Assembly (NCBI RefSeq): GCF_022808855.1
Contig: NZ_JAKZLF010000002.1
Coordinates: 124,001 to 188,000, forward strand
Length of the DNA: 64,000 nucleotides
Source of the DNA: Anaeromyxobacter soli
GTDB lineage: Bacteria > Myxococcota > Myxococcia > Myxococcales > Anaeromyxobacteraceae
Direction: 5' to 3'
Numbering within the stretch: the first letter of the stretch is position 1; each line of letters starts with the position of its first letter. Positions 1 through 64,000 of the stretch are shown one piece after another. Under the pieces are notes generated by a model. It saw nothing but the letters and a program-made list of their open reading frames with translations, was not told the origin of the DNA and did no database searches. Both the position numbers and the translations under genes were made by a program.

Positions 1-1816
1 CCGCCACCGCCCGGGCGAGCGCGTCGCTCACGTTCGCGAGCTGCGCGACCACGCGCTCCCGCACCGCCGGCGTCTGCACCTTCGTGAGCTCGAACCGGAA
101 GGCCCGCACGATGTGCGCCTGCTCCATCTCGGACTGGCTCTCCCAGAACAGCGTGGCCTGCGTGTAGTGGTCGGCGAACTTCTCGGGCTTGCCGCGCACC
201 TTGTCCTCCGGGGTCGGATCGGGGAACGAGGTGAAGCCCGCCGCGGCGCCGACCTGGAACGGGCAGCCGCCGGCGAGCGAGTTGGGCTCGTACGCCACGC
301 GCCCCCGGTGGATCGCCTGCCGGTGCATCCCATCGCGCTGACCGTTGTGCACCTGCGCCACCGGGGCGTTGATGGGGATCTCGTGGAAGTTCGGCCCGCC
401 CAGGCGCGAGATCTGCGTGTCGACGTACGAGTGGATGCGGCCGGCGAGGAGGGGATCGTTCGAGAAGTCGATCCCGGGCACGACGTGCGCCGCGCAGAAG
501 GCGACCTGCTCCGTCTCGGCGAAGAAGTTGTCCGGGTTCCGGTTCAGCACGAGCCGCCCCACCGGGCGCACGGGCACGAGCTCCTCCGGGACGATCTTGG
601 TCGGGTCGAGGACGTCGAACGAGAACCGGGCGGCCTCCTCCTCTGTGAAGAGCTGGACGCCCAGCTGCCACTCGGGGAACTGCCCCGCCTCGATGGACTC
701 CCACAGGTCCCGGCGGTGGTAGTCGGGATCGGCCCCGTTGATCTTCACGCACTCGTCCCAGTCGAGGGAGTGGGTCCCGCGCACCGGGCTCCAGTGGAAC
801 TTCACGAACCGTGACTCGCCCGCGGCGTTGACGAACCGGAACGTGTGCACGCCGAAGCCCTGCATCATGGAGTAGCTCCGCGGCAGCGCGCGGTCGCTCA
901 TGACCCAGAGGAGCATGTGCGTCGACTCGGGCATGAGCGACACGAAGTCCCAGAACGTGTCGTGCGCGCTCGCCGCCTGCGGCATGCCGTGGTGAGGCTC
1001 GGGCTTCACCGCGTGGACGAAGTCCGGGAACTTGATCGCGTCCTGGATGAAGAACACCGGCATGTTGTTGCCGACCAGATCGAAGTTCCCCTCGTCCGTG
1101 TAGAACTTCACGGCGAACCCGCGCACGTCGCGGGCGAGGTCCGCCGAGCCGCGCTCCCCCGCGACCGTCGAGAAGCGCACGAAGACCGGGGTGCGCTTGC
1201 CCTCCTCCGCCAGGAACGACGCCCGGGTGACCTCGGTGAGGGCCTCGGTGCACTCGAAGAACCCGTGCGCGGCCGAGCCTCGCGCGTGCACGATGCGCTC
1301 GGGGATCCGCTCGTGGTCGAAGTGCGTGATCTTCTCGCGGAGGATGAAGTCCTCCATGAGCGTGGGGCCGCGCAGCCCCGCCTTGAGCGAGCTCTGGTCG
1401 TCGGCGATCGGAACGCCCTGGTTGGTGGTGAGTCCCCGGTCGGTGGAGTCCACCCGGACGCGGTCGAGCGGCAGGTTGCCTGGATTGACGCCGAGTCTCT
1501 CCTGCGGCTTGCCCCGCCCCACCTTGGCGGACGAGACCGCCTCGCTGAGCGTGCTGCCGGTCGCGGCCACGTCCCCCGGCGGCACGTGCGCGCCCTCCGG
1601 CGGATTGCGCGCGAGGGCGCCGTGCTCGGCCTTCTTGTTGGCGTTGAACGGCATGGCGGCGGCGAGCGCGTCGGTCGCGGCCAGCTTCGCGGCGAGCGCG
1701 TCGTCCGCTCTGGCAGCGGAGGTTCCTCGCCGTGACCCGCTCACCGTGGAGCGGGCGGACGCCTTGGCGGTGGACTTCTTCGGCGGCGGGGACGGCTTCC
1801 TCGGCTTGGCGGCCAT
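1..1816 (-). CDS. katE: Large-subunit catalase (KatE/HPII type), 3' end cut by window edge
   Basis: Haem catalase that dismutates hydrogen peroxide in the cytoplasm. About 605 residues are visible from an ATG at 1816; the C-terminus lies outside the window. The first ~50 residues are a Lys/Pro/Ala-rich extension, then the catalase core. The active-site His is in [11 protein letters not shown] (about residue 177), the distal Asn in [14 protein letters not shown] (about 250), and the proximal haem Tyr in RIHSYVDTQ. The long N-terminal region before the core places it with large-subunit (clade 2) catalases such as HPII; the flavodoxin-like C-terminal domain expected for that clade would be off the edge. 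It is transcribed away from the Pat-like gene across a 326-nt divergent gap. Function is secure; clade assignment is inferred from the N-terminal extension. Confidence 0.95.
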
Positions 1817-2142
1817 GCGCGGTACTCCCGGGTGCGGGTCCCGCTCGGCAGCTGGCGCCCGGGGCCGGGGCGGCGACTGCGCGTGCGGTGTCCTCAACTT
1901 CGGTCCGCCACCCCCGCGGCGGTAGCGCCGACGCCACCACGGGCGCGCAGTCGCCGCGGCGGTGTGCCGCGGAGCGGCCCCCGCCGCCACCTCGCCCGGC
2001 GAGGCACGGAGCGCAGCTTCGCTTTGCACCTCGGGGAGACAGGCTGCGTCGAGGGCGCGAGCCCGCCTTCGAAGGGGTGTTGGCCACGCCCCCGAGATCT
2101 GGCCCGCCGCGGCGGCGCCGTCGGAGGTAGCATCGCGGGAGC
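1817..2142. other. Divergent intergenic region, no gene seen
   Basis: 326 nt between the divergent catalase and Pat-like genes. It must hold both promoters but I see no convincing -10/-35 pair, hairpin or repeat. No reading frame here resembles a protein. Confidence 0.4.
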
Positions 2143-4578
2143 GTGCGCCCCCACCCGTTCGAACGTGTCTTCGCTCCCCGCGCCATCGCGGTGTTCGGGG
2201 CCGACGGCCAGGAGTCGGCCGGCCATCGCATCCTCCGGAACGTGGTCGCGGGCGGGTTCGCGGGGCCGGTCCACGTCATCGGCGAGCCGGCGGAGTGCCC
2301 GGCCGGCGTGCGGCGCTGCGCCTCGCTCGCCGAGGTGGAGGGCGAGATCGACCTCGCCATCGTGGCCTCGCCCGCCGCATCGCTTCCCGAGGTGGTGCGC
2401 GCGTGCGCGGCGCGCCGCGTCGGCGGGGCCGTGATCGCTCCCCCGGCGTCGGGCGCGACCGGCCGCGCGGCGCTCGACGCGGGCGCGGTCCGCGCGCTCC
2501 TCGCGGAGGCCGCGCGAGGCGGTCTGCGGCTCCTCGGGCCGAACAGCGTCGGCCTCATCCGGCCGGCCGCGCGGCTCAACGCGACCCTCACGAACGGGGG
2601 CGCGTCTCCCGGGTCCATCGGGCTCGTCTCGCAGTCCGGCGCGATCTGCGCCACCGCGCTCGACTGGGCGGCGGCGCACCGGGTCGGGTTCTCGGCGGTG
2701 GTGTCGCTCGGGGACGCGCTCGACGTCGACTTCGGCGAGGTGCTCGAGTACCTCGCGCTCGACCGCGCCACGAAGAGCATCCTCCTCTACCTCGAGACGA
2801 TCCGCTCCGCGCGCGCGTTCCTGAGCGGCCTGCGCCTCGCCGCGCGCCTCAAGCCCGTCGTGGTGGTGAAGGCGGGTCGCCACGGCGCGGGGGCGGGCAG
2901 CGCGTCGTCGGACGACGCCTTCGACGCCGCGCTCGCGCGCGCCGGCGCCGTGCGGGTCGGCTCGATGGACCAGATGTTCGCCGCCGCGCGGCTCCTCGGG
3001 ACCCCGCGCCCCGTGAGCGGCAACCGGCTCGCCGTCGTCACGAACGCCCGCGGGCCCGGCCTGCTCGCCGCCGATCGCGCCGCCGAGCTCGGCGTGGTCG
3101 TCCCGCCGCTCGCCGACGCGACCTGGCGGGAGCTCGACGCGCTCCTGCCGGCGGCGTGCTCCCGCTCGAACCCGCTCGACCTCCTCGACGACGCCGATCC
3201 CGCGCGCTACCGGATCGCGGTGGAGCGCTGCCTCGCCGATCCCGACGTCGACGCGGTGCTCGCCATGCTCGCCCCGCTCGCGCGCGCGCAGCCGGCGGGC
3301 GCGGCCGACGCGGTCGTCGCGGCGAGCCAGGGCCGCTCGAAGCCGATCGTGGCCTGCTGGATGGGCGAGGAGCTCGTGCGGAGCGCCCACGCGCGCTTCC
3401 TCGAGGCGGGCGTCCCGGACTTCTCCTCGCCGGAGGCGGCGGTGGACGGGTTCGCGCTCCTCGCGAGCCACGCGCGCAACCAGCGCCTGCTCCGGCAGGT
3501 GCCCGGCCCGCTCGCCCCCGACGCGATCCCGCACCTCGACCGCGCCCGGGAGATCGTGCAGGCGGCGCTCGCGCGCGGGCGCGACCGGCTCACCGGCGCG
3601 GAGCTGCGCCGGCTCCTCGCGGCCATCGGCATCCGCGATCGCGACTCCGCCGGGCAGCGGGTGAGCGGGACCGAGCTGTACGTCGGCGTCGCCCGCGACG
3701 CGGTCTTCGGGCCGGTGATCCGCTTCGGCCGGGGGGGACCCTCCGGGCTCGCCGGCGAGGCGGTCGTCGCGCTCCCGCCCCTCGACACGGCCATCATCCA
3801 GACCCTCGTGCGGACGAGCCGCATCGCCTCCGTGTTCACCGCCGCCGGCGGGATGACCGCGCGGGAGGTCGCCGCGTTCGAGCGCACGCTCTGGGCGGTG
3901 TCCGCGATCGTGAGCGAGCTGCCCGAGCTGCGTGAGCTCGAGATCTCGCCCCTCGTCGTGGCGGACGACGACGTCTACGCGTCCGGCGCGCGGACCTCCA
4001 TCGCGCCCGCCCTCCCGGAGGCGGGGCGGTACGGGCACATGGCGATCCACCCGTACCCGACGGACGTCGGCGCGCGCTGGCAGCTCCCCGGAGGCGTCAC
4101 GGTCTCGGTGCGGCCCATCCGGCCGGAGGACGCGGAGATGGAGGCGAGCTTCGTGCGCAACCTCTCCGACAACGCGCGCCACTTCCGCTTCATGATCGCG
4201 CTGAAGGAGCTCACCCGGGAGATGCTCATCCGGTTCACGCAGATCGACTACGACCGCGAGCTCGCGCTCGTCGCCCTGGTCGAGCGCGAGGGGAAGGAGA
4301 CGCAGATCGCGGTGGCGCGCTTCATCAAGGCGGACCCCGAGACCGCCCACGTCGCGATCGTGGTCGCCGACGCGTGGCAGGGGAAGGGGATCGGCGCGCG
4401 GCTGCTCCGGATGCTCATCGCGGCGGCGCGCGCGCGGGGGATCCTCCGCCTCGAGGGCGAGGTGCTGCACGAGAACACCACCGCGCTCGAGCTGATGGCG
4501 CGGGTGGGGTTCTCGATCCGCCGGGACCCCGAGAGCCCCGACCTCTGCCTCATCGAGATGAGCCTGACGGGCGCGTAG
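2143..4578 (+). CDS. Pat-like protein acetyltransferase: degenerate NDP-forming acyl-CoA synthetase fused to GNAT
   Basis: 811-residue fusion. Residues ~1-130 are a Rossmann CoA-binding domain ([13 protein letters not shown]), ~140-450 a succinyl-CoA ligase-like region ([29 protein letters not shown]), ~455-600 the end of an ATP-grasp domain, and ~645-805 a GNAT acetyltransferase with the acetyl-CoA loop [12 protein letters not shown]. In working ADP-forming synthetases the catalytic His lies in a GHxGA/SHTGAL loop; here that stretch reads [13 protein letters not shown] with no His. The ATP-grasp lacks its nucleotide-binding N-terminal part: the sequence jumps from [11 protein letters not shown] to [15 protein letters not shown]. 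As in Salmonella Pat, the synthetase part is therefore probably a sensor or regulatory domain and the GNAT is the active part, acetylating lysines of acyl-CoA synthetases such as the one at 12769-14472. GTG start preceded by GGGAG. Convergent with etfA. Confidence 0.85.
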
Positions 4579-4581
4579 CGA

Positions 4582-5535
4582 TCACCTCAGCTTCGCCTGC
4601 AGCTCCGGCAGCGCGGGGAAGAGGTCGGCGACGAGGCCGTAGTCCGCGATCTGGAAGATGGGCGCGTCGGGGTCCTTGTTCACCGCCACGATCACCCGCG
4701 ACCCCTTCATGCCCGCGAGGTGCTGGATCGCGCCGGAGATGCCGGCCGCCACGTAGAGCTCCGGCGCGACCACCTTCCCGGTCTGCCCGACCTGCCAGTC
4801 GTTGGGCACCCACCCGGCGTCGACCGCGGCGCGGGTCGCGCCGACCGCGGCGCCGAGCGCGTCCGCGAGCGCCTCGACCGGCCTGAAGTCGCCCTTCGTG
4901 CCGCGGCCGCCCGCGACGATCGTGCGCGCCTCCGTCAGCTCGGGCCGCGCGCTCTTCACCTCCACGAAGCCGAGGTGCCGGGTCCGGAGGCTCGCGGCGT
5001 CGACCGCGACCGGCGCCCGCCGGAGCTCGCCCTGCCCTTCCCTCGGCGCCGCCGCGAACTCCGTGGGGCGCACCGTGAACACCTTCACGGGCGTCGTGAT
5101 CTCCACCTCGGCGAGCACGTTCCCCGCCCACATCGGCCGCCGGAACGTGAGGTCGCTCCCCTCTCCGCCGAACCCGACGACCTCCGTCGCCATGCCGGCC
5201 TCGAGCCTCGCCGCGACGCGCGGCAGCACGTCCTTCGCGACGGCGGTGGCGGCGGCGCCGACGAGGGTCGACCCGGTCGCCCGCGCGAGGTCGGCCACGA
5301 CCGGCGCCCACGCCTCCGCGAGGGGGTGCTCGAGCACGGCCGCGTCCGCGACGTGCACCTCGACGCCGTGCGCGGCGAGCTCCGCCGCGGCCGCGTCGAT
5401 GCCGCTCCCGAGGAGCGCGGCGGCGAGCCTGCCCCCGGTCCGCCTCGCCAGCTCGCGCCCGGCCGAGAGCGCGTGGAGGGACGCCTTCCGGAGGTGTCCC
5501 GCGTGCTGCTCCGCCACGATGAGCACGTTCGCCAT
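4582..5535 (-). CDS. etfA: Electron transfer flavoprotein alpha subunit
   Basis: 317 residues, normal length for EtfA. N-terminal half has the ETF alpha/beta fold ([19 protein letters not shown]); the C-terminal FAD domain (~200-310) carries the signatures [30 protein letters not shown] and [18 protein letters not shown]. With EtfB it forms the soluble flavoprotein that takes electrons from acyl-CoA dehydrogenases and passes them to the quinone pool. It follows etfB after 9 nt and has ATG preceded by GGGGG. The nearby acyl-CoA dehydrogenase and IcmF operon is a natural electron donor. Confidence 0.96.
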
Positions 5536-5544
5536 GTGGTCCCC

Positions 5545-6348
5545 CTAGACCGCCTTCGCCTCGTCGCGGAGCTTCCGGACGAGCTCGTCCACGTCCGCGA
5601 CCTTCACGCCGCCCTTGCGGGCGGGCGGCGCCGCGAGCTTCCTCACGGCCACCTTCGGCGTGAGGTCCACGCCGAGCGAGGCGGCCGGGATCTCGCGGAT
5701 CTCCTTCTTCTTCGCCTTCATGATCCCCGGGAGCGACGCGAACCGCGGCTTGTTGAGCCTGAGGTCCGTCGTGACGACCGCCGGGAGCCGGACCTCCAGC
5801 GTCTCGACGCCCCCGTCGACCTCGCGCACGACGGTCACGCGCGTCCCGTCGGCGGACACGGCGAGGCCGGGCAGCCGCTTCTGCTCCGCCTCGCTCTCCA
5901 GGCTGTCGTGCTTGGAGGCGAAGGTCGCCTGCCCCAGCCCGAGCCGCTCCGCGAGGTACTGGCCGGCCTGGTTCTGGTCGTCGTCGATGGACTGCTTCCC
6001 CAGGATGGCGAGGTCGGGCTTCTCCTGCTCGAACACCTTCGCGAGGAGGGCGGACACGACGACCGGGTCGAGGGGGCCGTCGTGCCGGACGTGGATCCCG
6101 CGGTCCGCCCCCATCGCGAGCGCGGCGCGGAGCTCGGTCACCGCCCGCGCCCCGCCGATGGAGACGACGACGACCTCGCCCCCGTGCTGCTCCTCGAGCC
6201 GCAGCGCCTCCTCGACGGCGATCTCGTCGAAGGGGTTCAGCTTGTAGTTCACGCCCTCGGTCACGATCCCCGTGCCGTCCGGCTTGACCTGGATCCGTGA
6301 CTCCGGATCCTCGACGCGCTTCGCGGTGACCAGCAGCTTCAGCGGCAT
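5545..6348 (-). CDS. etfB: Electron transfer flavoprotein beta subunit
   Basis: 267 residues with the family start MPLKLLVTAKRVEDPESRI, an AMP-binding core (EEQHGGEVVVVSIGG, LAILGKQSIDDD) and the beta-subunit recognition segment TTDLRLNKPRFASLPGIMKA near residue 200, which in other ETFs docks to the dehydrogenase partner. First gene of the etfBA operon; ATG with GGAGGGA upstream. Its promoter region shares a conserved dyad and -10 layout with the acyl-CoA synthetase operon promoter, so it is likely under the same control. Confidence 0.96.
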   Translation of the reverse strand: MPLKLLVTAKRVEDPESRIQVKPDGTGIVTEGVNYKLNPFDEIAVEEALRLEEQHGGEVVVVSIGGARAVTELRAALAMGADRGIHVRHDGPLDPVVVSALLAKVFEQEKPDLAILGKQSIDDDQNQAGQYLAERLGLGQATFASKHDSLESEAEQKRLPGLAVSADGTRVTVVREVDGGVETLEVRLPAVVTTDLRLNKPRFASLPGIMKAKKKEIREIPAASLGVDLTPKVAVRKLAAPPARKGGVKVADVDELVRKLRDEAKAV

Positions 6349-6372
6349 GCCGTCCCTCCCTCGCTCCTTTCG

Positions 6373-6439
6373 ACTCTACGCAGCCGCGGACGGCGGGCGC
6401 GATGCCCGGCGCGCCGCGCCGGCTGGCGGTTTTTGCCAG
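6373..6439 (-). promoter_or_regulatory. etfBA promoter region with TGGC/GCCA dyad
   Basis: Read on the minus strand: the dyad CTGGCAAAAACCGCCAG (6423-6439), then GGGCATCG (6400-6407), then a -10-like TAGAGT (6373-6378) and etfB. The dyad centre lies about 64 nt before the likely transcription start. The -35 is poor, as in activator-dependent promoters. The same three elements at almost the same spacing occur before the acyl-CoA synthetase gene (14511-14577). The protein bound is inferred to be the adjacent AraC-type regulator. Confidence 0.55.
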
Positions 6440-6462
6440 TCGGCGCAGGGGCGCTGTACCAT
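6433..6462 (+). promoter_or_regulatory. Candidate promoter of the AraC-type gene, overlapping the dyad
   Basis: TTGCCA (6433-6438), 18-nt spacer, TACCAT (6457-6462), 27 nt before the AraC-type ATG. The -35 lies in the right arm of the dyad at 6423-6439, so a protein bound there would compete with RNA polymerase, which suggests autoregulation. Confidence 0.4.
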
Positions 6463-6489
6463 CGGGGCCCCCGAACCGGCCCGAGAGCG

Positions 6490-7545
6490 ATGCAAAAGCA
6501 CACCGTCTCGATGCACTTCGTCGGCGCCGCCGTCGCCGGGCTCTCCGGCGACGCGCGCGCGCGGGTCCTCGCGTCCGCCGGCATCCCCGCCGACCTCCTC
6601 GCGACGCCCCATGCGCGGGTGCCGGCCGAGTCCTTCTCCGCCCTCTGGCTCGCCGTGAACCGCGAGCTCGACGACGAGTTCTTCGGCCTCGATCGCCGGC
6701 GGATGAAGTGCGGCAGCTTCGCCCTGCTGTGCCACGCGGTCCTGCACGCCGGGACGCTCGAGCGGGCGCTGCGGCGGATGCTGAGAGGGTTCGCGGTGTT
6801 CCTGGACGACGTCCGCGCCGAGCTGCGCGTCGAGGGGCGGGACGCGGTCGTCGTCGTGACGAACGGCATCGCGGACGCCTCCGCCCGCCGCTTCGCGGAC
6901 GAGACGTTCCTCATCATGGTCCACGGGCTGATGTGCTGGCTCGCGGGACGGCGCATCCCGCTCACGACGGCGGAGTTCGCGCACCCGCGTCCCCCCTACG
7001 CCCAGGAGTACACGGTCATGTACTCGCAGCGGCTGCGGTTCGACGCGGAGCGCACGGCCATCCGGTTCGATGCGCAGCTCCTCGCGCTGCCGATCCGTCA
7101 GACCGCGAGCAGCCTGAAGACCTTCCTGCGCACGGCGCCGCAGTCGGTGTTCCTCAAGTACACGAACGAGGAGAGCTGGACGGCGCGCCTGCGCCGCCGG
7201 CTCCGCCGGAGCATCGGCCAGCTGGAGTGGCCCCGGCTCGAGGACGTCGCGCGCGAGTTCCACGTCGCGCCGACGACCCTCCGCCGCCGGCTCGACGCGG
7301 AGGGGACGAGCTACCAGGGCATCAAGGACGAGCTGCGGCGGGACGCGGCCGTCCATCACCTGTGCGGCACCCGCCTGAGCGTCGCCGAGATCGCCGCCAC
7401 GCTCGGCTTCCAGGAGACGAGCGCGTTCCACCGCGCGTTCAAGCGCTGGAGCGGGGTGCAGCCGGGCGAGTACCGCCGGCGCCAGGCCGAGCTCGCGCCG
7501 CGCTCCGACGACGCGCCGTCCGCGCCCGCCTCTGCCCGCGGCTGA
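6490..7545 (+). CDS. AraC family transcriptional regulator
   Basis: 351 residues. N-terminal ~1-200 matches the arabinose-binding-like ligand domain found in OruR/ArgR-type AraC proteins (FVGAAVAGLSGDARARVLASAG; GLDRRRMKCGSFALLCHAV). C-terminal ~250-345 is a double helix-turn-helix; the second helix pair reads SVAEIAATLGFQETSAFHRAF, a classic AraC signature. Start chosen at ATG 6490 (after GAGAG) rather than an upstream in-frame ATG at 6433, because 6433 lies in the promoter. It sits between etfBA (divergent) and the acyl-CoA dehydrogenase operon (convergent), so it probably senses a fatty or branched short-chain acid and controls both. The ligand is not evident. Confidence 0.88.
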   Translation: MQKHTVSMHFVGAAVAGLSGDARARVLASAGIPADLLATPHARVPAESFSALWLAVNRELDDEFFGLDRRRMKCGSFALLCHAVLHAGTLERALRRMLRGFAVFLDDVRAELRVEGRDAVVVVTNGIADASARRFADETFLIMVHGLMCWLAGRRIPLTTAEFAHPRPPYAQEYTVMYSQRLRFDAERTAIRFDAQLLALPIRQTASSLKTFLRTAPQSVFLKYTNEESWTARLRRRLRRSIGQLEWPRLEDVAREFHVAPTTLRRRLDAEGTSYQGIKDELRRDAAVHHLCGTRLSVAEIAATLGFQETSAFHRAFKRWSGVQPGEYRRRQAELAPRSDDAPSAPASARG

Positions 7546-7597
7546 GTCCGGGCCCGCCCGCGCTCAGGCGCGCCGCCGCCCCCCCCGGTGCAACATC

Positions 7598-7654
7598 CGC
7601 TCGGGCCGAGCCCTGCCGCGGCGCACGCTGCCTGCGGCGGGCTCGGCCCGAGCG
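7598..7654. terminator. Bidirectional hairpin between convergent genes
   Basis: A perfect 16-bp inverted repeat: CGCTCGGGCCGAGCCC at 7598-7613 and its complement at 7639-7654; pairing can extend inward through TGCCGC/GCGGC with one bulge. It lies between the 3' ends of the AraC-type gene and acd. There is no T-run on either side, so it may stop transcription with Rho or block read-through antisense. Confidence 0.5.
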
Positions 7655-7665
7655 AGCGACGGCCG

Positions 7666-9465
7666 TCAGAACTGGTCGTCCGGGAGGGCGAGCACCGCGT
7701 CGGCGTCGGCGACGACGGTCCGCGCGAGCCCACCGCCGCGCACGAGCACGTGGTCGGCGTAGAAGCGGGCCGTCGAGATCTTGGCACGGAGGAAGCCGGC
7801 CTCGCCGGTGCCCGCCTCGAGGTGCCGGTGCGCCGCGAGGGCGGCGCGGGCCATCTGCCAGCCGCCCGCGACGGTGCCGAAGAGCTCGAGGAACGGCACG
7901 GCGCCGGCGGCGGCGCGGCGCACGTCGGGTCCGAACGTGGCGACCACGAACTGCACCGCCTGCTCCAGGGCGGTGACGCCGTCGCGCAGCCGCGCCGCGA
8001 TCGCGGAGAGCGTCTCGCTCTTCTCCTGCTCGAGCCGCGTCACGACCTCGCGCATCTCGGCCATCACCCGGCGGATCGTCTCTCCGCCGTCGCGCGCGAC
8101 CTTCCGGCCGACGAGGTCGATGGCCTGGATGCCGTTCGTGCCCTCGTAGATCGAGGTGATCCGGGAGTCGCGGAAGAGCTGCGCCGCCCCGGTCTCCTCG
8201 ATGAAGCCCATGCCGCCGTGGACCTGGATCCCGAGCGACGCGATGTCGATCGCGTTGTCGGTGCTCCAGGCCTTCACGATCGGGATCATGAGCTCGACGA
8301 ACGCCTGGCTGCGCGCGCGCTGCTCCGCCTCGGGGTGGCAGCGCGCCGTGTCCATCGCCGCCGCCGTGACGCAAGCGACGGCGCGCATGGCCTCGGTCCG
8401 CGACTTCATGAGCAGGAGCATCCGGCGGACGTCCGGGTGGCGGAGGATCGCCACCTTCTCCTTGCTCCGCGTGCCGAGCTCCGTCCCCTGGAGGCGCTCC
8501 CGCGCGCAGGCGAGCGCGAGCTGGTAGGCGCGCTCCGCGATGCCGACGCCCTCCAGGCCCACCGAGAACCGGGCCGCGTTCATGGTGATGAACATGTACT
8601 CGAGGCCGCGGTTCTCCTCGCCGACGAGCCACCCGACCGCGCCGTCCTTGTCGCCGAAGGCGAGGACGGCGGTGGGGCTCGCGTGGATGCCGAGCTTGTG
8701 CTCGAGCGACACGCAGCGGACGTCGTTCCTCGCGCCGAGGCTGCCGTCGGCGTTCACGAGGAACTTCGGCACCACGAACAGCGAGATGCCCTTGACGCCC
8801 TCGGGGGCGTCGGGCGTCCGGGCGAGGACCAGGTGGACGATGTTCTCGGCGAGATCGTGCTCGCCGTAGGTGATGAAGATCTTCTGCCCCTCGAGGCGGT
8901 AGCTGCCGTCCGGCTGCCGCACGGCGCGGGTGCGCACCGCCGAGAGATCGGAGCCCGCCTGCGGCTCGGTGAGCACCATCGTGCCGGCCCACTCGCCCGA
9001 GGTGAGCTTCGGCAGGTACCGACCCTTCAGCTCCTCGGAGCCCTTCAGCTCGAGCGCCTCGATCGCGCCGCGCGTGAGCATCGGGCAGAGCGCGAACGAG
9101 AGGTTCGCCGCGTTCCACATCTCCTCGACGAGCGCGGAGACGAGGCGCGGGACCCCCTGGCCTCCGTACTCGGGGCTGCAGGAGAGGGCGTTCCAGCCCC
9201 CCTCCACGAAGCTGCGGTACGCGCCTCGCCAGCCGGTGGCCGTGACGACCTCGCCGTCGGCGACGACCCGCGCCCCCTCGCGGTCGCCCACGACGTTGAG
9301 GGGCGAGAGGACCCCGGCGGCGAACTTCCCGGCCTCGGCGAGGATCGCCTCCGCGAGCTCGAGGTTCACCTCGCCGCAGCCCGGCAGGCGGGCGACCTCG
9401 TCGATCGGGGCGAGCTCACGCAGGACGAACTGCATGTCGCGGAGGGGTGCGGTGTATTCCTTCAT
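7666..9465 (-). CDS. Acyl-CoA dehydrogenase, large (~600 aa) type
   Basis: FAD enzyme that oxidises an acyl-CoA to the enoyl-CoA, donating electrons to ETF. 599 residues, typical of the FadE5/DmdC-like subgroup with an extra C-terminal domain. Seen: N-terminal helical domain, central FAD segment (PMLTRGAIEALE, MVLTEPQAGSDLSAVRTRA), the IFITYGEHDLAENIVHLVLA stretch, and the C-terminal IYEGTNGIQAIDLVGRK whose Glu is the expected catalytic base. Residues ~470-590 form the added C-terminal domain. Last gene of the acs-icmF-acd operon, 13 nt after icmF. Probable substrates are butyryl-CoA, isobutyryl-CoA or methyl-branched relatives, inferred from the neighbours. Confidence 0.93.
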   Translation of the reverse strand: MKEYTAPLRDMQFVLRELAPIDEVARLPGCGEVNLELAEAILAEAGKFAAGVLSPLNVVGDREGARVVADGEVVTATGWRGAYRSFVEGGWNALSCSPEYGGQGVPRLVSALVEEMWNAANLSFALCPMLTRGAIEALELKGSEELKGRYLPKLTSGEWAGTMVLTEPQAGSDLSAVRTRAVRQPDGSYRLEGQKIFITYGEHDLAENIVHLVLARTPDAPEGVKGISLFVVPKFLVNADGSLGARNDVRCVSLEHKLGIHASPTAVLAFGDKDGAVGWLVGEENRGLEYMFITMNAARFSVGLEGVGIAERAYQLALACARERLQGTELGTRSKEKVAILRHPDVRRMLLLMKSRTEAMRAVACVTAAAMDTARCHPEAEQRARSQAFVELMIPIVKAWSTDNAIDIASLGIQVHGGMGFIEETGAAQLFRDSRITSIYEGTNGIQAIDLVGRKVARDGGETIRRVMAEMREVVTRLEQEKSETLSAIAARLRDGVTALEQAVQFVVATFGPDVRRAAAGAVPFLELFGTVAGGWQMARAALAAHRHLEAGTGEAGFLRAKISTARFYADHVLVRGGGLARTVVADADAVLALPDDQF

Positions 9466-9478
9466 GGCTGACCTCCAA

Positions 9479-12400
9479 TCACATGTTGCGCCGGTACTGC
9501 CCGCCGACCTCGAAGAGCGCGGCCGTGATCTGACCGAGCGAGCACACGCGGACCGCGTCCATCAGGACCTCGAAGACGTTGCGGCCCTCGAGGACCGCCT
9601 GCCTGAGGCGGCGCAGCGCGAGCGGCGCCTCGTCCGCGTGGCGCGCGTGGAAGTCCCGGAGCCGGTCGAGCTGGGAGCGCTTCTCCTCCTCCGTCGAGCG
9701 CGCCAGCTCGATGTGGTCGGAGACCGGGTCGCCGTGCGGGTTGCGGAAGGTGTTCACGCCGACGATGGGGTACTCGCCGGTGTGCTTGAGCATCTCGTAG
9801 TGCATGCTCTCCTCCTGGATCCGGCTGCGCTGGTAGCCGGTCTCCATCGCGCCGAGCACGCCCCCGCGGTCCGCGAGGCGCTCGAACTCGGCGAGCACGG
9901 CCTCCTCCACGAGCTCCGTCAGCTCGTCGATCACGAACGCACCCTGGTTCGGGTTCTCGTTCTTCGCGAGCCCCCACTCCCGGTTGATGATGAGCTGGAT
10001 CGCCATCGCCCGGCGGACGCTCTCCTCCGTCGGCGTGGTGATCGCCTCGTCGTAGGCGTTCGTGTGGAGCGAGTTGCAGTTGTCGTAGATCGCCACGAGC
10101 GCCTGGAGCGTCGTGCGGATGTCGTTGAAGGCGATCTCCTGCGCGTGCAACGACCGGCCCGAGGTCTGGATGTGGTACTTCAGCTTCTGGCTGCGCTCGT
10201 TCGCGCCGTACCGGTCGCGCATCGCCACCGCCCAGATGCGGCGCGCCACGCGGCCGAGCACCGTGTACTCCGGGTCCATGCCGTTGCTGAAGAAGAAGCT
10301 CAGGTTCGGCGCGAACTCGTCGATGTGCATGCCGCGCGCGAGGTAGGCCTCGACGAACGTGAAGCCGTTCGCGAGCGTGAACGCGAGCTGGCTTATCGGG
10401 TTCGCCCCCGCCTCCGCGATGTGGTAGCCGCTGATGCTCACCGAGTAGAAGTTGCGCACCTTGTGGCGCACGAAGTACTCGGCGATGTCGCCCATCACCT
10501 TCAGGCTGAACTCGGTGGAGAAGATGCAGGTGTTCTGGCCCTGATCCTCCTTGAGGATGTCGGCCTGGACCGTGCCGCGCACGCTCGAGAGCGCGCGGGC
10601 GCGGAGCGCCGCCGCCTCGGCCACCGTCGGCTCCCGCCCGTGCTCGGCGGCGAACCGCTCGACCTGCTGGTCGATGGCGGCGTTCATGAACATCGCCAGG
10701 ATCGCCGGCGCCGGGCCGTTGATCGTCATGCTGACGGACGTCGCGGGGTCGCAGAGGTCGAACCCGGAGTACAGCACCTTCAGGTCGTCGAGCGTCGCGA
10801 TCGAGACGCCGGAGTTCCCGATCTTCCCGTAGATGTCGGGGCGCGGGTCCGGGTCGCAGCCGTACAGCGTCACCGAGTCGAAGGCGGTGGACAGCCGCTT
10901 CGCGGGCATGTCCTGGGAGACGAGCTTGAAGCGCCGGTTGGTCCGGAACGCGTCCCCCTCCCCCGCGAACATGCGGGTCGGATCCTCGTTCTCGCGCTTG
11001 AACGGGAACGTGCCCGCCGTGTAGGGGAAGGCGCCCGGCACGTTCTCCAGCATCAGCCAGGCGAGCCGGTCGCCGTCGTCCTCGAACCGGGGCAGGACGA
11101 CCTTGCGGATCTTCGTCCCGGACAGGGAGGTGTGGACGATCCGGGTCCGCACCTCGCGGTCGCGGACCTTCACGACGTACTCGTCGCCCGCGTACGCCTT
11201 CACGAGCTCGGGCCAGCACGCGAGCAGCTTCTTCGCCCCGGGATCGAGGCGGGCCTCGCGCGCCTGCGCGAGCGGCTCGAGCGCCTCGGCGGGCGCCGGG
11301 TGGTCCGGATCGGCCGCGCGCACCATGCGCTGCGCCGCGCGGAGTTGCTGCGCCTCCCGCGCGAGCGCCGCCTGCTCGCGCGCGCGGCGCTTGTAGCCGC
11401 GGACGCCGTCCGCGATCTCGGCGAGGTAGCGCACCCGCCCGCTGGGCACGAGCGGGATCTGGTGCGTGCTGTGGCGCGTCTGGACCTCGGGCAGCCGGCC
11501 CTCGCGGAGCGGAAGGCCCAGCTCGCGCAGGCGCGGGCGGAGCGCCTGGTACAGCGCCGTGACGCCGTCGTCGTTGAAGCGGCTCGCGATGGTGCCGAAG
11601 ACCGGCATCTCGTCGAGCGGGCGATCGAACGCGCCGCGGTTCCGCTGCACCTGCTTCGAGACGTCGCGCAGGGCGTCCGCCGCGCCCCGGCGGTCGAACT
11701 TGTTGATGGCGACGAGCTCGGCGAAGTCGAGCATGTCGATCTTCTCGAGCTGGCTCGCCGCGCCGAACTCCGGGGTCATGACGTAGAGCGGCACGTCGAC
11801 GAGCGGCGCGATCGCGGCGTCGCCCTGGCCGATGCCGGGGGTCTCGACGATCACGAGGTCGAACCCGGCGACCTTCGCGGCGGCGACCACGTCCGGCAGC
11901 CCCCGGCTCACCTCGCTGCCCGTGTCCCGGGTGGCGAGGCTCCGGAAGTAGACGCGCGGGCCGTGCGTCCACGGGCCGATGGCGTTCATGCGGATGCGGT
12001 CGCCGAGCAGCGCGCCGCCGCTCTTCCGCCGCGACGGGTCGATGCTGACGACGGCGATGCGCAGCGCGTCGTCCTGGTCGAGGCGCAGCCGCCGGATGAG
12101 CTCGTCCGTGAGGCTCGACTTCCCCGCGCCGCCCGTCCCGGTGACACCGACCACCGGCACGCGGCGGGTGCGCGACTGGGCGTGGAGCGCCATGACGAGC
12201 TTCGGGTCCGCGTCGCCGTTCTCGAGGGCGGTGACGAGCCGCGCGAGGGCCCGCCAGGCGGCGTCGGAGTGGCCGGTGACGGCGTCGAGCGTCCTCGGGG
12301 CGAGCGGCGACGGGCCCGTGTCGCAGCGCTTCACGATCTCGCCGATCATCCCGGGCAGCCCCATGCGCTGGCCGTCCTCGGGGCTGTAGATGCGCCCGAC

Positions 12401-12772
12401 GCCGTACGCGTGCAGCTCCCGGATCTCGGCGGGCACGATGACGCCGCCGCCGCCGCCGAACACCTGGATGTCCTCCCCGCCGCGCTGCCGCAGCGAGTCC
12501 ACCACGTACTTGAAGAACTCGAGGTGGCCGCCCTGGTACGAGCTGATGGCGATCCCCTGGGCGTCCTCCTGCAGCGCCGCCGTGACGATCTCGTCGACCG
12601 AGCGGTTGTGGCCGAGGTGGATGACCTCGGCCCCCCGGTCCATGAGGATCCGCCGCACGATGTTGATGGCGGCGTCGTGGCCGTCGAACAGCGCCGCGGC
12701 GGTGACGATGCGGACCTTGTGCTTCGGCCGATCCTCGGTGACGGGCGTGAGCTCGCCGGTCGCGATGGTCAC
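9479..12772 (-). CDS. icmF: Fused isobutyryl-CoA mutase IcmF (B12 domain - GTPase - mutase)
   Basis: 1097 residues. Domain order identifies IcmF: B12-binding domain ~20-150 with the base-off ligand motif [11 protein letters not shown] (His ~32), SSYQGGH and FGGGGGVI; MeaB-like G-protein chaperone ~190-420 with P-loop [12 protein letters not shown] and [18 protein letters not shown]; mutase TIM barrel ~560-1097 ([52 protein letters not shown]). It interconverts isobutyryl-CoA and n-butyryl-CoA, and in some members pivalyl/isovaleryl-CoA, using adenosylcobalamin. The start is a GTG at 12772 that overlaps the TGA of the acyl-CoA synthetase (GTGA), so translation is coupled. The frame stays open upstream across the synthetase gene, but that is an antisense-like shadow, not a fusion. 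Substrate preference cannot be read by eye. Confidence 0.95.
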
Positions 12773-14472
12773 GGGTTCGCCTTCAGCTCGGGGAAGTCTT
12801 CCTCGAAGAACTCGCGCTCGCCGCGAGCGTCGGGCGACTCGTGCCGCTGCTTCTCGAGGCGGGAGAGCTCGGTGCGGCGGATCTTGCCGGAGATGGTCTT
12901 CGGGAGGTCCGCGATCTCGAGCCGGCGGACGCGCTTGTAGGGGGCGAGCACCTTGCGGATGTGCTGGAAGATCGAGAGCGCCAGCTCCCGGCTCGGCTCG
13001 TAGCCGTCCCTCAGCACGACGAACGCCTTCGGGACGGAGAGGCGGCGCGGGTCGGGGCTCGGCACGACCGCCGCCTCGGCCACGGCCTCGTGCTCGATGA
13101 GCGCGCTCTCGAGCTCGAAGGGGCTGATGCGGTAGTCGGACGACTTGAACACGTCGTCCATCCGGCCGACGTAGGTGTAGTAGCCCTCGTCGTCCACCGA
13201 GGCGACGTCGCCGCAGTGGTAGTGGCCGTTGCGCAGCAGGTGCGCGGTCTTCGCGGGGTCGTCCTTGTAGCCCGTCATGAGCCCGACCGGGCGCTCCTCC
13301 AGCGAGAGGCAGATCTCGCCCTCGCGCGCGGGCTGCTCCCCGTCGCCGAGCAGCGCGACCCGGTAGCCCGGCAGCGGCCGGCCCATCGACCCGGGCTTCA
13401 CCTTCTGTCCGGGTGAGTTGCCGATCTGGCAGGTGGTCTCGGTCTGGCCGTAGCCGTCGCGGATGACGATCCCCCAGGCCTTCTTGACCTGCTCGATCAC
13501 CTCGGGGTTGAGCGGCTCGCCCGCGCCGACGAGCTCGCGGAGCTTCACCGGGTGGCTCGCGAGGTCCTCCTGGATCAGCATCCGCCACACGGTCGGCGGG
13601 GCGCACAGGGAGGTGACCCCGCAGCGCGTGACGACGTCGAGCATCGCCTTCGCGTTGAACCGCGCGTAGTTGTAGATGAACACCGTGGCGCCCGCGTTCC
13701 ACGGCGCGAAGAGGTTGCTCCAGGCGTGCTTCGCCCAGCCCGGCGAGCTGACGTTGTAGTGCACGTCGCCCGGCATCAGGCCGATCCAGTACATGGTCGA
13801 GAGGTGACCGACCGGATAGCTCGTGTGCGTGTGGAGCACGAGCTTCGGCTTCGCGGTCGTGCCGGAGGTGAAGTAGAGGAGCAGCGGCTCGTCCGCCGCC
13901 GTGGGGCCGTCCGGCGTGAACTGCGCCAGGGCGCCGCCCGCCCTCTCGTAGCTCGTCCAGCCGGAGCGCTCGCGCCCCACGACGATGCGCGAGTAGTCGC
14001 CGGGCAGCGCGTCGAACTTCGACGTGTCCGCCTCGCCGACGATCACGTGGCGCACCTTGCCGCGCTCGAAGCGGTCCTTCAGGTCGTCGGTGGTGAGGAG
14101 CGTCGTGGCGGGGATGATCACCGCGCCGAGCTTCATGCAGGCGAGCATGACCTCCCAGAGCGGCACGACGTTCCCGAGCATCATGAGGACCGCGTCGCCC
14201 CGGCGGACGCCCATCGCGCGGAGGAAGTTCGCGACCTGACCCGAGCGCCGGGAGAGCTCGGCGAAGGAGAGCTTCACCTCCTTGCCGCCCTCGTCGACGA
14301 TCCACAGCGCCGGGCGGTCGTTCCCCTTCGCCAGCTCGTCGAAATAGTCGAGCGCCCAGTTGAACTGAACGAGCTTCGGCCACCGGAACTCCCGGTAGGC
14401 CTGCTCGTAGTCGGTCCGGTGGGCGAGGAGGAAGTCTCGCGCTTCGAGGAAGGGCCGTGACGGGCTCATCAT
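12769..14472 (-). CDS. AMP-forming acyl-CoA synthetase (short/medium chain)
   Basis: 567-residue ANL-superfamily ligase that activates a carboxylic acid with ATP and CoA. Seen: P-loop [20 protein letters not shown] (~200), the aromatic/acyl pocket motif GYGQTET (~340), [20 protein letters not shown] (~430) and the C-terminal [12 protein letters not shown] (~535) containing the catalytic Lys that Pat-type enzymes acetylate. Start is the first of two tandem ATGs at 14472, preceded by GAGGTG. First gene of acs-icmF-acd. The neighbours suggest butyrate, isobutyrate or a related branched acid as substrate. The Pat-like enzyme at 2143-4578 is a plausible regulator. Confidence 0.93.
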
Positions 14473-14510
14473 GGACGCACCTCGGTAGATCGGGTGTGGA
14501 CGCGCCCGTG

Positions 14511-14577
14511 ACTGTACGCGCGGGCCACGCCGGGCGACGATGCCCGAGCCGGCCGTGTCACCTGGCAGTTTTTGCCA
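14511..14577 (-). promoter_or_regulatory. acs-icmF-acd promoter with TGGC/GCCA dyad
   Basis: Minus-strand order: TGGCAAAAACTGCCA dyad (14563-14577), GGGCATCG (14538-14545), -10-like TACAGT (14511-14516), then the synthetase 38 nt downstream. It aligns with the etfBA promoter over ~65 nt, including the dyad (14 of 15 bases) and the GCGTASAGTC block. Read as a shared regulon of the AraC-type protein. Confidence 0.55.
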
Positions 14578-14674
14578 CACCCCGCCTGCGGCGCCGGTCC
14601 ATCGCGGGGCGGAGCCGCCGCCCCCCCAGGCCCGACCGAGAGCGAGCGAGCGCGTCAGGGGGACGGCCCCGTCC

Positions 14675-14699
14675 GCCCGAGCGCTCAGGCGGCTCGGGC
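14675..14699 (-). terminator. Hairpin after the small zinc-ribbon gene
   Basis: GCCCGAGC (14675-14682), 9-nt loop, GCTCGGGC (14692-14699), 16 nt beyond the stop of the 111-residue gene. No clear T-run. Confidence 0.4.
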
Positions 14700-14715
14700 C
14701 GGGAACGTCCGGGGT

Positions 14716-15051
14716 TCAGCGTCGCGCGAACGCGCGCGCGGCGTGCGGGTCGCGCCACTTGCGAAACCCGCAATGGAGGCACGCGTCCGAGAACGGGTTC
14801 GCCACCCAGATCGTCCAGTGGAAGTGGCATCCGCAGAAAGGGCAGCGGAACGAGGCGAACCTTATCGCCGCGCCGGCGGAGGCCGTGATCCAGGCGGCGA
14901 GGAGGACGTGCCCCGGCGTGGCGCTGCCGGAGAGCTCCGGCAACAGCCTCGTCGCCCATCCCAGCACCGGCGCGAAACCCACGATCGCGGCGGCGAGCAC
15001 CCGGCGGCGCGCCCGGTAGTCCCGCCACACGGGCGACAAGCTCGAGCTCAT
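14716..15051 (-). CDS. Small membrane protein with zinc-ribbon
   Basis: 111 residues. Two hydrophobic stretches (~18-35 VLAAAIVGFAPVLGW and ~48-66 VLLAAWITASAGAAI) are followed by a treble-clef or ribbon-like pair CPFCGCHFHW and CLHCGF, which would bind zinc on the cytoplasmic side. Preceded by GAATGAGC-type context with ATG at 15051. Transcribed toward the acs promoter but separated by a hairpin. Function unknown; I know of no named family. Confidence 0.7.
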   Translation of the reverse strand: MSSSLSPVWRDYRARRRVLAAAIVGFAPVLGWATRLLPELSGSATPGHVLLAAWITASAGAAIRFASFRCPFCGCHFHWTIWVANPFSDACLHCGFRKWRDPHAARAFARR

Positions 15052-15152
15052 TCGCCGGCGAGGATACCCCAGGACCCTCCGGGCCCCGAAAGGGACCGGT
15101 CGGCGCCTCGCTTGCGCGTGCCGGGCCGCGCGGCCTGGAGGACAGGGCGCCT

Positions 15153-15195
15153 CGCCGGCGCGGGGCGCCCTTTGCCCGAGCTCACCCCGCCGGCG
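15153..15195 (-). terminator. Candidate hairpin after the peptidase gene
   Basis: CGCCGGCGCGGGG (15153-15165) can pair with CCCCGCCGGCG (15185-15195) with one bulge. It lies just past the stop at 15202. No T-run. Confidence 0.3.
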
Positions 15196-15201
15196 ACGGC
15201 C

Positions 15202-16533
15202 TCACAGCACGCGATCGATCGTGACGACGTCCACGAGGCCGAGCACCTGGTAGAGCGCGGGGATGATCCGCTCCGGAGGGTGGCGGCGCCGGAGCTCGGC
15301 CACCTTCTCCGTGCCGGCCCGGTACGCCGGCAGGTACATGCGCCCGTTGAGCGGGTGGCGACCCCAGGCGCCGGAGAGCTTTCCGGCGCGCTCCTCGGAG
15401 CACAGGTACTCGCCCCGGAGCACCCGGGCGACCTCGTCCTGCGGACGGCCCTCCTCCCAGGTGAGCCAGGACGACTGGTTCTTGGCGTCGTCCTGGAGGA
15501 GCGCGAGGAGCGTGCCGATCCGCAGATCGCGGTCGGGCAGCTCCGCGACCTCCTTGACGCCGAACGCCATCAGGACGGCGTTGTTGGCGAGCCCCTCGGA
15601 CAGCGCGGCGCCCCGCGTGTTCATCGTCAGCACGGTGCCCTCGAAGCCGAGCTTCCCCTGGACGTAGAGGGCCTGGGCGAGCGCGAAGTTCGTCACGTGG
15701 CCGGGGACCACCTCGTGCGAGACGAGGTCCAGGAACTCCGGGACCGAGATCTCGAGCGCGGCGTTGATCTCGTAGGTCGCCTCGTAGAGCGGCGCGCCTC
15801 GCGCGTCGCGCGCCCTTCCGACGTAGTTCATCGAGCCCGAGAACCAGGCGTTCTCGATGGGCAGGAACTCGATGTTCGCGCGCGGCACGGCGTGGAGCGA
15901 GGGCGGGAGGTACGGCACCACGTGCCGGCGGGTGCCCTCCTCGAGCTCTGCGATGAAGCCGTCGGCGAGGAGCTTGATTGCCTTGCGGGGGACGAGCCGC
16001 TCGGCACGCCAGGCGTCGACGGCCGCGAGGAGCGGCTCCGGCCGGCCGTCCACGCCGAGCAGCTCCGCGAGGAGCTGCCGCTTCGTCTCCGGCCGAGACG
16101 GCTCGGGAGGCTTCCCGGTGGAGGCGACCACGCACCGCTCGTAGGGCACCTTCGGCCCGCGCCCGCGCAGCTCCTCCACGAGCTCCCACATCACGCGGAG
16201 CGACTCGGCCTGCCCCGCGAGGAAGGCGCCGCGCAGGCCGCCCAGGGCGCGGGCGTCGGCGGCCAGCGCGTCGATCGCGCCCGGCACGTCCACCGCCGCG
16301 AGGTAGGCGTCGAGGGCGGCCGCGTCCGGCGCCGGCGCGGCGACGCCACCCGTCTCCCGCAGCCGCGCCGCGGCCGCGTGCGTGTACGCCTGCGGGAGCG
16401 GCTCGTCGGAGAACCAGGAGTCCGCGATGTAGCGGCCAGTGCCGGAGGGGCTCATCACGTCGCCTCCCCACAGCGTGTCGATCCCCAGGATGGCGGTGGC
16501 GACGGTCCTCGCCAGCGTGGCCTCGTCCGGCAT
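15202..16533 (-). CDS. DUF885-like putative zinc metallopeptidase
   Basis: 443 residues, mostly helical. The key motif is HEVVPGH (~300, in FLDLVSHEVVPGHVTNFA), which fits the HExxxGH zinc motif of the DUF885 / M32-like gluzincins, followed by ALSEGLANNAV about 45 residues on, where the third zinc ligand Glu would lie. RMYLPAYRAGTEKV near the C-terminus matches the end of the domain. No signal peptide, so a cytoplasmic peptidase or hydrolase is likely. The substrate is unknown. Single gene with hairpin downstream. Confidence 0.75.
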   Translation of the reverse strand: MPDEATLARTVATAILGIDTLWGGDVMSPSGTGRYIADSWFSDEPLPQAYTHAAAARLRETGGVAAPAPDAAALDAYLAAVDVPGAIDALAADARALGGLRGAFLAGQAESLRVMWELVEELRGRGPKVPYERCVVASTGKPPEPSRPETKRQLLAELLGVDGRPEPLLAAVDAWRAERLVPRKAIKLLADGFIAELEEGTRRHVVPYLPPSLHAVPRANIEFLPIENAWFSGSMNYVGRARDARGAPLYEATYEINAALEISVPEFLDLVSHEVVPGHVTNFALAQALYVQGKLGFEGTVLTMNTRGAALSEGLANNAVLMAFGVKEVAELPDRDLRIGTLLALLQDDAKNQSSWLTWEEGRPQDEVARVLRGEYLCSEERAGKLSGAWGRHPLNGRMYLPAYRAGTEKVAELRRRHPPERIIPALYQVLGLVDVVTIDRVL

Positions 16534-16645
16534 GAGCGGTCTCCTCGTGAGCGGCGGACCATAGCACCGGCGCTCGCCGGGGAGACGTCCCTCGAGGAGG
16601 ACCTCGTCGCCGCCATGGAGGCCGCACGAGCGCCTCCCGTTGGGA

Positions 16646-17245
16646 TCACCTCGACGTCGTCCCCGACCTCGCCTCGAGCGCCGCGGCGACGTCCCGGGAG
16701 AGCGTTCCGATCGTCCGGCTCAGCGCCGCGACCGTCGCCGCGACCTCCGCTCCGGCGCCGCGCTCGCGCGCGGTCGTCACCCCTTGGCTCGCGACCGCGC
16801 CACCCCGGCGCACGACCCACCGCGCCTCGAGGACGGCGGTGCCGTCAGGCTCGCCGTCGAACCGCAGCACGTCCACGGAGACCGACCACTCCGGCGCGGC
16901 GCTCACGGCCCACGGCCACCCGAGCACCTCGCTGGCCGGGACGGCCACCCGCAGGTCCTCGGCGAGCACGCGCGTGAAGAGGACGTCGAGCGGCGCGGCC
17001 CAGCGATCGACGCTCGCCACCTCCACGCGCGCGGGACCGGCGCGCGTCACGAGCTCCGGCCGGTCGAGGTAGGCGGGGAGGCGCACCGGCCCGACGCCGA
17101 GCACGGGCAGCGCGGGGCGGGTCGCGGAAGGTGAGGTCGCCTCGGCCTCGAGGAGGTAGTAGCGGGTCCGCTCGGGTCGCGGGCCGAGCGAGAGGCACGC
17201 CGCGAGCAGCGCGAGCGGCGCCACGAGCGCGTTCGCGCGGCTCAT
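16646..17245 (-). CDS. ABC-type transport auxiliary lipoprotein (PqiC-like)
   Basis: 199 residues. The start at 17245 gives a signal sequence ending in the lipobox LLAAC (Cys ~17); the longer upstream frame has no signal. The body (RYYLLEA..., GVGPVRLPAYLDRPELVTR, DRWAAPLDVLFTRVLAEDL) matches the PqiC / ABC_trans_aux family, outer-membrane lipoproteins that partner MCE proteins in phospholipid transport. ATGA overlap with the MCE gene upstream shows coupling. Last gene of the Mla-type operon. Confidence 0.85.
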   Translation of the reverse strand: MSRANALVAPLALLAACLSLGPRPERTRYYLLEAEATSPSATRPALPVLGVGPVRLPAYLDRPELVTRAGPARVEVASVDRWAAPLDVLFTRVLAEDLRVAVPASEVLGWPWAVSAAPEWSVSVDVLRFDGEPDGTAVLEARWVVRRGGAVASQGVTTARERGAGAEVAATVAALSRTIGTLSRDVAAALEARSGTTSR

Positions 17246-18198
17246 CGCCCGTCCTCCGCCCTGCCGCGGAGGAGCGCGCTCGGATCGCGATCGAGCCGCT
17301 CCGCGAGGTTGCGCAGCGACCGGCTCGTGCTCTGGAGCTCGGCGAGCGTGCGCGTGAGCTGCCACGCGAGCGGCGAGGCGGGGTCGAGGAGCTCGTCCAC
17401 GTGCCGGACCGCGGACTCCGCGTGCTCGAGCGTCGCGCGGAGCTGGACGACCGCGGCGCGCGTGTCCGCGGCGAGCGGCGTCACGGACGCGTCGACGGCG
17501 CGGGCCGCGCTCCCCACCGAGGCGATCGCGGCGTCCGCCGCACGCAGCGTGCCCGGCAGCCGCGCGACGGCGGCGTCCACGCCGCCGGCGGTCCGCTCGA
17601 ACGAGCGCGCGGCGGCGCGAAGATCGGCCACGAGGCCGTCGAGATCGAGGGACTGGAGCTTGGTGAGGAGCTTCGAGGCGTCCGCCTGGAGCGCGGCCAG
17701 GCCAGGCTCCGAGTAGACCGGGATCTCCGGGTACGGGAGCCGGAGCGGTGACGGCTTCGCGGGCGGCGCGTCGGGCAGGATGTCGAGGGTGACGTAGCGA
17801 CGGTTCGAGAGGTAGCTCTCGAGCGCGAGCCGCGCGCGGAGGCCGTGGTCGACGAGGGTGCGCACCGCCCGCGGGTCCGAGAGGTCGATCTCCCCGCCCA
17901 TCTCGCGGATCCGCGTCTGGTTGAGCTCGATCACGACCGGCATGCGCAGCTCCCGCAGCGGCTCGGTGGCGGAGCCCATCGAGAGGTGGATGCTCGTGAC
18001 GCGCCCCACCGGGACGCCCCGGAACTTCACCGGCGCGTCCACCTCCAGCCCGGCGAGGTCCTCGGAGAAGACCACCACGAACCGGACCCGGGCCTGCAGG
18101 ATGCGGCCGGCGCCGAGGTAGACCGCGGCGACGACCCCGAGCGCGACGGCGGCGATGACGAACGCGCCGACCAACTTCGGATCCAACCTCCGCGGCAT
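17242..18198 (-). CDS. mlaD: MCE-domain lipid-binding protein (MlaD type)
   Basis: 318 residues. Starts MPRRLDPKLVGAFVIAAV with a single N-terminal membrane anchor (~10-28), followed by the MCE domain (~38-115: VVVFSEDLAGLEVDAPVKFR, GVPVGRVTSI) and a long helical tail (~160-310) rich in Ala/Leu/Arg heptads. It would form the periplasmic ring that holds phospholipid between membranes. Start ATG 18198 is preceded by GGAGGTCTC; the upstream-extended frame is rejected. 10 nt after mlaF and overlapping the lipoprotein by ATGA. Confidence 0.92.
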   Translation of the reverse strand: MPRRLDPKLVGAFVIAAVALGVVAAVYLGAGRILQARVRFVVVFSEDLAGLEVDAPVKFRGVPVGRVTSIHLSMGSATEPLRELRMPVVIELNQTRIREMGGEIDLSDPRAVRTLVDHGLRARLALESYLSNRRYVTLDILPDAPPAKPSPLRLPYPEIPVYSEPGLAALQADASKLLTKLQSLDLDGLVADLRAAARSFERTAGGVDAAVARLPGTLRAADAAIASVGSAARAVDASVTPLAADTRAAVVQLRATLEHAESAVRHVDELLDPASPLAWQLTRTLAELQSTSRSLRNLAERLDRDPSALLRGRAEDGR

Positions 18199-18208
18199 GA
18201 GACCTCCT

Positions 18209-18967
18209 TCACGGACTGGCCACGCTCCCGGCGAAGAACGCGCGAACCGGCGCCGGCCCCTGCGCGCGCAGCTCGGACGGAGGTCCTTCCGCGATCGCGC
18301 GCCGGGCCTCGCCGTCGAGGAACAGCGCCCGCGTCCCGACCCCCAGGATCGTCGCGACGTCATGGGTGACGATGACCGCGGTCGTGCCGAGCGCGTCGCG
18401 AAGCTGCAGGATGAGCGCGTCGAGCCGGCGCGCGGTGGGCGGGTCGAGGCTCGCCGAGGGCTCGTCGATGAGCAGGATCTCGGGGTCGAGCGAGATGGCG
18501 CGGGCCAGCCCGGCGCGCTTCTGCATCCCTCCCGACAGCTCCCACGGGTAGTAGTCCTCGAAGCCGCGCAGGCCGACGAGCGAGAGCTTGAGCCGCACGA
18601 CGGCGCGGATGGCCGCGGCGCGGAGCGAGGTGAACTGCTCGAGCGGCAGCGCGACGTTCTCGGCGAGCGTCATGGACGTCCAGAGCGCGCTCCCCTGGAA
18701 CAGGACGCCGACGCGCCGGAGCATGCGCTCCCGCACCTCCGGGGGCGCGCTCGTGAAGCTCTCGCCGCCGTAGCGGACCTCACCGCCGGTGGGCTCCTGG
18801 AGGCCGAGGAGGTGGCGGAGCAGCGTGGTCTTCCCGCAGCCGCTCGCGCCCATCACCACGAAGATCTCGCCGCGCCGCACCGTGAAGCCGAGATCGCGGA
18901 TGACCACGCGGTCCCCGAACCTCATCGTGAGCTCGCGTACGCTGATGACCTCGTCGCCCACGGTCAC
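18209..18967 (-). CDS. mlaF: Mla-type ABC transporter ATPase
   Basis: 252 residues. Walker A GASGCGKTTLLRHL, Q-loop VLFQGSALWTSMT, signature ELSGGMQKRAGLARA, Walker B EILLIDEPSASLD and H-loop VIVTHD are all intact. The SGGMQKR signature with WTSMTLAENV is typical of MlaF. Start taken at GTG 18967, overlapping the mlaE stop as GTGA; a second in-frame GTG is 6 nt later. Powers MlaE-mediated lipid transfer at the inner membrane. Confidence 0.93.
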   Translation of the reverse strand: MTVGDEVISVRELTMRFGDRVVIRDLGFTVRRGEIFVVMGASGCGKTTLLRHLLGLQEPTGGEVRYGGESFTSAPPEVRERMLRRVGVLFQGSALWTSMTLAENVALPLEQFTSLRAAAIRAVVRLKLSLVGLRGFEDYYPWELSGGMQKRAGLARAISLDPEILLIDEPSASLDPPTARRLDALILQLRDALGTTAVIVTHDVATILGVGTRALFLDGEARRAIAEGPPSELRAQGPAPVRAFFAGSVASP

Positions 18968-19980
18968 CACCCGAGCAGGAAGAACACGTACTGGTAGACG
19001 CCGCAGGCGGCGATGATCGAGACGATGCCCGTCACGACCGCCTCCGTCGCCGCGTCGCCGACGCGGGCCGCGCTGCGCTCCGCTTGCATGCCCCGCAGCG
19101 TGGCCGTGAGCGCGATGAGGAGCCCGTACGTCGCGCCCTTCACGAGCCCGCCCAGGAGATCCCCCGCCGTGACGGCGAGCGCCGTCTGCCGCACGTAGCC
19201 GGCGAAGGGCTGGTGCAGCATCGTCGTGGCCACCACGGCGCCTCCGAGGATGCCGGTCGCGTCCGCGAAGAGCGTCAGGAGCGGCGTCATCGCCGTGAGG
19301 GCGAGGACGCGGGGGACGACCAGGAACTCGGTCGGCGAGATGCCGAACGTCCGCAGCGCGTCCACCTCCTGCGTCACCTTCATCGTGGCGATCTGCGCGG
19401 CGAACGCGCCGCCGCTCCGCCCCGACAGCGTCACGCCGGTGATGAGGGCGGCCATGTCGCGGACGACGGCGATCCCGACGATGTCGGCGACGTAGGTCTC
19501 CGCGCCGAAGAACCGGAGCTGCGTGATCCCGACGAAGGCGAGGATGATCCCCACGAGGAAGTTCACGAGCGCGACGATGGGGAGCGCCTCGGCGCCGGAT
19601 TGCTGGACGACGAGCCACAGGTCCTGGGAGCGGTAGCGGGCGCGCCCGCCCGCGAACCTCCCGAGCGCGAGCGCGGTGTCGCCGACGAAGGCGACCGCGT
19701 CGAGCAGCTTCACGTGCCGCTTCAGGGCCCGCACCCCCACGCCCTCGATCCCGCCGGGCCTCGGCGCCGCCCGCTCGGCGGGGGCGGCGGACTCCTGCGC
19801 GATCCCGAGGAGCCGGCCGACCTCGGGCGGGAGCCCGCTGGTGTCCACCGGCGTGCCGCGGGCGCGGCAGCCCTCGAGCACGGCGCCGACGAACACCACG
19901 AGGGCGCTGTCCCACGCGGCGAGCCCCTGCCCGTCGATCGTGACGCTCGGTGCGGGCGCGCGGTCCAGCTCGCGCCCCAC
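18964..19980 (-). CDS. mlaE: Mla-type permease with N-terminal STAS (MlaB-like) domain; true start probably further upstream
   Basis: The C-terminal ~250 residues are an MlaE permease (ALVNFLVGIILAFVGITQL, SGRSGGAFAAQIATMKVTQE, DALRTFGISPTEFLVVPRV), with about five membrane helices. Residues ~10-80 are a STAS-like, MlaB-type region (VTIDGQGLAAWDSALVVF). From the first GTG (19980) the STAS domain would lack its first strands. In the same frame, upstream sequence reads GSLRVRLAGPWHIAEGLPRA, which is the missing N-terminus, and the frame is open back to ~20170 with no ATG, GTG or TTG. An ATT at 20160 with GGCGGAGG seven nt before it is a candidate start. First gene of the Mla operon. Confidence 0.85.
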   Translation of the reverse strand: MGRELDRAPAPSVTIDGQGLAAWDSALVVFVGAVLEGCRARGTPVDTSGLPPEVGRLLGIAQESAAPAERAAPRPGGIEGVGVRALKRHVKLLDAVAFVGDTALALGRFAGGRARYRSQDLWLVVQQSGAEALPIVALVNFLVGIILAFVGITQLRFFGAETYVADIVGIAVVRDMAALITGVTLSGRSGGAFAAQIATMKVTQEVDALRTFGISPTEFLVVPRVLALTAMTPLLTLFADATGILGGAVVATTMLHQPFAGYVRQTALAVTAGDLLGGLVKGATYGLLIALTATLRGMQAERSAARVGDAATEAVVTGIVSIIAACGVYQYVFFLLGW

Positions 19981-20347
19981 CTCCTCCGCGCGCGGCAGGC
20001 CCTCCGCGATATGCCAGGGCCCGGCGAGGCGAACGCGCAGCGATCCGTCGACGGCCCGGCGCAGCTCGACCGTCGCACGCGCCTTCGCCGCCGGGCCGCG
20101 CCCCGCGATCCGGCGGAGGAGCGCAAGGCCGGCTGGCCGGGCTGGGTCGTGTTCGCGAATCGCGAACCTCCGCCCGCATCGTAGCGCCGCTCCTCACGCA
20201 CCGTCCGGACCCGGGCGGGCGGCTCCGAACGGCCGCGACCGCGTGACGCCCCGAGCATCGATGCGCGACGGCGCGCACCGTGCGGCGACGTGCCGGGGCC
20301 ACGAGCGCGCCGGTTCTCGGTCGACGCCCCCGAGCGAGCGCCGCTCC
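19981..20347 (-). other. Upstream of mlaE: probable STAS coding, then nothing clear
   Basis: The part nearest mlaE (19981 to about 20160) is read as the missing N-terminus of the MlaE STAS domain. The rest, up to the end of the FtsX permease at 20348, shows no gene, clear promoter or terminator, so the envelope operons on either side may be cotranscribed. Confidence 0.4.
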
Positions 20348-21676
20348 TCACGTGTGCGAGAGCACGTCCGGGATCCGGGCCCGCGCGGCCCGGCGCGCGG
20401 GCAGGACCGCGGCGGCAGCGGCCACGGTCGAGAGGAAGACGGCCGCGGCGGACCAGGTGCGCGGGAGGTACCGGACCCCCAGCGCGATGGGCTGGGCGAG
20501 CAGGCCAGCGTCGTAGGTGATCCCCGCGGCGTTCGTCGCGGCGGCGAGCGCCAGCGTCGCGACGAGCCCGATGGCCGAGGCCACGACGGCGAGGAGGGCC
20601 GCCTCCAGGGCGAAGAGGGCCACGATCTGCCGCCGCAGGAACCCGAGGCTGCGGAGCGTCCCGATCTCGCGCGTCCGCTCGCTCACCGCCTTCGCCATCG
20701 TGGTGAGGACCGTCATGCCCGCGATGAGCACGACGACGAACGCCATCAGGGAGCGGAAGACGCCGAGCACCTTCATCCCGCGCATGTGCTCCACGCCCGC
20801 CGTGTGCTCGCGCCAGGGCACCGCGTGGAGCGCCAGCCCCTTCGCCGCCGCCGCCCGCTCGAGCTCGCGCCCGAACGCGGAGGCGCGGCTCGGATCGCGC
20901 AGGAGGAGCAGGTACATCGAGAGGCCCTTCGTATCGAGGAGCCTCTGCGCGAGCGAGAGCGGCATGTTCGCGAGCTTCGCGTCGAGGTCCGTGGTGCCGC
21001 CGTCGATGAGGCCGACGACCTCCGGCTCGACGACGTTGAGCTGACCCGACGCGGTGCTCGCGACGAGCTGGACGCGCGGCCGCCGGCAGGCGAGGGGGCG
21101 CTCCTCGGGGATGAGCGTGCCGTCGCGCCGCCGCGCCGGCGCGTGGCCCGCCGGCTCGCAGTCGAGGAGGCTCCCGAGCCCCATCCCCAGGTGGACGGAG
21201 CTCTCGGGCGCGAGCTGGAGAGGCCTCCCGGCGACGGCGTTCCAGGCGAAGCGCCGCCGGAGCCTCGCGCCTTCCACGGGATCGAAGGCGAAGGCGACGA
21301 ACGGCGCGCTCGCCTTCCCGGCGCTCGCGACCCCCCAGGCATAGAGCAAGCGCATCCGCGCCTCGACCTCGCCCGACCGGTCCGCGAGGAACCCGTCGAG
21401 GAACGCCCGCTCGCGCTCGCCGAGCAGGACCATCCCCGCCGTGCCCTGGTCGACGTCGCTCGCGCCGGCGGGCTCGATCATGAGGTCGCCCAGCATGAAC
21501 ATCTCGGCGAACATGTTCGCGCTGTTCTCGCCGAGGAAGGTCATGTACCCGTCGAACAGCGAGATCGCGACGAACCCCACCGCGATGGCGAGCATCGAGC
21601 CGAGGCTGTGCCGCGCGTTGCGCCGGACGTTGCGCCAGGCGATCCGGAGGAGCGGGGGCGAGGAGCGCACGATCAC
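20348..21676 (-). CDS. FtsX/LolC-like ABC transporter permease (second)
   Basis: 442 residues. N-terminal helix (SMLAIAVGFVAISLFDGYM), a large periplasmic region (~55-270), then three helices (~280-430) with the FtsX-domain signature EIGTLRSLGFLRRQIVALFALE. MacB/LolCE topology, used for moving lipoproteins or peptides out of the outer leaflet of the inner membrane rather than import. GTG start at 21676 overlaps the LolA-like stop (GTGA). Last gene of the five-gene operon; the paralogue is at 22401-23756. Confidence 0.88.
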   Translation of the reverse strand: MIVRSSPPLLRIAWRNVRRNARHSLGSMLAIAVGFVAISLFDGYMTFLGENSANMFAEMFMLGDLMIEPAGASDVDQGTAGMVLLGERERAFLDGFLADRSGEVEARMRLLYAWGVASAGKASAPFVAFAFDPVEGARLRRRFAWNAVAGRPLQLAPESSVHLGMGLGSLLDCEPAGHAPARRRDGTLIPEERPLACRRPRVQLVASTASGQLNVVEPEVVGLIDGGTTDLDAKLANMPLSLAQRLLDTKGLSMYLLLLRDPSRASAFGRELERAAAAKGLALHAVPWREHTAGVEHMRGMKVLGVFRSLMAFVVVLIAGMTVLTTMAKAVSERTREIGTLRSLGFLRRQIVALFALEAALLAVVASAIGLVATLALAAATNAAGITYDAGLLAQPIALGVRYLPRTWSAAAVFLSTVAAAAAVLPARRAARARIPDVLSHT

Positions 21677-22404
21677 CTCACGACGTTGTTCACGTTGAAC
21701 ACGCTCGCGGCGTGCGTCTCGGCGCGCGGCGCCTGGAACTCGAGCACCGTCACGTTCCCCGCGCCCATGGCGTCGCGGATGATCATGCGCGAGACGAAGT
21801 CGATCTCCTCGCCGCCGGCGAGCCGCACCCGGTTCCCGTACTCGAACGTCGCCGCCTTGAACACGTCGCCCCCCACCGTGAGGAACTCCGCCTTCACCCC
21901 GAGGCGGCGCTTCTTCGAGATCCAGTAGCGGATCCGGTCGTAGGTGACGTCCTTGGAGCGGGCCTTCAGGTCGAGCCGCCAGGAGGGCTCGCCGTTCACG
22001 TCCTCCTCGCCGGCGATCGTCCCCTCGTAGTCGCGCGCGTAGTTCGTGCTCGAGATGTCGCCGTTCGCGGCCTCGCCCTGGAGCCGCTGCCGGGCGGAGA
22101 TCGAGATGGGGCGGCGGAGCCCCGGCTTCACCCACCAGATCGACCGGTTGTTGAAGAGGATCACCTCGCCCTTGCGGCGGGGGGGCCCGAGCGCCTCGGC
22201 GAGGCCGTCGTTCCCTCGCGCGCGGATGAGCCAGCTGCTCTTCGAGACCGAGCCCTCGTCGGTGGCCACCACCGCGACCGTCCACGTGACGCCGCGCTCG
22301 AGGCCCCCGCGGGCGCGGTCGGAGTCCCTGAGCAGCGTCCCGGCGTCCGGCGCCGCCGCGGCGCCCGCGAGGAGGAGCGAACCGACGAGGAGCACCGCGT
22401 TCAT
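21673..22404 (-). CDS. LolA-like outer membrane lipoprotein-sorting protein
   Basis: 243 residues with a short signal peptide (MNAVLLVGSLLLAGAAAAP). The mature part (DSDRARGGLERGVTWTVAVV, RARGNDGLAEALGPPRRKGE, LKARSKDVTYDRIRYWISKK) matches the LolA-like half-barrel family (PF17131 type), whose open beta barrel carries a lipid group across the periplasm. ATGA overlap with the upstream permease and GTGA overlap with the downstream one. Encoded between two FtsX permeases, so it probably receives cargo from them. Confidence 0.85.
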   Translation of the reverse strand: MNAVLLVGSLLLAGAAAAPDAGTLLRDSDRARGGLERGVTWTVAVVATDEGSVSKSSWLIRARGNDGLAEALGPPRRKGEVILFNNRSIWWVKPGLRRPISISARQRLQGEAANGDISSTNYARDYEGTIAGEEDVNGEPSWRLDLKARSKDVTYDRIRYWISKKRRLGVKAEFLTVGGDVFKAATFEYGNRVRLAGGEEIDFVSRMIIRDAMGAGNVTVLEFQAPRAETHAASVFNVNNVVR

Positions 22405-23756
22405 GCCGCCACCTCCACGATGAGCTTCGCCACCCGCTCGCGGACGCGACGACGCACCGCGACCCACGTCGCCCCGAGCGCGAGGACGAGGAGGAGCGCC
22501 GCCGCCCCCACCCACATGCCGGCGCTCGGCGCGATCACGAGCGGGATCGTTCCGCCCACTCCGGGCGGCTGGAACCGCACCTTCGCGGCGCGCACCCCCG
22601 CGGAGACCGCGAGCGCGAGCACGAGCCCGGCGGCGATGGACAGCCCCGCGAGCGTCGCCGCCTCGCGGAGGAACACGCCCAGGAGCTGACGCCGCGTGAA
22701 CCCGAGCGAGCGGAGCGTCCCGATCTCGCGCGTCCGCTCGAGCACGGCGAGCGTCATCGCATTGAGGACGGAGAGCGCCACGACGTTCGCGAGGAGGAGC
22801 CCGATGAAGGTGACGACGGCGCCGATCGTCTCCATCGTGCCCACGTAGTACGGGTTCGCCTTCGGGTCGTCGTACGGGTAGATGGAGACCTCGAGCCCCG
22901 CGGCCGCGAGCTTCTGCGACAGGTCCCTCGCCACCGCAGCCGTGTCCCGGTGATCATGGAGATAGGCGGCCACGTAGGTCACGCGGTCGGTGTCGTACAG
23001 GCGCTGGAAGAGATCGAGCCCGGCGACGAGCCCTGCCTGGTCGCCGTCCACCGTCCCCGCCTGGAAGAGGGACACGAGCCGCGCGTCCATCGCCCCGAAG
23101 CTCCCCTCGTGCGTCTGGACCGCGAGCTGGACCCACGGATCCGCCGCGATCCTCGCCTTCACGTCGGGCGCCTCGCACTCCAGGGCGCCAGGCGCGACCG
23201 CCGCCTCCCTTCCGGTCACGGCCGCTTTCCCGAGTCGCGCGCCCCCGAGGCCGACCGAGAGCGCGACGGGGCTCTCCTCGCCGGCGGCGTCGGGCAGCGG
23301 GCGGCCGGCGCGCGGGCGCGCGACGTCCCGGAGCGGCTCGAGCTGCGGGTGCGAGAGGATCCGGCGCTCCACGTCGAGCTCGATCCCGAGGCCGCGAAAC
23401 GGGAACGTCTTGCACCCGTTGCCGGCGATGCCGGTGCCCAGGAGGTAGCGCCCACAGAACTCGACGCGCGGATCGGCGCGCAGCGCCGCGAGGATCTCCT
23501 CCTGCGCCGCGGCGTCGAGGGTGTAGGCCGCCGGCTTCGTCTGCGCCTTGCCGAGCCCGCCGCGCGCATAGACGGCCAGGTGGCCGGAGTGCTGGAGGTA
23601 CACGGAGGAGAGGCGGATGAGCCCCTCGTTCCCGTTCGCGTACCCGCCGAGGAGGACGAGGCCCGCGTACCCGAGGGCGATGGCCGCGCCGGTGACGAGG
23701 TTCCGCCGGCGGTTCCGGGAGAGGTTCCGGAGCGCCAGCTTCCACCCGCCGGTCAC
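22401..23756 (-). CDS. FtsX/LolC-like ABC transporter permease (first)
   Basis: 451 residues; N-terminal helix (NLVTGAAIALGYAGLVLLGG), periplasmic domain (~50-310) and three C-terminal helices with VLERTREIGTLRSLGFTRRQ. The periplasmic domain differs from that of the second permease, so the two would form a heterodimer like LolC/LolE. GTG start overlaps the ATPase stop (GTGA) and its own stop overlaps the LolA-like start (ATGA). Confidence 0.88.
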   Translation of the reverse strand: MTGGWKLALRNLSRNRRRNLVTGAAIALGYAGLVLLGGYANGNEGLIRLSSVYLQHSGHLAVYARGGLGKAQTKPAAYTLDAAAQEEILAALRADPRVEFCGRYLLGTGIAGNGCKTFPFRGLGIELDVERRILSHPQLEPLRDVARPRAGRPLPDAAGEESPVALSVGLGGARLGKAAVTGREAAVAPGALECEAPDVKARIAADPWVQLAVQTHEGSFGAMDARLVSLFQAGTVDGDQAGLVAGLDLFQRLYDTDRVTYVAAYLHDHRDTAAVARDLSQKLAAAGLEVSIYPYDDPKANPYYVGTMETIGAVVTFIGLLLANVVALSVLNAMTLAVLERTREIGTLRSLGFTRRQLLGVFLREAATLAGLSIAAGLVLALAVSAGVRAAKVRFQPPGVGGTIPLVIAPSAGMWVGAAALLLVLALGATWVAVRRRVRERVAKLIVEVAA

Positions 23757-24460
23757 GCCGCCGCTCCCGAGGCGGCGCCGTCGAGGCGCCCGTCGCGGAT
23801 GCGCACGTGCCGGCCGACGCGTGCCATGAGCTTCTCGTCGTGCGTGGAGAAGAGAAACGTGACGTTCCGCTTCTGGTTCAGCTCCACCATGAGGTCCACG
23901 ATTCGCCGGGCGGTCTCCGAGTCCAGGTTCGCGGTGGGCTCGTCCGCGAGGACGAGGATCGGCTGCGTCACGAGCGCGCGCGCGATGGCGACGCGCTGGC
24001 GCTGCCCGCCGGAGAGCTTGTCGGGCGGATGCCGCGCGTAGTCGTGGAGCCCGACGTCGTCGATGGCGCGGTGGACGCGCTCGCGTCGCTCGACCTTCGA
24101 GAGGTGCGAGTGGACGAGGAGCGGCAGCTCCACGTTCTCGTACACGTCGAGCACCGGGACGAGGTTGAACGACTGGAAGATGAACCCGATCTTCCGGTTG
24201 CGGAGCCTGCTCCGCGCGTCGTCGGCGAGCGTCGCGGCGTCCACGCCCTCGACGAGCACGCGGCCCCTGTCCGGCTCGTCGATGCAGCCGGCGAGGTTCA
24301 GCAGCGTGGACTTGCCGGAGCCGGACGGCCCCACGAGCGCGGTGAACTCGCCCGCGTGCAGCTCGAGCGTGATGCCGCGCAGCGCGGGCACCTCCGTCTC
24401 GCCGAGGCGGTAGATGCGATGCACGTCCTCGAGCCGGATGAGCGCCTGCGACATTGCCAT
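23753..24460 (-). CDS. LolD/MacB-type ABC ATPase
   Basis: 235 residues: Walker A GPSGSGKSTLLNLAG, Q-loop FIFQSFNLVPVL, signature KLSGGQRQRVAIARAL, Walker B LVLADEPTANLDSETA and H-loop FLFSTHDEKLM. The FNLVPVLDVYENVELPL stretch is typical of the LolD/MacB (mechanotransmission) branch. Two near in-frame ATGs (24460, 24454) follow GGAGGGAGGA. Drives the two FtsX permeases. Confidence 0.92.
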   Translation of the reverse strand: MAMSQALIRLEDVHRIYRLGETEVPALRGITLELHAGEFTALVGPSGSGKSTLLNLAGCIDEPDRGRVLVEGVDAATLADDARSRLRNRKIGFIFQSFNLVPVLDVYENVELPLLVHSHLSKVERRERVHRAIDDVGLHDYARHPPDKLSGGQRQRVAIARALVTQPILVLADEPTANLDSETARRIVDLMVELNQKRNVTFLFSTHDEKLMARVGRHVRIRDGRLDGAASGAAA

Positions 24461-24471
24461 TCCTCCCTCCG

Positions 24472-25776
24472 TCACCAGCTCACGACCGCGCCGACGACCG
24501 CGGTCGCACGCAGGAGCCTCGACAGCGCGCCGCGGTACGTGCCGTGCGTCCCCATGGCCGAGGCGAAGAGGACGAGCGAGTCCGTCGCGTCGAAGCTCGC
24601 GGTCGCGAACGCCGCGCCGGAGCCGTCCTCGAGCGCGGCGAGATAGCGAAGCTGGAGCGACGTCCTCTTCGCGGGCGGCAGGTCCGGCAGGCGGAGCGAG
24701 GCGTACGCGTGCTGCCGGCCGACGATCTCGAAGCCGGGCTCGAGCCAGGCCGCGAGGCTCTCGGGCGCGGGCGCGTCGCTCGCGAAGGACACCGCGCGTG
24801 CCCCGAGGGCCAGCTGCGCCTCGGTCCAGCCCGCCTCGTCGAACACGTACTCGAGCCGGAGGTCGGCCCCACCCGCGAACGTGTAGCGGACGCCCCCGAG
24901 CGCGAGCGTGCGGAGGCCGCGGCCCGTCCCGGTCTGCCGGAACGAGACGGTCCCGGCGCCGTCCACGGGATACCAGGCGCGCGAGCCGGACTGGTGGACC
25001 GCGTCGGCGTAGATCGAGAGCCCGTCGGTCAGCGAGACGGCTCCGTACTCGCCGAACCAGCCGCGCGAGCTCTCGCCGGCGCCTCCGGTGACCCCGAGGT
25101 AGCCGCCGCCATCGGGCGCCGACCACTCGGCCTTGGCCTGCGCCTTCGGCTCGAACGGCTCCCGCGCGACGAACGGCTCGGCGCCGTTCGGCTCGATCTC
25201 GGCGAGGACGACGGCGCTCCACGCGGACCCGAGCGAGACGTTCACGCGCGCGAGGTGCTTCCCACGCACCGTGTAGAGCGGATCGCGCAGGAACCCCGTC
25301 TCGTGGAAGATCCGGTTCGACGGGCTAACGAGCTCCGCGGGGCCCCACTGGAAGTTCTGGAGCCCGTAGGCGAGCGCGAGCCGATCGGAGACGCGCCAGG
25401 CACCGTACAGCTCGAGCCACTCCGCGGAGGCCTCGCGCTCTTCGGCCTGCCACTCGCTCGCGGCGCGGGACTTCGTCACCTGCACGCGCAGGCGCGGCCG
25501 GGCGAAGAGCTGGAGGATCGACCCGTGCTCGACCCGCAGGTCCGGACGCAGCTCCGACCCGCCCGCCGCCTGCGGCGCGCCGAGGACGTTCCGCGGATTC
25601 TGATCCGTGTCGCGGGGAGACGATCCGCCGACCGCGGTCACCCACTCGAGCCTTCCACGGAACGTGAACGCTGGCAGCTCCGCGACGGCGCCCTCGTCTG
25701 CCGCGGCGGTCGCGCACAGGAGGAGCGTCGCCACGGCGACGATCCTGCACGCATGCGTGCGATAGAGCGCCCCCAT
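24472..25776 (-). CDS. Outer membrane beta-barrel protein
   Basis: 434 residues. Signal peptide (~1-26, ending ATAAADEG), then alternating aromatic/charged strands (FTFRGRLEWVTAV, SAEWLELYGAWRVSDRLALAYGL, DLRLEYVFDEAGWTEAQLAL) and a C-terminal aromatic residue (GAVVSW), all features of a barrel inserted by BAM. First gene of the operon with the ABC ATPase, two FtsX permeases and LolA-like protein, so it may be the outer membrane acceptor or exit pore for their cargo. No named family recognised. Confidence 0.75.
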   Translation of the reverse strand: MGALYRTHACRIVAVATLLLCATAAADEGAVAELPAFTFRGRLEWVTAVGGSSPRDTDQNPRNVLGAPQAAGGSELRPDLRVEHGSILQLFARPRLRVQVTKSRAASEWQAEEREASAEWLELYGAWRVSDRLALAYGLQNFQWGPAELVSPSNRIFHETGFLRDPLYTVRGKHLARVNVSLGSAWSAVVLAEIEPNGAEPFVAREPFEPKAQAKAEWSAPDGGGYLGVTGGAGESSRGWFGEYGAVSLTDGLSIYADAVHQSGSRAWYPVDGAGTVSFRQTGTGRGLRTLALGGVRYTFAGGADLRLEYVFDEAGWTEAQLALGARAVSFASDAPAPESLAAWLEPGFEIVGRQHAYASLRLPDLPPAKRTSLQLRYLAALEDGSGAAFATASFDATDSLVLFASAMGTHGTYRGALSRLLRATAVVGAVVSW

Positions 25777-25998
25777 CGGTGCGTTTCGGACTACACGGTG
25801 CGTACGAGCATGTCAAACGGTCCGGGCCGGACGATCTCGCGCTCCCGACGGTCTCGTGGAGCACACGCGTCCACGTCAGAGGCGAGACCGGCGCTGCGGC
25901 GCTGCGCCGGCAAGCACCCCGCGGGAGGCGTTCCGCCGCTCGGAGGCACGGCCCAGCCGAGCGTTGCGGCGGCGTGCCGCAGCGGACATCCATGTCTC

Positions 25999-26199
25999 AT
26001 GAACTCCGCGACGGAACCCCATGCCGACACCGCTTCGAGGTACCTCTCCCGCCCCGGCTCGAGCGCGGACGACTTTCCCGAGTGCGACCGGTGTGGCAAG
26101 GCCTTGAGCCGCGAGGCGGCGCTCGAGCGCGTCCAGCCTGGCGCCGACGACACCGAGCCTGTCTTTCTCTGCACCGGCTGCGAGCTCGGGGGCGACTAG
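25999..26199 (+). CDS. Small CxxC zinc-ribbon protein
   Basis: 66 residues, hydrophilic. Two CxxC pairs, CDRCGKALSREAALER and FLCTGCELGGD, about 25 residues apart, would form a zinc ribbon. ATG at 25999; the ribosome binding site is weak. No known role. It lies between the divergent beta-barrel gene and the reductase-like gene at 26278. The 25777-25998 gap shows no gene. Confidence 0.5.
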   Translation: MNSATEPHADTASRYLSRPGSSADDFPECDRCGKALSREAALERVQPGADDTEPVFLCTGCELGGD

Positions 26200-26277
26200 C
26201 CCGCGGCGCACGCAGGAACCCGGTTCCGATCCGCCGCCGGGCGCCGTCGCGCGTCACGCGCGGCGCTGGAGTCCTCG

Positions 26278-26922
26278 ATGTCCAAGCTGCGCTTCAGGAT
26301 CTCGATGTCCCTGGACGGCTTCGTGGCCGGTCCGCGTCAGAGCGTGGAGAACCCGCTCGGCGAGGGTGGCATGCGCCTGCACCAGTGGGCGCTCCCGCTC
26401 GCCGTCTGGCGCGCGCCGCATGGCCTCCAGGGTGGAGAGGTGAACGAGAGCACCCCCGTCGTCGAGGAGTCTCTCGTGAACATCGGCGCCACGGTGATGG
26501 GGCGGAACATGTTCGGGGGCCACCCCGGACCGTGGAATCCCGAGAGCCCCTGGAACGGCTGGTGGGGGGCCAATCCACCCTTCCACCACCCCGTCTTCGT
26601 GCTCACCCATCACGCGAGAGAGCCGCTCGTCCTCGAGGGCGGGACGACCTTCACGTTCGTCACCGACGGCCCCGACTCCGCGCTCGAGCAGGCCCGGCGC
26701 GCCGCGGGGGGAAGGGACGTGTCGCTCGCGGGGGGCGCGAGCGTGGCCCGGCAGTATCTCGCCGCGGGCCTCGTCGACGAGATGGAGCTCCACCTCGTGC
26801 CCGCGCTGCTGGGCTCGGGCGAGCGGCTGTTCGACGGCGTCGGCGACGACCTGCGCGGCCTCGAGCTCGTGCGCACGGTGGCCGCGCCGGGCGTGGTCCA
26901 CCTGAAGTTCGCGCGGAGGTGA
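26278..26922 (+). CDS. Dihydrofolate reductase / RibD C-terminal-like protein
   Basis: 214 residues matching the RibD_C / YwjB-like reductase family: start LRFRISMSLDGFVAG, then ATVMGRNMFGGH (nucleotide contact), PVFVLTHHAREPL and the C-terminal DVSLAGGASVARQYLAAGL and DEMELHLVPALLGSGERLF. These proteins bind NADPH in a DHFR fold; the natural substrate is usually unknown and it is not the main folate enzyme. ATG preceded by GGAG. Single gene. Confidence 0.88.
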   Translation: MSKLRFRISMSLDGFVAGPRQSVENPLGEGGMRLHQWALPLAVWRAPHGLQGGEVNESTPVVEESLVNIGATVMGRNMFGGHPGPWNPESPWNGWWGANPPFHHPVFVLTHHAREPLVLEGGTTFTFVTDGPDSALEQARRAAGGRDVSLAGGASVARQYLAAGLVDEMELHLVPALLGSGERLFDGVGDDLRGLELVRTVAAPGVVHLKFARR

Positions 26923-26968
26923 TCTCAGGCAGCAGTCGGCGCCGGGCGAGGCGAGCGAGCGCGACGCC

Positions 26969-27388
26969 CTACTGGATGATGACCTCCGGGCAGCCCACGT
27001 CCAGGTAGAGCTTGTCGCCCTTGCGGATCGCGAGCTGGTACGTGTGGACGCCCTTCAGGTCGCGGAGGGTGGCGCGCGCGATGGGGCCGGACGCTCCCCA
27101 GCGGGCGACCGCGAACAGCGCCTTCGCCTTGTCGTCGACGACGAAGTCCCCGGGGAGGGAGCTCACCTCCACGCCGCTGCCGTATTCCTCGTCACGCTCG
27201 TTCCGCCCGGCGAGCGCTGCGCCGTCCCTGAAGACGAGCACGAACGAGTCCGCTCCCGGCGCCTGCCACTGGACGACCTCGCCCGCCGCGGCCCTGACGA
27301 TCGTGGGGCTGACGGTGAGGGTGTCGTCGTGCACGATGATGTTCACGAAGGCGCTCGGTTCCACCTGCTTCTTCTTGGCGTCGGGCAT
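26969..27388 (-). CDS. Hypothetical 139-aa protein after the kinase gene
   Basis: No signal peptide. Predicted beta-rich: VNIIVHDDTLTVSPTIVRAA, GEVVQWQAPGADSFVLVF, then GVHTYQLAIRKGDKLYLDVG. The pattern of strands and GEVVQW resembles a cupredoxin-like sandwich, but the copper ligands are not evident, so this is a fold guess only. It starts 18 nt after the kinase stop on the same strand, so it is probably cotranscribed and may be a substrate or partner of the kinase. Confidence 0.65.
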   Translation of the reverse strand: MPDAKKKQVEPSAFVNIIVHDDTLTVSPTIVRAAAGEVVQWQAPGADSFVLVFRDGAALAGRNERDEEYGSGVEVSSLPGDFVVDDKAKALFAVARWGASGPIARATLRDLKGVHTYQLAIRKGDKLYLDVGCPEVIIQ

Positions 27389-27406
27389 CTGCTCTCTCCT
27401 TGACGG

Positions 27407-30118
<2,712 letters not shown>

Positions 30119-30319
30119 CTCGGACCCCGCGAGCGGAAGTGATGCTCTCGTGTCGAATTCGCCGCGTGCGGTCGAGGCGCACGTCACGGAGGGGCTCGGG
30201 CCGACCCTCTACGGCGAGCCGGCCGACCGCCCGGCCTGCGGGCGCGGCCGCGGAGCCGGCGGCGCGGCACGGTCGGTGCGCGGGGTCCGTCCCTGTCGCC
30301 GGTCTGTTACGGTGACCGG

Positions 30320-31126
30320 ATGAAGCTCGTGGCCCTCGTCCGCCCCGCGATGCGCCCCGACGAGGCGGCGCACGCGGTGGCCGACGCCGCGGGGCTGACG
30401 CTGGCCGAGGCTCGCATGCGCCTCGCCCCCGAGCCACCCGCGCTCCTCGCCAGACTCGCGCCGGACGAGGCCGACCGGCTCGTCCTCGCGCTGCGCGAGG
30501 CCGGGCTCGCGGCCGTGGCGGTCGAGGCCCGTTGCCCGTCCGACCGGGAACGCATCGTGGCTCACTCCTTTGCACTCGACGACCTGGGGCTCACGCTCAC
30601 GCCGCGGTTCGGGGAGCCGACGACGTTCGCGTGGGCCGACGTGACGGCCCTGTTCCGCGGCCTCCGCGCCTCGCGGTCCGAGGTCGAGCGCCTCGAGAAG
30701 TCGAAGCGCTTCTCGGTCGGCAGGGCCGTGCTGACGGGCGGCCTCGGCATGACTCGCACCTCCACGCAGGCGGTGCGCTCGTCGAAGGAGGAGCTCGAGC
30801 AGGTGATCCTCGTCTACGCCCGCAGTGGACGCGCGGCGACGCTCTCGGAGACCCAGCTCGACTTCTCCTGCCTCGGGGCCGGGATGCAGCCCTCGAGCAC
30901 CGGCAACATGCTCGAGCTCTCGCGGAGGCTGCGCGAGAAGGCGAGGAGCGCGTTCTACGACGAGCGGCTCATGCGCCTCGGTCGCCGGCCGCTGCCCTTC
31001 GTCGCGGCGGGGGAGTCGGGCTCGGTGACGCCCACGAGGACCACCACCCGCACGGACACGAGCGGCTCGCTCGACACGCTCGCCGAGGTGATGCGGCAGG
31101 CCCTCGGCGAGGGCCTGCTGCCGTGA
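30320..31126 (+). CDS. Hypothetical protein, 268 aa
   Basis: Not recognised. N-terminal ~1-75 is an Ala/Leu/Arg-rich alpha-beta domain (DEAAHAVADAAGLTLAEARM; LVLALREAGLAAVAVEA), similar in style to ribosomal L7/L12 C-terminal-like domains that occur in myxobacterial unknowns. Residues ~80-190 look beta-rich (LDDLGLTLTPRFGEPTTFAW, VLTGGLGMTRTSTQ); ~225-268 is Thr/Ser-rich. No signal peptide or membrane segment. ATG at 30320, divergent from the kinase gene. Confidence 0.65.
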   Translation: MKLVALVRPAMRPDEAAHAVADAAGLTLAEARMRLAPEPPALLARLAPDEADRLVLALREAGLAAVAVEARCPSDRERIVAHSFALDDLGLTLTPRFGEPTTFAWADVTALFRGLRASRSEVERLEKSKRFSVGRAVLTGGLGMTRTSTQAVRSSKEELEQVILVYARSGRAATLSETQLDFSCLGAGMQPSSTGNMLELSRRLREKARSAFYDERLMRLGRRPLPFVAAGESGSVTPTRTTTRTDTSGSLDTLAEVMRQALGEGLLP

Positions 31127-31171
31127 CGACGAGGCCGCCGCGGGCCGGTAGCGCGGCCGCGCGACGCGCCC

Positions 31172-32023
31172 TCAGCGCCCCAGCGCGGCACGCACGGCCG
31201 CCGCGAGCGGCGTCGTGGGCCGGCCGATGAGACGCCTCAGCTCGCCGCTCGAATCGTCGAGCTCGCCCTTCGCGACGTGGACGTCCGCGTCCACGTACAG
31301 GTCCGCCGCAGCGCCCGGCATCCCGGCGCCGATCAGCACCGCCCGGTACTGGTCGGGCGGCAGGTCCCGGTACGCGATCTGCTTGCCGGTCTGCCGCGAC
31401 AGCTCGTCGGCGAGCTCGGCCATCGTGAACGGATGATCGCCGGCGAGCTCGTACACGGGCTTCTCGACGTCGCGGGTGAGCACCGCGACCGCGGCGTCGG
31501 CGTAGTCGGCACGCGCCGCCGCGGCGATCCGGCCATCCCCCGCGCTGCCCACGAGGGCGCCGTGCTGGAGCGCCGGCGCCAGGTGCTCCGTGTAGTTCTC
31601 GAGGTACCAGCCGTTCCGCAGGAACACGTACGGCACGCCGGACCCGCGGATCACCGCCTCGGTGGCCTGGTGCTCGGCGGCGAGCGCGAGGTTCGAGGTC
31701 CCTGCGTGCAGCACGCTCGTGTAGGCGAGGAGTCGCACGCGGGCGGCCTTCGCGGCCTCCACGACGGCGGAATGCTGCGGCACGCGCTGCCCGACCTCGC
31801 TCGACGAGATGAGCAGGACCTTCTCCGCGCCGGCCAGGGCGGGGCCCAGCGTGTCGGGCTTCGCGTAGTCGGCGCGCCGCACCTCGACGCCGAGCGCGGC
31901 GAGGTCCTTCGCCCGATCGGGGTTCCGCGCCGCGACCGCGATGTCGCGGGCCGGTACCTTCGTGAGGAGCCTCTCGACGACGAGGCGGCCGAGGTGGCCC
32001 GTGGCTCCGGTGACGACGATCAT
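31172..32023 (-). CDS. NmrA-family NAD(P)-binding reductase (QOR2/YtfG-like)
   Basis: 283 residues; MIVVTGATGHLGRLVVERLL is the Rossmann GxxGxxG motif, VAARNPDRAKDLAALG the NADP-type second strand region, and YTSVLHAGTSNLALAAEHQ lacks the classical YxxxK catalytic pair, as in NmrA/YtfG quinone-reductase-like proteins. ATG 32023 after GAGAGAGAAG. Lies 75 nt downstream of the Rrf2-type gene on the same strand, with its own operator-like dyad in between, so it is the probable target of that repressor. Confidence 0.88.
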   Translation of the reverse strand: MIVVTGATGHLGRLVVERLLTKVPARDIAVAARNPDRAKDLAALGVEVRRADYAKPDTLGPALAGAEKVLLISSSEVGQRVPQHSAVVEAAKAARVRLLAYTSVLHAGTSNLALAAEHQATEAVIRGSGVPYVFLRNGWYLENYTEHLAPALQHGALVGSAGDGRIAAAARADYADAAVAVLTRDVEKPVYELAGDHPFTMAELADELSRQTGKQIAYRDLPPDQYRAVLIGAGMPGAAADLYVDADVHVAKGELDDSSGELRRLIGRPTTPLAAAVRAALGR

Positions 32024-32045
32024 GTCTCTTCTCTCTCTCGTATTC

Positions 32046-32062
32046 GTAACTGGTTGAGCTAC
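32046..32062 (-). promoter_or_regulatory. Rrf2-type operator dyad before the NmrA gene
   Basis: GTAAC-N7-GCTAC, an imperfect 17-bp dyad 23 nt before the NmrA-family ATG. It shares the CGTAAC half and N7 spacing with the dyad upstream of the Rrf2-type gene. Confidence 0.45.
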
Positions 32063-32098
32063 AGATGCGGCCAAAAAAAGGGGTTCGACCTTCCGGCG

Positions 32099-32527
32099 TC
32101 AGCGCGCGAGCCTCGTCACCTCCTGCAGCAGATCGGCGATCGTCGTCCGCTCGAGATCCCGCTCGAGGGCGAGCCGGGCCTCGCCGTAGCGGCCGGCCAG
32201 CGCCGCCTGGATGGTCCTGCCCACGGGGCACCGGGGGTTCGGCGTGCTCGCGTGCAGCGGGAAGAGCGCCTCGCTCTCGACGGCACGGTAGACGTCGCGG
32301 AGGGTGATCCCTCTGGCGGGAACGACGAGTTGCCACCCGCCGCCGGGCCCGCCCTGGGAGCGGACGAGCTTCGACTTCCTCAGCATCGCGAGCAGCCGTC
32401 GAATGACGACCGGGTTCGTGCCCACGCTGCCGGCGATGTACTCGGACGTGACGGGCTCACCGCTCGCCTCGTGGGCGAGCAGCGTGAGGATGTGGATCGC
32501 TACCGTGAGGCGGCTGCTCGGGCTCAT
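32099..32527 (-). CDS. Rrf2-family transcriptional repressor
   Basis: 142 residues. Winged helix N-terminal half (SSRLTVAIHILTLLAHEASG, TSEYIAGSVGTNPVVIRRLL, LVRSQGGPGGGWQL) with the family-typical GPGGGW wing. The C-terminal part has one Cys (PRCPVGRT), not the three of iron-sulphur members such as IscR or NsrR, so it is more like YwnA/CymR-type sensors. ATG 32527. Overlapping dyad and promoter at 32536-32570 suggest autorepression. Confidence 0.9.
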   Translation of the reverse strand: MSPSSRLTVAIHILTLLAHEASGEPVTSEYIAGSVGTNPVVIRRLLAMLRKSKLVRSQGGPGGGWQLVVPARGITLRDVYRAVESEALFPLHASTPNPRCPVGRTIQAALAGRYGEARLALERDLERTTIADLLQEVTRLAR

Positions 32528-32535
32528 CGCAACTC

Positions 32536-32570
32536 GTAACAGAATAAGTTGCGGTTAGCCTCGATGTCAA
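32536..32570 (-). promoter_or_regulatory. Rrf2-gene promoter with overlapping operator
   Basis: Minus strand: -35 TTGACA (32565-32570), 18-nt spacer, -10 TATTCT (32541-32546). The dyad GTAAC-N7-GTTGC (32536-32552) covers the -10, so a bound repressor would block initiation. A second wider repeat GCAACT...AGTTGC (32529-32552) overlaps it. Confidence 0.55.
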
Positions 32571-32591
32571 GGCGTTCGCGCGCGGGGTCTC

Positions 32592-32747
32592 CTACCGCTG
32601 CGCTGCCGGATCCCCGGCGGGCCGTGGCAGCAAGTCTGCGAACGTGAAGCCGTCGCGCTCGACCACCTCTCCAGCGGCGACCGGGATGGGCTCCTCGCCG
32701 AGCTCCCGGCGACGGTGGCTCCTCTCGGCCTCCACGGCGCCCCTCAT
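32592..32747 (-). CDS. 51-aa ORF coupled to nrdG
   Basis: The ATG at 32747 overlaps the nrdG stop as ATGA, as the other genes of this operon overlap each other. The 51 residues begin MRGAVEAERSHRRREL and continue with GEVVERDGFTFADLLPRP: a basic helical start and an acidic/hydrophobic end with no membrane segment or Cys. Codon use is like that of its neighbours. It may be a small partner of NrdD/NrdG, but no function can be claimed from sequence. Confidence 0.55.
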   Translation of the reverse strand: MRGAVEAERSHRRRELGEEPIPVAAGEVVERDGFTFADLLPRPAGDPAAQR

Positions 32748-33427
32748 CTCACGGAGAGCGTCAGCCCGTGCGCCGCGGCCGCGTGCCCCGCCGCCGCGAG
32801 CAGTCGCTCGTCCGGGGGCGCGAGCCCGCATCCGTCGTCGAGGTGGCCGCCCGGGCGGAAGCGCTGGACCGCCCAGCGCTGCGCGCCGGCCGCGAACGCC
32901 GCCAGGGCGTCGAGCTCGCCGGCGTCGTGGACGGGGGAGGCGAGCGTCGTCCGCACCTCGTGCTCGATCCCCGCCGCCAGCGCGAGCTCGAGGCAGCGGC
33001 GAGCCCCGAAGGGCTGCTCGGCCGAGCCGGTCAGCCACTCCGCGGCCTGGGGCAGCGCCTTCAGATCGACGGCCAGGAAGTCGACGAGCCCCGCCGCGAG
33101 CAGCGCCGCGACCACCTCCGGCCGCGTGCCGTTCGTGTCGAGCTTCACCGCGAACCCGCGCGCCTTCACCCGCGCCAGGAACGGCGCCAGGCCCGCGTGC
33201 AGCGTGGGCTCGCCACCGGTCACGACGAGCCCGTCGAGCCGCCCGCGCCGCGCCTCGAGGAGCGCGAGCACCTCGCCCTCCGGCACGGGTCGCGCCGCCG
33301 TGGCCGCGAGCAGCGACGGGTTGTGGCAGTAGCGGCAGGCGAGGTTGCAGCCCTGCGTGAAGACGACGGCGGCGAGCCTCCCGGGCCAATCGACGAAGGA
33401 GCAGGGCCGCAGGGCCGCGATGATCAA
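32744..33427 (-). CDS. nrdG: Anaerobic ribonucleotide reductase activating protein (radical SAM)
   Basis: 227 residues. Radical-SAM cluster motif CNLACRYC (CxxxCxxC) in FTQGCNLACRYCHNP, SAM-binding VVTGGEPTL, and VKLDTNGT. It makes the glycyl radical on NrdD under anaerobic conditions. The N-terminal RPCSFVDWPGRLAAVVF is typical for NrdG-type activases of NrdD. The likely start is TTG 33427, giving LIIAALRPCSF and a TTGA overlap with the nrdD stop; longer frames upstream run antisense-like through nrdD. Confidence 0.92.
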   Translation of the reverse strand: MIIAALRPCSFVDWPGRLAAVVFTQGCNLACRYCHNPSLLAATAARPVPEGEVLALLEARRGRLDGLVVTGGEPTLHAGLAPFLARVKARGFAVKLDTNGTRPEVVAALLAAGLVDFLAVDLKALPQAAEWLTGSAEQPFGARRCLELALAAGIEHEVRTTLASPVHDAGELDALAAFAAGAQRWAVQRFRPGGHLDDGCGLAPPDERLLAAAGHAAAAHGLTLSVR

Positions 33428-35532
33428 GCGGGCACCTCGGCGGCGTCGCCCGGGCGGAGCGACAGGCGCCGCTCGAACTCGGCCTGCTTGCCCGCGTTCC
33501 ACTGCTGCAGGGGGCGGAGGTACCCGACGATCCGCGAGTAGACCTCGGCGGCGGCGCCGCACCGCGGGCAGGTCGGGTGCTCACCGGCGAGGTACCCGTG
33601 CTCGCCGCACACGGAGAACGTCGGCGTGACGGTGAAGTACGGGAGCCGGTAGCGCTCGCACACGGTTCGCACGAACCTCTTCACGGTCGAGGGGTCGTCG
33701 ATGGCCTCGCCGACGAAGACGTGCTGGACGGTCCCGCCGGTGTACCGCGCCTGGAACTCGTCCTGGTGATCGAGCACCGCGAAGACGTCGTCGCTCGCGT
33801 CCACCGGGAGCTGGGAGGAGTTCGTGTAGTACGGTGCGGCGCCCCGGACGGCCGCGTCCTCGTTCGCGCAGCGGATGCCCGGGTGGCGCGCCTTGTCGAG
33901 CCTGGCGAGCCGGTAGCTCGTCGCCTCGGCCGGCGTCGCCTCCAGGTTGAACCGGCTGCCCGTCTCCGCCTGGTACTGCTCGAGCCGAGCGCGCATGTGG
34001 TCGAGCACCCGGAGCCCGAAGGCGCGACCGGGCCCGCTCGCGAGCGTCGTGTCGAGCAGGTTGTCGGCGGCCTCCGCGAGCCCGACGAGGCCGATGGTGG
34101 AGAAGTGGTTGCGCCAGTACGAGCCGCTCCGGGCGCGGATGTGGCGCAGGTAGTGGCGGACGTACGGATAGAGGCCCTGCTCGGTGTAGCGCTCCAGGAT
34201 CTTCCGCTTGAGGACCAGGCTGTCGCGGGCGAGGTCCATGACCCGGTCCAGGCGAGCCATGAAGTCGGCCTCGTCGCGCGCGAGGTGGCCGAGGCGCGGC
34301 AGGTTCACGGTGACGACGCCGATGGACCCCGTGAGCGGGCTCGCGCCGAAGAGGCCGCCGCCGCGCCGCTCGAGCTCGCGCGTGTCGAGGCGGAGGCGGC
34401 AGCACATGCTGCGGGCGTCCTCCGGCGAGAGCTCCGAGTTCACGAAGTTCGCGAAGTACGGGAGGCCGTACCGGGCGGTGACCTCCCAGAGGCGATCGAG
34501 CCGGGGGTCCTCGTAGTCGAAGCCGGGCGTGACGTTGTAGGTGGGGATCGGGAACGTGAAGACGCGCCCCTTCGCGTCGCCGCCGGCCATGACGTCGAGG
34601 AAGGCGCGGTTGAACAGGTCCATCTCCGCCTGGAACTCGCCGTACGTGGCCGCCTGCCGCTCGCCCCCGAGGACGATCGCCTCGTCGCGGAGCAGCGCGG
34701 GGCACTCGAGGTCGAGGGTGACGTTCGTGAACGGCGTCTGGAACCCGACGCGCGTCGGCACGTTGAGGTTGAAGACGAACTCCTGGAGCGCCTGGCGCAC
34801 CTCCTCGTAGCCGAGCCCGTCGTGCCGGATGAACGGCGCGAGGTACGTGTCGAGGCTCGAGAACGCCTGCGCGCCCGCCGCCTCGCCCTGGAGCGTGTAG
34901 AAGAAGTTCGCGATCTGGCCGAGGGCGGTGCGGAAGTGGCGCGCCGGCGCGCTCTCGGCCTTCCCGGGCGCCCCTCGGAACCCCTCGGTGAGGAGGTCGG
35001 CGAGATCCCAGCCGACGCAGTAGACGGCGAGGAGGTTCAGGTCGTGGAGGTGGAGGTCGCCCGAGCGATGGGCGTCCCGCACCTCGGGCGGATAGAGCCG
35101 CTCGAGCCAGTAGGTGGAGCTCACGTGGCTCGCGACGTAGTTGTTGAGGCCTTGCAGGCTGAACGCCATGTTGGCGTTCTCGGCCACCTGCCAGTCGGAG
35201 CGCTCCAGGTAGGCGTCGACGAGCGCCACGCTGGCCGTGTCGGAGATCTCGCGCAGCGCGCGGTGCTGCTCGCGGTAGACGGCGTACGCCCGCGCCGTGC
35301 GCCGGTACGGGCTCGCGAGAAGCACCTCCTCGACGACGTCCTGGATCCGCTCCACCGACGGCCGGCCCTCGATCGTAGCGATCGCGATGGCGAGGACGCG
35401 CTGGCAGAGCCGCCTCGCCTCGGGCGCGTCGACCTCGCCGGTGACGGCCCCCGCCTTGGCGATGGCTCGCTGGATGCGCTCGGCGTCGAACGGGACCACC
35501 CGTCCGTCGCGCTTCTCGATGGTCTCGAACAC
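33424..35532 (-). CDS. nrdD: Anaerobic (class III) ribonucleoside-triphosphate reductase
   Basis: 702 residues. ATP-cone allosteric domain ~1-95 (IEKRDGRVVPFDAERIQRAI), the ten-stranded barrel core (AENANMAFSLQGLNNYVASH, SSPLTGSIG-like region, MCCRLRLDTREL), the C-terminal zinc site (FSVCGEHGYLAGEHPTCPRCG) and the glycyl-radical loop SRIVGYLRPLQQWN near the end. It makes deoxyribonucleotides without oxygen. GTG start at 35532 with GAGGAGGG just before it; that ribosome binding site lies in a hairpin (35533-35573) controlled by a cobalamin riboswitch further upstream. Confidence 0.95.
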   Translation of the reverse strand: MFETIEKRDGRVVPFDAERIQRAIAKAGAVTGEVDAPEARRLCQRVLAIAIATIEGRPSVERIQDVVEEVLLASPYRRTARAYAVYREQHRALREISDTASVALVDAYLERSDWQVAENANMAFSLQGLNNYVASHVSSTYWLERLYPPEVRDAHRSGDLHLHDLNLLAVYCVGWDLADLLTEGFRGAPGKAESAPARHFRTALGQIANFFYTLQGEAAGAQAFSSLDTYLAPFIRHDGLGYEEVRQALQEFVFNLNVPTRVGFQTPFTNVTLDLECPALLRDEAIVLGGERQAATYGEFQAEMDLFNRAFLDVMAGGDAKGRVFTFPIPTYNVTPGFDYEDPRLDRLWEVTARYGLPYFANFVNSELSPEDARSMCCRLRLDTRELERRGGGLFGASPLTGSIGVVTVNLPRLGHLARDEADFMARLDRVMDLARDSLVLKRKILERYTEQGLYPYVRHYLRHIRARSGSYWRNHFSTIGLVGLAEAADNLLDTTLASGPGRAFGLRVLDHMRARLEQYQAETGSRFNLEATPAEATSYRLARLDKARHPGIRCANEDAAVRGAAPYYTNSSQLPVDASDDVFAVLDHQDEFQARYTGGTVQHVFVGEAIDDPSTVKRFVRTVCERYRLPYFTVTPTFSVCGEHGYLAGEHPTCPRCGAAAEVYSRIVGYLRPLQQWNAGKQAEFERRLSLRPGDAAEVPA

Positions 35533-35573
35533 GGGCCCTCCTCGTGGCGGCCTCGGGGCACGGAGGAGGACCC
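35533..35573 (-). promoter_or_regulatory. Hairpin sequestering the nrdD ribosome binding site
   Basis: On the minus strand GGGUCCUCCUC (35573-35563) pairs with GAGGAGGGCCC (35543-35533) over all 11 positions, one a G-U pair, with a 19-nt loop. The second arm contains the Shine-Dalgarno and ends at the base before GTG. An alternative partner, GGAGGGUCC (35618-35610), can pair with GGGUCCUCC instead, freeing the site. This looks like the expression platform of the riboswitch. Confidence 0.6.
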
Positions 35574-35672
35574 GAGCACACGACGGCCCGTACGAGGGCA
35601 GTGCGCCGAGGACCCTCCGCCCTCCCACGAGGCGTGTCGGTCGTGCCGCCGCCCGAGCATCCGGGCGACGGT

Positions 35673-35850
35673 CGCTGGCAGGTCTTCGGGCTCGCGAGCG
35701 CTCCGGGGCTTCCCGGACCCTACTGTCCGCCGCTTCCCAGCCGAACCGGCCAGTGCGTGTGGCGGAGGTCGTTCTCGCTTACCGCTGCGGGGCAGCCCCG
35801 GAATCTCACCGGGTTCCCTATTCGCTCGGAGCGAACCCCGAGCACCAGCG
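35673..35850 (-). promoter_or_regulatory. Cobalamin (B12) riboswitch aptamer upstream of nrdD
   Basis: Minus-strand sequence carries the conserved blocks of AdoCbl riboswitches in order: GGGAACCCGGTGAGATTCCGG, then GGCTGCCCCGCAGCGGTAA, then CACTGGCC, and GAAGACCTGCC at the 3' end (35687-35677). Outer helix P1 can form from CGCTGG (35850-35845) and CCAGCG (35678-35673). It lies between a good promoter (35859-35887) and nrdD. The consensus is GCCACUG for the B12 box; the match is good though not perfect. Ligand binding would normally repress downstream genes. Confidence 0.85.
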
Positions 35851-35858
35851 CGAGACCC

Positions 35859-35887
35859 AACCTATGGTGGTTCACGGTCACGGTCAA
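35859..35887 (-). promoter_or_regulatory. nrdD operon promoter
   Basis: TTGACC (35882-35887), 17-nt spacer, TAGGTT (35859-35864) on the minus strand, placing transcription start just before the riboswitch P1 helix. This is the best sigma-70-like promoter I see in the window. Confidence 0.6.
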
Positions 35888-36046
35888 CGGGATATGTTGT
35901 GCACGGCCGTTCATGCGCCGGGCCCCTCGCGAGGCGTCGATCCAGGAGATCGAGGCCCCTTGCCGACGCCCGCCTCGCGTGCGAAGTTCCGCTGCCCCCG
36001 AACAGGGCGCCCGCCGACGCCCCAGGCCCACGCGAAGGAACCGCCG

Positions 36047-36835
36047 ATGAAGAAGACCCTGCTCGCCGCGCTCGCCCTCGTGGCGCTCCACGCCACCGCC
36101 CTCGCCGCCGACACCTCGCTCGAGACGGTGAAGAAGAAGGGCACGCTCGTCCTCGGCCTCGACGACTCGTTCCCGCCGATGGGCTTCCGGAACGACGACA
36201 ACCAGATCGTCGGCTACGACATCGACCTGGCGAAGGAGGTCGCGCGGCGGCTCGGCGTGAAGCTCGTCCCGCAGGCCATCGACTGGAACGCCAAGGAGCA
36301 GGAGCTCAACACCGGCAAGATCGACTGCATCTGGAACGGCTTCACGATCACCGACGAGCGCAAGAAGGCGATGAGCTTCACGAAGCCGTACCTGCGCAAC
36401 GCCCAGGTGGTGGTGGTGAAGAAGGCCTCCGGCTACTCCACCCTCGCGAGCCTCAAGGGGAAGAAGGTCGGCCTCCAGGCCGGCTCCTCGGCCGCCGACG
36501 CCCTCGAGGGCGCCAAGGCCTTCCGCGCGTCGCTCGAGGAGGTGGTGGAGTTCAAGGACAACCTCACCGCCCTGATGGACCTCGAGGCCCGCGGCGTGGA
36601 CGCGGTGGTGATGGACCTCATCGTCGCCGACGACAACATCAAGCGCTCGGGCAAGGCCTACGCCGTCCTGAAGGAGACGCTCGCCCCCGAGGTGTTCGGG
36701 GTGGGCTTCCGCAAGAACGATCTCGCCCTCCGGGACGCGGTGCAGGGCGCGCTGGAGAGCATGGCCAAGGACGGCACGCTCGCCAAGGTGACCACGAAGT
36801 GGTTCGGCTCGGACATCTCGGTCGTCGGGAAGTGA
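36047..36835 (+). CDS. Amino acid ABC transporter substrate-binding protein
   Basis: 262 residues. Signal peptide ~1-21 (MKKTLLAALALVALHATALA). The mature protein has the SBP_bac_3 motifs TVKKKGTLVLGLDDSFPPMG, GYDIDLAKEVARRLGVKL, NTGKIDCIWNGFTITDERKK and KKVGLQAGSSAADAL. Type II periplasmic protein for a polar amino acid, probably Cys/cystine, Arg, or Gln-type; the exact ligand cannot be read. First gene of a three-gene importer operon, with GAAGGA before the ATG. Divergent from nrdD. Confidence 0.93.
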   Translation: MKKTLLAALALVALHATALAADTSLETVKKKGTLVLGLDDSFPPMGFRNDDNQIVGYDIDLAKEVARRLGVKLVPQAIDWNAKEQELNTGKIDCIWNGFTITDERKKAMSFTKPYLRNAQVVVVKKASGYSTLASLKGKKVGLQAGSSAADALEGAKAFRASLEEVVEFKDNLTALMDLEARGVDAVVMDLIVADDNIKRSGKAYAVLKETLAPEVFGVGFRKNDLALRDAVQGALESMAKDGTLAKVTTKWFGSDISVVGK

Positions 36836-36845
36836 GCACCCGCGC

Positions 36846-37481
36846 ATGGTGAAGCTGCTGGGGGCGATGCTCCAGGGATCGCTCGTCTCCCTGGAGATCT
36901 TCTTCCTGACGCTGGTCTTCGCGCTCCCCCTCGCCCTGCCGGTCGCGCTCGGCCGCATGTCGGCGAGCCGGCTCCTGCGCGTCCCGGTCAACCTCTACAT
37001 CCTCGTGATGCGCGGCACGCCGCTCATCCTGCAGATCCTCTTCGTCTACTTCGCCCCCTACTATCTGTTCGAGGCCTCGTACGATCGGTTCACCGCCGTG
37101 ATCGTGGCCTTCACCATCAACTACGCCGCCTACTTCGCCGAGATCTACCGCGGTGGCATCCAGTCGATCGCGAAGGGCCAGTACGAGGCCGCCAAGGTGC
37201 TCGGCTTCACGCGCGCCGACACCTTCTTCCGGATCGTCCTGCCCCAGGTGGTGAAGCGAATCCTGCCGGCCTCCGCCAACGAGGTCATCACGCTCGTGAA
37301 GGACACCGCCCTCGCCCAGACCATCGGCGTGGCCGAGCTCTTCCGGGTGGCGCAGAACGCCTCCGCGCGTCAGTTCTCCACCACGCCCATCTTCGTGGCG
37401 GGGGTGTTCTACTTCGTCATGAACTGGGCGGTCTCCGAGCTCTTCCTCCGCGCCGAGCGGAAGCTCGAGTACTACAGCTGA
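36846..37481 (+). CDS. Amino acid ABC transporter permease (HisM/GlnP type)
   Basis: 211 residues, about five membrane helices. YILVMRGTPLILQILFVYF is the typical HisMQ-family segment, and EIYRGGIQSIAKGQYEAAKVLGF the EAA loop that contacts the ATPase. Starts 11 nt after the binding-protein stop. Probably a homodimer since only one permease is encoded. Confidence 0.93.
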   Translation: MVKLLGAMLQGSLVSLEIFFLTLVFALPLALPVALGRMSASRLLRVPVNLYILVMRGTPLILQILFVYFAPYYLFEASYDRFTAVIVAFTINYAAYFAEIYRGGIQSIAKGQYEAAKVLGFTRADTFFRIVLPQVVKRILPASANEVITLVKDTALAQTIGVAELFRVAQNASARQFSTTPIFVAGVFYFVMNWAVSELFLRAERKLEYYS

Positions 37482-37489
37482 GCCGGGCC

Positions 37490-38248
37490 ATGGACGTCGT
37501 CACCGTCGACCACCTCTCCAAGTCCTTCGGCGACCTCCGGGTCCTCACCGACATCTCCTTCTCGGTGCACCAGGGCGAGGTGCTCGCCATCATCGGGCCG
37601 TCGGGCTCGGGCAAGTCCACGCTGCTCCGCGCCGTCACCCACCTCGAGACCGCCAGCAGCGGCAGCATCTCCATCTGCGGCACCCGGATCCTCGACCGCG
37701 GCGTCTACGCCGACAAGGCCACGCTGCGCAGCGCGCTCCTCAAGCTCGGCCTCGTGTTCCAGGACTTCAACCTGTTCCCCCACTTCTCCGTGCTTCGCAA
37801 CATCACCGAGGCGCAGGTGCGCGTGCTGGGGCGCGGGAAGGCCGAGGCGCGGGAGGTGGCGCTCGCGCTGCTCGAGAAGATGGGCCTCACCGGCAAGGCC
37901 GGTGCCTATCCCTGCGAGCTCTCGGGCGGTCAGAAGCAGCGCGTCTCCATCGCGCGCGCCCTCGCCCTCGATCCGCAGGTGCTCTTTTTCGACGAGCCGA
38001 CGAGCGCCCTCGACCCCGAGCTGACGGGCGAGATCCTCAAGGTCATGCGTGCCCTGGCCGCCGAGAAGATGACGATGGTGGTCGTCACTCACGAGATGGG
38101 CTTCGCCCGCGAGGTGGCCGATCGCGCCATGCTGATGGACGGCGGGGTCATCGTGGAGGAAGGCCCGGCCCGGGAGCTCATCGACAACCCCAGGAACGAG
38201 CGGACCCGGGCCTTCCTGAGGCGCTTCTCCCAGAACGGCCCCACGTAG
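37490..38248 (+). CDS. Amino acid ABC transporter ATPase (GlnQ type)
   Basis: 252 residues: Walker A GPSGSGKSTLLRAV, Q-loop LVFQDFNLFPHFS, signature ELSGGQKQRVSIARAL, Walker B VLFFDEPTSALDPE, H-loop VVTHEMGFAREVAD. Eight nt after the permease stop. Last gene of the polar amino acid importer. Sequence VVTHEMGFAREVADR is diagnostic of the GlnQ/HisP group. Confidence 0.95.
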   Translation: MDVVTVDHLSKSFGDLRVLTDISFSVHQGEVLAIIGPSGSGKSTLLRAVTHLETASSGSISICGTRILDRGVYADKATLRSALLKLGLVFQDFNLFPHFSVLRNITEAQVRVLGRGKAEAREVALALLEKMGLTGKAGAYPCELSGGQKQRVSIARALALDPQVLFFDEPTSALDPELTGEILKVMRALAAEKMTMVVVTHEMGFAREVADRAMLMDGGVIVEEGPARELIDNPRNERTRAFLRRFSQNGPT

Positions 38249-38497
38249 GTCGGCGGCTCGTCACGGCTCCACGCCGAGCCGCGAGGTCGGCGCTCACGTC
38301 CTGAGCGATCTGCTCAGGCCGCGGCCGCGCCGCGCCTCCGCGAGGATTCGCCGCGAGGGCAATCGCGAGCGTTCGGGGGGGCTTTTCGGAGCCCCGAGAG
38401 CGCCGCGACGTGGCCTGCGCCGTGCAGTTCCGCCCCGGTCTCGGGAGCGCCGCCCGACCCACGGGACGACCGCATCGCCGAGCGGAAGGACGCGAGC
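38249..38497. other. Intergenic region, no gene seen
   Basis: 249 nt between the transporter ATPase and the NAD(P)-binding gene. There is a GC-rich weak hairpin near 38373-38400 (CGGGGGGGCT and AGCCCCG) that may terminate the transporter operon. Nothing else recognised. Confidence 0.35.
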
Positions 38498-39202
38498 TTG
38501 AGCGCTTCAGCCTTGGAGCGAGAGGACCTCGGGGGGAAGAAGAAGAGGCTGTTCGTCCTCGGCGCGACGGGTGGCACCGGTCGCGCGATCGTCGAGCAGG
38601 CTCGCTGGCGCGGCCACCTCGTGACCGCCTTCGTGCGTTCGCCGGAGAAGCTCGAGCCCCTCCTCCGCGACGGCCTGAGCGTGGTCCAGGGCGACCCGCG
38701 CGACCGCGACGCGCTGCGCGCGGTGATGTCCGGTCACGACGCCGTGCTGTCGGCGCTCGGGCCCGCGGGGCTGGGGCCGACCACCCTCGTGGGCGACTGC
38801 GCGCGGAGCACGGTCGCCGCGATGGAGGCGACCGGCGTGCGAAGGCTCCTCATCGTCGGCGTGGCCGTGCTCTTCGAGGCGGACGGGCTCCTGAGCGCGA
38901 TCGCGCGCCGGACGTTCCTGCGCAACGTGGCGAGGGACTCCGCCGAGATGGAGCACATCGTGAGCGAGAGCGGCCTGGACTGGACCATCGCTCGACCGCC
39001 GCGGCTGACGAACGGCGGGCTCACGCGGGCCTACGGCGTGGGGGACGGCCGGATGCCTCCCGGCGCCCGCCTCACGTTGAGCCGCGCCGACCTGGCGAAC
39101 TTCCTGCTCGACGAGCTCGAGCACCCCGCCCACGTACGCCGGATGGTGGGGCTGGCGTCGGTGAAGGCAGCCGAGAGGGAGGGCGCCGGCGAGCTGTTCT
39201 AG
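38498..39202 (+). CDS. NAD(P)-binding oxidoreductase (BLVRB/NmrA-like SDR)
   Basis: 234 residues. FVLGATGGTGRAIVEQA is the Rossmann GxTGxxG motif, FVRSPEKLEPL the NADP strand 2, and SGLDWTIARPPRLTNGGLTR the typical C-terminal signature of the atypical SDR5 (biliverdin-reductase B/SnoaL-like) group. Start is TTG 38498 with GGAAGGA 8 nt before it; no ATG or GTG of better fit. Single gene with a hairpin at 39242-39269 after it. Confidence 0.85.
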   Translation: MSASALEREDLGGKKKRLFVLGATGGTGRAIVEQARWRGHLVTAFVRSPEKLEPLLRDGLSVVQGDPRDRDALRAVMSGHDAVLSALGPAGLGPTTLVGDCARSTVAAMEATGVRRLLIVGVAVLFEADGLLSAIARRTFLRNVARDSAEMEHIVSESGLDWTIARPPRLTNGGLTRAYGVGDGRMPPGARLTLSRADLANFLLDELEHPAHVRRMVGLASVKAAEREGAGELF

Positions 39203-39241
39203 CCCCCGCGCTCGCCGCGCCCGATCGCAGGCGCCGCGTCA

Positions 39242-39269
39242 CCCGCCGACTCGGAGCTCGGCCGGCGGG
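39242..39269 (+). terminator. Hairpin after the NAD(P)-binding gene
   Basis: CCCGCCG (39242-39248) and CGGCGGG (39263-39269) with a 14-nt loop containing GAGCTC, followed by CTTTC. Weak T-run, plausible terminator ahead of the LytS operon. Confidence 0.45.
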
Positions 39270-39360
39270 CTTTCGCGCAGGACGGCGCGGGGGCCATAAT
39301 GCCCGCTCGCCGCGCCCCTCCCGACCTCGAGGAGGGACGCGCGGCCGACGGGAGACCGGC

Positions 39361-41046
39361 ATGAAGCTCGCGCTGCAGCTCATCGAGGCGCTCTCGGTCT
39401 TCCTCGTCATCTTCTACCTGTACTGCCGGTCCCCCGCGTTCCGGCCGCTCAAGCCCGATTGGCCCCGCCCCCGCGGCAAGATCCGCCTGTACCTCGTCTT
39501 CAGCGGCATCGCGATCCTCGGGAACTACCTCGGCGTGCCGGTCGTCGGCGGGCAGGCCATCGTGAACGCGCGGGCGGTCGGCTCGACGCTCGCCGGCCTG
39601 CTGGGCGGCCCCGCGCTCGGGATGCTCGTGGGGGCCACCGCCGGCCTCCACCGCGTGACCGCGATGAGCGGCGCGGCCGCCTTCCCGGGCGCCGTCTCCA
39701 CCACGCTGGAGGGCCTCCTCGGCGGCCTCGTGCACGTCGCCCTGAAGCGCCGGCCCGAGCGCCTGATGACGCCGCGGGTCGCCTTCGCGACGACCCTCGT
39801 CGGCGAGATCCTCCACATGGTGATCGTGCGGTACCTGACGCAGGCGCCGCCCGAGCAGGCCATCGCGATCGTGAAGGCGATCGCCGGGCCCATGGTGATC
39901 GCGAACCCCATCGGCGCCGCGCTCTTCATGGCGGTGCTCCTCGAGCGCCAGCGCGAGCAGGACCGCGTCGCGGCGACGTCCTCGGCCCGCGCCCTCAAGG
40001 TCGCGGACCGCACGCTGCGCCTCCTCGTGCGCGGGATCGGCCGCGACACCGCCGGCGAGCTCGCCGCGATCATCAAGGAGGAGACGGGCGTCGGCGCGGT
40101 GGGGGTCACCGACACCGAGCGCGTCCTCGGCTGGGCCGGCATGGGCTCCGACCACCACCTGCCGGGGAACCCGATCGCCTCGCCCTACACGCGCCAGTCG
40201 ATCGCGGAGAACGCGGTCGTGTTCGCCGACGGCGTCCGCCAGGCCTACGACTGCACGGTGTCGCCGAGCTGCCAGCTCAGCTCGATGGTGATCGCGCCGC
40301 TGCAGGTGGACGGCAGCGTGGTCGGGACGGTCCAGCTCTTCGAGCCGCGCGGGCGCCGCTTCCTCAACATGAACAAGTCGCTCGGCGAGGGGCTCGGCGC
40401 CGTGCTCTCGAGCCAGCTCCTCATCGCGCGCTACCAGGAGCAGAAGAGCCTGCTCGTCATGTCGGAGCTGAAGCTCGCCCAGGCGCAGGTGAACCCGCAC
40501 TTCCTGTTCAACGCGCTCAACACCATCATCGCCATCCTGCGCCGCGACGGCGACCGCGCGCGGGACCTGCTCATCCACCTCTCGAACTTCTTCCGCAAGA
40601 ACCTGAAGCGCTCGAGCGACGTGTCGACGCTCCGCGAGGAGCTCGAGCACGTCGGCGCGTACCTCGAGATCGAGAAGGCGCGGTTCGAGGGGCGCATCGC
40701 CGTCGAGACCGACGTGGACCCGGAGCTCCTCTCGCTCGAGATGCCCGCGTTCACCCTCCAGCCGCTCGTCGAGAACGCCTTCAAGCACGGGCTCTCGGAC
40801 ATGCTCGGCGAGGGGCGCGCCACCATCCGCGCCTTCCGGAAGGACGGCGCGGCGCTCATCGAGGTCGAGGACAACGGCGGCGCGTGGAAGGAGCAGCCGC
40901 GCGAGAAGGCCGGCCTCGGCATGCAGATCGTCGACAAGCGCGTGAAGAACCTCTTCGGAGAGGCGTTCGGCCTGACCGTCACCTGCGTGCCGCAGGAGCT
41001 CACGCGCGTGACGGTGTGCCTGCCCGGGAAGGGAGCCGCCGCGTGA
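39361..41046 (+). CDS. LytS/BtsS-type sensor histidine kinase
   Basis: 561 residues. N-terminal 5TM-LYT sensor ~1-200 (NYLGVPVVGGQAIVNARAVG, LLGGPALGMLVGATAGLHR, TTLEGLLGGLV), a GAF-like domain ~215-355 (GELAAIIKEETGVGAVGVTD, PLQVDGSVVGTVQLF), then the LytS-type HisKA_7 motif VNPHFLFNALNTIIAIL (His ~380) and HATPase with FTLQPLVENAFKHGLSD and VEDNGG. This family senses pyruvate or related carboxylates (BtsS, YpdA) or membrane state. One-nt overlap (TGATG) with the response regulator. Followed by a lactate permease, suggesting a carboxylate signal. Confidence 0.93.
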   Translation: MKLALQLIEALSVFLVIFYLYCRSPAFRPLKPDWPRPRGKIRLYLVFSGIAILGNYLGVPVVGGQAIVNARAVGSTLAGLLGGPALGMLVGATAGLHRVTAMSGAAAFPGAVSTTLEGLLGGLVHVALKRRPERLMTPRVAFATTLVGEILHMVIVRYLTQAPPEQAIAIVKAIAGPMVIANPIGAALFMAVLLERQREQDRVAATSSARALKVADRTLRLLVRGIGRDTAGELAAIIKEETGVGAVGVTDTERVLGWAGMGSDHHLPGNPIASPYTRQSIAENAVVFADGVRQAYDCTVSPSCQLSSMVIAPLQVDGSVVGTVQLFEPRGRRFLNMNKSLGEGLGAVLSSQLLIARYQEQKSLLVMSELKLAQAQVNPHFLFNALNTIIAILRRDGDRARDLLIHLSNFFRKNLKRSSDVSTLREELEHVGAYLEIEKARFEGRIAVETDVDPELLSLEMPAFTLQPLVENAFKHGLSDMLGEGRATIRAFRKDGAALIEVEDNGGAWKEQPREKAGLGMQIVDKRVKNLFGEAFGLTVTCVPQELTRVTVCLPGKGAAA

Positions 41047-41750
41047 TGCGGGCCCTCATCGTGGACGACGAGCTGCACGCGCGCGAGGAGCTCGAGTCGC
41101 TCCTCCTCGAGACCGGCGCGTTCTCGATCGCGGGCCGCTGCGGCAACGCCGTCGAGGCCATCCAGGCCATCCGCAAGCAGCGGCCGGACGTGGTGTTCCT
41201 CGACATCCAGATGCCGGCCATCTCCGGGTTCGAGCTCCTCTCGATGCTGGACGACGACGAGCTGCCGGCGATCGTCTTCGTCACCGCCCACGACGCGTTC
41301 GCGCTGCGCGCCTTCGAGGAGCGCGCCCTCGACTACCTCCTGAAGCCCGTCTCGCGCGAGCGGCTCGCGAAGACCGTGGAGCGGCTGCGGAAGCTCCCCG
41401 GCGCCGAGGCCCGGCCCGGGTACCCGCGCGCCGAGATCCGGCGCATCCCCTGCCTCGCCGCCCGCGCGATCAAGCTGGTGGACGTCCCGGAGGTCGAGTT
41501 CGTGCGGTCGAGCGAGGCCGGCGTGTACGTCGTCACCGCGAAGGCGGAGCTCTTCACCGAGCTCACGCTGAAGGTGCTCGAGGAGCGCGCCGGGCTCGTC
41601 CGCTGCCACAAGCAGTTCCTCGTCAACGCCGACCAGGTCGACGAGATCAGCATCGACGAGGGCCTCGCGGTCATCCGGACCCGGTCCGGGAAGGACGTGC
41701 CGGTGAGCCGCCGGCACCTGCCCGCCGTGAAGGCCCGCCTCGATCTCTGA
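41046..41750 (+). CDS. LytTR-family response regulator
   Basis: 234 residues from ATG 41046 (an in-frame GTG is 3 nt upstream). Receiver domain ~1-115 with acidic pocket DDE, phosphoacceptor in VVFLDIQMPAISGFELL and VTAHDAFALRAFEERALDYLLKP. LytTR DNA-binding domain ~140-234 (VRSSEAGVYVVTAKAELFTE, RCHKQFLVNADQVDEIS, PVSRRHLPAVKARL). Overlaps the kinase stop. Likely target is the lactate permease 147 nt downstream. Confidence 0.94.
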   Translation: MRALIVDDELHAREELESLLLETGAFSIAGRCGNAVEAIQAIRKQRPDVVFLDIQMPAISGFELLSMLDDDELPAIVFVTAHDAFALRAFEERALDYLLKPVSRERLAKTVERLRKLPGAEARPGYPRAEIRRIPCLAARAIKLVDVPEVEFVRSSEAGVYVVTAKAELFTELTLKVLEERAGLVRCHKQFLVNADQVDEISIDEGLAVIRTRSGKDVPVSRRHLPAVKARLDL

Positions 41751-41897
41751 GGCCCGCCGGTCACCCCGCGAAAGACCCCGCTCCCCTCCGCTCCGCGACC
41801 GGTCGCCCGGAACGGGCGGGGTGCGCCCGCGCCGCGTGCGAGACCAGCGTGACGGAAGCTCCGCGAACGCCGGCGTCTCGAACCGCAGGAGAGCGAC

Positions 41898-43565
41898 ATG
41901 ACGTGGACGCAGACCTACGTGCCCCTCGGCAACCTCCACCTCTCCGCGCTCGTGGCGGCGATCCCCGTGGTCGTCCTCCTCGCGGCGCTCGCGTTCTTCC
42001 ACGTGAAGGCGCACGTCGCGGCGCTGCTCGGGCTCGTGCTCGCCCAGGGCATCGCGGTCGGCGTCTACGGCATGCCCCTCGGCATGGCGGGGGCGACCGC
42101 CGCGTACGGCGCGGCCTTCGGCCTCCTGCCCATCGGCTGGATCATCCTGAACGCCATCTTCATCTACGACATCACGGTGAAGACCGGGAAGTTCGAGGTG
42201 GTGAAGGACACCATCGGAGGCCTCGCGGGCGACCGGCGCATCCAGGTGCTCCTCATCGCGTTCGCGTTCGGCGCGTTCATCGAGGGGGCCGCGGGGTTCG
42301 GCACGCCGGTCGCGATCAGCGCCGCGATGCTCATCGGCCTCGGCTTCAAGCCCCTCGCCGCCGCCGGCCTGGCGCTCATCGGCAACACCGCGCCCGTGGC
42401 CTACGGCGCGCTCGGCACCCCGATCATCACGCTCGCCAAGGTCACCGGCCTGAACGAGCTGGCCCTCTCCTCGATGGCGGGGCGCCAGCTCCCGCTGTTC
42501 TCGCTGATGGTCCCGTTCTGGCTCGTGTGGGCCATGGCCGGGTTCCGCGGGATGCTCGGGGTGTGGCCGGCGTGCCTCGTCGCTGGGCTCTCCTTCGCGA
42601 TCCCCCAGTTCCTCGTCTCGAACTTCATCGGGCCGAACCTCGTCGACATCGTCGCCGCGGCGTCCTGCATCGTCGTGACCTACGCCTTCCTCAAGGTGTG
42701 GCAGCCGAAGGAGGAGTGGCGGTTCCCCGAGGAGCGCGCGACGGAGGCCGCCGCAGCGCCGCAGCGCCGGTCCGTGGGCGCCGCCGCCGCGTTCCGCCGC
42801 CACACCTTCGGCGAGGCGTTCATGGGCTGGATGCCCTGGATCGTCCTCTCCGTCTCGGTGTTCGTGTGGGGCCAGCCCGCCGTGAAGAGCTGGCTGAACG
42901 GGCTGTTCAACCCGACCTTCGACGTGCCGTTCCTCCACAACCTGGTCCTCAAGGCCCCGCCCGTCGCCGCCAAGGTCCACCCCGAGGCGGCGCGGTTCAG
43001 CCTGAACCTCCTCTCCGCCACGGGCACGGCCCTCCTCCTCGCCGGCGTGGTCGCGGGCCTGTGGCTGAGGCTGTCGCCCCTCACGCTCGCGAGGACCTAC
43101 CTCGGCACGCTGAAGCGGGTGCGCTACTCGCTCCTCACGATCGCCGCCATGCTCGCGCTCGGGTTCACGACGCGCTACTCGGGCTCCGACTCGACGATGG
43201 GCCTCGCGTTCGCCTCGACGGGCTTCCTGTTCCCGTTCTTCTCGCCGCTGCTCGGCTGGCTCGGCGTGGCGCTGACCGGCTCCGACACCTCGTCGAACGT
43301 GCTGTTCGGCAACCTCCAGGTGGTCTCGGCCCAGCAGATCGGGATGAACCCGATCCTCGCGGCCGCGTCCAACAGCTCGGGCGGCGTCATGGGCAAGATG
43401 ATCGACGCCCAGAGCATCGTCGTGGCGTCGGTGGCGACGAAGCAGGACGGCCACGAGGGCGCCATCCTGCGCTACGTGTTCTGGCACTCGCTCGCGCTGG
43501 CGTGCCTCGTCGGCGTGGTCGTGCTCGTCCAGGCGTACTGGCTGCAGTGGATGGTCCCCCACTAG
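41898..43565 (+). CDS. lctP: L-lactate permease
   Basis: 555 residues with about 13 membrane helices. The LctP family signature is clear: [58 protein letters not shown] and [19 protein letters not shown]. Proton-coupled uptake of lactate or glycolate at the inner membrane. ATG follows AGGAGAG. Directly after a LytS/LytTR pair, a placement also known for carboxylate transporters controlled by such systems. Lactate is a good electron donor for an anaerobic respirer. Confidence 0.95.
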
Positions 43566-43663
43566 AGGGGCCGGCGTCACGGGGCTGAGCGCGGATCGGC
43601 AGAGAGGGCGCGCGTCACGGCGCCCCTCGTCAGCCTTAAGCCATGACGTGAGCCCGGGAAGGA

Positions 43664-43736
43664 CGGTTGCACCCCCGCTCGCCAACCCGGTTGCATGGCC
43701 CCTGGCCGCCAGGTCGCCTTCCTGGCGGCGACATGC
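43664..43736 (+). promoter_or_regulatory. Direct repeat and hairpin upstream of the SBBP lipoprotein gene
   Basis: CGGTTGCA occurs at 43664-43671 and 43688-43695. A perfect hairpin CCGCCAGG/CCTGGCGG (43706-43728) is enclosed by GCATG (43693-43697) pairing with CATGC (43732-43736), so the leader is structured up to 15 nt before the ATG. Could be a regulator site plus a translational hairpin; no known riboswitch class matches. Confidence 0.35.
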
Positions 43737-43751
43737 CTACGGGGGGCACAC

Positions 43752-45569
43752 ATGCAATCGAGAGGGACGATCCTGGCGCTGGCGCTCGCGTCGCTGGTCT
43801 TCACCGCGTGCGGTACGCAGCGCTCCGGAGGAGAAGGTGACGGTACGGCGCTGAGCGTCACCGCCGTCGTCGTGGGGACGCCCATCGACGTCATCGTCAT
43901 CGACGTGACGGCGCCGGATCTCGCGACGCCGCTGGTGTTCAACCTCACCGCCGTCGACGGGGTCGCCGCGGGGACGATCAGGGTCTCGCCTGGCAGCGCC
44001 CGCACGATCCGCGCGCGGGGCTACGACACCACCGGCGAGATCACGCACGAGGGATCCGTCACGGTGGACGTGGCGCGCGGGACGAACGCCGCCGTCTCGA
44101 TCCCCATGGTGCCGAGGTCCGGGCAGCTCCCGGTCAGCGTGGTGATCGGGCCGGTGTCGATCGTGGTGCAGCCCCTCGTGATGGAGCTGGTGCCCGGGGG
44201 AACGGCCCAGGCGACGGCGATCATCCGGGCCCCCAGCGGCGAGCTGGTGATCGCGGCGCCCCAGTGGGCGAGCACGGATCCCAGCGTCGCGACCGTCGAC
44301 GAGCTCGGGCTCGTGACGGCGCGGCGCGACGGTGACGCGCAGATCGTGGCGACCTACGGGGGCACGGCGGGCGTCGCCTCGCTCCACGTCGCGACCACGG
44401 CGCTGCCGTCGTACCCGGGGACCGTGCGGCAGCTCGGCACCGCCGGCGGCGACCGCGCCACGGCGGTGTTCCTCGGCTCGGCCGGAGACCTCCTCCTCGC
44501 CGGCGTCGTGGGCGACGCGTTCCCGGGCTTCACGAGCGCGGGGCTGAGCGACGCCTTCGTCGCGAACCTCGACCCGCTCGCCGCGCCCGTGTGGACGAGC
44601 CAGTTCGGGAGCGCGGACGCGGAGCGGGTGTCCTCCGCCGCGATCGACGCGGCGGGCGACGTGTACCTCGTGGCGCAGCGGTGGACGACCTCGTTCGTGA
44701 CCGACGGGGGTTCGTACCTGGGCTCGTCTCTCGAGAAGGTGAGCGCCGCGGGGCTCCACGAGTGGTCGCAGCCCAGCATCGTCGCGAGCGGCTGGACGCT
44801 CACCCAGATCGCGTCGGTGGCGGCGGCGCCCGGGGGCGACGGGGTGCTGGTCGCGGCGATGGGCAGCGGAGGGAGCCTCGTCGCCACCGTGGACGGCGCC
44901 GGGCTCCAGCAGGCGGTGACGTCCGTGGTGCCCGGCTTTGCGTTCGACGTGGCGTCGAGCGCGGCCGGGCCGGTCGTGTCGGGCTGCTTCGCGAACACGA
45001 CGGGGACGAGCTTCTGCGGCCCGACCTCGCCGGCCGGGGGCGCGTTCGTCACCGCCTTCGACGCGGCCGGGAGCGTCCGGTGGGATACGCGGCTCAGCGA
45101 CCTCACCGTCTCGCAGGTCCTGACCACGATCGCCCTCGACGCCGCGGGCGACGTCTACGCCGCCGGCCACCGCACCGTCGTCGGCTCCGGCAACACCGAC
45201 GTCGTCCTCGTCAAGCTGGACGGGGCGACCGGAGCCGTGCTGTGGACCCGGGTGCTCGACTGGTCCGCCTTCGAGATGCCCAGCCAGGTCGCCCTCGACG
45301 CGGCGGGAGACGTCTACGTCGTCGGTTTCACCGACGGCGGTGGCTTCGGCGGCAGGGACGCGTTCGTGATGAAGCTCGATCCCGCGGGTACCGAGCTGTG
45401 GATGCGCAGCATCGGGACCGCCGCGTCGGATCACGGCTCGGCGATCGCCATCGGCGCCAACGGCGTCGTGGTGGTGGGCTCGACGGCGGGCGCCTTCCCG
45501 GGCGCCACGAACGCGGGCAACACGGACGTGTTCATCACGACGGTGGGGTTCGGCGGCGAGCCGCTCTGA
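43752..45569 (+). CDS. Secreted lipoprotein with BIG2 and SBBP/propeller repeats
   Basis: 605 residues. Signal peptide with lipobox VFTAC (Cys ~20). Residues ~100-220 include a BIG2-like Ig domain (GTAQATAIIRAPSGEL, WASTDPSVATVDELGLV). The rest has repeated propeller-like blades of the SBBP type: AAGDVYLVAQRWTT, DAAGDVYAAGHRTVV, LDAAGDVYVVGFTDGGG. Such proteins are usually surface or periplasmic and bind ligands or partners; the function is unknown. ATG 43752 is chosen because the longer frame lacks a signal. Convergent with the CARDB gene. Confidence 0.85.
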   Translation: MQSRGTILALALASLVFTACGTQRSGGEGDGTALSVTAVVVGTPIDVIVIDVTAPDLATPLVFNLTAVDGVAAGTIRVSPGSARTIRARGYDTTGEITHEGSVTVDVARGTNAAVSIPMVPRSGQLPVSVVIGPVSIVVQPLVMELVPGGTAQATAIIRAPSGELVIAAPQWASTDPSVATVDELGLVTARRDGDAQIVATYGGTAGVASLHVATTALPSYPGTVRQLGTAGGDRATAVFLGSAGDLLLAGVVGDAFPGFTSAGLSDAFVANLDPLAAPVWTSQFGSADAERVSSAAIDAAGDVYLVAQRWTTSFVTDGGSYLGSSLEKVSAAGLHEWSQPSIVASGWTLTQIASVAAAPGGDGVLVAAMGSGGSLVATVDGAGLQQAVTSVVPGFAFDVASSAAGPVVSGCFANTTGTSFCGPTSPAGGAFVTAFDAAGSVRWDTRLSDLTVSQVLTTIALDAAGDVYAAGHRTVVGSGNTDVVLVKLDGATGAVLWTRVLDWSAFEMPSQVALDAAGDVYVVGFTDGGGFGGRDAFVMKLDPAGTELWMRSIGTAASDHGSAIAIGANGVVVVGSTAGAFPGATNAGNTDVFITTVGFGGEPL

Positions 45570-45742
45570 TCGCCGCGCCCGACGGATGGCGCCGCGCCCC
45601 GCAGCCTCGCAGCCTCGCGAGGCGGCCGGGCGCGGCGAGCACGACGGGCCGTCTCCCGCCGCGCCACGGCCGCTGGGCGACGAGCGGAACCCCGGCCTCC
45701 CTCGCCGCGCGGAGAGGGACGCCGGGGGGTGCGAGCCACGAG

Positions 45743-45792
45743 GCCGGGGCCGCTGGCCCCGGCGCCGCCGGAGGGCCCGCGCGTGCGGGCCC
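45743..45792. terminator. Two hairpins between convergent genes
   Basis: GCCGGGGCC (45743-45751), 3-nt loop, GGCCCCGGC (45755-45763); then GGGCCCGC (45773-45780), 4-nt loop, GCGGGCCC (45785-45792). They lie between the lipoprotein and CARDB gene ends and probably serve as a two-sided terminator. Confidence 0.5.
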
Positions 45793-45801
45793 CGCGGCCG
45801 G

Positions 45802-47343
45802 TCAGGGTGCGATCAGCGCCGGGACGAGGACGTTGTTCGACTCGTCCCGCTCGTACACGAACGTCCCCTTCTGCGGGTTCTCCGCCGTGTCCGCGAGCAG
45901 GCCGACGTACCCGGGGACGGTGGAGCTGAATGTCAGCGCGACGTCCCGCTCCTCACCCGGAGCCATCACTTCCACCCACGCGAGCGCGACCTGCAGATCG
46001 CAGTCGAACCCGGCGTCGTCACACTCCGTGATCTGCGCGTCTCCGGTGACGTACGCCGCGAGGTAGAACCCGCTCGCGCCGATGGGGCCGCTCGTGCGCC
46101 CGTCCCCGAGGTTCTTGAGGTGAGCGGTGACCGTGACGGTCTCGCCTGCCTGGATGGTCGTCGGCCCGGCCATCCCCGTGACCGCCACGTCGGACTGCGT
46201 GACCGTGACCCGACTCCCCAGGAGCGTGTTGTTGCGCTCGTTCGTCTCAGGGATGCGCTCGCCGCCGTAGCCGTCGGGACCATCCACGATCGCGCCGGCC
46301 CAGAACGTCCCCGGCCCGGAGCCGCCACCCGCCGGCACGTTCATCGTGACCGTCTTCTCCTGCCCGGGCGCGAAGTCCGAGAACCAGCCCGAAGCCCACG
46401 CCGGGTCGTCTGCCGTGATCGTCGCGTCGGACGAGAAGTAGACGACCACGTAAACGCCGCCGGGAGAGTTCGTCGCGACGTTGCCGATGTTCTTCACCGT
46501 CGCCACGTACGTGGCCGGCTCCGCCTTGTTCACGACCGCGGGGACTTCCAGCCGCGTCACCACGAGATCCGGCCCGACCGCCGTGAACGCCGGAACGAGG
46601 GCGTTGTTCGACTCGTCGCGCTCGTAGACGAACGTCCCCTTCGCCGGGTTCTCGCCCGTGTCCGCGAGCAGGCCGATGTACCCGGGGATGGTCGAGCTGA
46701 ACGTGAGCACGACGTCCCGCTCCTCACCAGGAGCCATCGTGTCCACCCAGACGAGCGCGCGCTGGAGGTCGCAGTCGAAGCCGGCGTCGTCACACTCGGT
46801 GATGTTCGCGTCGCCGGTGACGTACGCCGCGAGATAGAACCCGCTCGCGCCGATGGGTCCGCTCGTGCGCCCGTCCCCGAGGTTCTTGAGGTGCGCGGTG
46901 ACCGTGACGGTCTCGCCTGCCTGGATGCTCGTCGGCCCGGCCATCCCCGTGACCGCCAGGTCGGACTGCGTGACCGTGATCTGCGTCCCGAGCAGCGTGT
47001 TGTCGTCCTCGTTCGTCTCGGGGACGCGCGCGCCGCCGTAGCCGTCGGGGCCGTCCACGATCGCGCCGGCCCAGAACACCCCCGGCCCCGAGCCTCCGCC
47101 GGCCGGCACGTTCATCGCGACCGTCTTCTCCTGCCCGGGCGCGAAGTCCGAGAACCAGCCCGAAGCCCACGCCGGGTCGTCGGGCGTGATGGTCGCGTCG
47201 GACGAGAAGTAGACCACCACGTACACGCCGCCGGGCGAGTTCGTGGCGACGTTGCCGATGTTCTTCACCGTCGCCACGTACGTGGCCGGCTCCGCCTTGT
47301 TCACGACCGCGGGCACGTCCAGCCGCGTCACCACGAGGTTGGG
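45802..47343 (-). repeat. 771-bp tandem duplication inside the CARDB gene
   Basis: Unit 1 is 45802-46572 and unit 2 is 46573-47343. Matching anchors such as GTTGTTCGA (45832-45840 and 46603-46611) lie 771 bp apart, i.e. 257 codons. Long stretches are identical even at third positions, which suggests recent duplication or ongoing gene conversion. Confidence 0.8.
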
Positions 47344-47412
47344 CCCGTCGAGCGCGGCCGCCGACGAGCCGACCGCGAGGGCCACCACGACACCCAAGAG
47401 CTTCGAGCGCAT
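45802..47412 (-). CDS. Secreted protein with CARDB domains, internally duplicated
   Basis: 536 residues. Signal peptide ~1-22 (KLLGVVVALAVGSSAAA). The mature part is two ~257-residue copies, each holding two CARDB-like adhesion domains: DVPAVVNKAEPATYVATVKN with GVYVVVYFSSDATIT, then QAGETVTVTAHLKNLGDGRT with SGFYLAAYVTGD. The copies differ at few positions (AVGPDLVVTRLE begins the second). Such domains mediate protein or surface contacts. ATG at 47412 after GGAGGAG. The function is unknown; likely secreted or cell surface. Confidence 0.85.
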   Translation of the reverse strand: MRSKLLGVVVALAVGSSAAALDGPNLVVTRLDVPAVVNKAEPATYVATVKNIGNVATNSPGGVYVVVYFSSDATITPDDPAWASGWFSDFAPGQEKTVAMNVPAGGGSGPGVFWAGAIVDGPDGYGGARVPETNEDDNTLLGTQITVTQSDLAVTGMAGPTSIQAGETVTVTAHLKNLGDGRTSGPIGASGFYLAAYVTGDANITECDDAGFDCDLQRALVWVDTMAPGEERDVVLTFSSTIPGYIGLLADTGENPAKGTFVYERDESNNALVPAFTAVGPDLVVTRLEVPAVVNKAEPATYVATVKNIGNVATNSPGGVYVVVYFSSDATITADDPAWASGWFSDFAPGQEKTVTMNVPAGGGSGPGTFWAGAIVDGPDGYGGERIPETNERNNTLLGSRVTVTQSDVAVTGMAGPTTIQAGETVTVTAHLKNLGDGRTSGPIGASGFYLAAYVTGDAQITECDDAGFDCDLQVALAWVEVMAPGEERDVALTFSSTVPGYVGLLADTAENPQKGTFVYERDESNNVLVPALIAP

Positions 47413-47648
47413 CCAACTCCTCCGCGAGGCGCCCGCGCCTGGAGCGGGAGCTCGCCCCATGCGCGACCGCCTCATGACTGGTTGTGAAGCACACATCGCT
47501 AGCACGCTCAGCGCACGGGCGGCGCGGGCGGATTGTCGCACGGACGCCACGCGCGCGGCGGGCGGCGCGGTTGCGCGAGCCGCTCCAGCGAGTCACGAGC
47601 GAGGTCCCGGAATCGCGCGCTCACGCGCGCCCGTCGGCCCCTCACCGC
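47413..47648. other. Upstream region of the CARDB gene, nothing clear
   Basis: 236 nt between the CARDB gene start and the acuI-type gene stop. Contains the CARDB promoter by position only; no strong motif, hairpin or reading frame recognised. Confidence 0.35.
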
Positions 47649-48632
47649 TCAGCGATTCACGTTCACCACGAGCCGCCCGCGGACCTTGCCCGCGAGGACG
47701 TCGCGGGCCGCCCCGATCGCCTCGCCGAGCCCGATCTCGTGCGTGATGGCGTCGAGCTTGGTCGCGTCGAGGTCGCGCGCCAGCCTCGACCACGCCTCGA
47801 GGCGGAGCGCCCTGGGCGCCATCACGCTGTCGATGCCGTAGAGCGTGACGCCGCGGAGGATGAAGGGCGCCACCGTGGCCGGGAAGTCCATGCCCTGCGC
47901 GAGCCCGCAGGCCGCGACGGCGCCCCGGTAGCGGGTCGTCGCGCAGACGTTCGCGAGCGTGTGGCTGCCGACCGAGTCCACGGCGCCGGCCCAGCGCTCC
48001 TTGCCGAGCGGCTTGCCCGGCGCGGAGAGCTGGGCGCGGTCGATGACCTCCGCGGCGCCGAGCGACTGGAGGTAGCTCGCCTCGGCGGCGCGCCCCGTGG
48101 AGGCCACGACCCTGTAGCCGAGCCTGGACAGGATCGCGATCGCGACGCTGCCCACGCCGCCCGCGGCGCCGGTGACCAGCACCTCGCCGTCGCCGGGCTT
48201 CAGGCCGTGCTTCTCCAGCGCGAGGACGCAGAGCATGGCCGTGTAGCCCGCGGTGCCGATGGACATCGCCTGCCGCGAGGTGAAGGCCGCAGGCACCGGC
48301 AAGAGCCACGCGCTCCTCACCCGCGCCTTCTGCGCGAGCCCGCCAAAGTGGCTCTCACCCACGCCCCACCCGTCGAGCAACACCCTGTCGCCCGGTGACC
48401 ACGCGGGATCGCCGCTCGCCTCCACGACGCCGGCGAGGTCGATGCCCGGCACCATCGGGTACTTGCGCACGACCGGCGACGCGCCGGTGATGGCGAGGGC
48501 GTCCTTGTAGTTGAGGGTCGAGTACTCGACGCGCACGGTGACGTCGCCTTCCGGGAGCTGCGCCTCGTCGAGCTCGGTGAGGCGGGCCTCGTGCCCCGCG
48601 GCGGCCTTCTCCACGACGATCGCCTTGAACAT
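47649..48632 (-). CDS. acuI: Zinc-independent MDR reductase, AcuI/YhdH-like acrylyl-CoA reductase
   Basis: 327 residues. [19 protein letters not shown] near residue 40 and [20 protein letters not shown] (NADPH motif ~155) are the YhdH/AcuI signature. These NADPH enzymes reduce acryloyl-CoA to propionyl-CoA and detoxify acryloyl-CoA or reduce quinones. The start ATG 48632 has GGAGGCG before it; a longer upstream frame is rejected as it is arginine-rich and unlike the family. Single gene. Confidence 0.9.
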
Positions 48633-48778
48633 TCGCGCCTCCTCCGTGCCCGTCCGCACTCGACGGGAGAGCGTCACGATCGCACGGTTCCCTCGGCTCG
48701 CTCGAGCCGCATCTGAGGTGCTGCCTTCGCGACCCGCGAAGAGCCGGCGCCGCAGAGCGACCCCGCCACGTCGAAAAG

Positions 48779-49279
<501 letters not shown>

Positions 49280-49332
49280 GGTGGGTCTCCTGTTTGCGAG
49301 GCGAGATGGATACCACGGGAGCGCCGGCGCTC

Positions 49333-50286
49333 TTACAGCAGCACGTCGAGCGTGAGCCCGAGCGCCGTGTCCGTCGAGACCTTCGTCGGCGCGGGCCGGC
49401 TGTCGTGATTCACCGTGAACGACACCCCGAACGCCAGCGAGCGCGAGAGGCGCGTCGAGATCTTGGAGAGGCTGTTCAAGACGACCCTGCTCTCGCCGAC
49501 CACGTTCGGCAGGACCTCGGCGTCCTCGGCGAAGAGGACGTCCTTGGAGATGGCGTACCTGAAGCCGAGCCCGGCGCGCGGGGCGTAGAGGGTGTCGTCG
49601 GGGAGCTGCGCAGCGGTGGGGTAGTACTGGTAGCGGGCCTCGTTCGCGAGCCGGAAGCCGAGGTCGGTGCGCAGGCTCGTCTTCCAGCCGGAGGGCCCGC
49701 CGGCGTCCACCCACACGACCGTCGCGCCGACCTCCCCCGTGCCGCGGAGCTCGACGCTCTTCACGTGGTCGGTCTCCGCCGCGCCGAGCACGTACGCGCT
49801 GTAGCGCTCGCCGAAGCGCCGATCGAGCCGGAGCTGGGCACCGGCCGCCTCCGCCACCGTCTGCGAGCCGGTGACGCCGGCCACGCGGTTCTGCCCGTAG
49901 CTCGCGGAGACCTTCGCGCCCCAGATCCACGACGCGCTCTTCCGCTCGGCGGCCGCGTTCGCGTTGAACGTCACCGTGTTCGAGTTGCCGGTGAGCGAGA
50001 TGAGGCCGAGCCCGACGGTGCTGGACCAGCTCGTCGGGACCGCGTGCGCCGGCGCCGGTGGCGCAGCCGGGACCTCGAAGCGGACGGGGACGACGGCCGC
50101 GACGCGGGCGGCGGCGTCGGCTGCACGGGCGGCGGCCTCCGCCGCGAGGAGCGCCGCGGCAGCCGCCTTCTCGGCTGCGGCGGCCGCGCGATCGGCGGCG
50201 CCTTCGGGGGCGGCCGCGGTGGTCGCGGCGGGCGCCTCGGTCTGCGCCACGAGGAACGTGGCGAGGAGCATTGCGGCGGTGGTCAT
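49333..50286 (-). CDS. DUF481 outer membrane protein
   Basis: 317 residues. Signal peptide ~1-18, then an Ala-rich linker (~25-75, AAAAEKAAAAALLAAEAAAR) that could form an extended helix, then a barrel domain of the YdiY/DUF481 type: VGLGLISLTGNSNTVTFNAN, SWIWGAKVSASYG, GAGLGFRYAIS-like strands, and STDTALGLTLDVLL at the end. Outer membrane by inference. Divergent from the OmpA-like gene across a 297-nt promoter region. Confidence 0.82.
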   Translation of the reverse strand: MTTAAMLLATFLVAQTEAPAATTAAAPEGAADRAAAAAEKAAAAALLAAEAAARAADAAARVAAVVPVRFEVPAAPPAPAHAVPTSWSSTVGLGLISLTGNSNTVTFNANAAAERKSASWIWGAKVSASYGQNRVAGVTGSQTVAEAAGAQLRLDRRFGERYSAYVLGAAETDHVKSVELRGTGEVGATVVWVDAGGPSGWKTSLRTDLGFRLANEARYQYYPTAAQLPDDTLYAPRAGLGFRYAISKDVLFAEDAEVLPNVVGESRVVLNSLSKISTRLSRSLAFGVSFTVNHDSRPAPTKVSTDTALGLTLDVLL

Positions 50287-50583
50287 GTCGGTCTCGGGGG
50301 TTCGGGATTCAGAATCGAGGGAGCGAGCGCACGGACTCCGGGCTCGGAATCGTGCGGCAAAAGAGCGCGCTTCTCGGCGACCAGCGGGACGGGCGCGTGA
50401 AGCACGCTCGCCATTTTAGGCGAATGCGGCCATAAGGGTAGCTCTCCGGGGTACCTTTCCATGCTCGGCCCGAAAGGTGGGCCACAGATGGAGAGGAGCG
50501 GACGATTCAATGCCCGGCTGTCAGGCATTGGAGGTAGTTTGCGCCCGTTCGCTTACTCCCCACTTCAACATGAGGCTTGAAAA
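50287..50583. promoter_or_regulatory. Divergent promoter region with 7-bp inverted repeat
   Basis: 297 nt, more A+T-rich than average in its right half. The notable element is CAATGCC-N9-GGCATTG (50508-50530), about 54 nt before the OmpA start, a symmetric site that may be an operator or a leader hairpin. A-T rich tracts such as GCCATTTTAGGCGAATG are nearby. No clear -35/-10 pair chosen. Confidence 0.4.
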
Positions 50584-52113
50584 GTGACCAAAGTCAGAGT
50601 CCTGACCTTCGCGGTGCTTGCGGCGCTCGCGAACGCCGCGTCGGCCCAATCGTTCGAGCTCGAGCGGCTGCAGCTCGACCCTTCCGCGATCGGCTCCCTC
50701 GTCGTCGGGACGGGCGAGGTGAACCCCGCGCGGAGCTTCCGCCTGTCCGCCGCGGGCGACTGGGAGCATCGGCCGCTCGTGCGGCACGGCACCGAGCTGT
50801 TCGGCCGCCGTACGGGCGACGCGATCGTGAAGGACCGCCAGACGCTCCACCTCACGCTCGACTACGTTCCGGTGGAGCGCGTCGAGCTCTACGCCCGCGC
50901 GAGCTACGTCCTGAACCAGGACGGTGAGCGTGGCCTCTCGGCCGCGAAGAGCGACGGCTTCGGGATGCCCTCGTTCGGCATCCGCATCTCGGCGCTCTCG
51001 CAGCGCGACGGCGCCTCGCCGGTGAACGTCGCCTTCGCCGGCGAGTTCCTGCCTCCCTGGGGCACGGCGGGCGCGTTCGCCAAGTTCTCGAAGCCCGCGG
51101 CGCTGCTGAAGCTGGAGCTCGGCCGCGACCTCGGCAACGTGATCATCGGCGCGGAAGGCGGCCTCGTCGCGCGCGAGGGAGAGCAGATCCAGAACACGAA
51201 CGTCGGCTCCGAGGTGATCTACGGGGCGACCATCGCGATGAAGGGGACCATCCGGCCCGAGCTGTCGTTCCGCGGCGCGACGCCCTTCGAGGCCGGCCCG
51301 AGCACCGCCGAGGTCCTCGCGGGCCTGCGCGCCGTCCTCGGCCCGGCGGAGCTGTTCGCGCTCGGCGGCCCGGGGTTCTTCAACGCGATCGGCACGCCCG
51401 AGTGGCGCGGCGTCGTCGGCCTCGCCTTCGGCATGGAGGGCGCGCGCGCGAAGAAGGAGGCCGCCCCCGAGCAGGCGGCCCCGCCGCCTCCGCCGCCCCC
51501 CGCCGCGGCCGCGCCGGTGGATCCCTGCGCTCCGGGGCAGTCGCACACGCCCGATCAGTGCCCCAACCTCGACGACGACGGCGATGGCGTCGCGAACAAG
51601 GACGACGCGTGCCCGACCGAGAAGGGCCTCCCTGAGCTGAAGGGCTGCCCGGCGAAGGACACGGACGGCGACGGCGTCCCGGATCACCAGGACAAGTGCC
51701 CGGACCAGGCTGGCCCTGCCGACAACCAGGGCTGCCCGCGCGTCGTGGTGCAGCCGGAGGCGAAGAAGATCGAGCTCCGCGAGAAGGTCCAGTTCGAGGC
51801 GGGGAAGGCCACCATTCGCCCCGAGTCGGACAAGCTCATCGAGGACATCGCGAACGTGCTGAAGGAGCACCCCGAGATCAAGCGCGTCCAGGTCGAGGGT
51901 CACGCGGACTCGAGCGGCAGCGCGGCCCTGAACAAGCGGCTCTCGCAGGCCCGCGCCGACGCCGTCGCGAAGGCCATCGCCGCCCGCGGCGTCGACAAGG
52001 CGCGGCTGTCCGCGAAGGGCTACGGCCCGAGCCGCCCGATCGCGTCCAACGACACGCCGGAGGGTCGCGAGGCGAACCGCCGGGTCGAGATCTCGATCGT
52101 GCAGTCCGAGTAG
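50584..52113 (+). CDS. OmpA-family porin with TSP3 calcium-binding repeats
   Basis: 509 residues. Signal peptide ~1-21 (LTFAVLAALANAASAQ). N-terminal beta-barrel-like region ~22-285; a proline-rich linker (PPPPPPPAAAA); thrombospondin type 3 Ca-binding repeats (NLDDDGDGVANKDDACP, KDTDGDGVPDHQDKCP); and a C-terminal OmpA peptidoglycan-binding domain ~395-509 (VQFEAGKATIRPESDKLIED, VQVEGHADSSGS, ALNKRLSQARADAV, GYGPSRPIASN). Anchors the outer membrane to the wall. GTG start. Strong terminator after it. Confidence 0.92.
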   Translation: MTKVRVLTFAVLAALANAASAQSFELERLQLDPSAIGSLVVGTGEVNPARSFRLSAAGDWEHRPLVRHGTELFGRRTGDAIVKDRQTLHLTLDYVPVERVELYARASYVLNQDGERGLSAAKSDGFGMPSFGIRISALSQRDGASPVNVAFAGEFLPPWGTAGAFAKFSKPAALLKLELGRDLGNVIIGAEGGLVAREGEQIQNTNVGSEVIYGATIAMKGTIRPELSFRGATPFEAGPSTAEVLAGLRAVLGPAELFALGGPGFFNAIGTPEWRGVVGLAFGMEGARAKKEAAPEQAAPPPPPPPAAAAPVDPCAPGQSHTPDQCPNLDDDGDGVANKDDACPTEKGLPELKGCPAKDTDGDGVPDHQDKCPDQAGPADNQGCPRVVVQPEAKKIELREKVQFEAGKATIRPESDKLIEDIANVLKEHPEIKRVQVEGHADSSGSAALNKRLSQARADAVAKAIAARGVDKARLSAKGYGPSRPIASNDTPEGREANRRVEISIVQSE

Positions 52114-52138
52114 CGGGCCCACGCTTCGCCGAAACCTC

Positions 52139-52171
52139 GAGGCCCCCGGTTCGCCGGGGGCCTCTTTTCTT
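52139..52171 (+). terminator. Rho-independent terminator after the OmpA gene
   Basis: GAGGCCCCCGG (52139-52149), TTCG loop, CCGGGGGCCTC (52154-52164), then TTTTCTT. A perfect 11-bp GC stem with a stable tetraloop and T-run. Confidence 0.9.
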
Positions 52172-52275
52172 CATTGGCGCAGGTGTCCTCGAGCGCCTGC
52201 CGCCCGGCGCCGCCTGACCCAGGCGGCCATCCGCCCGCCTGTCGGCGCTGTCAGCCCCATCCGGTAGAACACGCC

Positions 52276-52836
52276 ATGGCGACAGACCCGACGAACTCCT
52301 CGCCCGGCAAGGGTCGGGGCGCGGTCCCGTCCGACGAGGGTCCGTACAAGGACGAGATCGTCATCTCCTGGCCGGAGCTGCACCGCGACACGCGCTATCT
52401 CTCGCGCGTCCTGCACGAGCTCGGTGACTGGAAGGGCATCATCGCGATCACGCGCGGCGGCCTCGTTCCTGCGGCGCTCGTCGCCCGCGAGCTCGAGATC
52501 CGGCTCATCGACACGGTCTGCATCGTCAGCTACGGCGCGGGCGAGTCCGGCGGCGCGGAGCAGAAACAGGGCGAGCTCCGCTGGCTGAAGACGGTCCAGG
52601 GCGACGGCGACGGCTGGCTCCTCATCGACGACCTCGTCGACACCGGCCGGACCGCCCAGGCGGTCCGGGAGCGGCTCCCGAAGGCGCACTTCGCGACGCT
52701 CTACGCCAAGCCGCTCGGGCGCCCCGTCGTCGACACGTTCGTGAAGGAGTTCCGGCAGGAGAAGTGGATCTACTTCCCCTGGGACATCGACTACCGGTTC
52801 GTCTCTCCGATCCGGCAGCGGCGCGAGACGGAGTGA
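52276..52836 (+). CDS. gpt: Xanthine-guanine phosphoribosyltransferase
   Basis: 186 residues. The phosphoribosyl-pyrophosphate motif is LLIDDLVDTGRTA (~115), ITRGGLVPAALVARELEIRL is the purine-binding region, and KEFRQEKWIYFPWD with RFVSPIRQR ends the protein. Converts xanthine and guanine to their nucleotides. The start MATDPTNS at 52276 is chosen because the upstream frame is Pro/Arg-rich and unlike the family. It is 7 nt ahead of the nucleoside ABC transporter, so salvage and uptake are likely cotranscribed. Confidence 0.93.
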   Translation: MATDPTNSSPGKGRGAVPSDEGPYKDEIVISWPELHRDTRYLSRVLHELGDWKGIIAITRGGLVPAALVARELEIRLIDTVCIVSYGAGESGGAEQKQGELRWLKTVQGDGDGWLLIDDLVDTGRTAQAVRERLPKAHFATLYAKPLGRPVVDTFVKEFRQEKWIYFPWDIDYRFVSPIRQRRETE

Positions 52837-52843
52837 CGGCTCC

Positions 52844-54382
52844 GTGACCGCACCGCGCCTCGAGCTTCGGCACGTCACGAAGCGCTACGGGGACGTCGTC
52901 GCGAACGACGACGTCGCGCTCGCCGTCGCGCCCGGAGAGATCCACGCGATCCTCGGCGAGAACGGCGCGGGCAAGTCGACGCTGATGAAGATCGTCTACG
53001 GCGCGGTCGCGCCCGACGCCGGCGAGCTCCTCTGGGACGGCGCGCCGGCCGACATCCGCAGCCCGCACGACGCGCGCGCGCTCGGCATCGCCATGGTGTT
53101 CCAGCACTTCTCCCTGTTCGACTCGCTCACGGTCGCGGAGAACGTCTGGCTCGGCCTGTCCCGCACGGTGAGCCTGCGGGAGGTGGTCGAGGGGATTCGC
53201 GGGAAGGCGGCCGAGTACGGCCTCGACCTCGATCCTCACCGGCCGGTGCACGTGCTGTCCGTGGGCGAGCGCCAGCGCGTCGAGATCGTCCGGGCGCTCC
53301 TCGCGAACCCGCGGCTCCTGATCCTCGACGAGCCGACCGCCGTGCTCACGCCGCAGGCCGCCGACAAGCTGTTCGAGACGCTGCGGAAGCTCGCCGCCAC
53401 CGGCTGCTCGATCCTCTACATCAGCCACAAGCTCCACGAGATCGTGGCGCTGTGCCACCAGTGCACCGTGCTGCGCGGCGGCCGCGTCGTGGCGAGCTGC
53501 GATCCGGCCCGGGAGAGCACCGCGAGCCTCTCGCGCCTGATGATCGGCGCCGAGCCGCCCCGGCTCGAGCGGCGCCCCGCGAGCGCCGGCGCCATCGCCC
53601 TCTCGACGCGGGAGCTCACCCTCGAGAGCCACGACCGGTTCGGCGTCGCGCTCGAGGACGTCTCGCTCGACGTCCGGGCGGGAGAGATCGTCGGCATCGC
53701 GGGGGTGTCCGGAAACGGCCAGCAGGAGCTGCTCGCCGCGCTCTCGGGCGAGGACCCGCGCGCCGACGCCGGCGCGATCCAGCTCTTCGGGCAGCCGATC
53801 GGCCGGGTGGGCGCGGCCGCGCGCCGCAAGCGCGGCCTGCACTTCGTTCCCGAGGAGCGGCTCGGCCGCGGCGCGGTGCCGGCGCTCTCGCTCGCGAACA
53901 ACATGCTGCTGACGCGCAAGGAGGCGCTGCGCGCGTTCGGCTGGATCGACCGCGCCGCGCTCCGCGACCAGGCCTCCGGCGTGCTCCGGCGGTACTGGGT
54001 GAAGGCCGCGGGCCCGTCCGCCGCGGCGCGGAGCCTCTCGGGCGGCAACCTCCAGAAGTACATCGTCGGCAGGGAGCTCGACGCCGTCCCCAAGGTGCTC
54101 GTCGTGGCGCAGCCGACCTGGGGCGTGGACGTCGGGGCGGCGTCGCAGATCCGGGCCGAGCTCGTCGCGCTCCGCGACGCGGGGTGCGCCGTGCTCGTCG
54201 TCTCCGAGGAGCTCGAGGAGCTCTTCGCGCTCGCCGACCGGCTCCACGTGATCGCGAAGGGGCGCCTCTCACCGTCGATCCCGACGGCCGAGGCGACCGT
54301 CGAGCAGATCGGCGAGTGGATGAGCGGGCTGTGGGCGGGCGGCCCCGGTCAGGCGGCCGCGCTCGCCGGAGGGAGCCCATGA
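52844..54382 (+). CDS. nupA: Nucleoside/BMP-family ABC transporter ATPase (two ATPase domains)
   Basis: 512 residues with two ABC domains. First: Walker A GENGAGKSTLMKIV, Q-loop MVFQHFSLFDSL, VLSVGERQRVEIVRAL, Walker B LLILDEPTAVLTPQ. Second, incomplete as in the RbsA/NupA group: VSGNGQQELLAALSG, SLSGGNLQKYIVGREL and VVAQPTWGVDVGA. The VNPxxQ/E-type second domain lacks a canonical Walker A, usual for this family. GTG start 52844. Overlaps the first permease by ATGA. Confidence 0.93.
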   Translation: MTAPRLELRHVTKRYGDVVANDDVALAVAPGEIHAILGENGAGKSTLMKIVYGAVAPDAGELLWDGAPADIRSPHDARALGIAMVFQHFSLFDSLTVAENVWLGLSRTVSLREVVEGIRGKAAEYGLDLDPHRPVHVLSVGERQRVEIVRALLANPRLLILDEPTAVLTPQAADKLFETLRKLAATGCSILYISHKLHEIVALCHQCTVLRGGRVVASCDPARESTASLSRLMIGAEPPRLERRPASAGAIALSTRELTLESHDRFGVALEDVSLDVRAGEIVGIAGVSGNGQQELLAALSGEDPRADAGAIQLFGQPIGRVGAAARRKRGLHFVPEERLGRGAVPALSLANNMLLTRKEALRAFGWIDRAALRDQASGVLRRYWVKAAGPSAAARSLSGGNLQKYIVGRELDAVPKVLVVAQPTWGVDVGAASQIRAELVALRDAGCAVLVVSEELEELFALADRLHVIAKGRLSPSIPTAEATVEQIGEWMSGLWAGGPGQAAALAGGSP

Positions 54383-55467
54383 TCCGCCTCGACGTCCGCC
54401 CGGTGCCCTCGCTCAGGATGAGCGTCCTCTCCCCGCTCATCGCGCTCGCGGTGACGGTGGCCGCCGGGGGCGTGCTCTTCCTCGCGCTCGGCAAGGACCC
54501 GGTGCGCGTGCTCTCGATGTTCCTCGTCGAGCCGTTCCACGGCGTGCGCGCGCTCACCGAGCTGGGCCTCAAGTGCACGCCGCTCATCCTGTGCGCGCTC
54601 GGCCTCGGGCTCTGCTTCCGCTCGAACGTGTGGAACATCGGCGCCGAGGGGCAGTTCCTCATGGGCGCCATCGCGGGGGGCGGGCTCGCGCTGTGGGTCA
54701 CGACCGCGTCGGTCGCGCTCTCGCCGTGGGCGTTCTTCCCGCTGGTGGTGACGGCGGGGGCCGCGGGCGGAGCGGCGTGGGCGGCGATCGTGGCGCTCCT
54801 GCGGGACCGCTTCAACGCGAACGAGATCCTGGTCAGCCTGATGCTCGTCTACGTGGCGGACCTCTTCCTGTCCTGGCTCGTGTTCGGGCCGTGGAAGGAC
54901 CCGCGGGGCTTCAACTTCCCGCAGACCGTGCAGTTCGCGGCGGCGACCGAGATCCCGCGGTTCGTGCGCGGCATGCGGCTGCACTGGGGGTTCGCGTTCG
55001 CGCTCGTCGCGGCCGTCCTCATGTGGCTGTTCATGTTCCGGACCCACCGCGGCATCCAGCTCCAGATCGGCGGCCCCGCGCCGGCGGCGGCGCGCTACGC
55101 GGGGTTCTCGTCGCGATCCGCGGTCTGGACGACGCTGCTCGTCTCGGGCGGGCTCGCCGGCGTGGCCGGCGCCTTCGAGGTGGCCGGCCCGATGGGCCAG
55201 CTCACGCCGCACGTGGCGAGCGGCTACGGGTTCACCGCGATCATCGTCGCCTTCGTGGGCCGGCTCCATCCGCTCGGCGCGGTGCTCGCCAGCGTCGTGC
55301 TCTCCGCGTTCGTGATCGGCGGGCAGCTCGCGCAGTCGCGCGTCGGCCTGCCCGCCTCGGTGAGCGGCGTGTTCCAGGGCATCCTGCTCCTCGCCCTGCT
55401 CGGCTGCGACACCCTCATCCACCACCGCCTCCGGCTCGTCCGGTGGACCTGGAGGACCGCGCCTTGA
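54379..55467 (+). CDS. nupB: Nucleoside ABC transporter permease (NupB type)
   Basis: 362 residues, about 10 helices. Family motifs: TPLILCALGLGLCFRSNVWN (start of the membrane core), IGAEGQFLMGAIAGGG, and DRFNANEILVSLMLVYVA. BPD_transp_2 (branched-chain/BMP) fold. ATG overlaps the ATPase stop. Forms a heterodimer with the next gene's product. Confidence 0.92.
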   Translation: MIRLDVRPVPSLRMSVLSPLIALAVTVAAGGVLFLALGKDPVRVLSMFLVEPFHGVRALTELGLKCTPLILCALGLGLCFRSNVWNIGAEGQFLMGAIAGGGLALWVTTASVALSPWAFFPLVVTAGAAGGAAWAAIVALLRDRFNANEILVSLMLVYVADLFLSWLVFGPWKDPRGFNFPQTVQFAAATEIPRFVRGMRLHWGFAFALVAAVLMWLFMFRTHRGIQLQIGGPAPAAARYAGFSSRSAVWTTLLVSGGLAGVAGAFEVAGPMGQLTPHVASGYGFTAIIVAFVGRLHPLGAVLASVVLSAFVIGGQLAQSRVGLPASVSGVFQGILLLALLGCDTLIHHRLRLVRWTWRTAP

Positions 55468-56384
55468 GCGAGGTCGCCCTGCTCGTCGCCGCGACGCTCG
55501 CCGCGGGCACGCCCCTCGCCATCGCCGGCCTCGGGCTGCTCCTCAACGAGCGCGCCGGCATCCTGAACCTCGGGGCCGAGGGCATGCTGCTCATCTCGGC
55601 CGTCGCGGGCTTCGCGGCGGCGTTCCACGGGGGGAGCGAGTGGCTGGGCTTCGCCGCGGGTGCCGCGGCGGGTGCGGCGGTGGCGGCCGTGTTCGGCTGG
55701 CTCGTGGTGTGGCTGAACACGAACCAGTACGCGACCGGGCTCGCGGTGAGCCTCTTCGGCTCGGGGTTCTCCGCGTTCGTGGGGATCGACTACGTCGGGC
55801 GGCAGCTCGGCGAGCAGCGCGCCCACGCGGTGCCGATCCTCGGCGAGCTGCCGTTCCTCGGCCCGGCCCTCTTCCGCCAGCACCCGATGGTCTACGTGGC
55901 GGTCGCGCTCGTCGGGGCCGCGTCCTTCTTCCTCTACCGGACGCGCGCGGGGCTCGTGCTGCGGGCGGTCGGCGAGTCGCCGCAGTCCGCGCACGCGCTC
56001 GGCTACGGCGTGCGCCGGATCCGCCTCGCCGCCGTGGTGACGGGCGGCGCGCTCTGCGGCGTCGCGGGGGCGTTCCTCTCGGTCGTCTACACGCCGCTCT
56101 GGGTCGAGGGCATGGTCGCGGGACGCGGCTGGATCGCCCTCGCGCTGACGGTCTTCGCGACGTGGCGGCCAGCCCGGATCCTCCTCGGCGCGTATCTGTT
56201 CGGCGGCGTCACCATGCTGCAGCTCCACCTGCAGGCGCAGGGCGTGGAGCTGCCGAGCCAGTTCATGGCGATGCTCCCCTACGTCGCGACCGTCGTCGTC
56301 CTCGTCCTCATCTCCCGGAATCCGCTCTGGATCCGCCTCAACATGCCCGCCTCGCTCGGGAAGCCGTTCTTCCCGGGCGCCTGA
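55464..56384 (+). CDS. nupC: Nucleoside ABC transporter permease (NupC type)
   Basis: 306 residues. Begins SEVALLVAATLAAGTPLAIA and has RAGILNLGAEGMLLISAVAG and NTNQYATGLAVSLFGSG, the counterpart of the same motifs in the first permease. TTG start at 55464 overlapping the previous stop (TTGA); no ATG/GTG fits as well. Ends 58 nt before the binding protein. Confidence 0.92.
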   Translation: MSEVALLVAATLAAGTPLAIAGLGLLLNERAGILNLGAEGMLLISAVAGFAAAFHGGSEWLGFAAGAAAGAAVAAVFGWLVVWLNTNQYATGLAVSLFGSGFSAFVGIDYVGRQLGEQRAHAVPILGELPFLGPALFRQHPMVYVAVALVGAASFFLYRTRAGLVLRAVGESPQSAHALGYGVRRIRLAAVVTGGALCGVAGAFLSVVYTPLWVEGMVAGRGWIALALTVFATWRPARILLGAYLFGGVTMLQLHLQAQGVELPSQFMAMLPYVATVVVLVLISRNPLWIRLNMPASLGKPFFPGA

Positions 56385-56442
56385 ACGGCGGGACGCAGCG
56401 CCTCACCGCAGTCACCACCGCACCTAGAGAGAGGGGAGCCAC

Positions 56443-57573
56443 ATGACTCGTTCGTTCGTCCGCAAGCTCGCGCTCGGCGCCGTCGTCCTCGGGGCGACGC
56501 TCGCAGCCTGCGCCAAGAAGGAAGAGGCGCCGCCCGCGCCCGCCGCCGCCCCCACCGCGAAGGCCGAGCCGCTGAAGGCCGCCTTCGTCTACGTGGGCCC
56601 GGTCGGGGACTCCGGCTGGAGCTTCTCGCACGACCTCGGCCGCAAGAACGCGCTCGCGAAGTTCGGCGACAAGGTCACCACCACCTTCGTCGAGAAGGTC
56701 CCCGAGGGCCCGGACGCCGAGCGCGTCATCCGCGACCTCGTCGCCCAGGGCAACAAGGTCGTCTTCGCCACCTCGTTCGGCTTCATGGACGCGATGGTGA
56801 AGGTCGCGAAGGACCACCCGGACGTCTACTTCGAGCACGCCACGGGCTACAAGACCGCGGACAACCTCCGGGTCTACGAGGCCCGCTTCTACGAGGGCGC
56901 CTACCTCGCGGGCGTCGTCGCGGGCAAGATGACGAAGACGAACACCCTCGGCTTCGTCGCGTCGTTCCCCATCCCCGAGGTGCTCCGGAACATCAACGCG
57001 TACACGCTGGGCGCGCAGAGCGTGAACCCCAAGGTGAAGACGCGGGTGGTCTGGATCAACTCCTGGTTCGATCCGCCCAAGGAGACGGAGGCGGCGCAGT
57101 CGCTCATGAACCAGGGCGCCGACGTGCTGCTCCAGAACACCGACTCGACGGCCGTCCTCCAGGCCGCGGAGCGCAACGGCAAGTTCGGGTTCGGCTGGGA
57201 CAGCGACATGAGCGCGTTCGCGCCGAAGGCGCACCTCGGCTCGGTCGCGCTGAACTGGACGGTCTACTACGAGAAGTCGTTCGGCGAGATCCTCGAGAAG
57301 CGGTGGAAGCCCGAGGTCACGAAGTGGGGCGTGAAGGAAGGAATGCTCGATTTCGTGAAGCCCGCCGCGTTCCTCCCCGAGGAGACGAAGAAGGCCGTCG
57401 AGGCCGCGCGCGAGGGGCTCAAGACCGGCACCGTCGCGGTGTTCAAGGGACCGGTCGTCGACAACACGGGCAAGGAGGTCCTCGCGAAGGACGCCGTCGC
57501 CGACGACACGTGGAAGGGCGCGATCAACTTCTACGTGAAGGGCGTCGAGGGGAAGGTTCCCTCGAGCATGTAG
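56443..57573 (+). CDS. bmpA: BMP-family nucleoside-binding lipoprotein
   Basis: 376 residues. Lipoprotein signal with lipobox LAAC (Cys ~23), then a Lys/Ala/Pro linker and the BMP/PBP1 fold: KAAFVYVGPVGDSGWSFSHD, VFATSFGFMDAMVKVAKDHP, YFEHATGY, FYEGAYLAGVVAGKM. Binds purine nucleosides at the outer face of the inner membrane. ATG preceded by AGGGGAG. Last gene of the gpt-nupABC-bmpA operon, followed by a hairpin at 57607. Confidence 0.94.
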   Translation: MTRSFVRKLALGAVVLGATLAACAKKEEAPPAPAAAPTAKAEPLKAAFVYVGPVGDSGWSFSHDLGRKNALAKFGDKVTTTFVEKVPEGPDAERVIRDLVAQGNKVVFATSFGFMDAMVKVAKDHPDVYFEHATGYKTADNLRVYEARFYEGAYLAGVVAGKMTKTNTLGFVASFPIPEVLRNINAYTLGAQSVNPKVKTRVVWINSWFDPPKETEAAQSLMNQGADVLLQNTDSTAVLQAAERNGKFGFGWDSDMSAFAPKAHLGSVALNWTVYYEKSFGEILEKRWKPEVTKWGVKEGMLDFVKPAAFLPEETKKAVEAAREGLKTGTVAVFKGPVVDNTGKEVLAKDAVADDTWKGAINFYVKGVEGKVPSSM

Positions 57574-57606
57574 CCGACCTGGCCGTCTCACGGCACGGCA
57601 GCACAG

Positions 57607-57639
57607 CGGCCCCGACCGGCTTTCGCCGGCCGGGGGCCG
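57607..57639 (+). terminator. Hairpin after bmpA
   Basis: CGGCCCCGACCGGC (57607-57620) pairs imperfectly with GCCGGCCGGGGGCCG (57625-57639), loop TTTC; followed by TTCC only. Likely terminator of the nucleoside operon. Confidence 0.55.
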
Positions 57640-57675
57640 TTCCATCTCTCGAGGCCTGAGCGGCGGCGTCACCGG

Positions 57676-57840
57676 TCACTGGCGCTCGTGGTGGCGCCGC
57701 TCCTCGTCCTCCTCGAACACGCCTTCCGCCGTCTCGTGCTCCCGCTCGATGGGCGGAGCGACGGTGCGCTCCCGCTCATGCGTCTCACGCTCGGCCGGGC
57801 GAGGCTCGGTCCGGCGCTCTTTCTGATCCTTTCCCTTCAT
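57676..57840 (-). CDS. Tiny, highly charged protein (54 aa)
   Basis: Begins MKGKDQKERRTEPRPAERET and ends EEDEERRHHERQ; almost all residues are Lys, Arg, Glu, Asp or His, with no hydrophobic core, so it is probably disordered. ATG at 57840 has GAGGGGG 8 nt upstream, a good ribosome binding site. Same strand as the sulfatase gene and 168 nt after its stop. A stress-type or nucleic acid-binding small protein is possible, but no function can be claimed. Confidence 0.5.
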   Translation of the reverse strand: MKGKDQKERRTEPRPAERETHERERTVAPPIEREHETAEGVFEEDEERRHHERQ

Positions 57841-58008
57841 GTCGTTTCCCCCTCACCCAACGGTAGCGCCGGGCGGCCGCCCAGGCCCGGCATCACCACC
57901 GCTGGCCGCCAGCGCGGGCGGGCGCTCGCCGCCCCGTCCCGCGCCGCGCGAGAGAGCGCCCGGGCTTCCGCGGAGCGCGCAGGCGGGAGGTCCCTCTCGA
58001 AGCACGCC

Positions 58009-60114
58009 TCAAGGCGTCACGATCGGCCACTGCGGCTCGAACTTGTCGAGCATGCCCATCAGCTCCGCGAGCTTCTGGACGTTGCCCACCGCCTGGATCC
58101 TGCCCGCCTTCACCTCCGTCTGGAAGTCGGTCTGGCCGAGGAGGATGGCGTTCAGGGTCGCGCGGGCGAGCGTGAAGCTCGCGTCCGCCGCCGGGTCGAG
58201 CCCCGGGTGATGAGTCAGGGCGGAGTTGGACAGGTTGAGGGCGTAGCTCTCGTTGCGCTCGGTGAAGGTCCAGTTGAGGAGCATGCGCTGGCCGTTCGCC
58301 TTGGCCGCGTCGAGGAGCACGCCCCAGTAGTCGAACAGGAGGGGGATCGTCATCGACCGGATCGTGTCCGCGCTGCCGGTCGCCGCGCCTCCCGGCGCCG
58401 GCGCGAGCCCGTCCCGCAGCTCCTGGGCGCCGGACAGGTAGAAGTTGCGCCAGATGGGCGACTCCGCCTGATAGCCGAGCTGCTCCAGGGCGGCCGCCTG
58501 CAGCTTGCGGGCCTCGACGTTGTCGGGCTCTGCGAAGACCACCTGGTTCATCAGCTGCGCGACCCAGCGGTACTCTCCGTGCTTGAAGTCCTGCTGTGCC
58601 CTCGCCGTCACCACGCTCGCGCCGCCCATGTACTCCACGTACTTCCTGGCGGCCTCGACCGGCGGCAGCGGATCCAGGTTGGCCGGATTCCCGTCGAACC
58701 AGCCGAGGTAGCGCTGGTAGATGGCCTTCACGTTGTGCTTGAGGGTGCCGTAGTGATCGCGCACGTACCACAGCTTCGCCAGGCTCGCGGGGAGCTTGAT
58801 CACCTCGGCGATCTCGACGGGGACGTAACCCTGGTTGAGCAGGTGCAGGGTCTGGTCGTTCATGAACTTGTACAGGTCGCGCTGATCGGCCATGAGCTGC
58901 ACCGCCGGGCCCCTCCCCCACCGCGGCCAGTTGTGCGAGGCGATGAGCACGTCGGCCTGGCTCCCGTACCGGGCGATCAGCTCGTCCAGGCTCGCCGCCC
59001 ATTTCCTGGGATCGCGCACCTGGGCGCCGCGCGGGGTCAGCGTGTTGTGCATCAACGGACAGGCGATCTCCGCCGCGTCCAGCACCCGGAGCTCGGGGAA
59101 GTAGAGGGTCATCTCGGCCGGCGCTTCCGTCTGCGGAGCCATCACGAACTCGATCTGCACGCCGTCCAGGTTTCGCGTCTCCCCGGAGCGCGTGATCGTG
59201 TCCGTGGGAGCGATGAGCGAGACGGTGCCGACCGACTGCGACTTCCCCAGCCCGTCGTCCACCGTCCCGGTGGCGGTCTTGGGCAGGAGGTATCCGAACA
59301 TGTACGAGGCCCGCCGCGACATGGCCGTGCCGGCGTAGACGTTCTCGCTGACGGCCGCGTCCAGGAACCCCTCGGGAGCGAGCACGGTCACGTCACCGCT
59401 CAGGACGTCCGCCTCGGAGACGACCCCCTTCACCCCGGCGTAGTGGTCGTGGTGGGAGTGCGTGTAGACGACGGCCTTCACCGGCCGCACGCCGCGATGC
59501 TGGTAGTAGAGCTCCAGGGCTGCCTTGGACGTCTCGGTCGCGGTCAGCGGGTCGATCACGATCACGCCGCTCTGGCCCTCGACGATCGTCATGTTCGCGA
59601 GGTCGAAGTTCCGGACCTGGTACACGCGCTCGGTGACCTGGAAGAGCCCGTGGGTGAGGTTCACCTGGGCGTGCCGCCAGAGGCTGGGGTTCACCGTCGC
59701 CGGTGCCTCGGGCTGCTGCAGGAACTCGAACTCCTGAAGCGAGAACACGATCGTCCCGTCGTCCCTCACGATCGTCAGGTCCGGCAAGGTGGCGATGAAT
59801 CCTCGCTGCGCGTCGTCGTAGTCCTGGCGGTCCGAGAACGGCAGCTCCTGCAGCACCTGTGCGTTGTGCGCGATCGTGGCCGGCTCGGCCGGCCCCGGGG
59901 CCGTCGCCTTGCGAGGGCCCGCTCTCGATCCGGCCGCGGCCGGAGTGGCCTGCAGGATCGCCGCCAGCAGCGCGACGGCGATCATCAGGCGGCGGAGCGT
60001 CGTCCTCTCCCCTGCGGTCGCGCCCCCGTTCGACGGCCCTCGCCGAGATGATGAAACGACTTCGACCGGCTCCGGCGCGATTTCCGCGAAGCCCCTCACG
60101 CTGGCGATGTTCAT
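58009..60114 (-). CDS. Alkylsulfatase-type metallo-beta-lactamase hydrolase
   Basis: About 701 residues from ATG 60114. The metallo-beta-lactamase core has the zinc motif VVYTHSHHDHYAGVKG (THxHxDH), with AEIACPLMHNTLTPRG further on. The C-terminal half (VPVEIAEVIKLPASLAKLW, NVKAIYQRYLGWFDGNPAN and the SCP2-like end) is the SdsA1/BDS1-type dimerisation and SCP2 region. It would hydrolyse alkyl sulfates or related esters in the periplasm. A hydrophobic signal-like stretch (MIAVALLAAILQATPAAAG) begins at residue ~44, so a shorter start near 59985 is possible; there is no good ribosome site there, so the longer form is kept. Confidence 0.88.
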   Translation of the reverse strand: MNIASVRGFAEIAPEPVEVVSSSRRGPSNGGATAGERTTLRRLMIAVALLAAILQATPAAAGSRAGPRKATAPGPAEPATIAHNAQVLQELPFSDRQDYDDAQRGFIATLPDLTIVRDDGTIVFSLQEFEFLQQPEAPATVNPSLWRHAQVNLTHGLFQVTERVYQVRNFDLANMTIVEGQSGVIVIDPLTATETSKAALELYYQHRGVRPVKAVVYTHSHHDHYAGVKGVVSEADVLSGDVTVLAPEGFLDAAVSENVYAGTAMSRRASYMFGYLLPKTATGTVDDGLGKSQSVGTVSLIAPTDTITRSGETRNLDGVQIEFVMAPQTEAPAEMTLYFPELRVLDAAEIACPLMHNTLTPRGAQVRDPRKWAASLDELIARYGSQADVLIASHNWPRWGRGPAVQLMADQRDLYKFMNDQTLHLLNQGYVPVEIAEVIKLPASLAKLWYVRDHYGTLKHNVKAIYQRYLGWFDGNPANLDPLPPVEAARKYVEYMGGASVVTARAQQDFKHGEYRWVAQLMNQVVFAEPDNVEARKLQAAALEQLGYQAESPIWRNFYLSGAQELRDGLAPAPGGAATGSADTIRSMTIPLLFDYWGVLLDAAKANGQRMLLNWTFTERNESYALNLSNSALTHHPGLDPAADASFTLARATLNAILLGQTDFQTEVKAGRIQAVGNVQKLAELMGMLDKFEPQWPIVTP

Positions 60115-60433
60115 GACACCCCCAGGCGCGGGCACGCACCTCGAGCGCCTCGCGCCCAGGCCCACCCTAGGCTCGCGGGGCGCGACCACCGCGAGGGATG
60201 CAGGGGTGACACGGTCGCGTGCGCCAGCGAACCGCGATCGGTCGGCGGCTCCGCGAACCGCGGTGATGGCAGGCGAGACGAGCGCCCGCTCATCCGCCGG
60301 CGGCGCGCCCGAGCAAGGCGGACGCTCTCTCACCGGAAGAGCGCCGGCCCTGGCGCTCCCGGAGCGAACCTCCGCTCGACGGAGGGTGACGTCGCGTCTG
60401 GTAGCATGGACCCTCGCGATCCGGAGGGGCCCA
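60115..60433. other. Divergent intergenic region with direct repeat
   Basis: 319 nt between the sulfatase and the cupin gene. GCGAACCGCG occurs twice, 60227-60236 and 60253-60262, a 26-bp spacing that fits binding of a regulator on one face of the helix. A weak extended -10 (TGGTAGCAT) precedes the cupin gene near 60399-60407. No gene seen. Confidence 0.35.
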
Positions 60434-60922
60434 ATGGCGAGCAAGAAGGTTCCGAGGAGGAGAGCGGGGCGAACGAGCAAGGCCGCGAAGCCGGCGAAGC
60501 GGACGACTGCCCGTGGGAGCCGCCCTCGCCGCTCGACGGTGGCCGCCACGCCGCTCGAGCCGGTCCGGGGCGCGACCCGCAGGGACGTCGGCCACGTCCG
60601 GCTCGAGGTCGGGCCCGCGGGAGCGGCGCGGGTGAAGCGCGTGGTGTATCCGCCGGGTTTCCGCTGGTCCGTCGACATGAAGCCGGAGGTCGGCACCGAT
60701 CTCTGCATGCACGGACACGTCGGCTTCCTCGCGAGCGGCGCGATCCGGATCGAGTACCCGGATGGCTGCGCCCTCGAGCTCGTGGCACCGCAGGTCGTGG
60801 CGATCGAGCCGGGGCACGACGGCGCCGTGATCGGCGACGCGCCGGCCGTGCTCATCGAGCTCGACTTCGAGGGGGCGACGGTCGAGCGCTTCGGCCTCCC
60901 GGCGTCGCATCGGCACGCGTGA
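60434..60922 (+). CDS. Cupin-fold protein with basic N-terminal tail
   Basis: 162 residues. Residues ~1-45 are Lys/Arg/Ala-rich (SKKVPRRRAGRTSKAAKPAK), like a nucleic acid-binding tail. The rest is a small beta-barrel: RLEVGPAGAARVKRVVYPPG, MHGHVGFLASGAIRIEYPDG and PQVVAIEPGHDGAVIGDAPA, with CMHGHVGFLASG in the usual position of the cupin metal loop. ATG follows GGAGGGGC. Cupins bind ligands or metals; the role is unknown. Followed by an SRPBCC gene 16 nt on. Confidence 0.72.
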   Translation: MASKKVPRRRAGRTSKAAKPAKRTTARGSRPRRSTVAATPLEPVRGATRRDVGHVRLEVGPAGAARVKRVVYPPGFRWSVDMKPEVGTDLCMHGHVGFLASGAIRIEYPDGCALELVAPQVVAIEPGHDGAVIGDAPAVLIELDFEGATVERFGLPASHRHA

Positions 60923-60938
60923 ACCTCCTCGCCCGAGC

Positions 60939-61370
60939 GTGACCCTGTCCATGGAGCCGCTGCCGTACATCGACGAGCACAGCCGGCCGATCGACGCTCC
61001 CGCCGACGCGGTCTGGACGGCGCTGCTGAAGGTCCTGCGCCGTGAGATGGGCGGCAGCGCGACGTTCGCGCGGCTCCTGGGCTGCGATCCGGCGCAGGGC
61101 ACGGCCGCGTTCGCCGGACGGCCGGGGGAGACGGTGCCGGGCTTCAGGGTGGTCGAGGCCGAGCCGGGGCGGCGGCTCGCCCTGCGCGGTCGCCACCGCT
61201 TCTCCAGCTACGCGTTGACGTTCGTGCTCGACGGCGGCCGCCTGCGCGCGCAGACGCACGCGGCCTTTCCCGGCGTCCTCGGACGGCTCTACCGTGCGGC
61301 CGTGATCGGGACCGGCGGACACCGGATCATGACGCGGCGCCTGCTGCGCCAGGTCGCCCGCGCGACGTGA
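60939..61370 (+). CDS. SRPBCC-fold protein
   Basis: 143 residues from GTG 60939 (ATG at 60951 is equally plausible; neither has a strong ribosome site). RPIDAPADAVWTALLKVLR and VVEAEPGRRLALRGRHRFSS are the START/SRPBCC hot-dog-like signature; GGRLRAQTHAAFPGVLGRLY continues the fold. Binds a hydrophobic ligand or lipid; unknown function. Same strand and close to the cupin gene. Confidence 0.72.
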   Translation: MTLSMEPLPYIDEHSRPIDAPADAVWTALLKVLRREMGGSATFARLLGCDPAQGTAAFAGRPGETVPGFRVVEAEPGRRLALRGRHRFSSYALTFVLDGGRLRAQTHAAFPGVLGRLYRAAVIGTGGHRIMTRRLLRQVARAT

Positions 61371-61401
61371 AGTGTCGGGCAGCGCGACCCCTCACGGAGC
61401 G

Positions 61402-62202
61402 TCACCCCACCCCGGCCGCTCGAGCGATGAGGAGCAACCCTGCCCCGACGGCGAGCGCCCCGGTGGCTCGCGCCACGCGCTCACCGGCCGGCGCGAGACG
61501 CTCGACGGTGATGGCCGCCGTCACGACGGCCATCGCGCGAAGGTCCATGACTCCGACGACCAGGAGGACCGCGGTCGGACCCGCACAGCAGAAGGTGCAG
61601 TGAAGGCCGAGGCGCAGGCCGTGGCGCCAGGCCGTGCCGGCTCCGGCTGGCAGCGCGCGGCCGCGCCCCGGCGCCTCCCGGCAACAGGCGAGGTGCCGCG
61701 CCTTCCACGCGGTGAGCTGGCAGGCGCCGGCCACGAGGACGACCCCGCCGACCGCGATCGGCACGGCGCGCGCGAGCGCCGGCTGCTGCATCTCGGCGGA
61801 CGCCAGCGCGACCCCCAGCGGAAAGATGGCCACTCCGAGCACGGTCCAGACGAAGAAGTAGCCAGCGCCCACGAGCGCCGTCAGGAGACCGAGGCGCGCC
61901 TCGCCGGTGCTGCCGACGGCCTCGCGGTAGCGCCTCAGCATGGGGACGAGGGACGGCAGCATCATCGCCACCATCATCACGACCCACATGCCGAGGAAGG
62001 ACGCCGCGGCGCCGAGCCACGTCTGTCCGGGCATCCGCATCCAGGCCATCGACATCGTCCAGCCGCCGGGCATCGGCATCCCGCCCATGGCCGACATCGA
62101 CGCGCACCAGCCGATCGTCACCGCCGCGCTGCCAGCGAAGAGCAGCGCCGAGACGCCCAGGAACCTCTGCCGGGAAGCTCGCTCGGAAAGCTCGGAGAGC
62201 AT
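61402..62202 (-). CDS. DUF2182 integral membrane protein
   Basis: 266 residues, about six helices. Met/His-rich N-terminal part (ASMSAMGGMPMPGGWTMSMA) and the domain motif LGMWVVMMVAMMLPSLVPML are characteristic of DUF2182, annotated as predicted metal-binding. LHCTFCCAGPTAVLLVVGV carries Cys and His near the end. Encoded 48 nt after the DUF899 gene, a common pairing, so the two probably work together. Confidence 0.85.
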   Translation of the reverse strand: MLSELSERASRQRFLGVSALLFAGSAAVTIGWCASMSAMGGMPMPGGWTMSMAWMRMPGQTWLGAAASFLGMWVVMMVAMMLPSLVPMLRRYREAVGSTGEARLGLLTALVGAGYFFVWTVLGVAIFPLGVALASAEMQQPALARAVPIAVGGVVLVAGACQLTAWKARHLACCREAPGRGRALPAGAGTAWRHGLRLGLHCTFCCAGPTAVLLVVGVMDLRAMAVVTAAITVERLAPAGERVARATGALAVGAGLLLIARAAGVG

Positions 62203-62250
62203 GCGTGAGATCTCCCGTCCCGCAGCCGCGCCAGCAGCGCCGGTCTCGCT

Positions 62251-63030
62251 TCAGCCCCTGTAGTACTCGTCGTGGCGGCGCCACCAGACGCCCGTCTCGT
62301 TGCGCCCCCTGGGTGCGCGATCGAGCCACTGGTACATGCCCCAGAGCCCGTCGACCCCGCGCGAATAGGCGGAGTAGGTGTGGTAGACGACGCCGTCCTC
62401 GAGCACGAACGCGCTCACGCCCGGCCGCTCGCGCGTGTACGTGGCCACGTCGGTGCCGGTCATGGCCGCGATCTCGGCGACGGGGCCCTCGCCGTCTTCC
62501 CCGACCAGCGCGCTCTGCTGCCAGGCCGCCCCCTCGCGCCGGTAGTTGTACTCGATGCCCCCCTCGCGCTGTTGCCTCTCGGTGAAATGGACGGCGAAGT
62601 CGAGGTTGAAGTCGCCGCCGAACGAGGACGCCCAGGGGAACGTCCACCCCATCCGCCGCTTGTAGGCCTGCAGCTTCGCGAGCGGCGCCCGCGACACGGC
62701 CGAGAGCGTGACGTCGTGGTGGGCCAGGTGGACGACGGAGCCGCTGAACCCATCGGCGATCGCCGAGCAGGACGGACACCCCGCCGCGTAGTCGGGCCCG
62801 AACATGAAGTGGTAGACGAGGAGCTGCGAGCGCCCGCGGAAGAGCTCCTTCAGCGAGGCGCTCCCCTCGTCGGTCTCGAAGCGATACTCCTTCTCGACCC
62901 GGACCCACGGCAGCTCCTGCCGCCGCCGCGCCAGCTCGTCGCTGCGCCGCGTCAGCTCCTTCTCCGCCTCGAGCAGCTCCAGCCGAGCTGCGAGCCACTC
63001 TCCACGTGTACCGGTGTGGTGCGTCGTCAT
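62251..63030 (-). CDS. DUF899 thioredoxin-like protein
   Basis: 259 residues. LVYHFMFGPDYAAGCPSCSAI has a CxxC in a thioredoxin fold; WVRVEKEYRFETDEGSASLKELF precedes it and DFNLDFAVHFTERQQREGGI follows, both as in DUF899. ATG 63030 after GGAAGGGAGAGCG. First gene of the DUF899-DUF2182 pair. Predicted thiol-disulphide function with no proven substrate. Confidence 0.85.
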   Translation of the reverse strand: MTTHHTGTRGEWLAARLELLEAEKELTRRSDELARRRQELPWVRVEKEYRFETDEGSASLKELFRGRSQLLVYHFMFGPDYAAGCPSCSAIADGFSGSVVHLAHHDVTLSAVSRAPLAKLQAYKRRMGWTFPWASSFGGDFNLDFAVHFTERQQREGGIEYNYRREGAAWQQSALVGEDGEGPVAEIAAMTGTDVATYTRERPGVSAFVLEDGVVYHTYSAYSRGVDGLWGMYQWLDRAPRGRNETGVWWRRHDEYYRG

Positions 63031-63168
63031 CGCGCTCTCCCTTCCTGTCACGCTTCGGGGCGGCGTCGGTCCGCCCGCTGTCGGCAGGGATCGTTCCCTG
63101 CGTGGCCAGAGGTAACGTCCACCGAAGGGAGTCGGGAGTAACAACGGCGACGGGATTAGGTTCCGAAG

Positions 63169-64000
63169 ATGGACGCCTCGATCACGGCGGCAGGGCGCGC
63201 GCTGCGCGCGGGGGATCCGCTCGGCGCGCTCGGGCGCGTGGCCCTGCGGGACGACCCGGCGGCCCTCGCGCTGCGCGGGATCGCGATGGCCCAGCTCGGG
63301 GACCTGGGGCGGGCGCGGGAGCTCTTGCGACGGGCCGCGCGTGGCTTCGGGCCGCGGGAGACGCTCGCGCGGGCGCGCTGTCTCACGGCGGAGGCGGAGG
63401 TGGCGCTGGCCGCGCGGGATCTCGCCTGGGCGCCGCGGGCGCTGAGCGAGGCCCTGCGCACGTTCGCCGCTCGCGGCGAGCGGGACAACGCGGCCCACGC
63501 CCGGCTGCTGCAGATCCGCCGCCTCTTGCTGCTCGGCCGGGTCGACGAGGCGGACGTCGCGTGCGCTCGGCTCGAGCTCGACGCCGGGCCCGCCCGGCTC
63601 GCGGCCGTGGCCGCCCTGGTGACCTTCGAGATCGCGCTCCGCCGGGGGCGAGCCGAACGGGCGCGCGCGGCCCTCGCGCGCGCGCGGGAGGCGGCGGCGC
63701 GATCGGGCATCGGGGCGCTGCGCGCCGAGATCGAGCAGGCAGGACGGGCCCTCGTCCTGCCGGCGGCGCGTCTCGTCGCCGCGGGCGAGGCGCGATCCCT
63801 GACCCTGGCGGAGGTGGAGGCCGTGCTCACCTCGTCGGACCTGGTCGTCGACGGCTGCCGGCGGGCGGTGCGCCGCGGGGAGCGGGTGGTGCGGCTCGCG
63901 CGCCGGCCGGCGCTGTTCGCGCTGCTGTGCGGTCTCGCGGAGGCGTGGCCCGGCGAGGCAGCGCGCGACGGCCTCATCCAGCGCGCGTTCGGCGCGCGTC
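63169..64000 (+). CDS. TPR/winged-helix transcriptional regulator, cut by window edge
   Basis: ATG 63169; the C-terminus is beyond the window. The N-terminal ~200 residues are Ala/Arg/Leu-rich helical repeats (LALRGIAMAQLGDLGRAREL, LLQIRRLLLLGRVDEADVA) of TPR type. From ~215 the segment LVVDGCRRAVRRGERVVRLA and PALFALLCGLAEAWPGEAAR looks like an OmpR-type winged helix. Such TPR-plus-wHTH proteins are common myxobacterial regulators. Divergent from the DUF899-DUF2182 operon. Confidence 0.65.
   Translation, partial: MDASITAAGRALRAGDPLGALGRVALRDDPAALALRGIAMAQLGDLGRARELLRRAARGFGPRETLARARCLTAEAEVALAARDLAWAPRALSEALRTFAARGERDNAAHARLLQIRRLLLLGRVDEADVACARLELDAGPARLAAVAALVTFEIALRRGRAERARAALARAREAAARSGIGALRAEIEQAGRALVLPAARLVAAGEARSLTLAEVEAVLTSSDLVVDGCRRAVRRGERVVRLARRPALFALLCGLAEAWPGEAARDGLIQRAFGAR

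Follow-up and report, generated by a model that had tools for sequence, protein, structure and literature searches.

A predicted adenosylcobalamin riboswitch in the leader of the class III ribonucleotide reductase operon nrdDG of Anaeromyxobacter

The class III ribonucleotide reductase operon nrdDG of an Anaeromyxobacter genome is preceded by a cobalamin aptamer, and judging from its sequence and that of its relatives the leader is very probably a btuB-like class I adenosylcobalamin (AdoCbl) riboswitch, which would repress translation of nrdDG when AdoCbl is plentiful and so govern the choice of reductase isozyme. The leader lies on the minus strand of the window, by which we mean the whole 64-kb stretch of DNA that was analysed, and genome-wide statements derive from profile searches of the 5.3-Mb, 100%-complete genome of origin (G000, of the same genus as G003). 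Read along the minus strand, the order of elements is TTGACC, a spacer, TAGGTT, a full-length cobalamin aptamer, an expression platform of ~130 nt and the GTG start codon of nrdD at 35532.

The AdoCbl riboswitch proposed in the initial annotation was recovered by the cobalamin covariance model. A search with Rfam cmscan returned RF00174 at 35864-35660 (minus strand) as the sole Rfam match within the window; this full-length match covers model positions 1-189 and scores 110.4 bits, well above the gathering threshold of 31.5, at an E-value of 8.6e-27. The P1 helix, which had been described as closing the aptamer, begins at 35851 and its partner strand ends near 35670. Several of the aptamer helices show compensatory changes across five genomes, and comparison of relatives shows that the aptamer core, the L5 and L13 loops and the elements of a downstream Shine-Dalgarno (SD) hairpin are nearly invariant while the spacers diverge. 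The B12 box, GCCCGAAGACCUGCC (35677-35691, minus strand), is a variant that is unlike the GCCAGGAGACC-type box of the two other cobalamin riboswitches in the source genome. These two also carry CACUGU and CCAGGAGACC in place of the GCAGCGGU and AGYCCGAARACCUGCC that are common to the nrdD riboswitches of the clade containing Anaeromyxobacter NrdD. The CAGCGGU/CCCGAAGACCUGCC core of the nrdD aptamer presumably resembles that of Escherichia coli btuB. We class the nrdD leader as a predicted class I adenosylcobalamin riboswitch, ligand binding being likewise a prediction.

At the 5' end of the aptamer match stands a promoter-like pair (35859-35887, minus strand), whose hexamers, TTGACC at 35887-35882 and TAGGTT at 35864-35859, and 17-nt spacer are those given in the initial annotation. 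A strict sigma-70 consensus scan of the leader did not report this pair because the -10 hexamer matches the consensus at only three of six positions. Comparison of leaders showed that TTGACC and TAnGTT are kept in five genomes with diverged flanks, and the pair is retained as a putative promoter on these grounds of conservation only. If TAGGTT is the -10 element, transcription is predicted to start at ~35853-35850, in the 5' strand of P1 (first P1 base, 35851). The best candidate for an NrdR box ahead of the promoter had 10/16 matches by simple identity and was not convincing.

Directly downstream of the riboswitch, nrdD (33424-35532, minus strand) encodes a class III ribonucleotide reductase of 702 aa, identified by NCBIfam models TIGR02487 (545 bits, cut-off 326, E 1.5e-163) and NF006126 (1020 bits) and by a C-terminal glycyl-radical motif, RIVGY, at residues 667-671. 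It is followed by nrdG (32744-33427, minus strand), which encodes an NrdG2-type activase (TIGR02495, 172 bits, E 6.6e-51) and likely starts at a TTG codon. These NCBIfam matches bear out the assignment of both genes. The nrdD stop and this likely nrdG start overlap as TTGA, and nrdG is therefore probably translationally coupled to nrdD. In Anaeromyxobacter terrae SG22 (G003) the nrdD gene (L090, C99:53035-54754) is split between two frames near its 3' end in the assembly, through either an error of sequencing or a genuine frameshift.

Between P1 and the start codon the platform holds three hairpins. The first (35646-35671) is GC-rich, with 11 bp that include two G-U pairs, has no U-tract and is partly compensated across genomes. 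It is followed by P13 (35618-35634), with the stem CGCCU/GGGCG and the loop CGUGGGA (L13, 35629-35623). This stem covaries in relatives, its pairing being kept through versions such as GCCU/GGGC, GCCG/CGGC, ACCUC/GAGGU and UGCUUU/AAGGCA, while the loop sequence CGNGGG is constant. The L5 loop of the aptamer, CCCCG (35788-35792), is a predicted kissing partner of L13. Seventeen sequences of this aptamer type, with differing target genes, combine CCCCG in L5 with CGNGGG, in which each of U, A, C and G occurs at N. The two loops are complementary in all 17, matching in silico as C-G, C-G, C-G, a bulged N, C-G and G-C. Two nrdD leaders from Desulfobacterota have UCCCG in L5 and CGAGGA in the loop, a compensating C-G to U-A change that counts as one event because these leaders are sisters in the tree. 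In these Desulfobacterota leaders only 10-20 nt separate P13 from the start codon, and the 3' strand of P13 continues into an SD-like sequence (AGGAAAGGAG in L041), suggesting a simpler one-step design.

The third hairpin contains the SD of nrdD. Its anti-SD arm, CGGGUCCUCCUC (35563-35574), faces an SD arm, GAGGAGGGCCCG (35532-35543), in which the SD core GGAGG lies 4 nt before the GTG. Within these arms GGGUCCUCCUC (35573-35563) pairs with GAGGAGGGCCC (35543-35533) over 11 bp, as had been claimed, or 12 if the G of the GTG is included, and the duplex of the source leader is stronger than those of shuffled leaders (z -2.4, fraction 0.024). The corresponding duplex exceeds the shuffle mean in 5/5 leaders (z -2.4, -0.75, -1.8, -2.3 and -2.75), for which no combined probability is given because the leaders are related; it is barely above chance in G003, and in G010 the anti-SD is in a shifted register.

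The conserved SD hairpin and the lack of a terminator would fit a translational riboswitch, in which formation of the hairpin would depend on the aptamer. An alternative is that the main output is transcriptional, with the ligand promoting Rho-dependent termination or mRNA decay and not direct masking of the SD. The leader is long (~320 nt), and SD masking commonly feeds Rho action. There is also the example of Propionibacterium acnes, in which transcription of nrdAB largely ends before the first gene within a cobalamin-riboswitch leader (PMC3848588). A terminator scan, however, found no intrinsic terminator in the nrdD leader, and the conserved hairpin sits right at the start codon, so we consider such an output unlikely.

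Opening of the SD hairpin could be achieved by more than one pairing. The initial annotation had put forward a 9-bp alternative, GGAGGGUCC/GGGUCCUCC, and this does exist in the source genome, between 35618-35610 and 35573-35565, with seven Watson-Crick and two G-U pairs. It is not, however, among the stems of at least 7 bp in four relatives, where the segment reads GGAUGGUCC or GGAGGUCCC, and so its conservation did not stand up and it was rejected as the main switch. An overlapping pairing, between GGGAGGGC (35619-35626, comprising L13 and the 3' strand of P13) and GUCCUCCU (35571-35564), is possible in a 7-8 bp version in 5/5 leaders. We regard this anti-anti-SD as the likelier switch, and a role for the 9-bp pairing as improbable. 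A further pairing, CCUCGUGG/CCACGAGG, reaches 8 bp in three genomes and was set aside because it is lost in G010 and G031. When the platform was folded in isolation, the predicted ON fold lay 6-12 kcal/mol above the SD-masked OFF fold in every leader and was thus not the energy minimum; the switch would therefore have to act co-transcriptionally.

Under the preferred model of direct SD masking, binding of AdoCbl would allow the L5-L13 kissing loop to lock P13, making GGGAGGGC unavailable to the anti-SD. The free anti-SD would then mask the nrdD SD, and production of both NrdD and NrdG would fall. With AdoCbl absent, GGGAGGGC would pair with GUCCUCCU during transcription and the SD would be freed. 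B12-replete cells would accordingly rely on two class II reductases (NrdJ), and anaerobic cells starved of B12 or cobalt would turn on the class III enzyme.

The gene content of the source genome fits such a division of labour. Class II ribonucleotide reductases need B12 and are active with or without oxygen, while class III enzymes do not need B12 and are active only without oxygen. The genome encodes two NrdJ proteins, of 927 aa (TIGR02504, 581 bits) and 595 aa (654 bits), so that another reductase is indeed present, and a profile search of this complete genome found no class I small subunit (NrdB, PF00268). Class II is therefore the alternative to class III, and repression of class III by AdoCbl makes sense in view of the cofactor and oxygen needs of the two classes. 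The gene for the shorter NrdJ is at L007 5389-7176 (contig C16 of G000), and many family members carry both forms. In addition to the nrdD leader, the source genome has two cobalamin riboswitches, one preceding a cobalt-uptake and B12-synthesis locus (CbiM, CbiX, CbiD and CbiC) and one preceding an uptake locus, where the gene for a TonB-dependent receptor is accompanied by periplasmic-binding and FecCD permease genes. Within the family, riboswitches of the cbiM loci (L096-L100, L008) have a possible start codon 1-13 nt after the aptamer, the first codons of which specify a conserved peptide, ~MPxACGxPGAEIARR, and the regulatory hairpin may sit inside this reading frame.

We examined whether the riboswitch was associated with NrdJ across genomes. 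Profile searches detected nrdD in 7/79 genomes of the order. A cobalamin riboswitch lies directly upstream and on the same strand in five of these (G000, G003, G010, G011 and G031), which have in common the putative promoter, the aptamer, P13 with its L5-complementary loop and the SD-sequestering hairpin, and was absent upstream of nrdD in G032 and G041. All five riboswitch genomes have NrdJ; G032 and G041 are without any PF02867 enzyme. Rfam scans of ~75 further nrdD loci outside the order detected an upstream cobalamin riboswitch in eight, from Vicinamibacteria, Desulfobulbaceae, Phycisphaerae, Desulfobacterales, Opitutales, UBP4, Anaerolineae and Eubacteriaceae. The riboswitch of L039 did not enter this count, since it lies downstream of nrdD and belongs to a different gene. 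Among 53 genomes, NrdJ scored above the cut-off in 12/13 with the riboswitch versus 13/40 without, an association (Fisher p 2e-4) that is inflated by kinship. The thirteenth riboswitch genome has an NrdJ score of 395.9 against a cut-off of 399.95. A test of independent pairs on the tree gave a trend in the same direction that was non-significant, the informative pairs (2.6-3.1 on average) being too few.

A quick tree places Anaeromyxobacter NrdD within an 11-row clade (SH-aLRT 96). In this clade plus G003, NrdJ is present in 9/9 riboswitch genomes, and the three members without the riboswitch (L014, G032 and G041) have no NrdJ. Within family f1, nrdD is patchy (4/24 genomes), and these four are the only genomes where a riboswitch carries the variant B12 box; the riboswitch was therefore probably not copied from resident B12 loci, and appears to have come and gone together with nrdD. 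Outside the clade, nrdD riboswitches (L058, L072, L086 and L089) belong to other aptamer types, which suggests independent origins. We tentatively propose, at a confidence slightly below even, that riboswitch and nrdD form a cassette inherited as one, in which the riboswitch has been kept only alongside a class II reductase and the platform works in two steps, with P13 carrying the anti-anti-SD and the kissing loop containing one freely varying bulged base. A rival reading sees in the riboswitch a passenger, decaying or without function, that was inherited with a horizontally acquired nrdDG. The patchy occurrence of nrdD would fit, as would the nearest outgroup, a Vicinamibacteria MAG whose aptamer is of the same type, but this reading is very unlikely in view of the near-invariance of the aptamer core, L5, L13 and SD-hairpin elements amid diverging spacers, and of the absence of the aptamer from each of the three clade members that have no NrdJ.

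Cobalamin riboswitches were also observed before other genes. In Myxococcaceae, the same variant type precedes a two-gene unit (L102 in G066, 1642-5034; also L106, L110 and L115) that encodes a class III (omega-type) aminotransferase-like protein and an L-glutamate gamma-semialdehyde dehydrogenase-like aldehyde dehydrogenase, both below curated cut-offs; such a unit is an unusual target for a cobalamin riboswitch. In one genome of this family class I nrdAB itself directly follows a cobalamin riboswitch (L109, G072 C1:8331373-8335180); by coordinates, no riboswitch adjoins nrdA in any of the remaining 24 genomes with a class I enzyme.

In Streptomyces, the class Ia reductase operon nrdABS is under a B12 riboswitch and is repressed by B12, with NrdJ present in the genome. 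The target differs from that in Anaeromyxobacter, being class Ia instead of class III, but both are B12-independent reductases in genomes with NrdJ. The initial annotation cited Streptomyces as the documented precedent, and this is a valid case but not the only one, since riboswitches ahead of nrdDG itself were predicted in 2004 (PMC545781) and annotated in 2013 (PMC3848588). For Desulfovibrio vulgaris and Desulfuromonas, Rodionov et al. (2004) predicted B12-elements before nrdDG; they recorded NrdJ in every delta-proteobacterium studied and proposed the same repression of an isozyme (PMC545781). The Anaeromyxobacter locus has in common with these the former class (delta-proteobacteria), a class III operon behind a B12 riboswitch and NrdJ in the genome, but belongs to a Myxococcota lineage, and its expression platform is here resolved with comparative support. 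The nrdDG leader of P. acnes was likewise annotated with a cobalamin riboswitch, NrdJ, encoded elsewhere, being proposed to take over; the interpretation is the same, although this organism is an actinobacterium that, unlike Anaeromyxobacter, has a class I nrdAB under a riboswitch of its own (PMC3848588). The Anaeromyxobacter locus therefore joins an already known arrangement and does not represent a new class of regulation. We add a structural refinement, a correlation with NrdJ and evidence for joint inheritance of the riboswitch and nrdD, providing a comparative case of cofactor supply guiding the choice among interchangeable ribonucleotide reductases. In close relatives the riboswitch comes and goes with NrdJ, as the isozyme-switch idea predicts, and this prediction can be put to the test.

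A mechanistic parallel for the expression platform is E. coli btuB, in which the kissing loop stabilises P13 and promotes the SD hairpin (PMC10653944). The nrdD leader is similarly predicted to be of the translational type, with P13 and a predicted kissing loop that would promote an SD-masking hairpin. Its target is a B12-independent isozyme, where that of btuB is a transporter, and its predicted L5-L13 kiss has one bulged base. The predicted two-step design of this leader is clear enough to be amenable to mutational tests.
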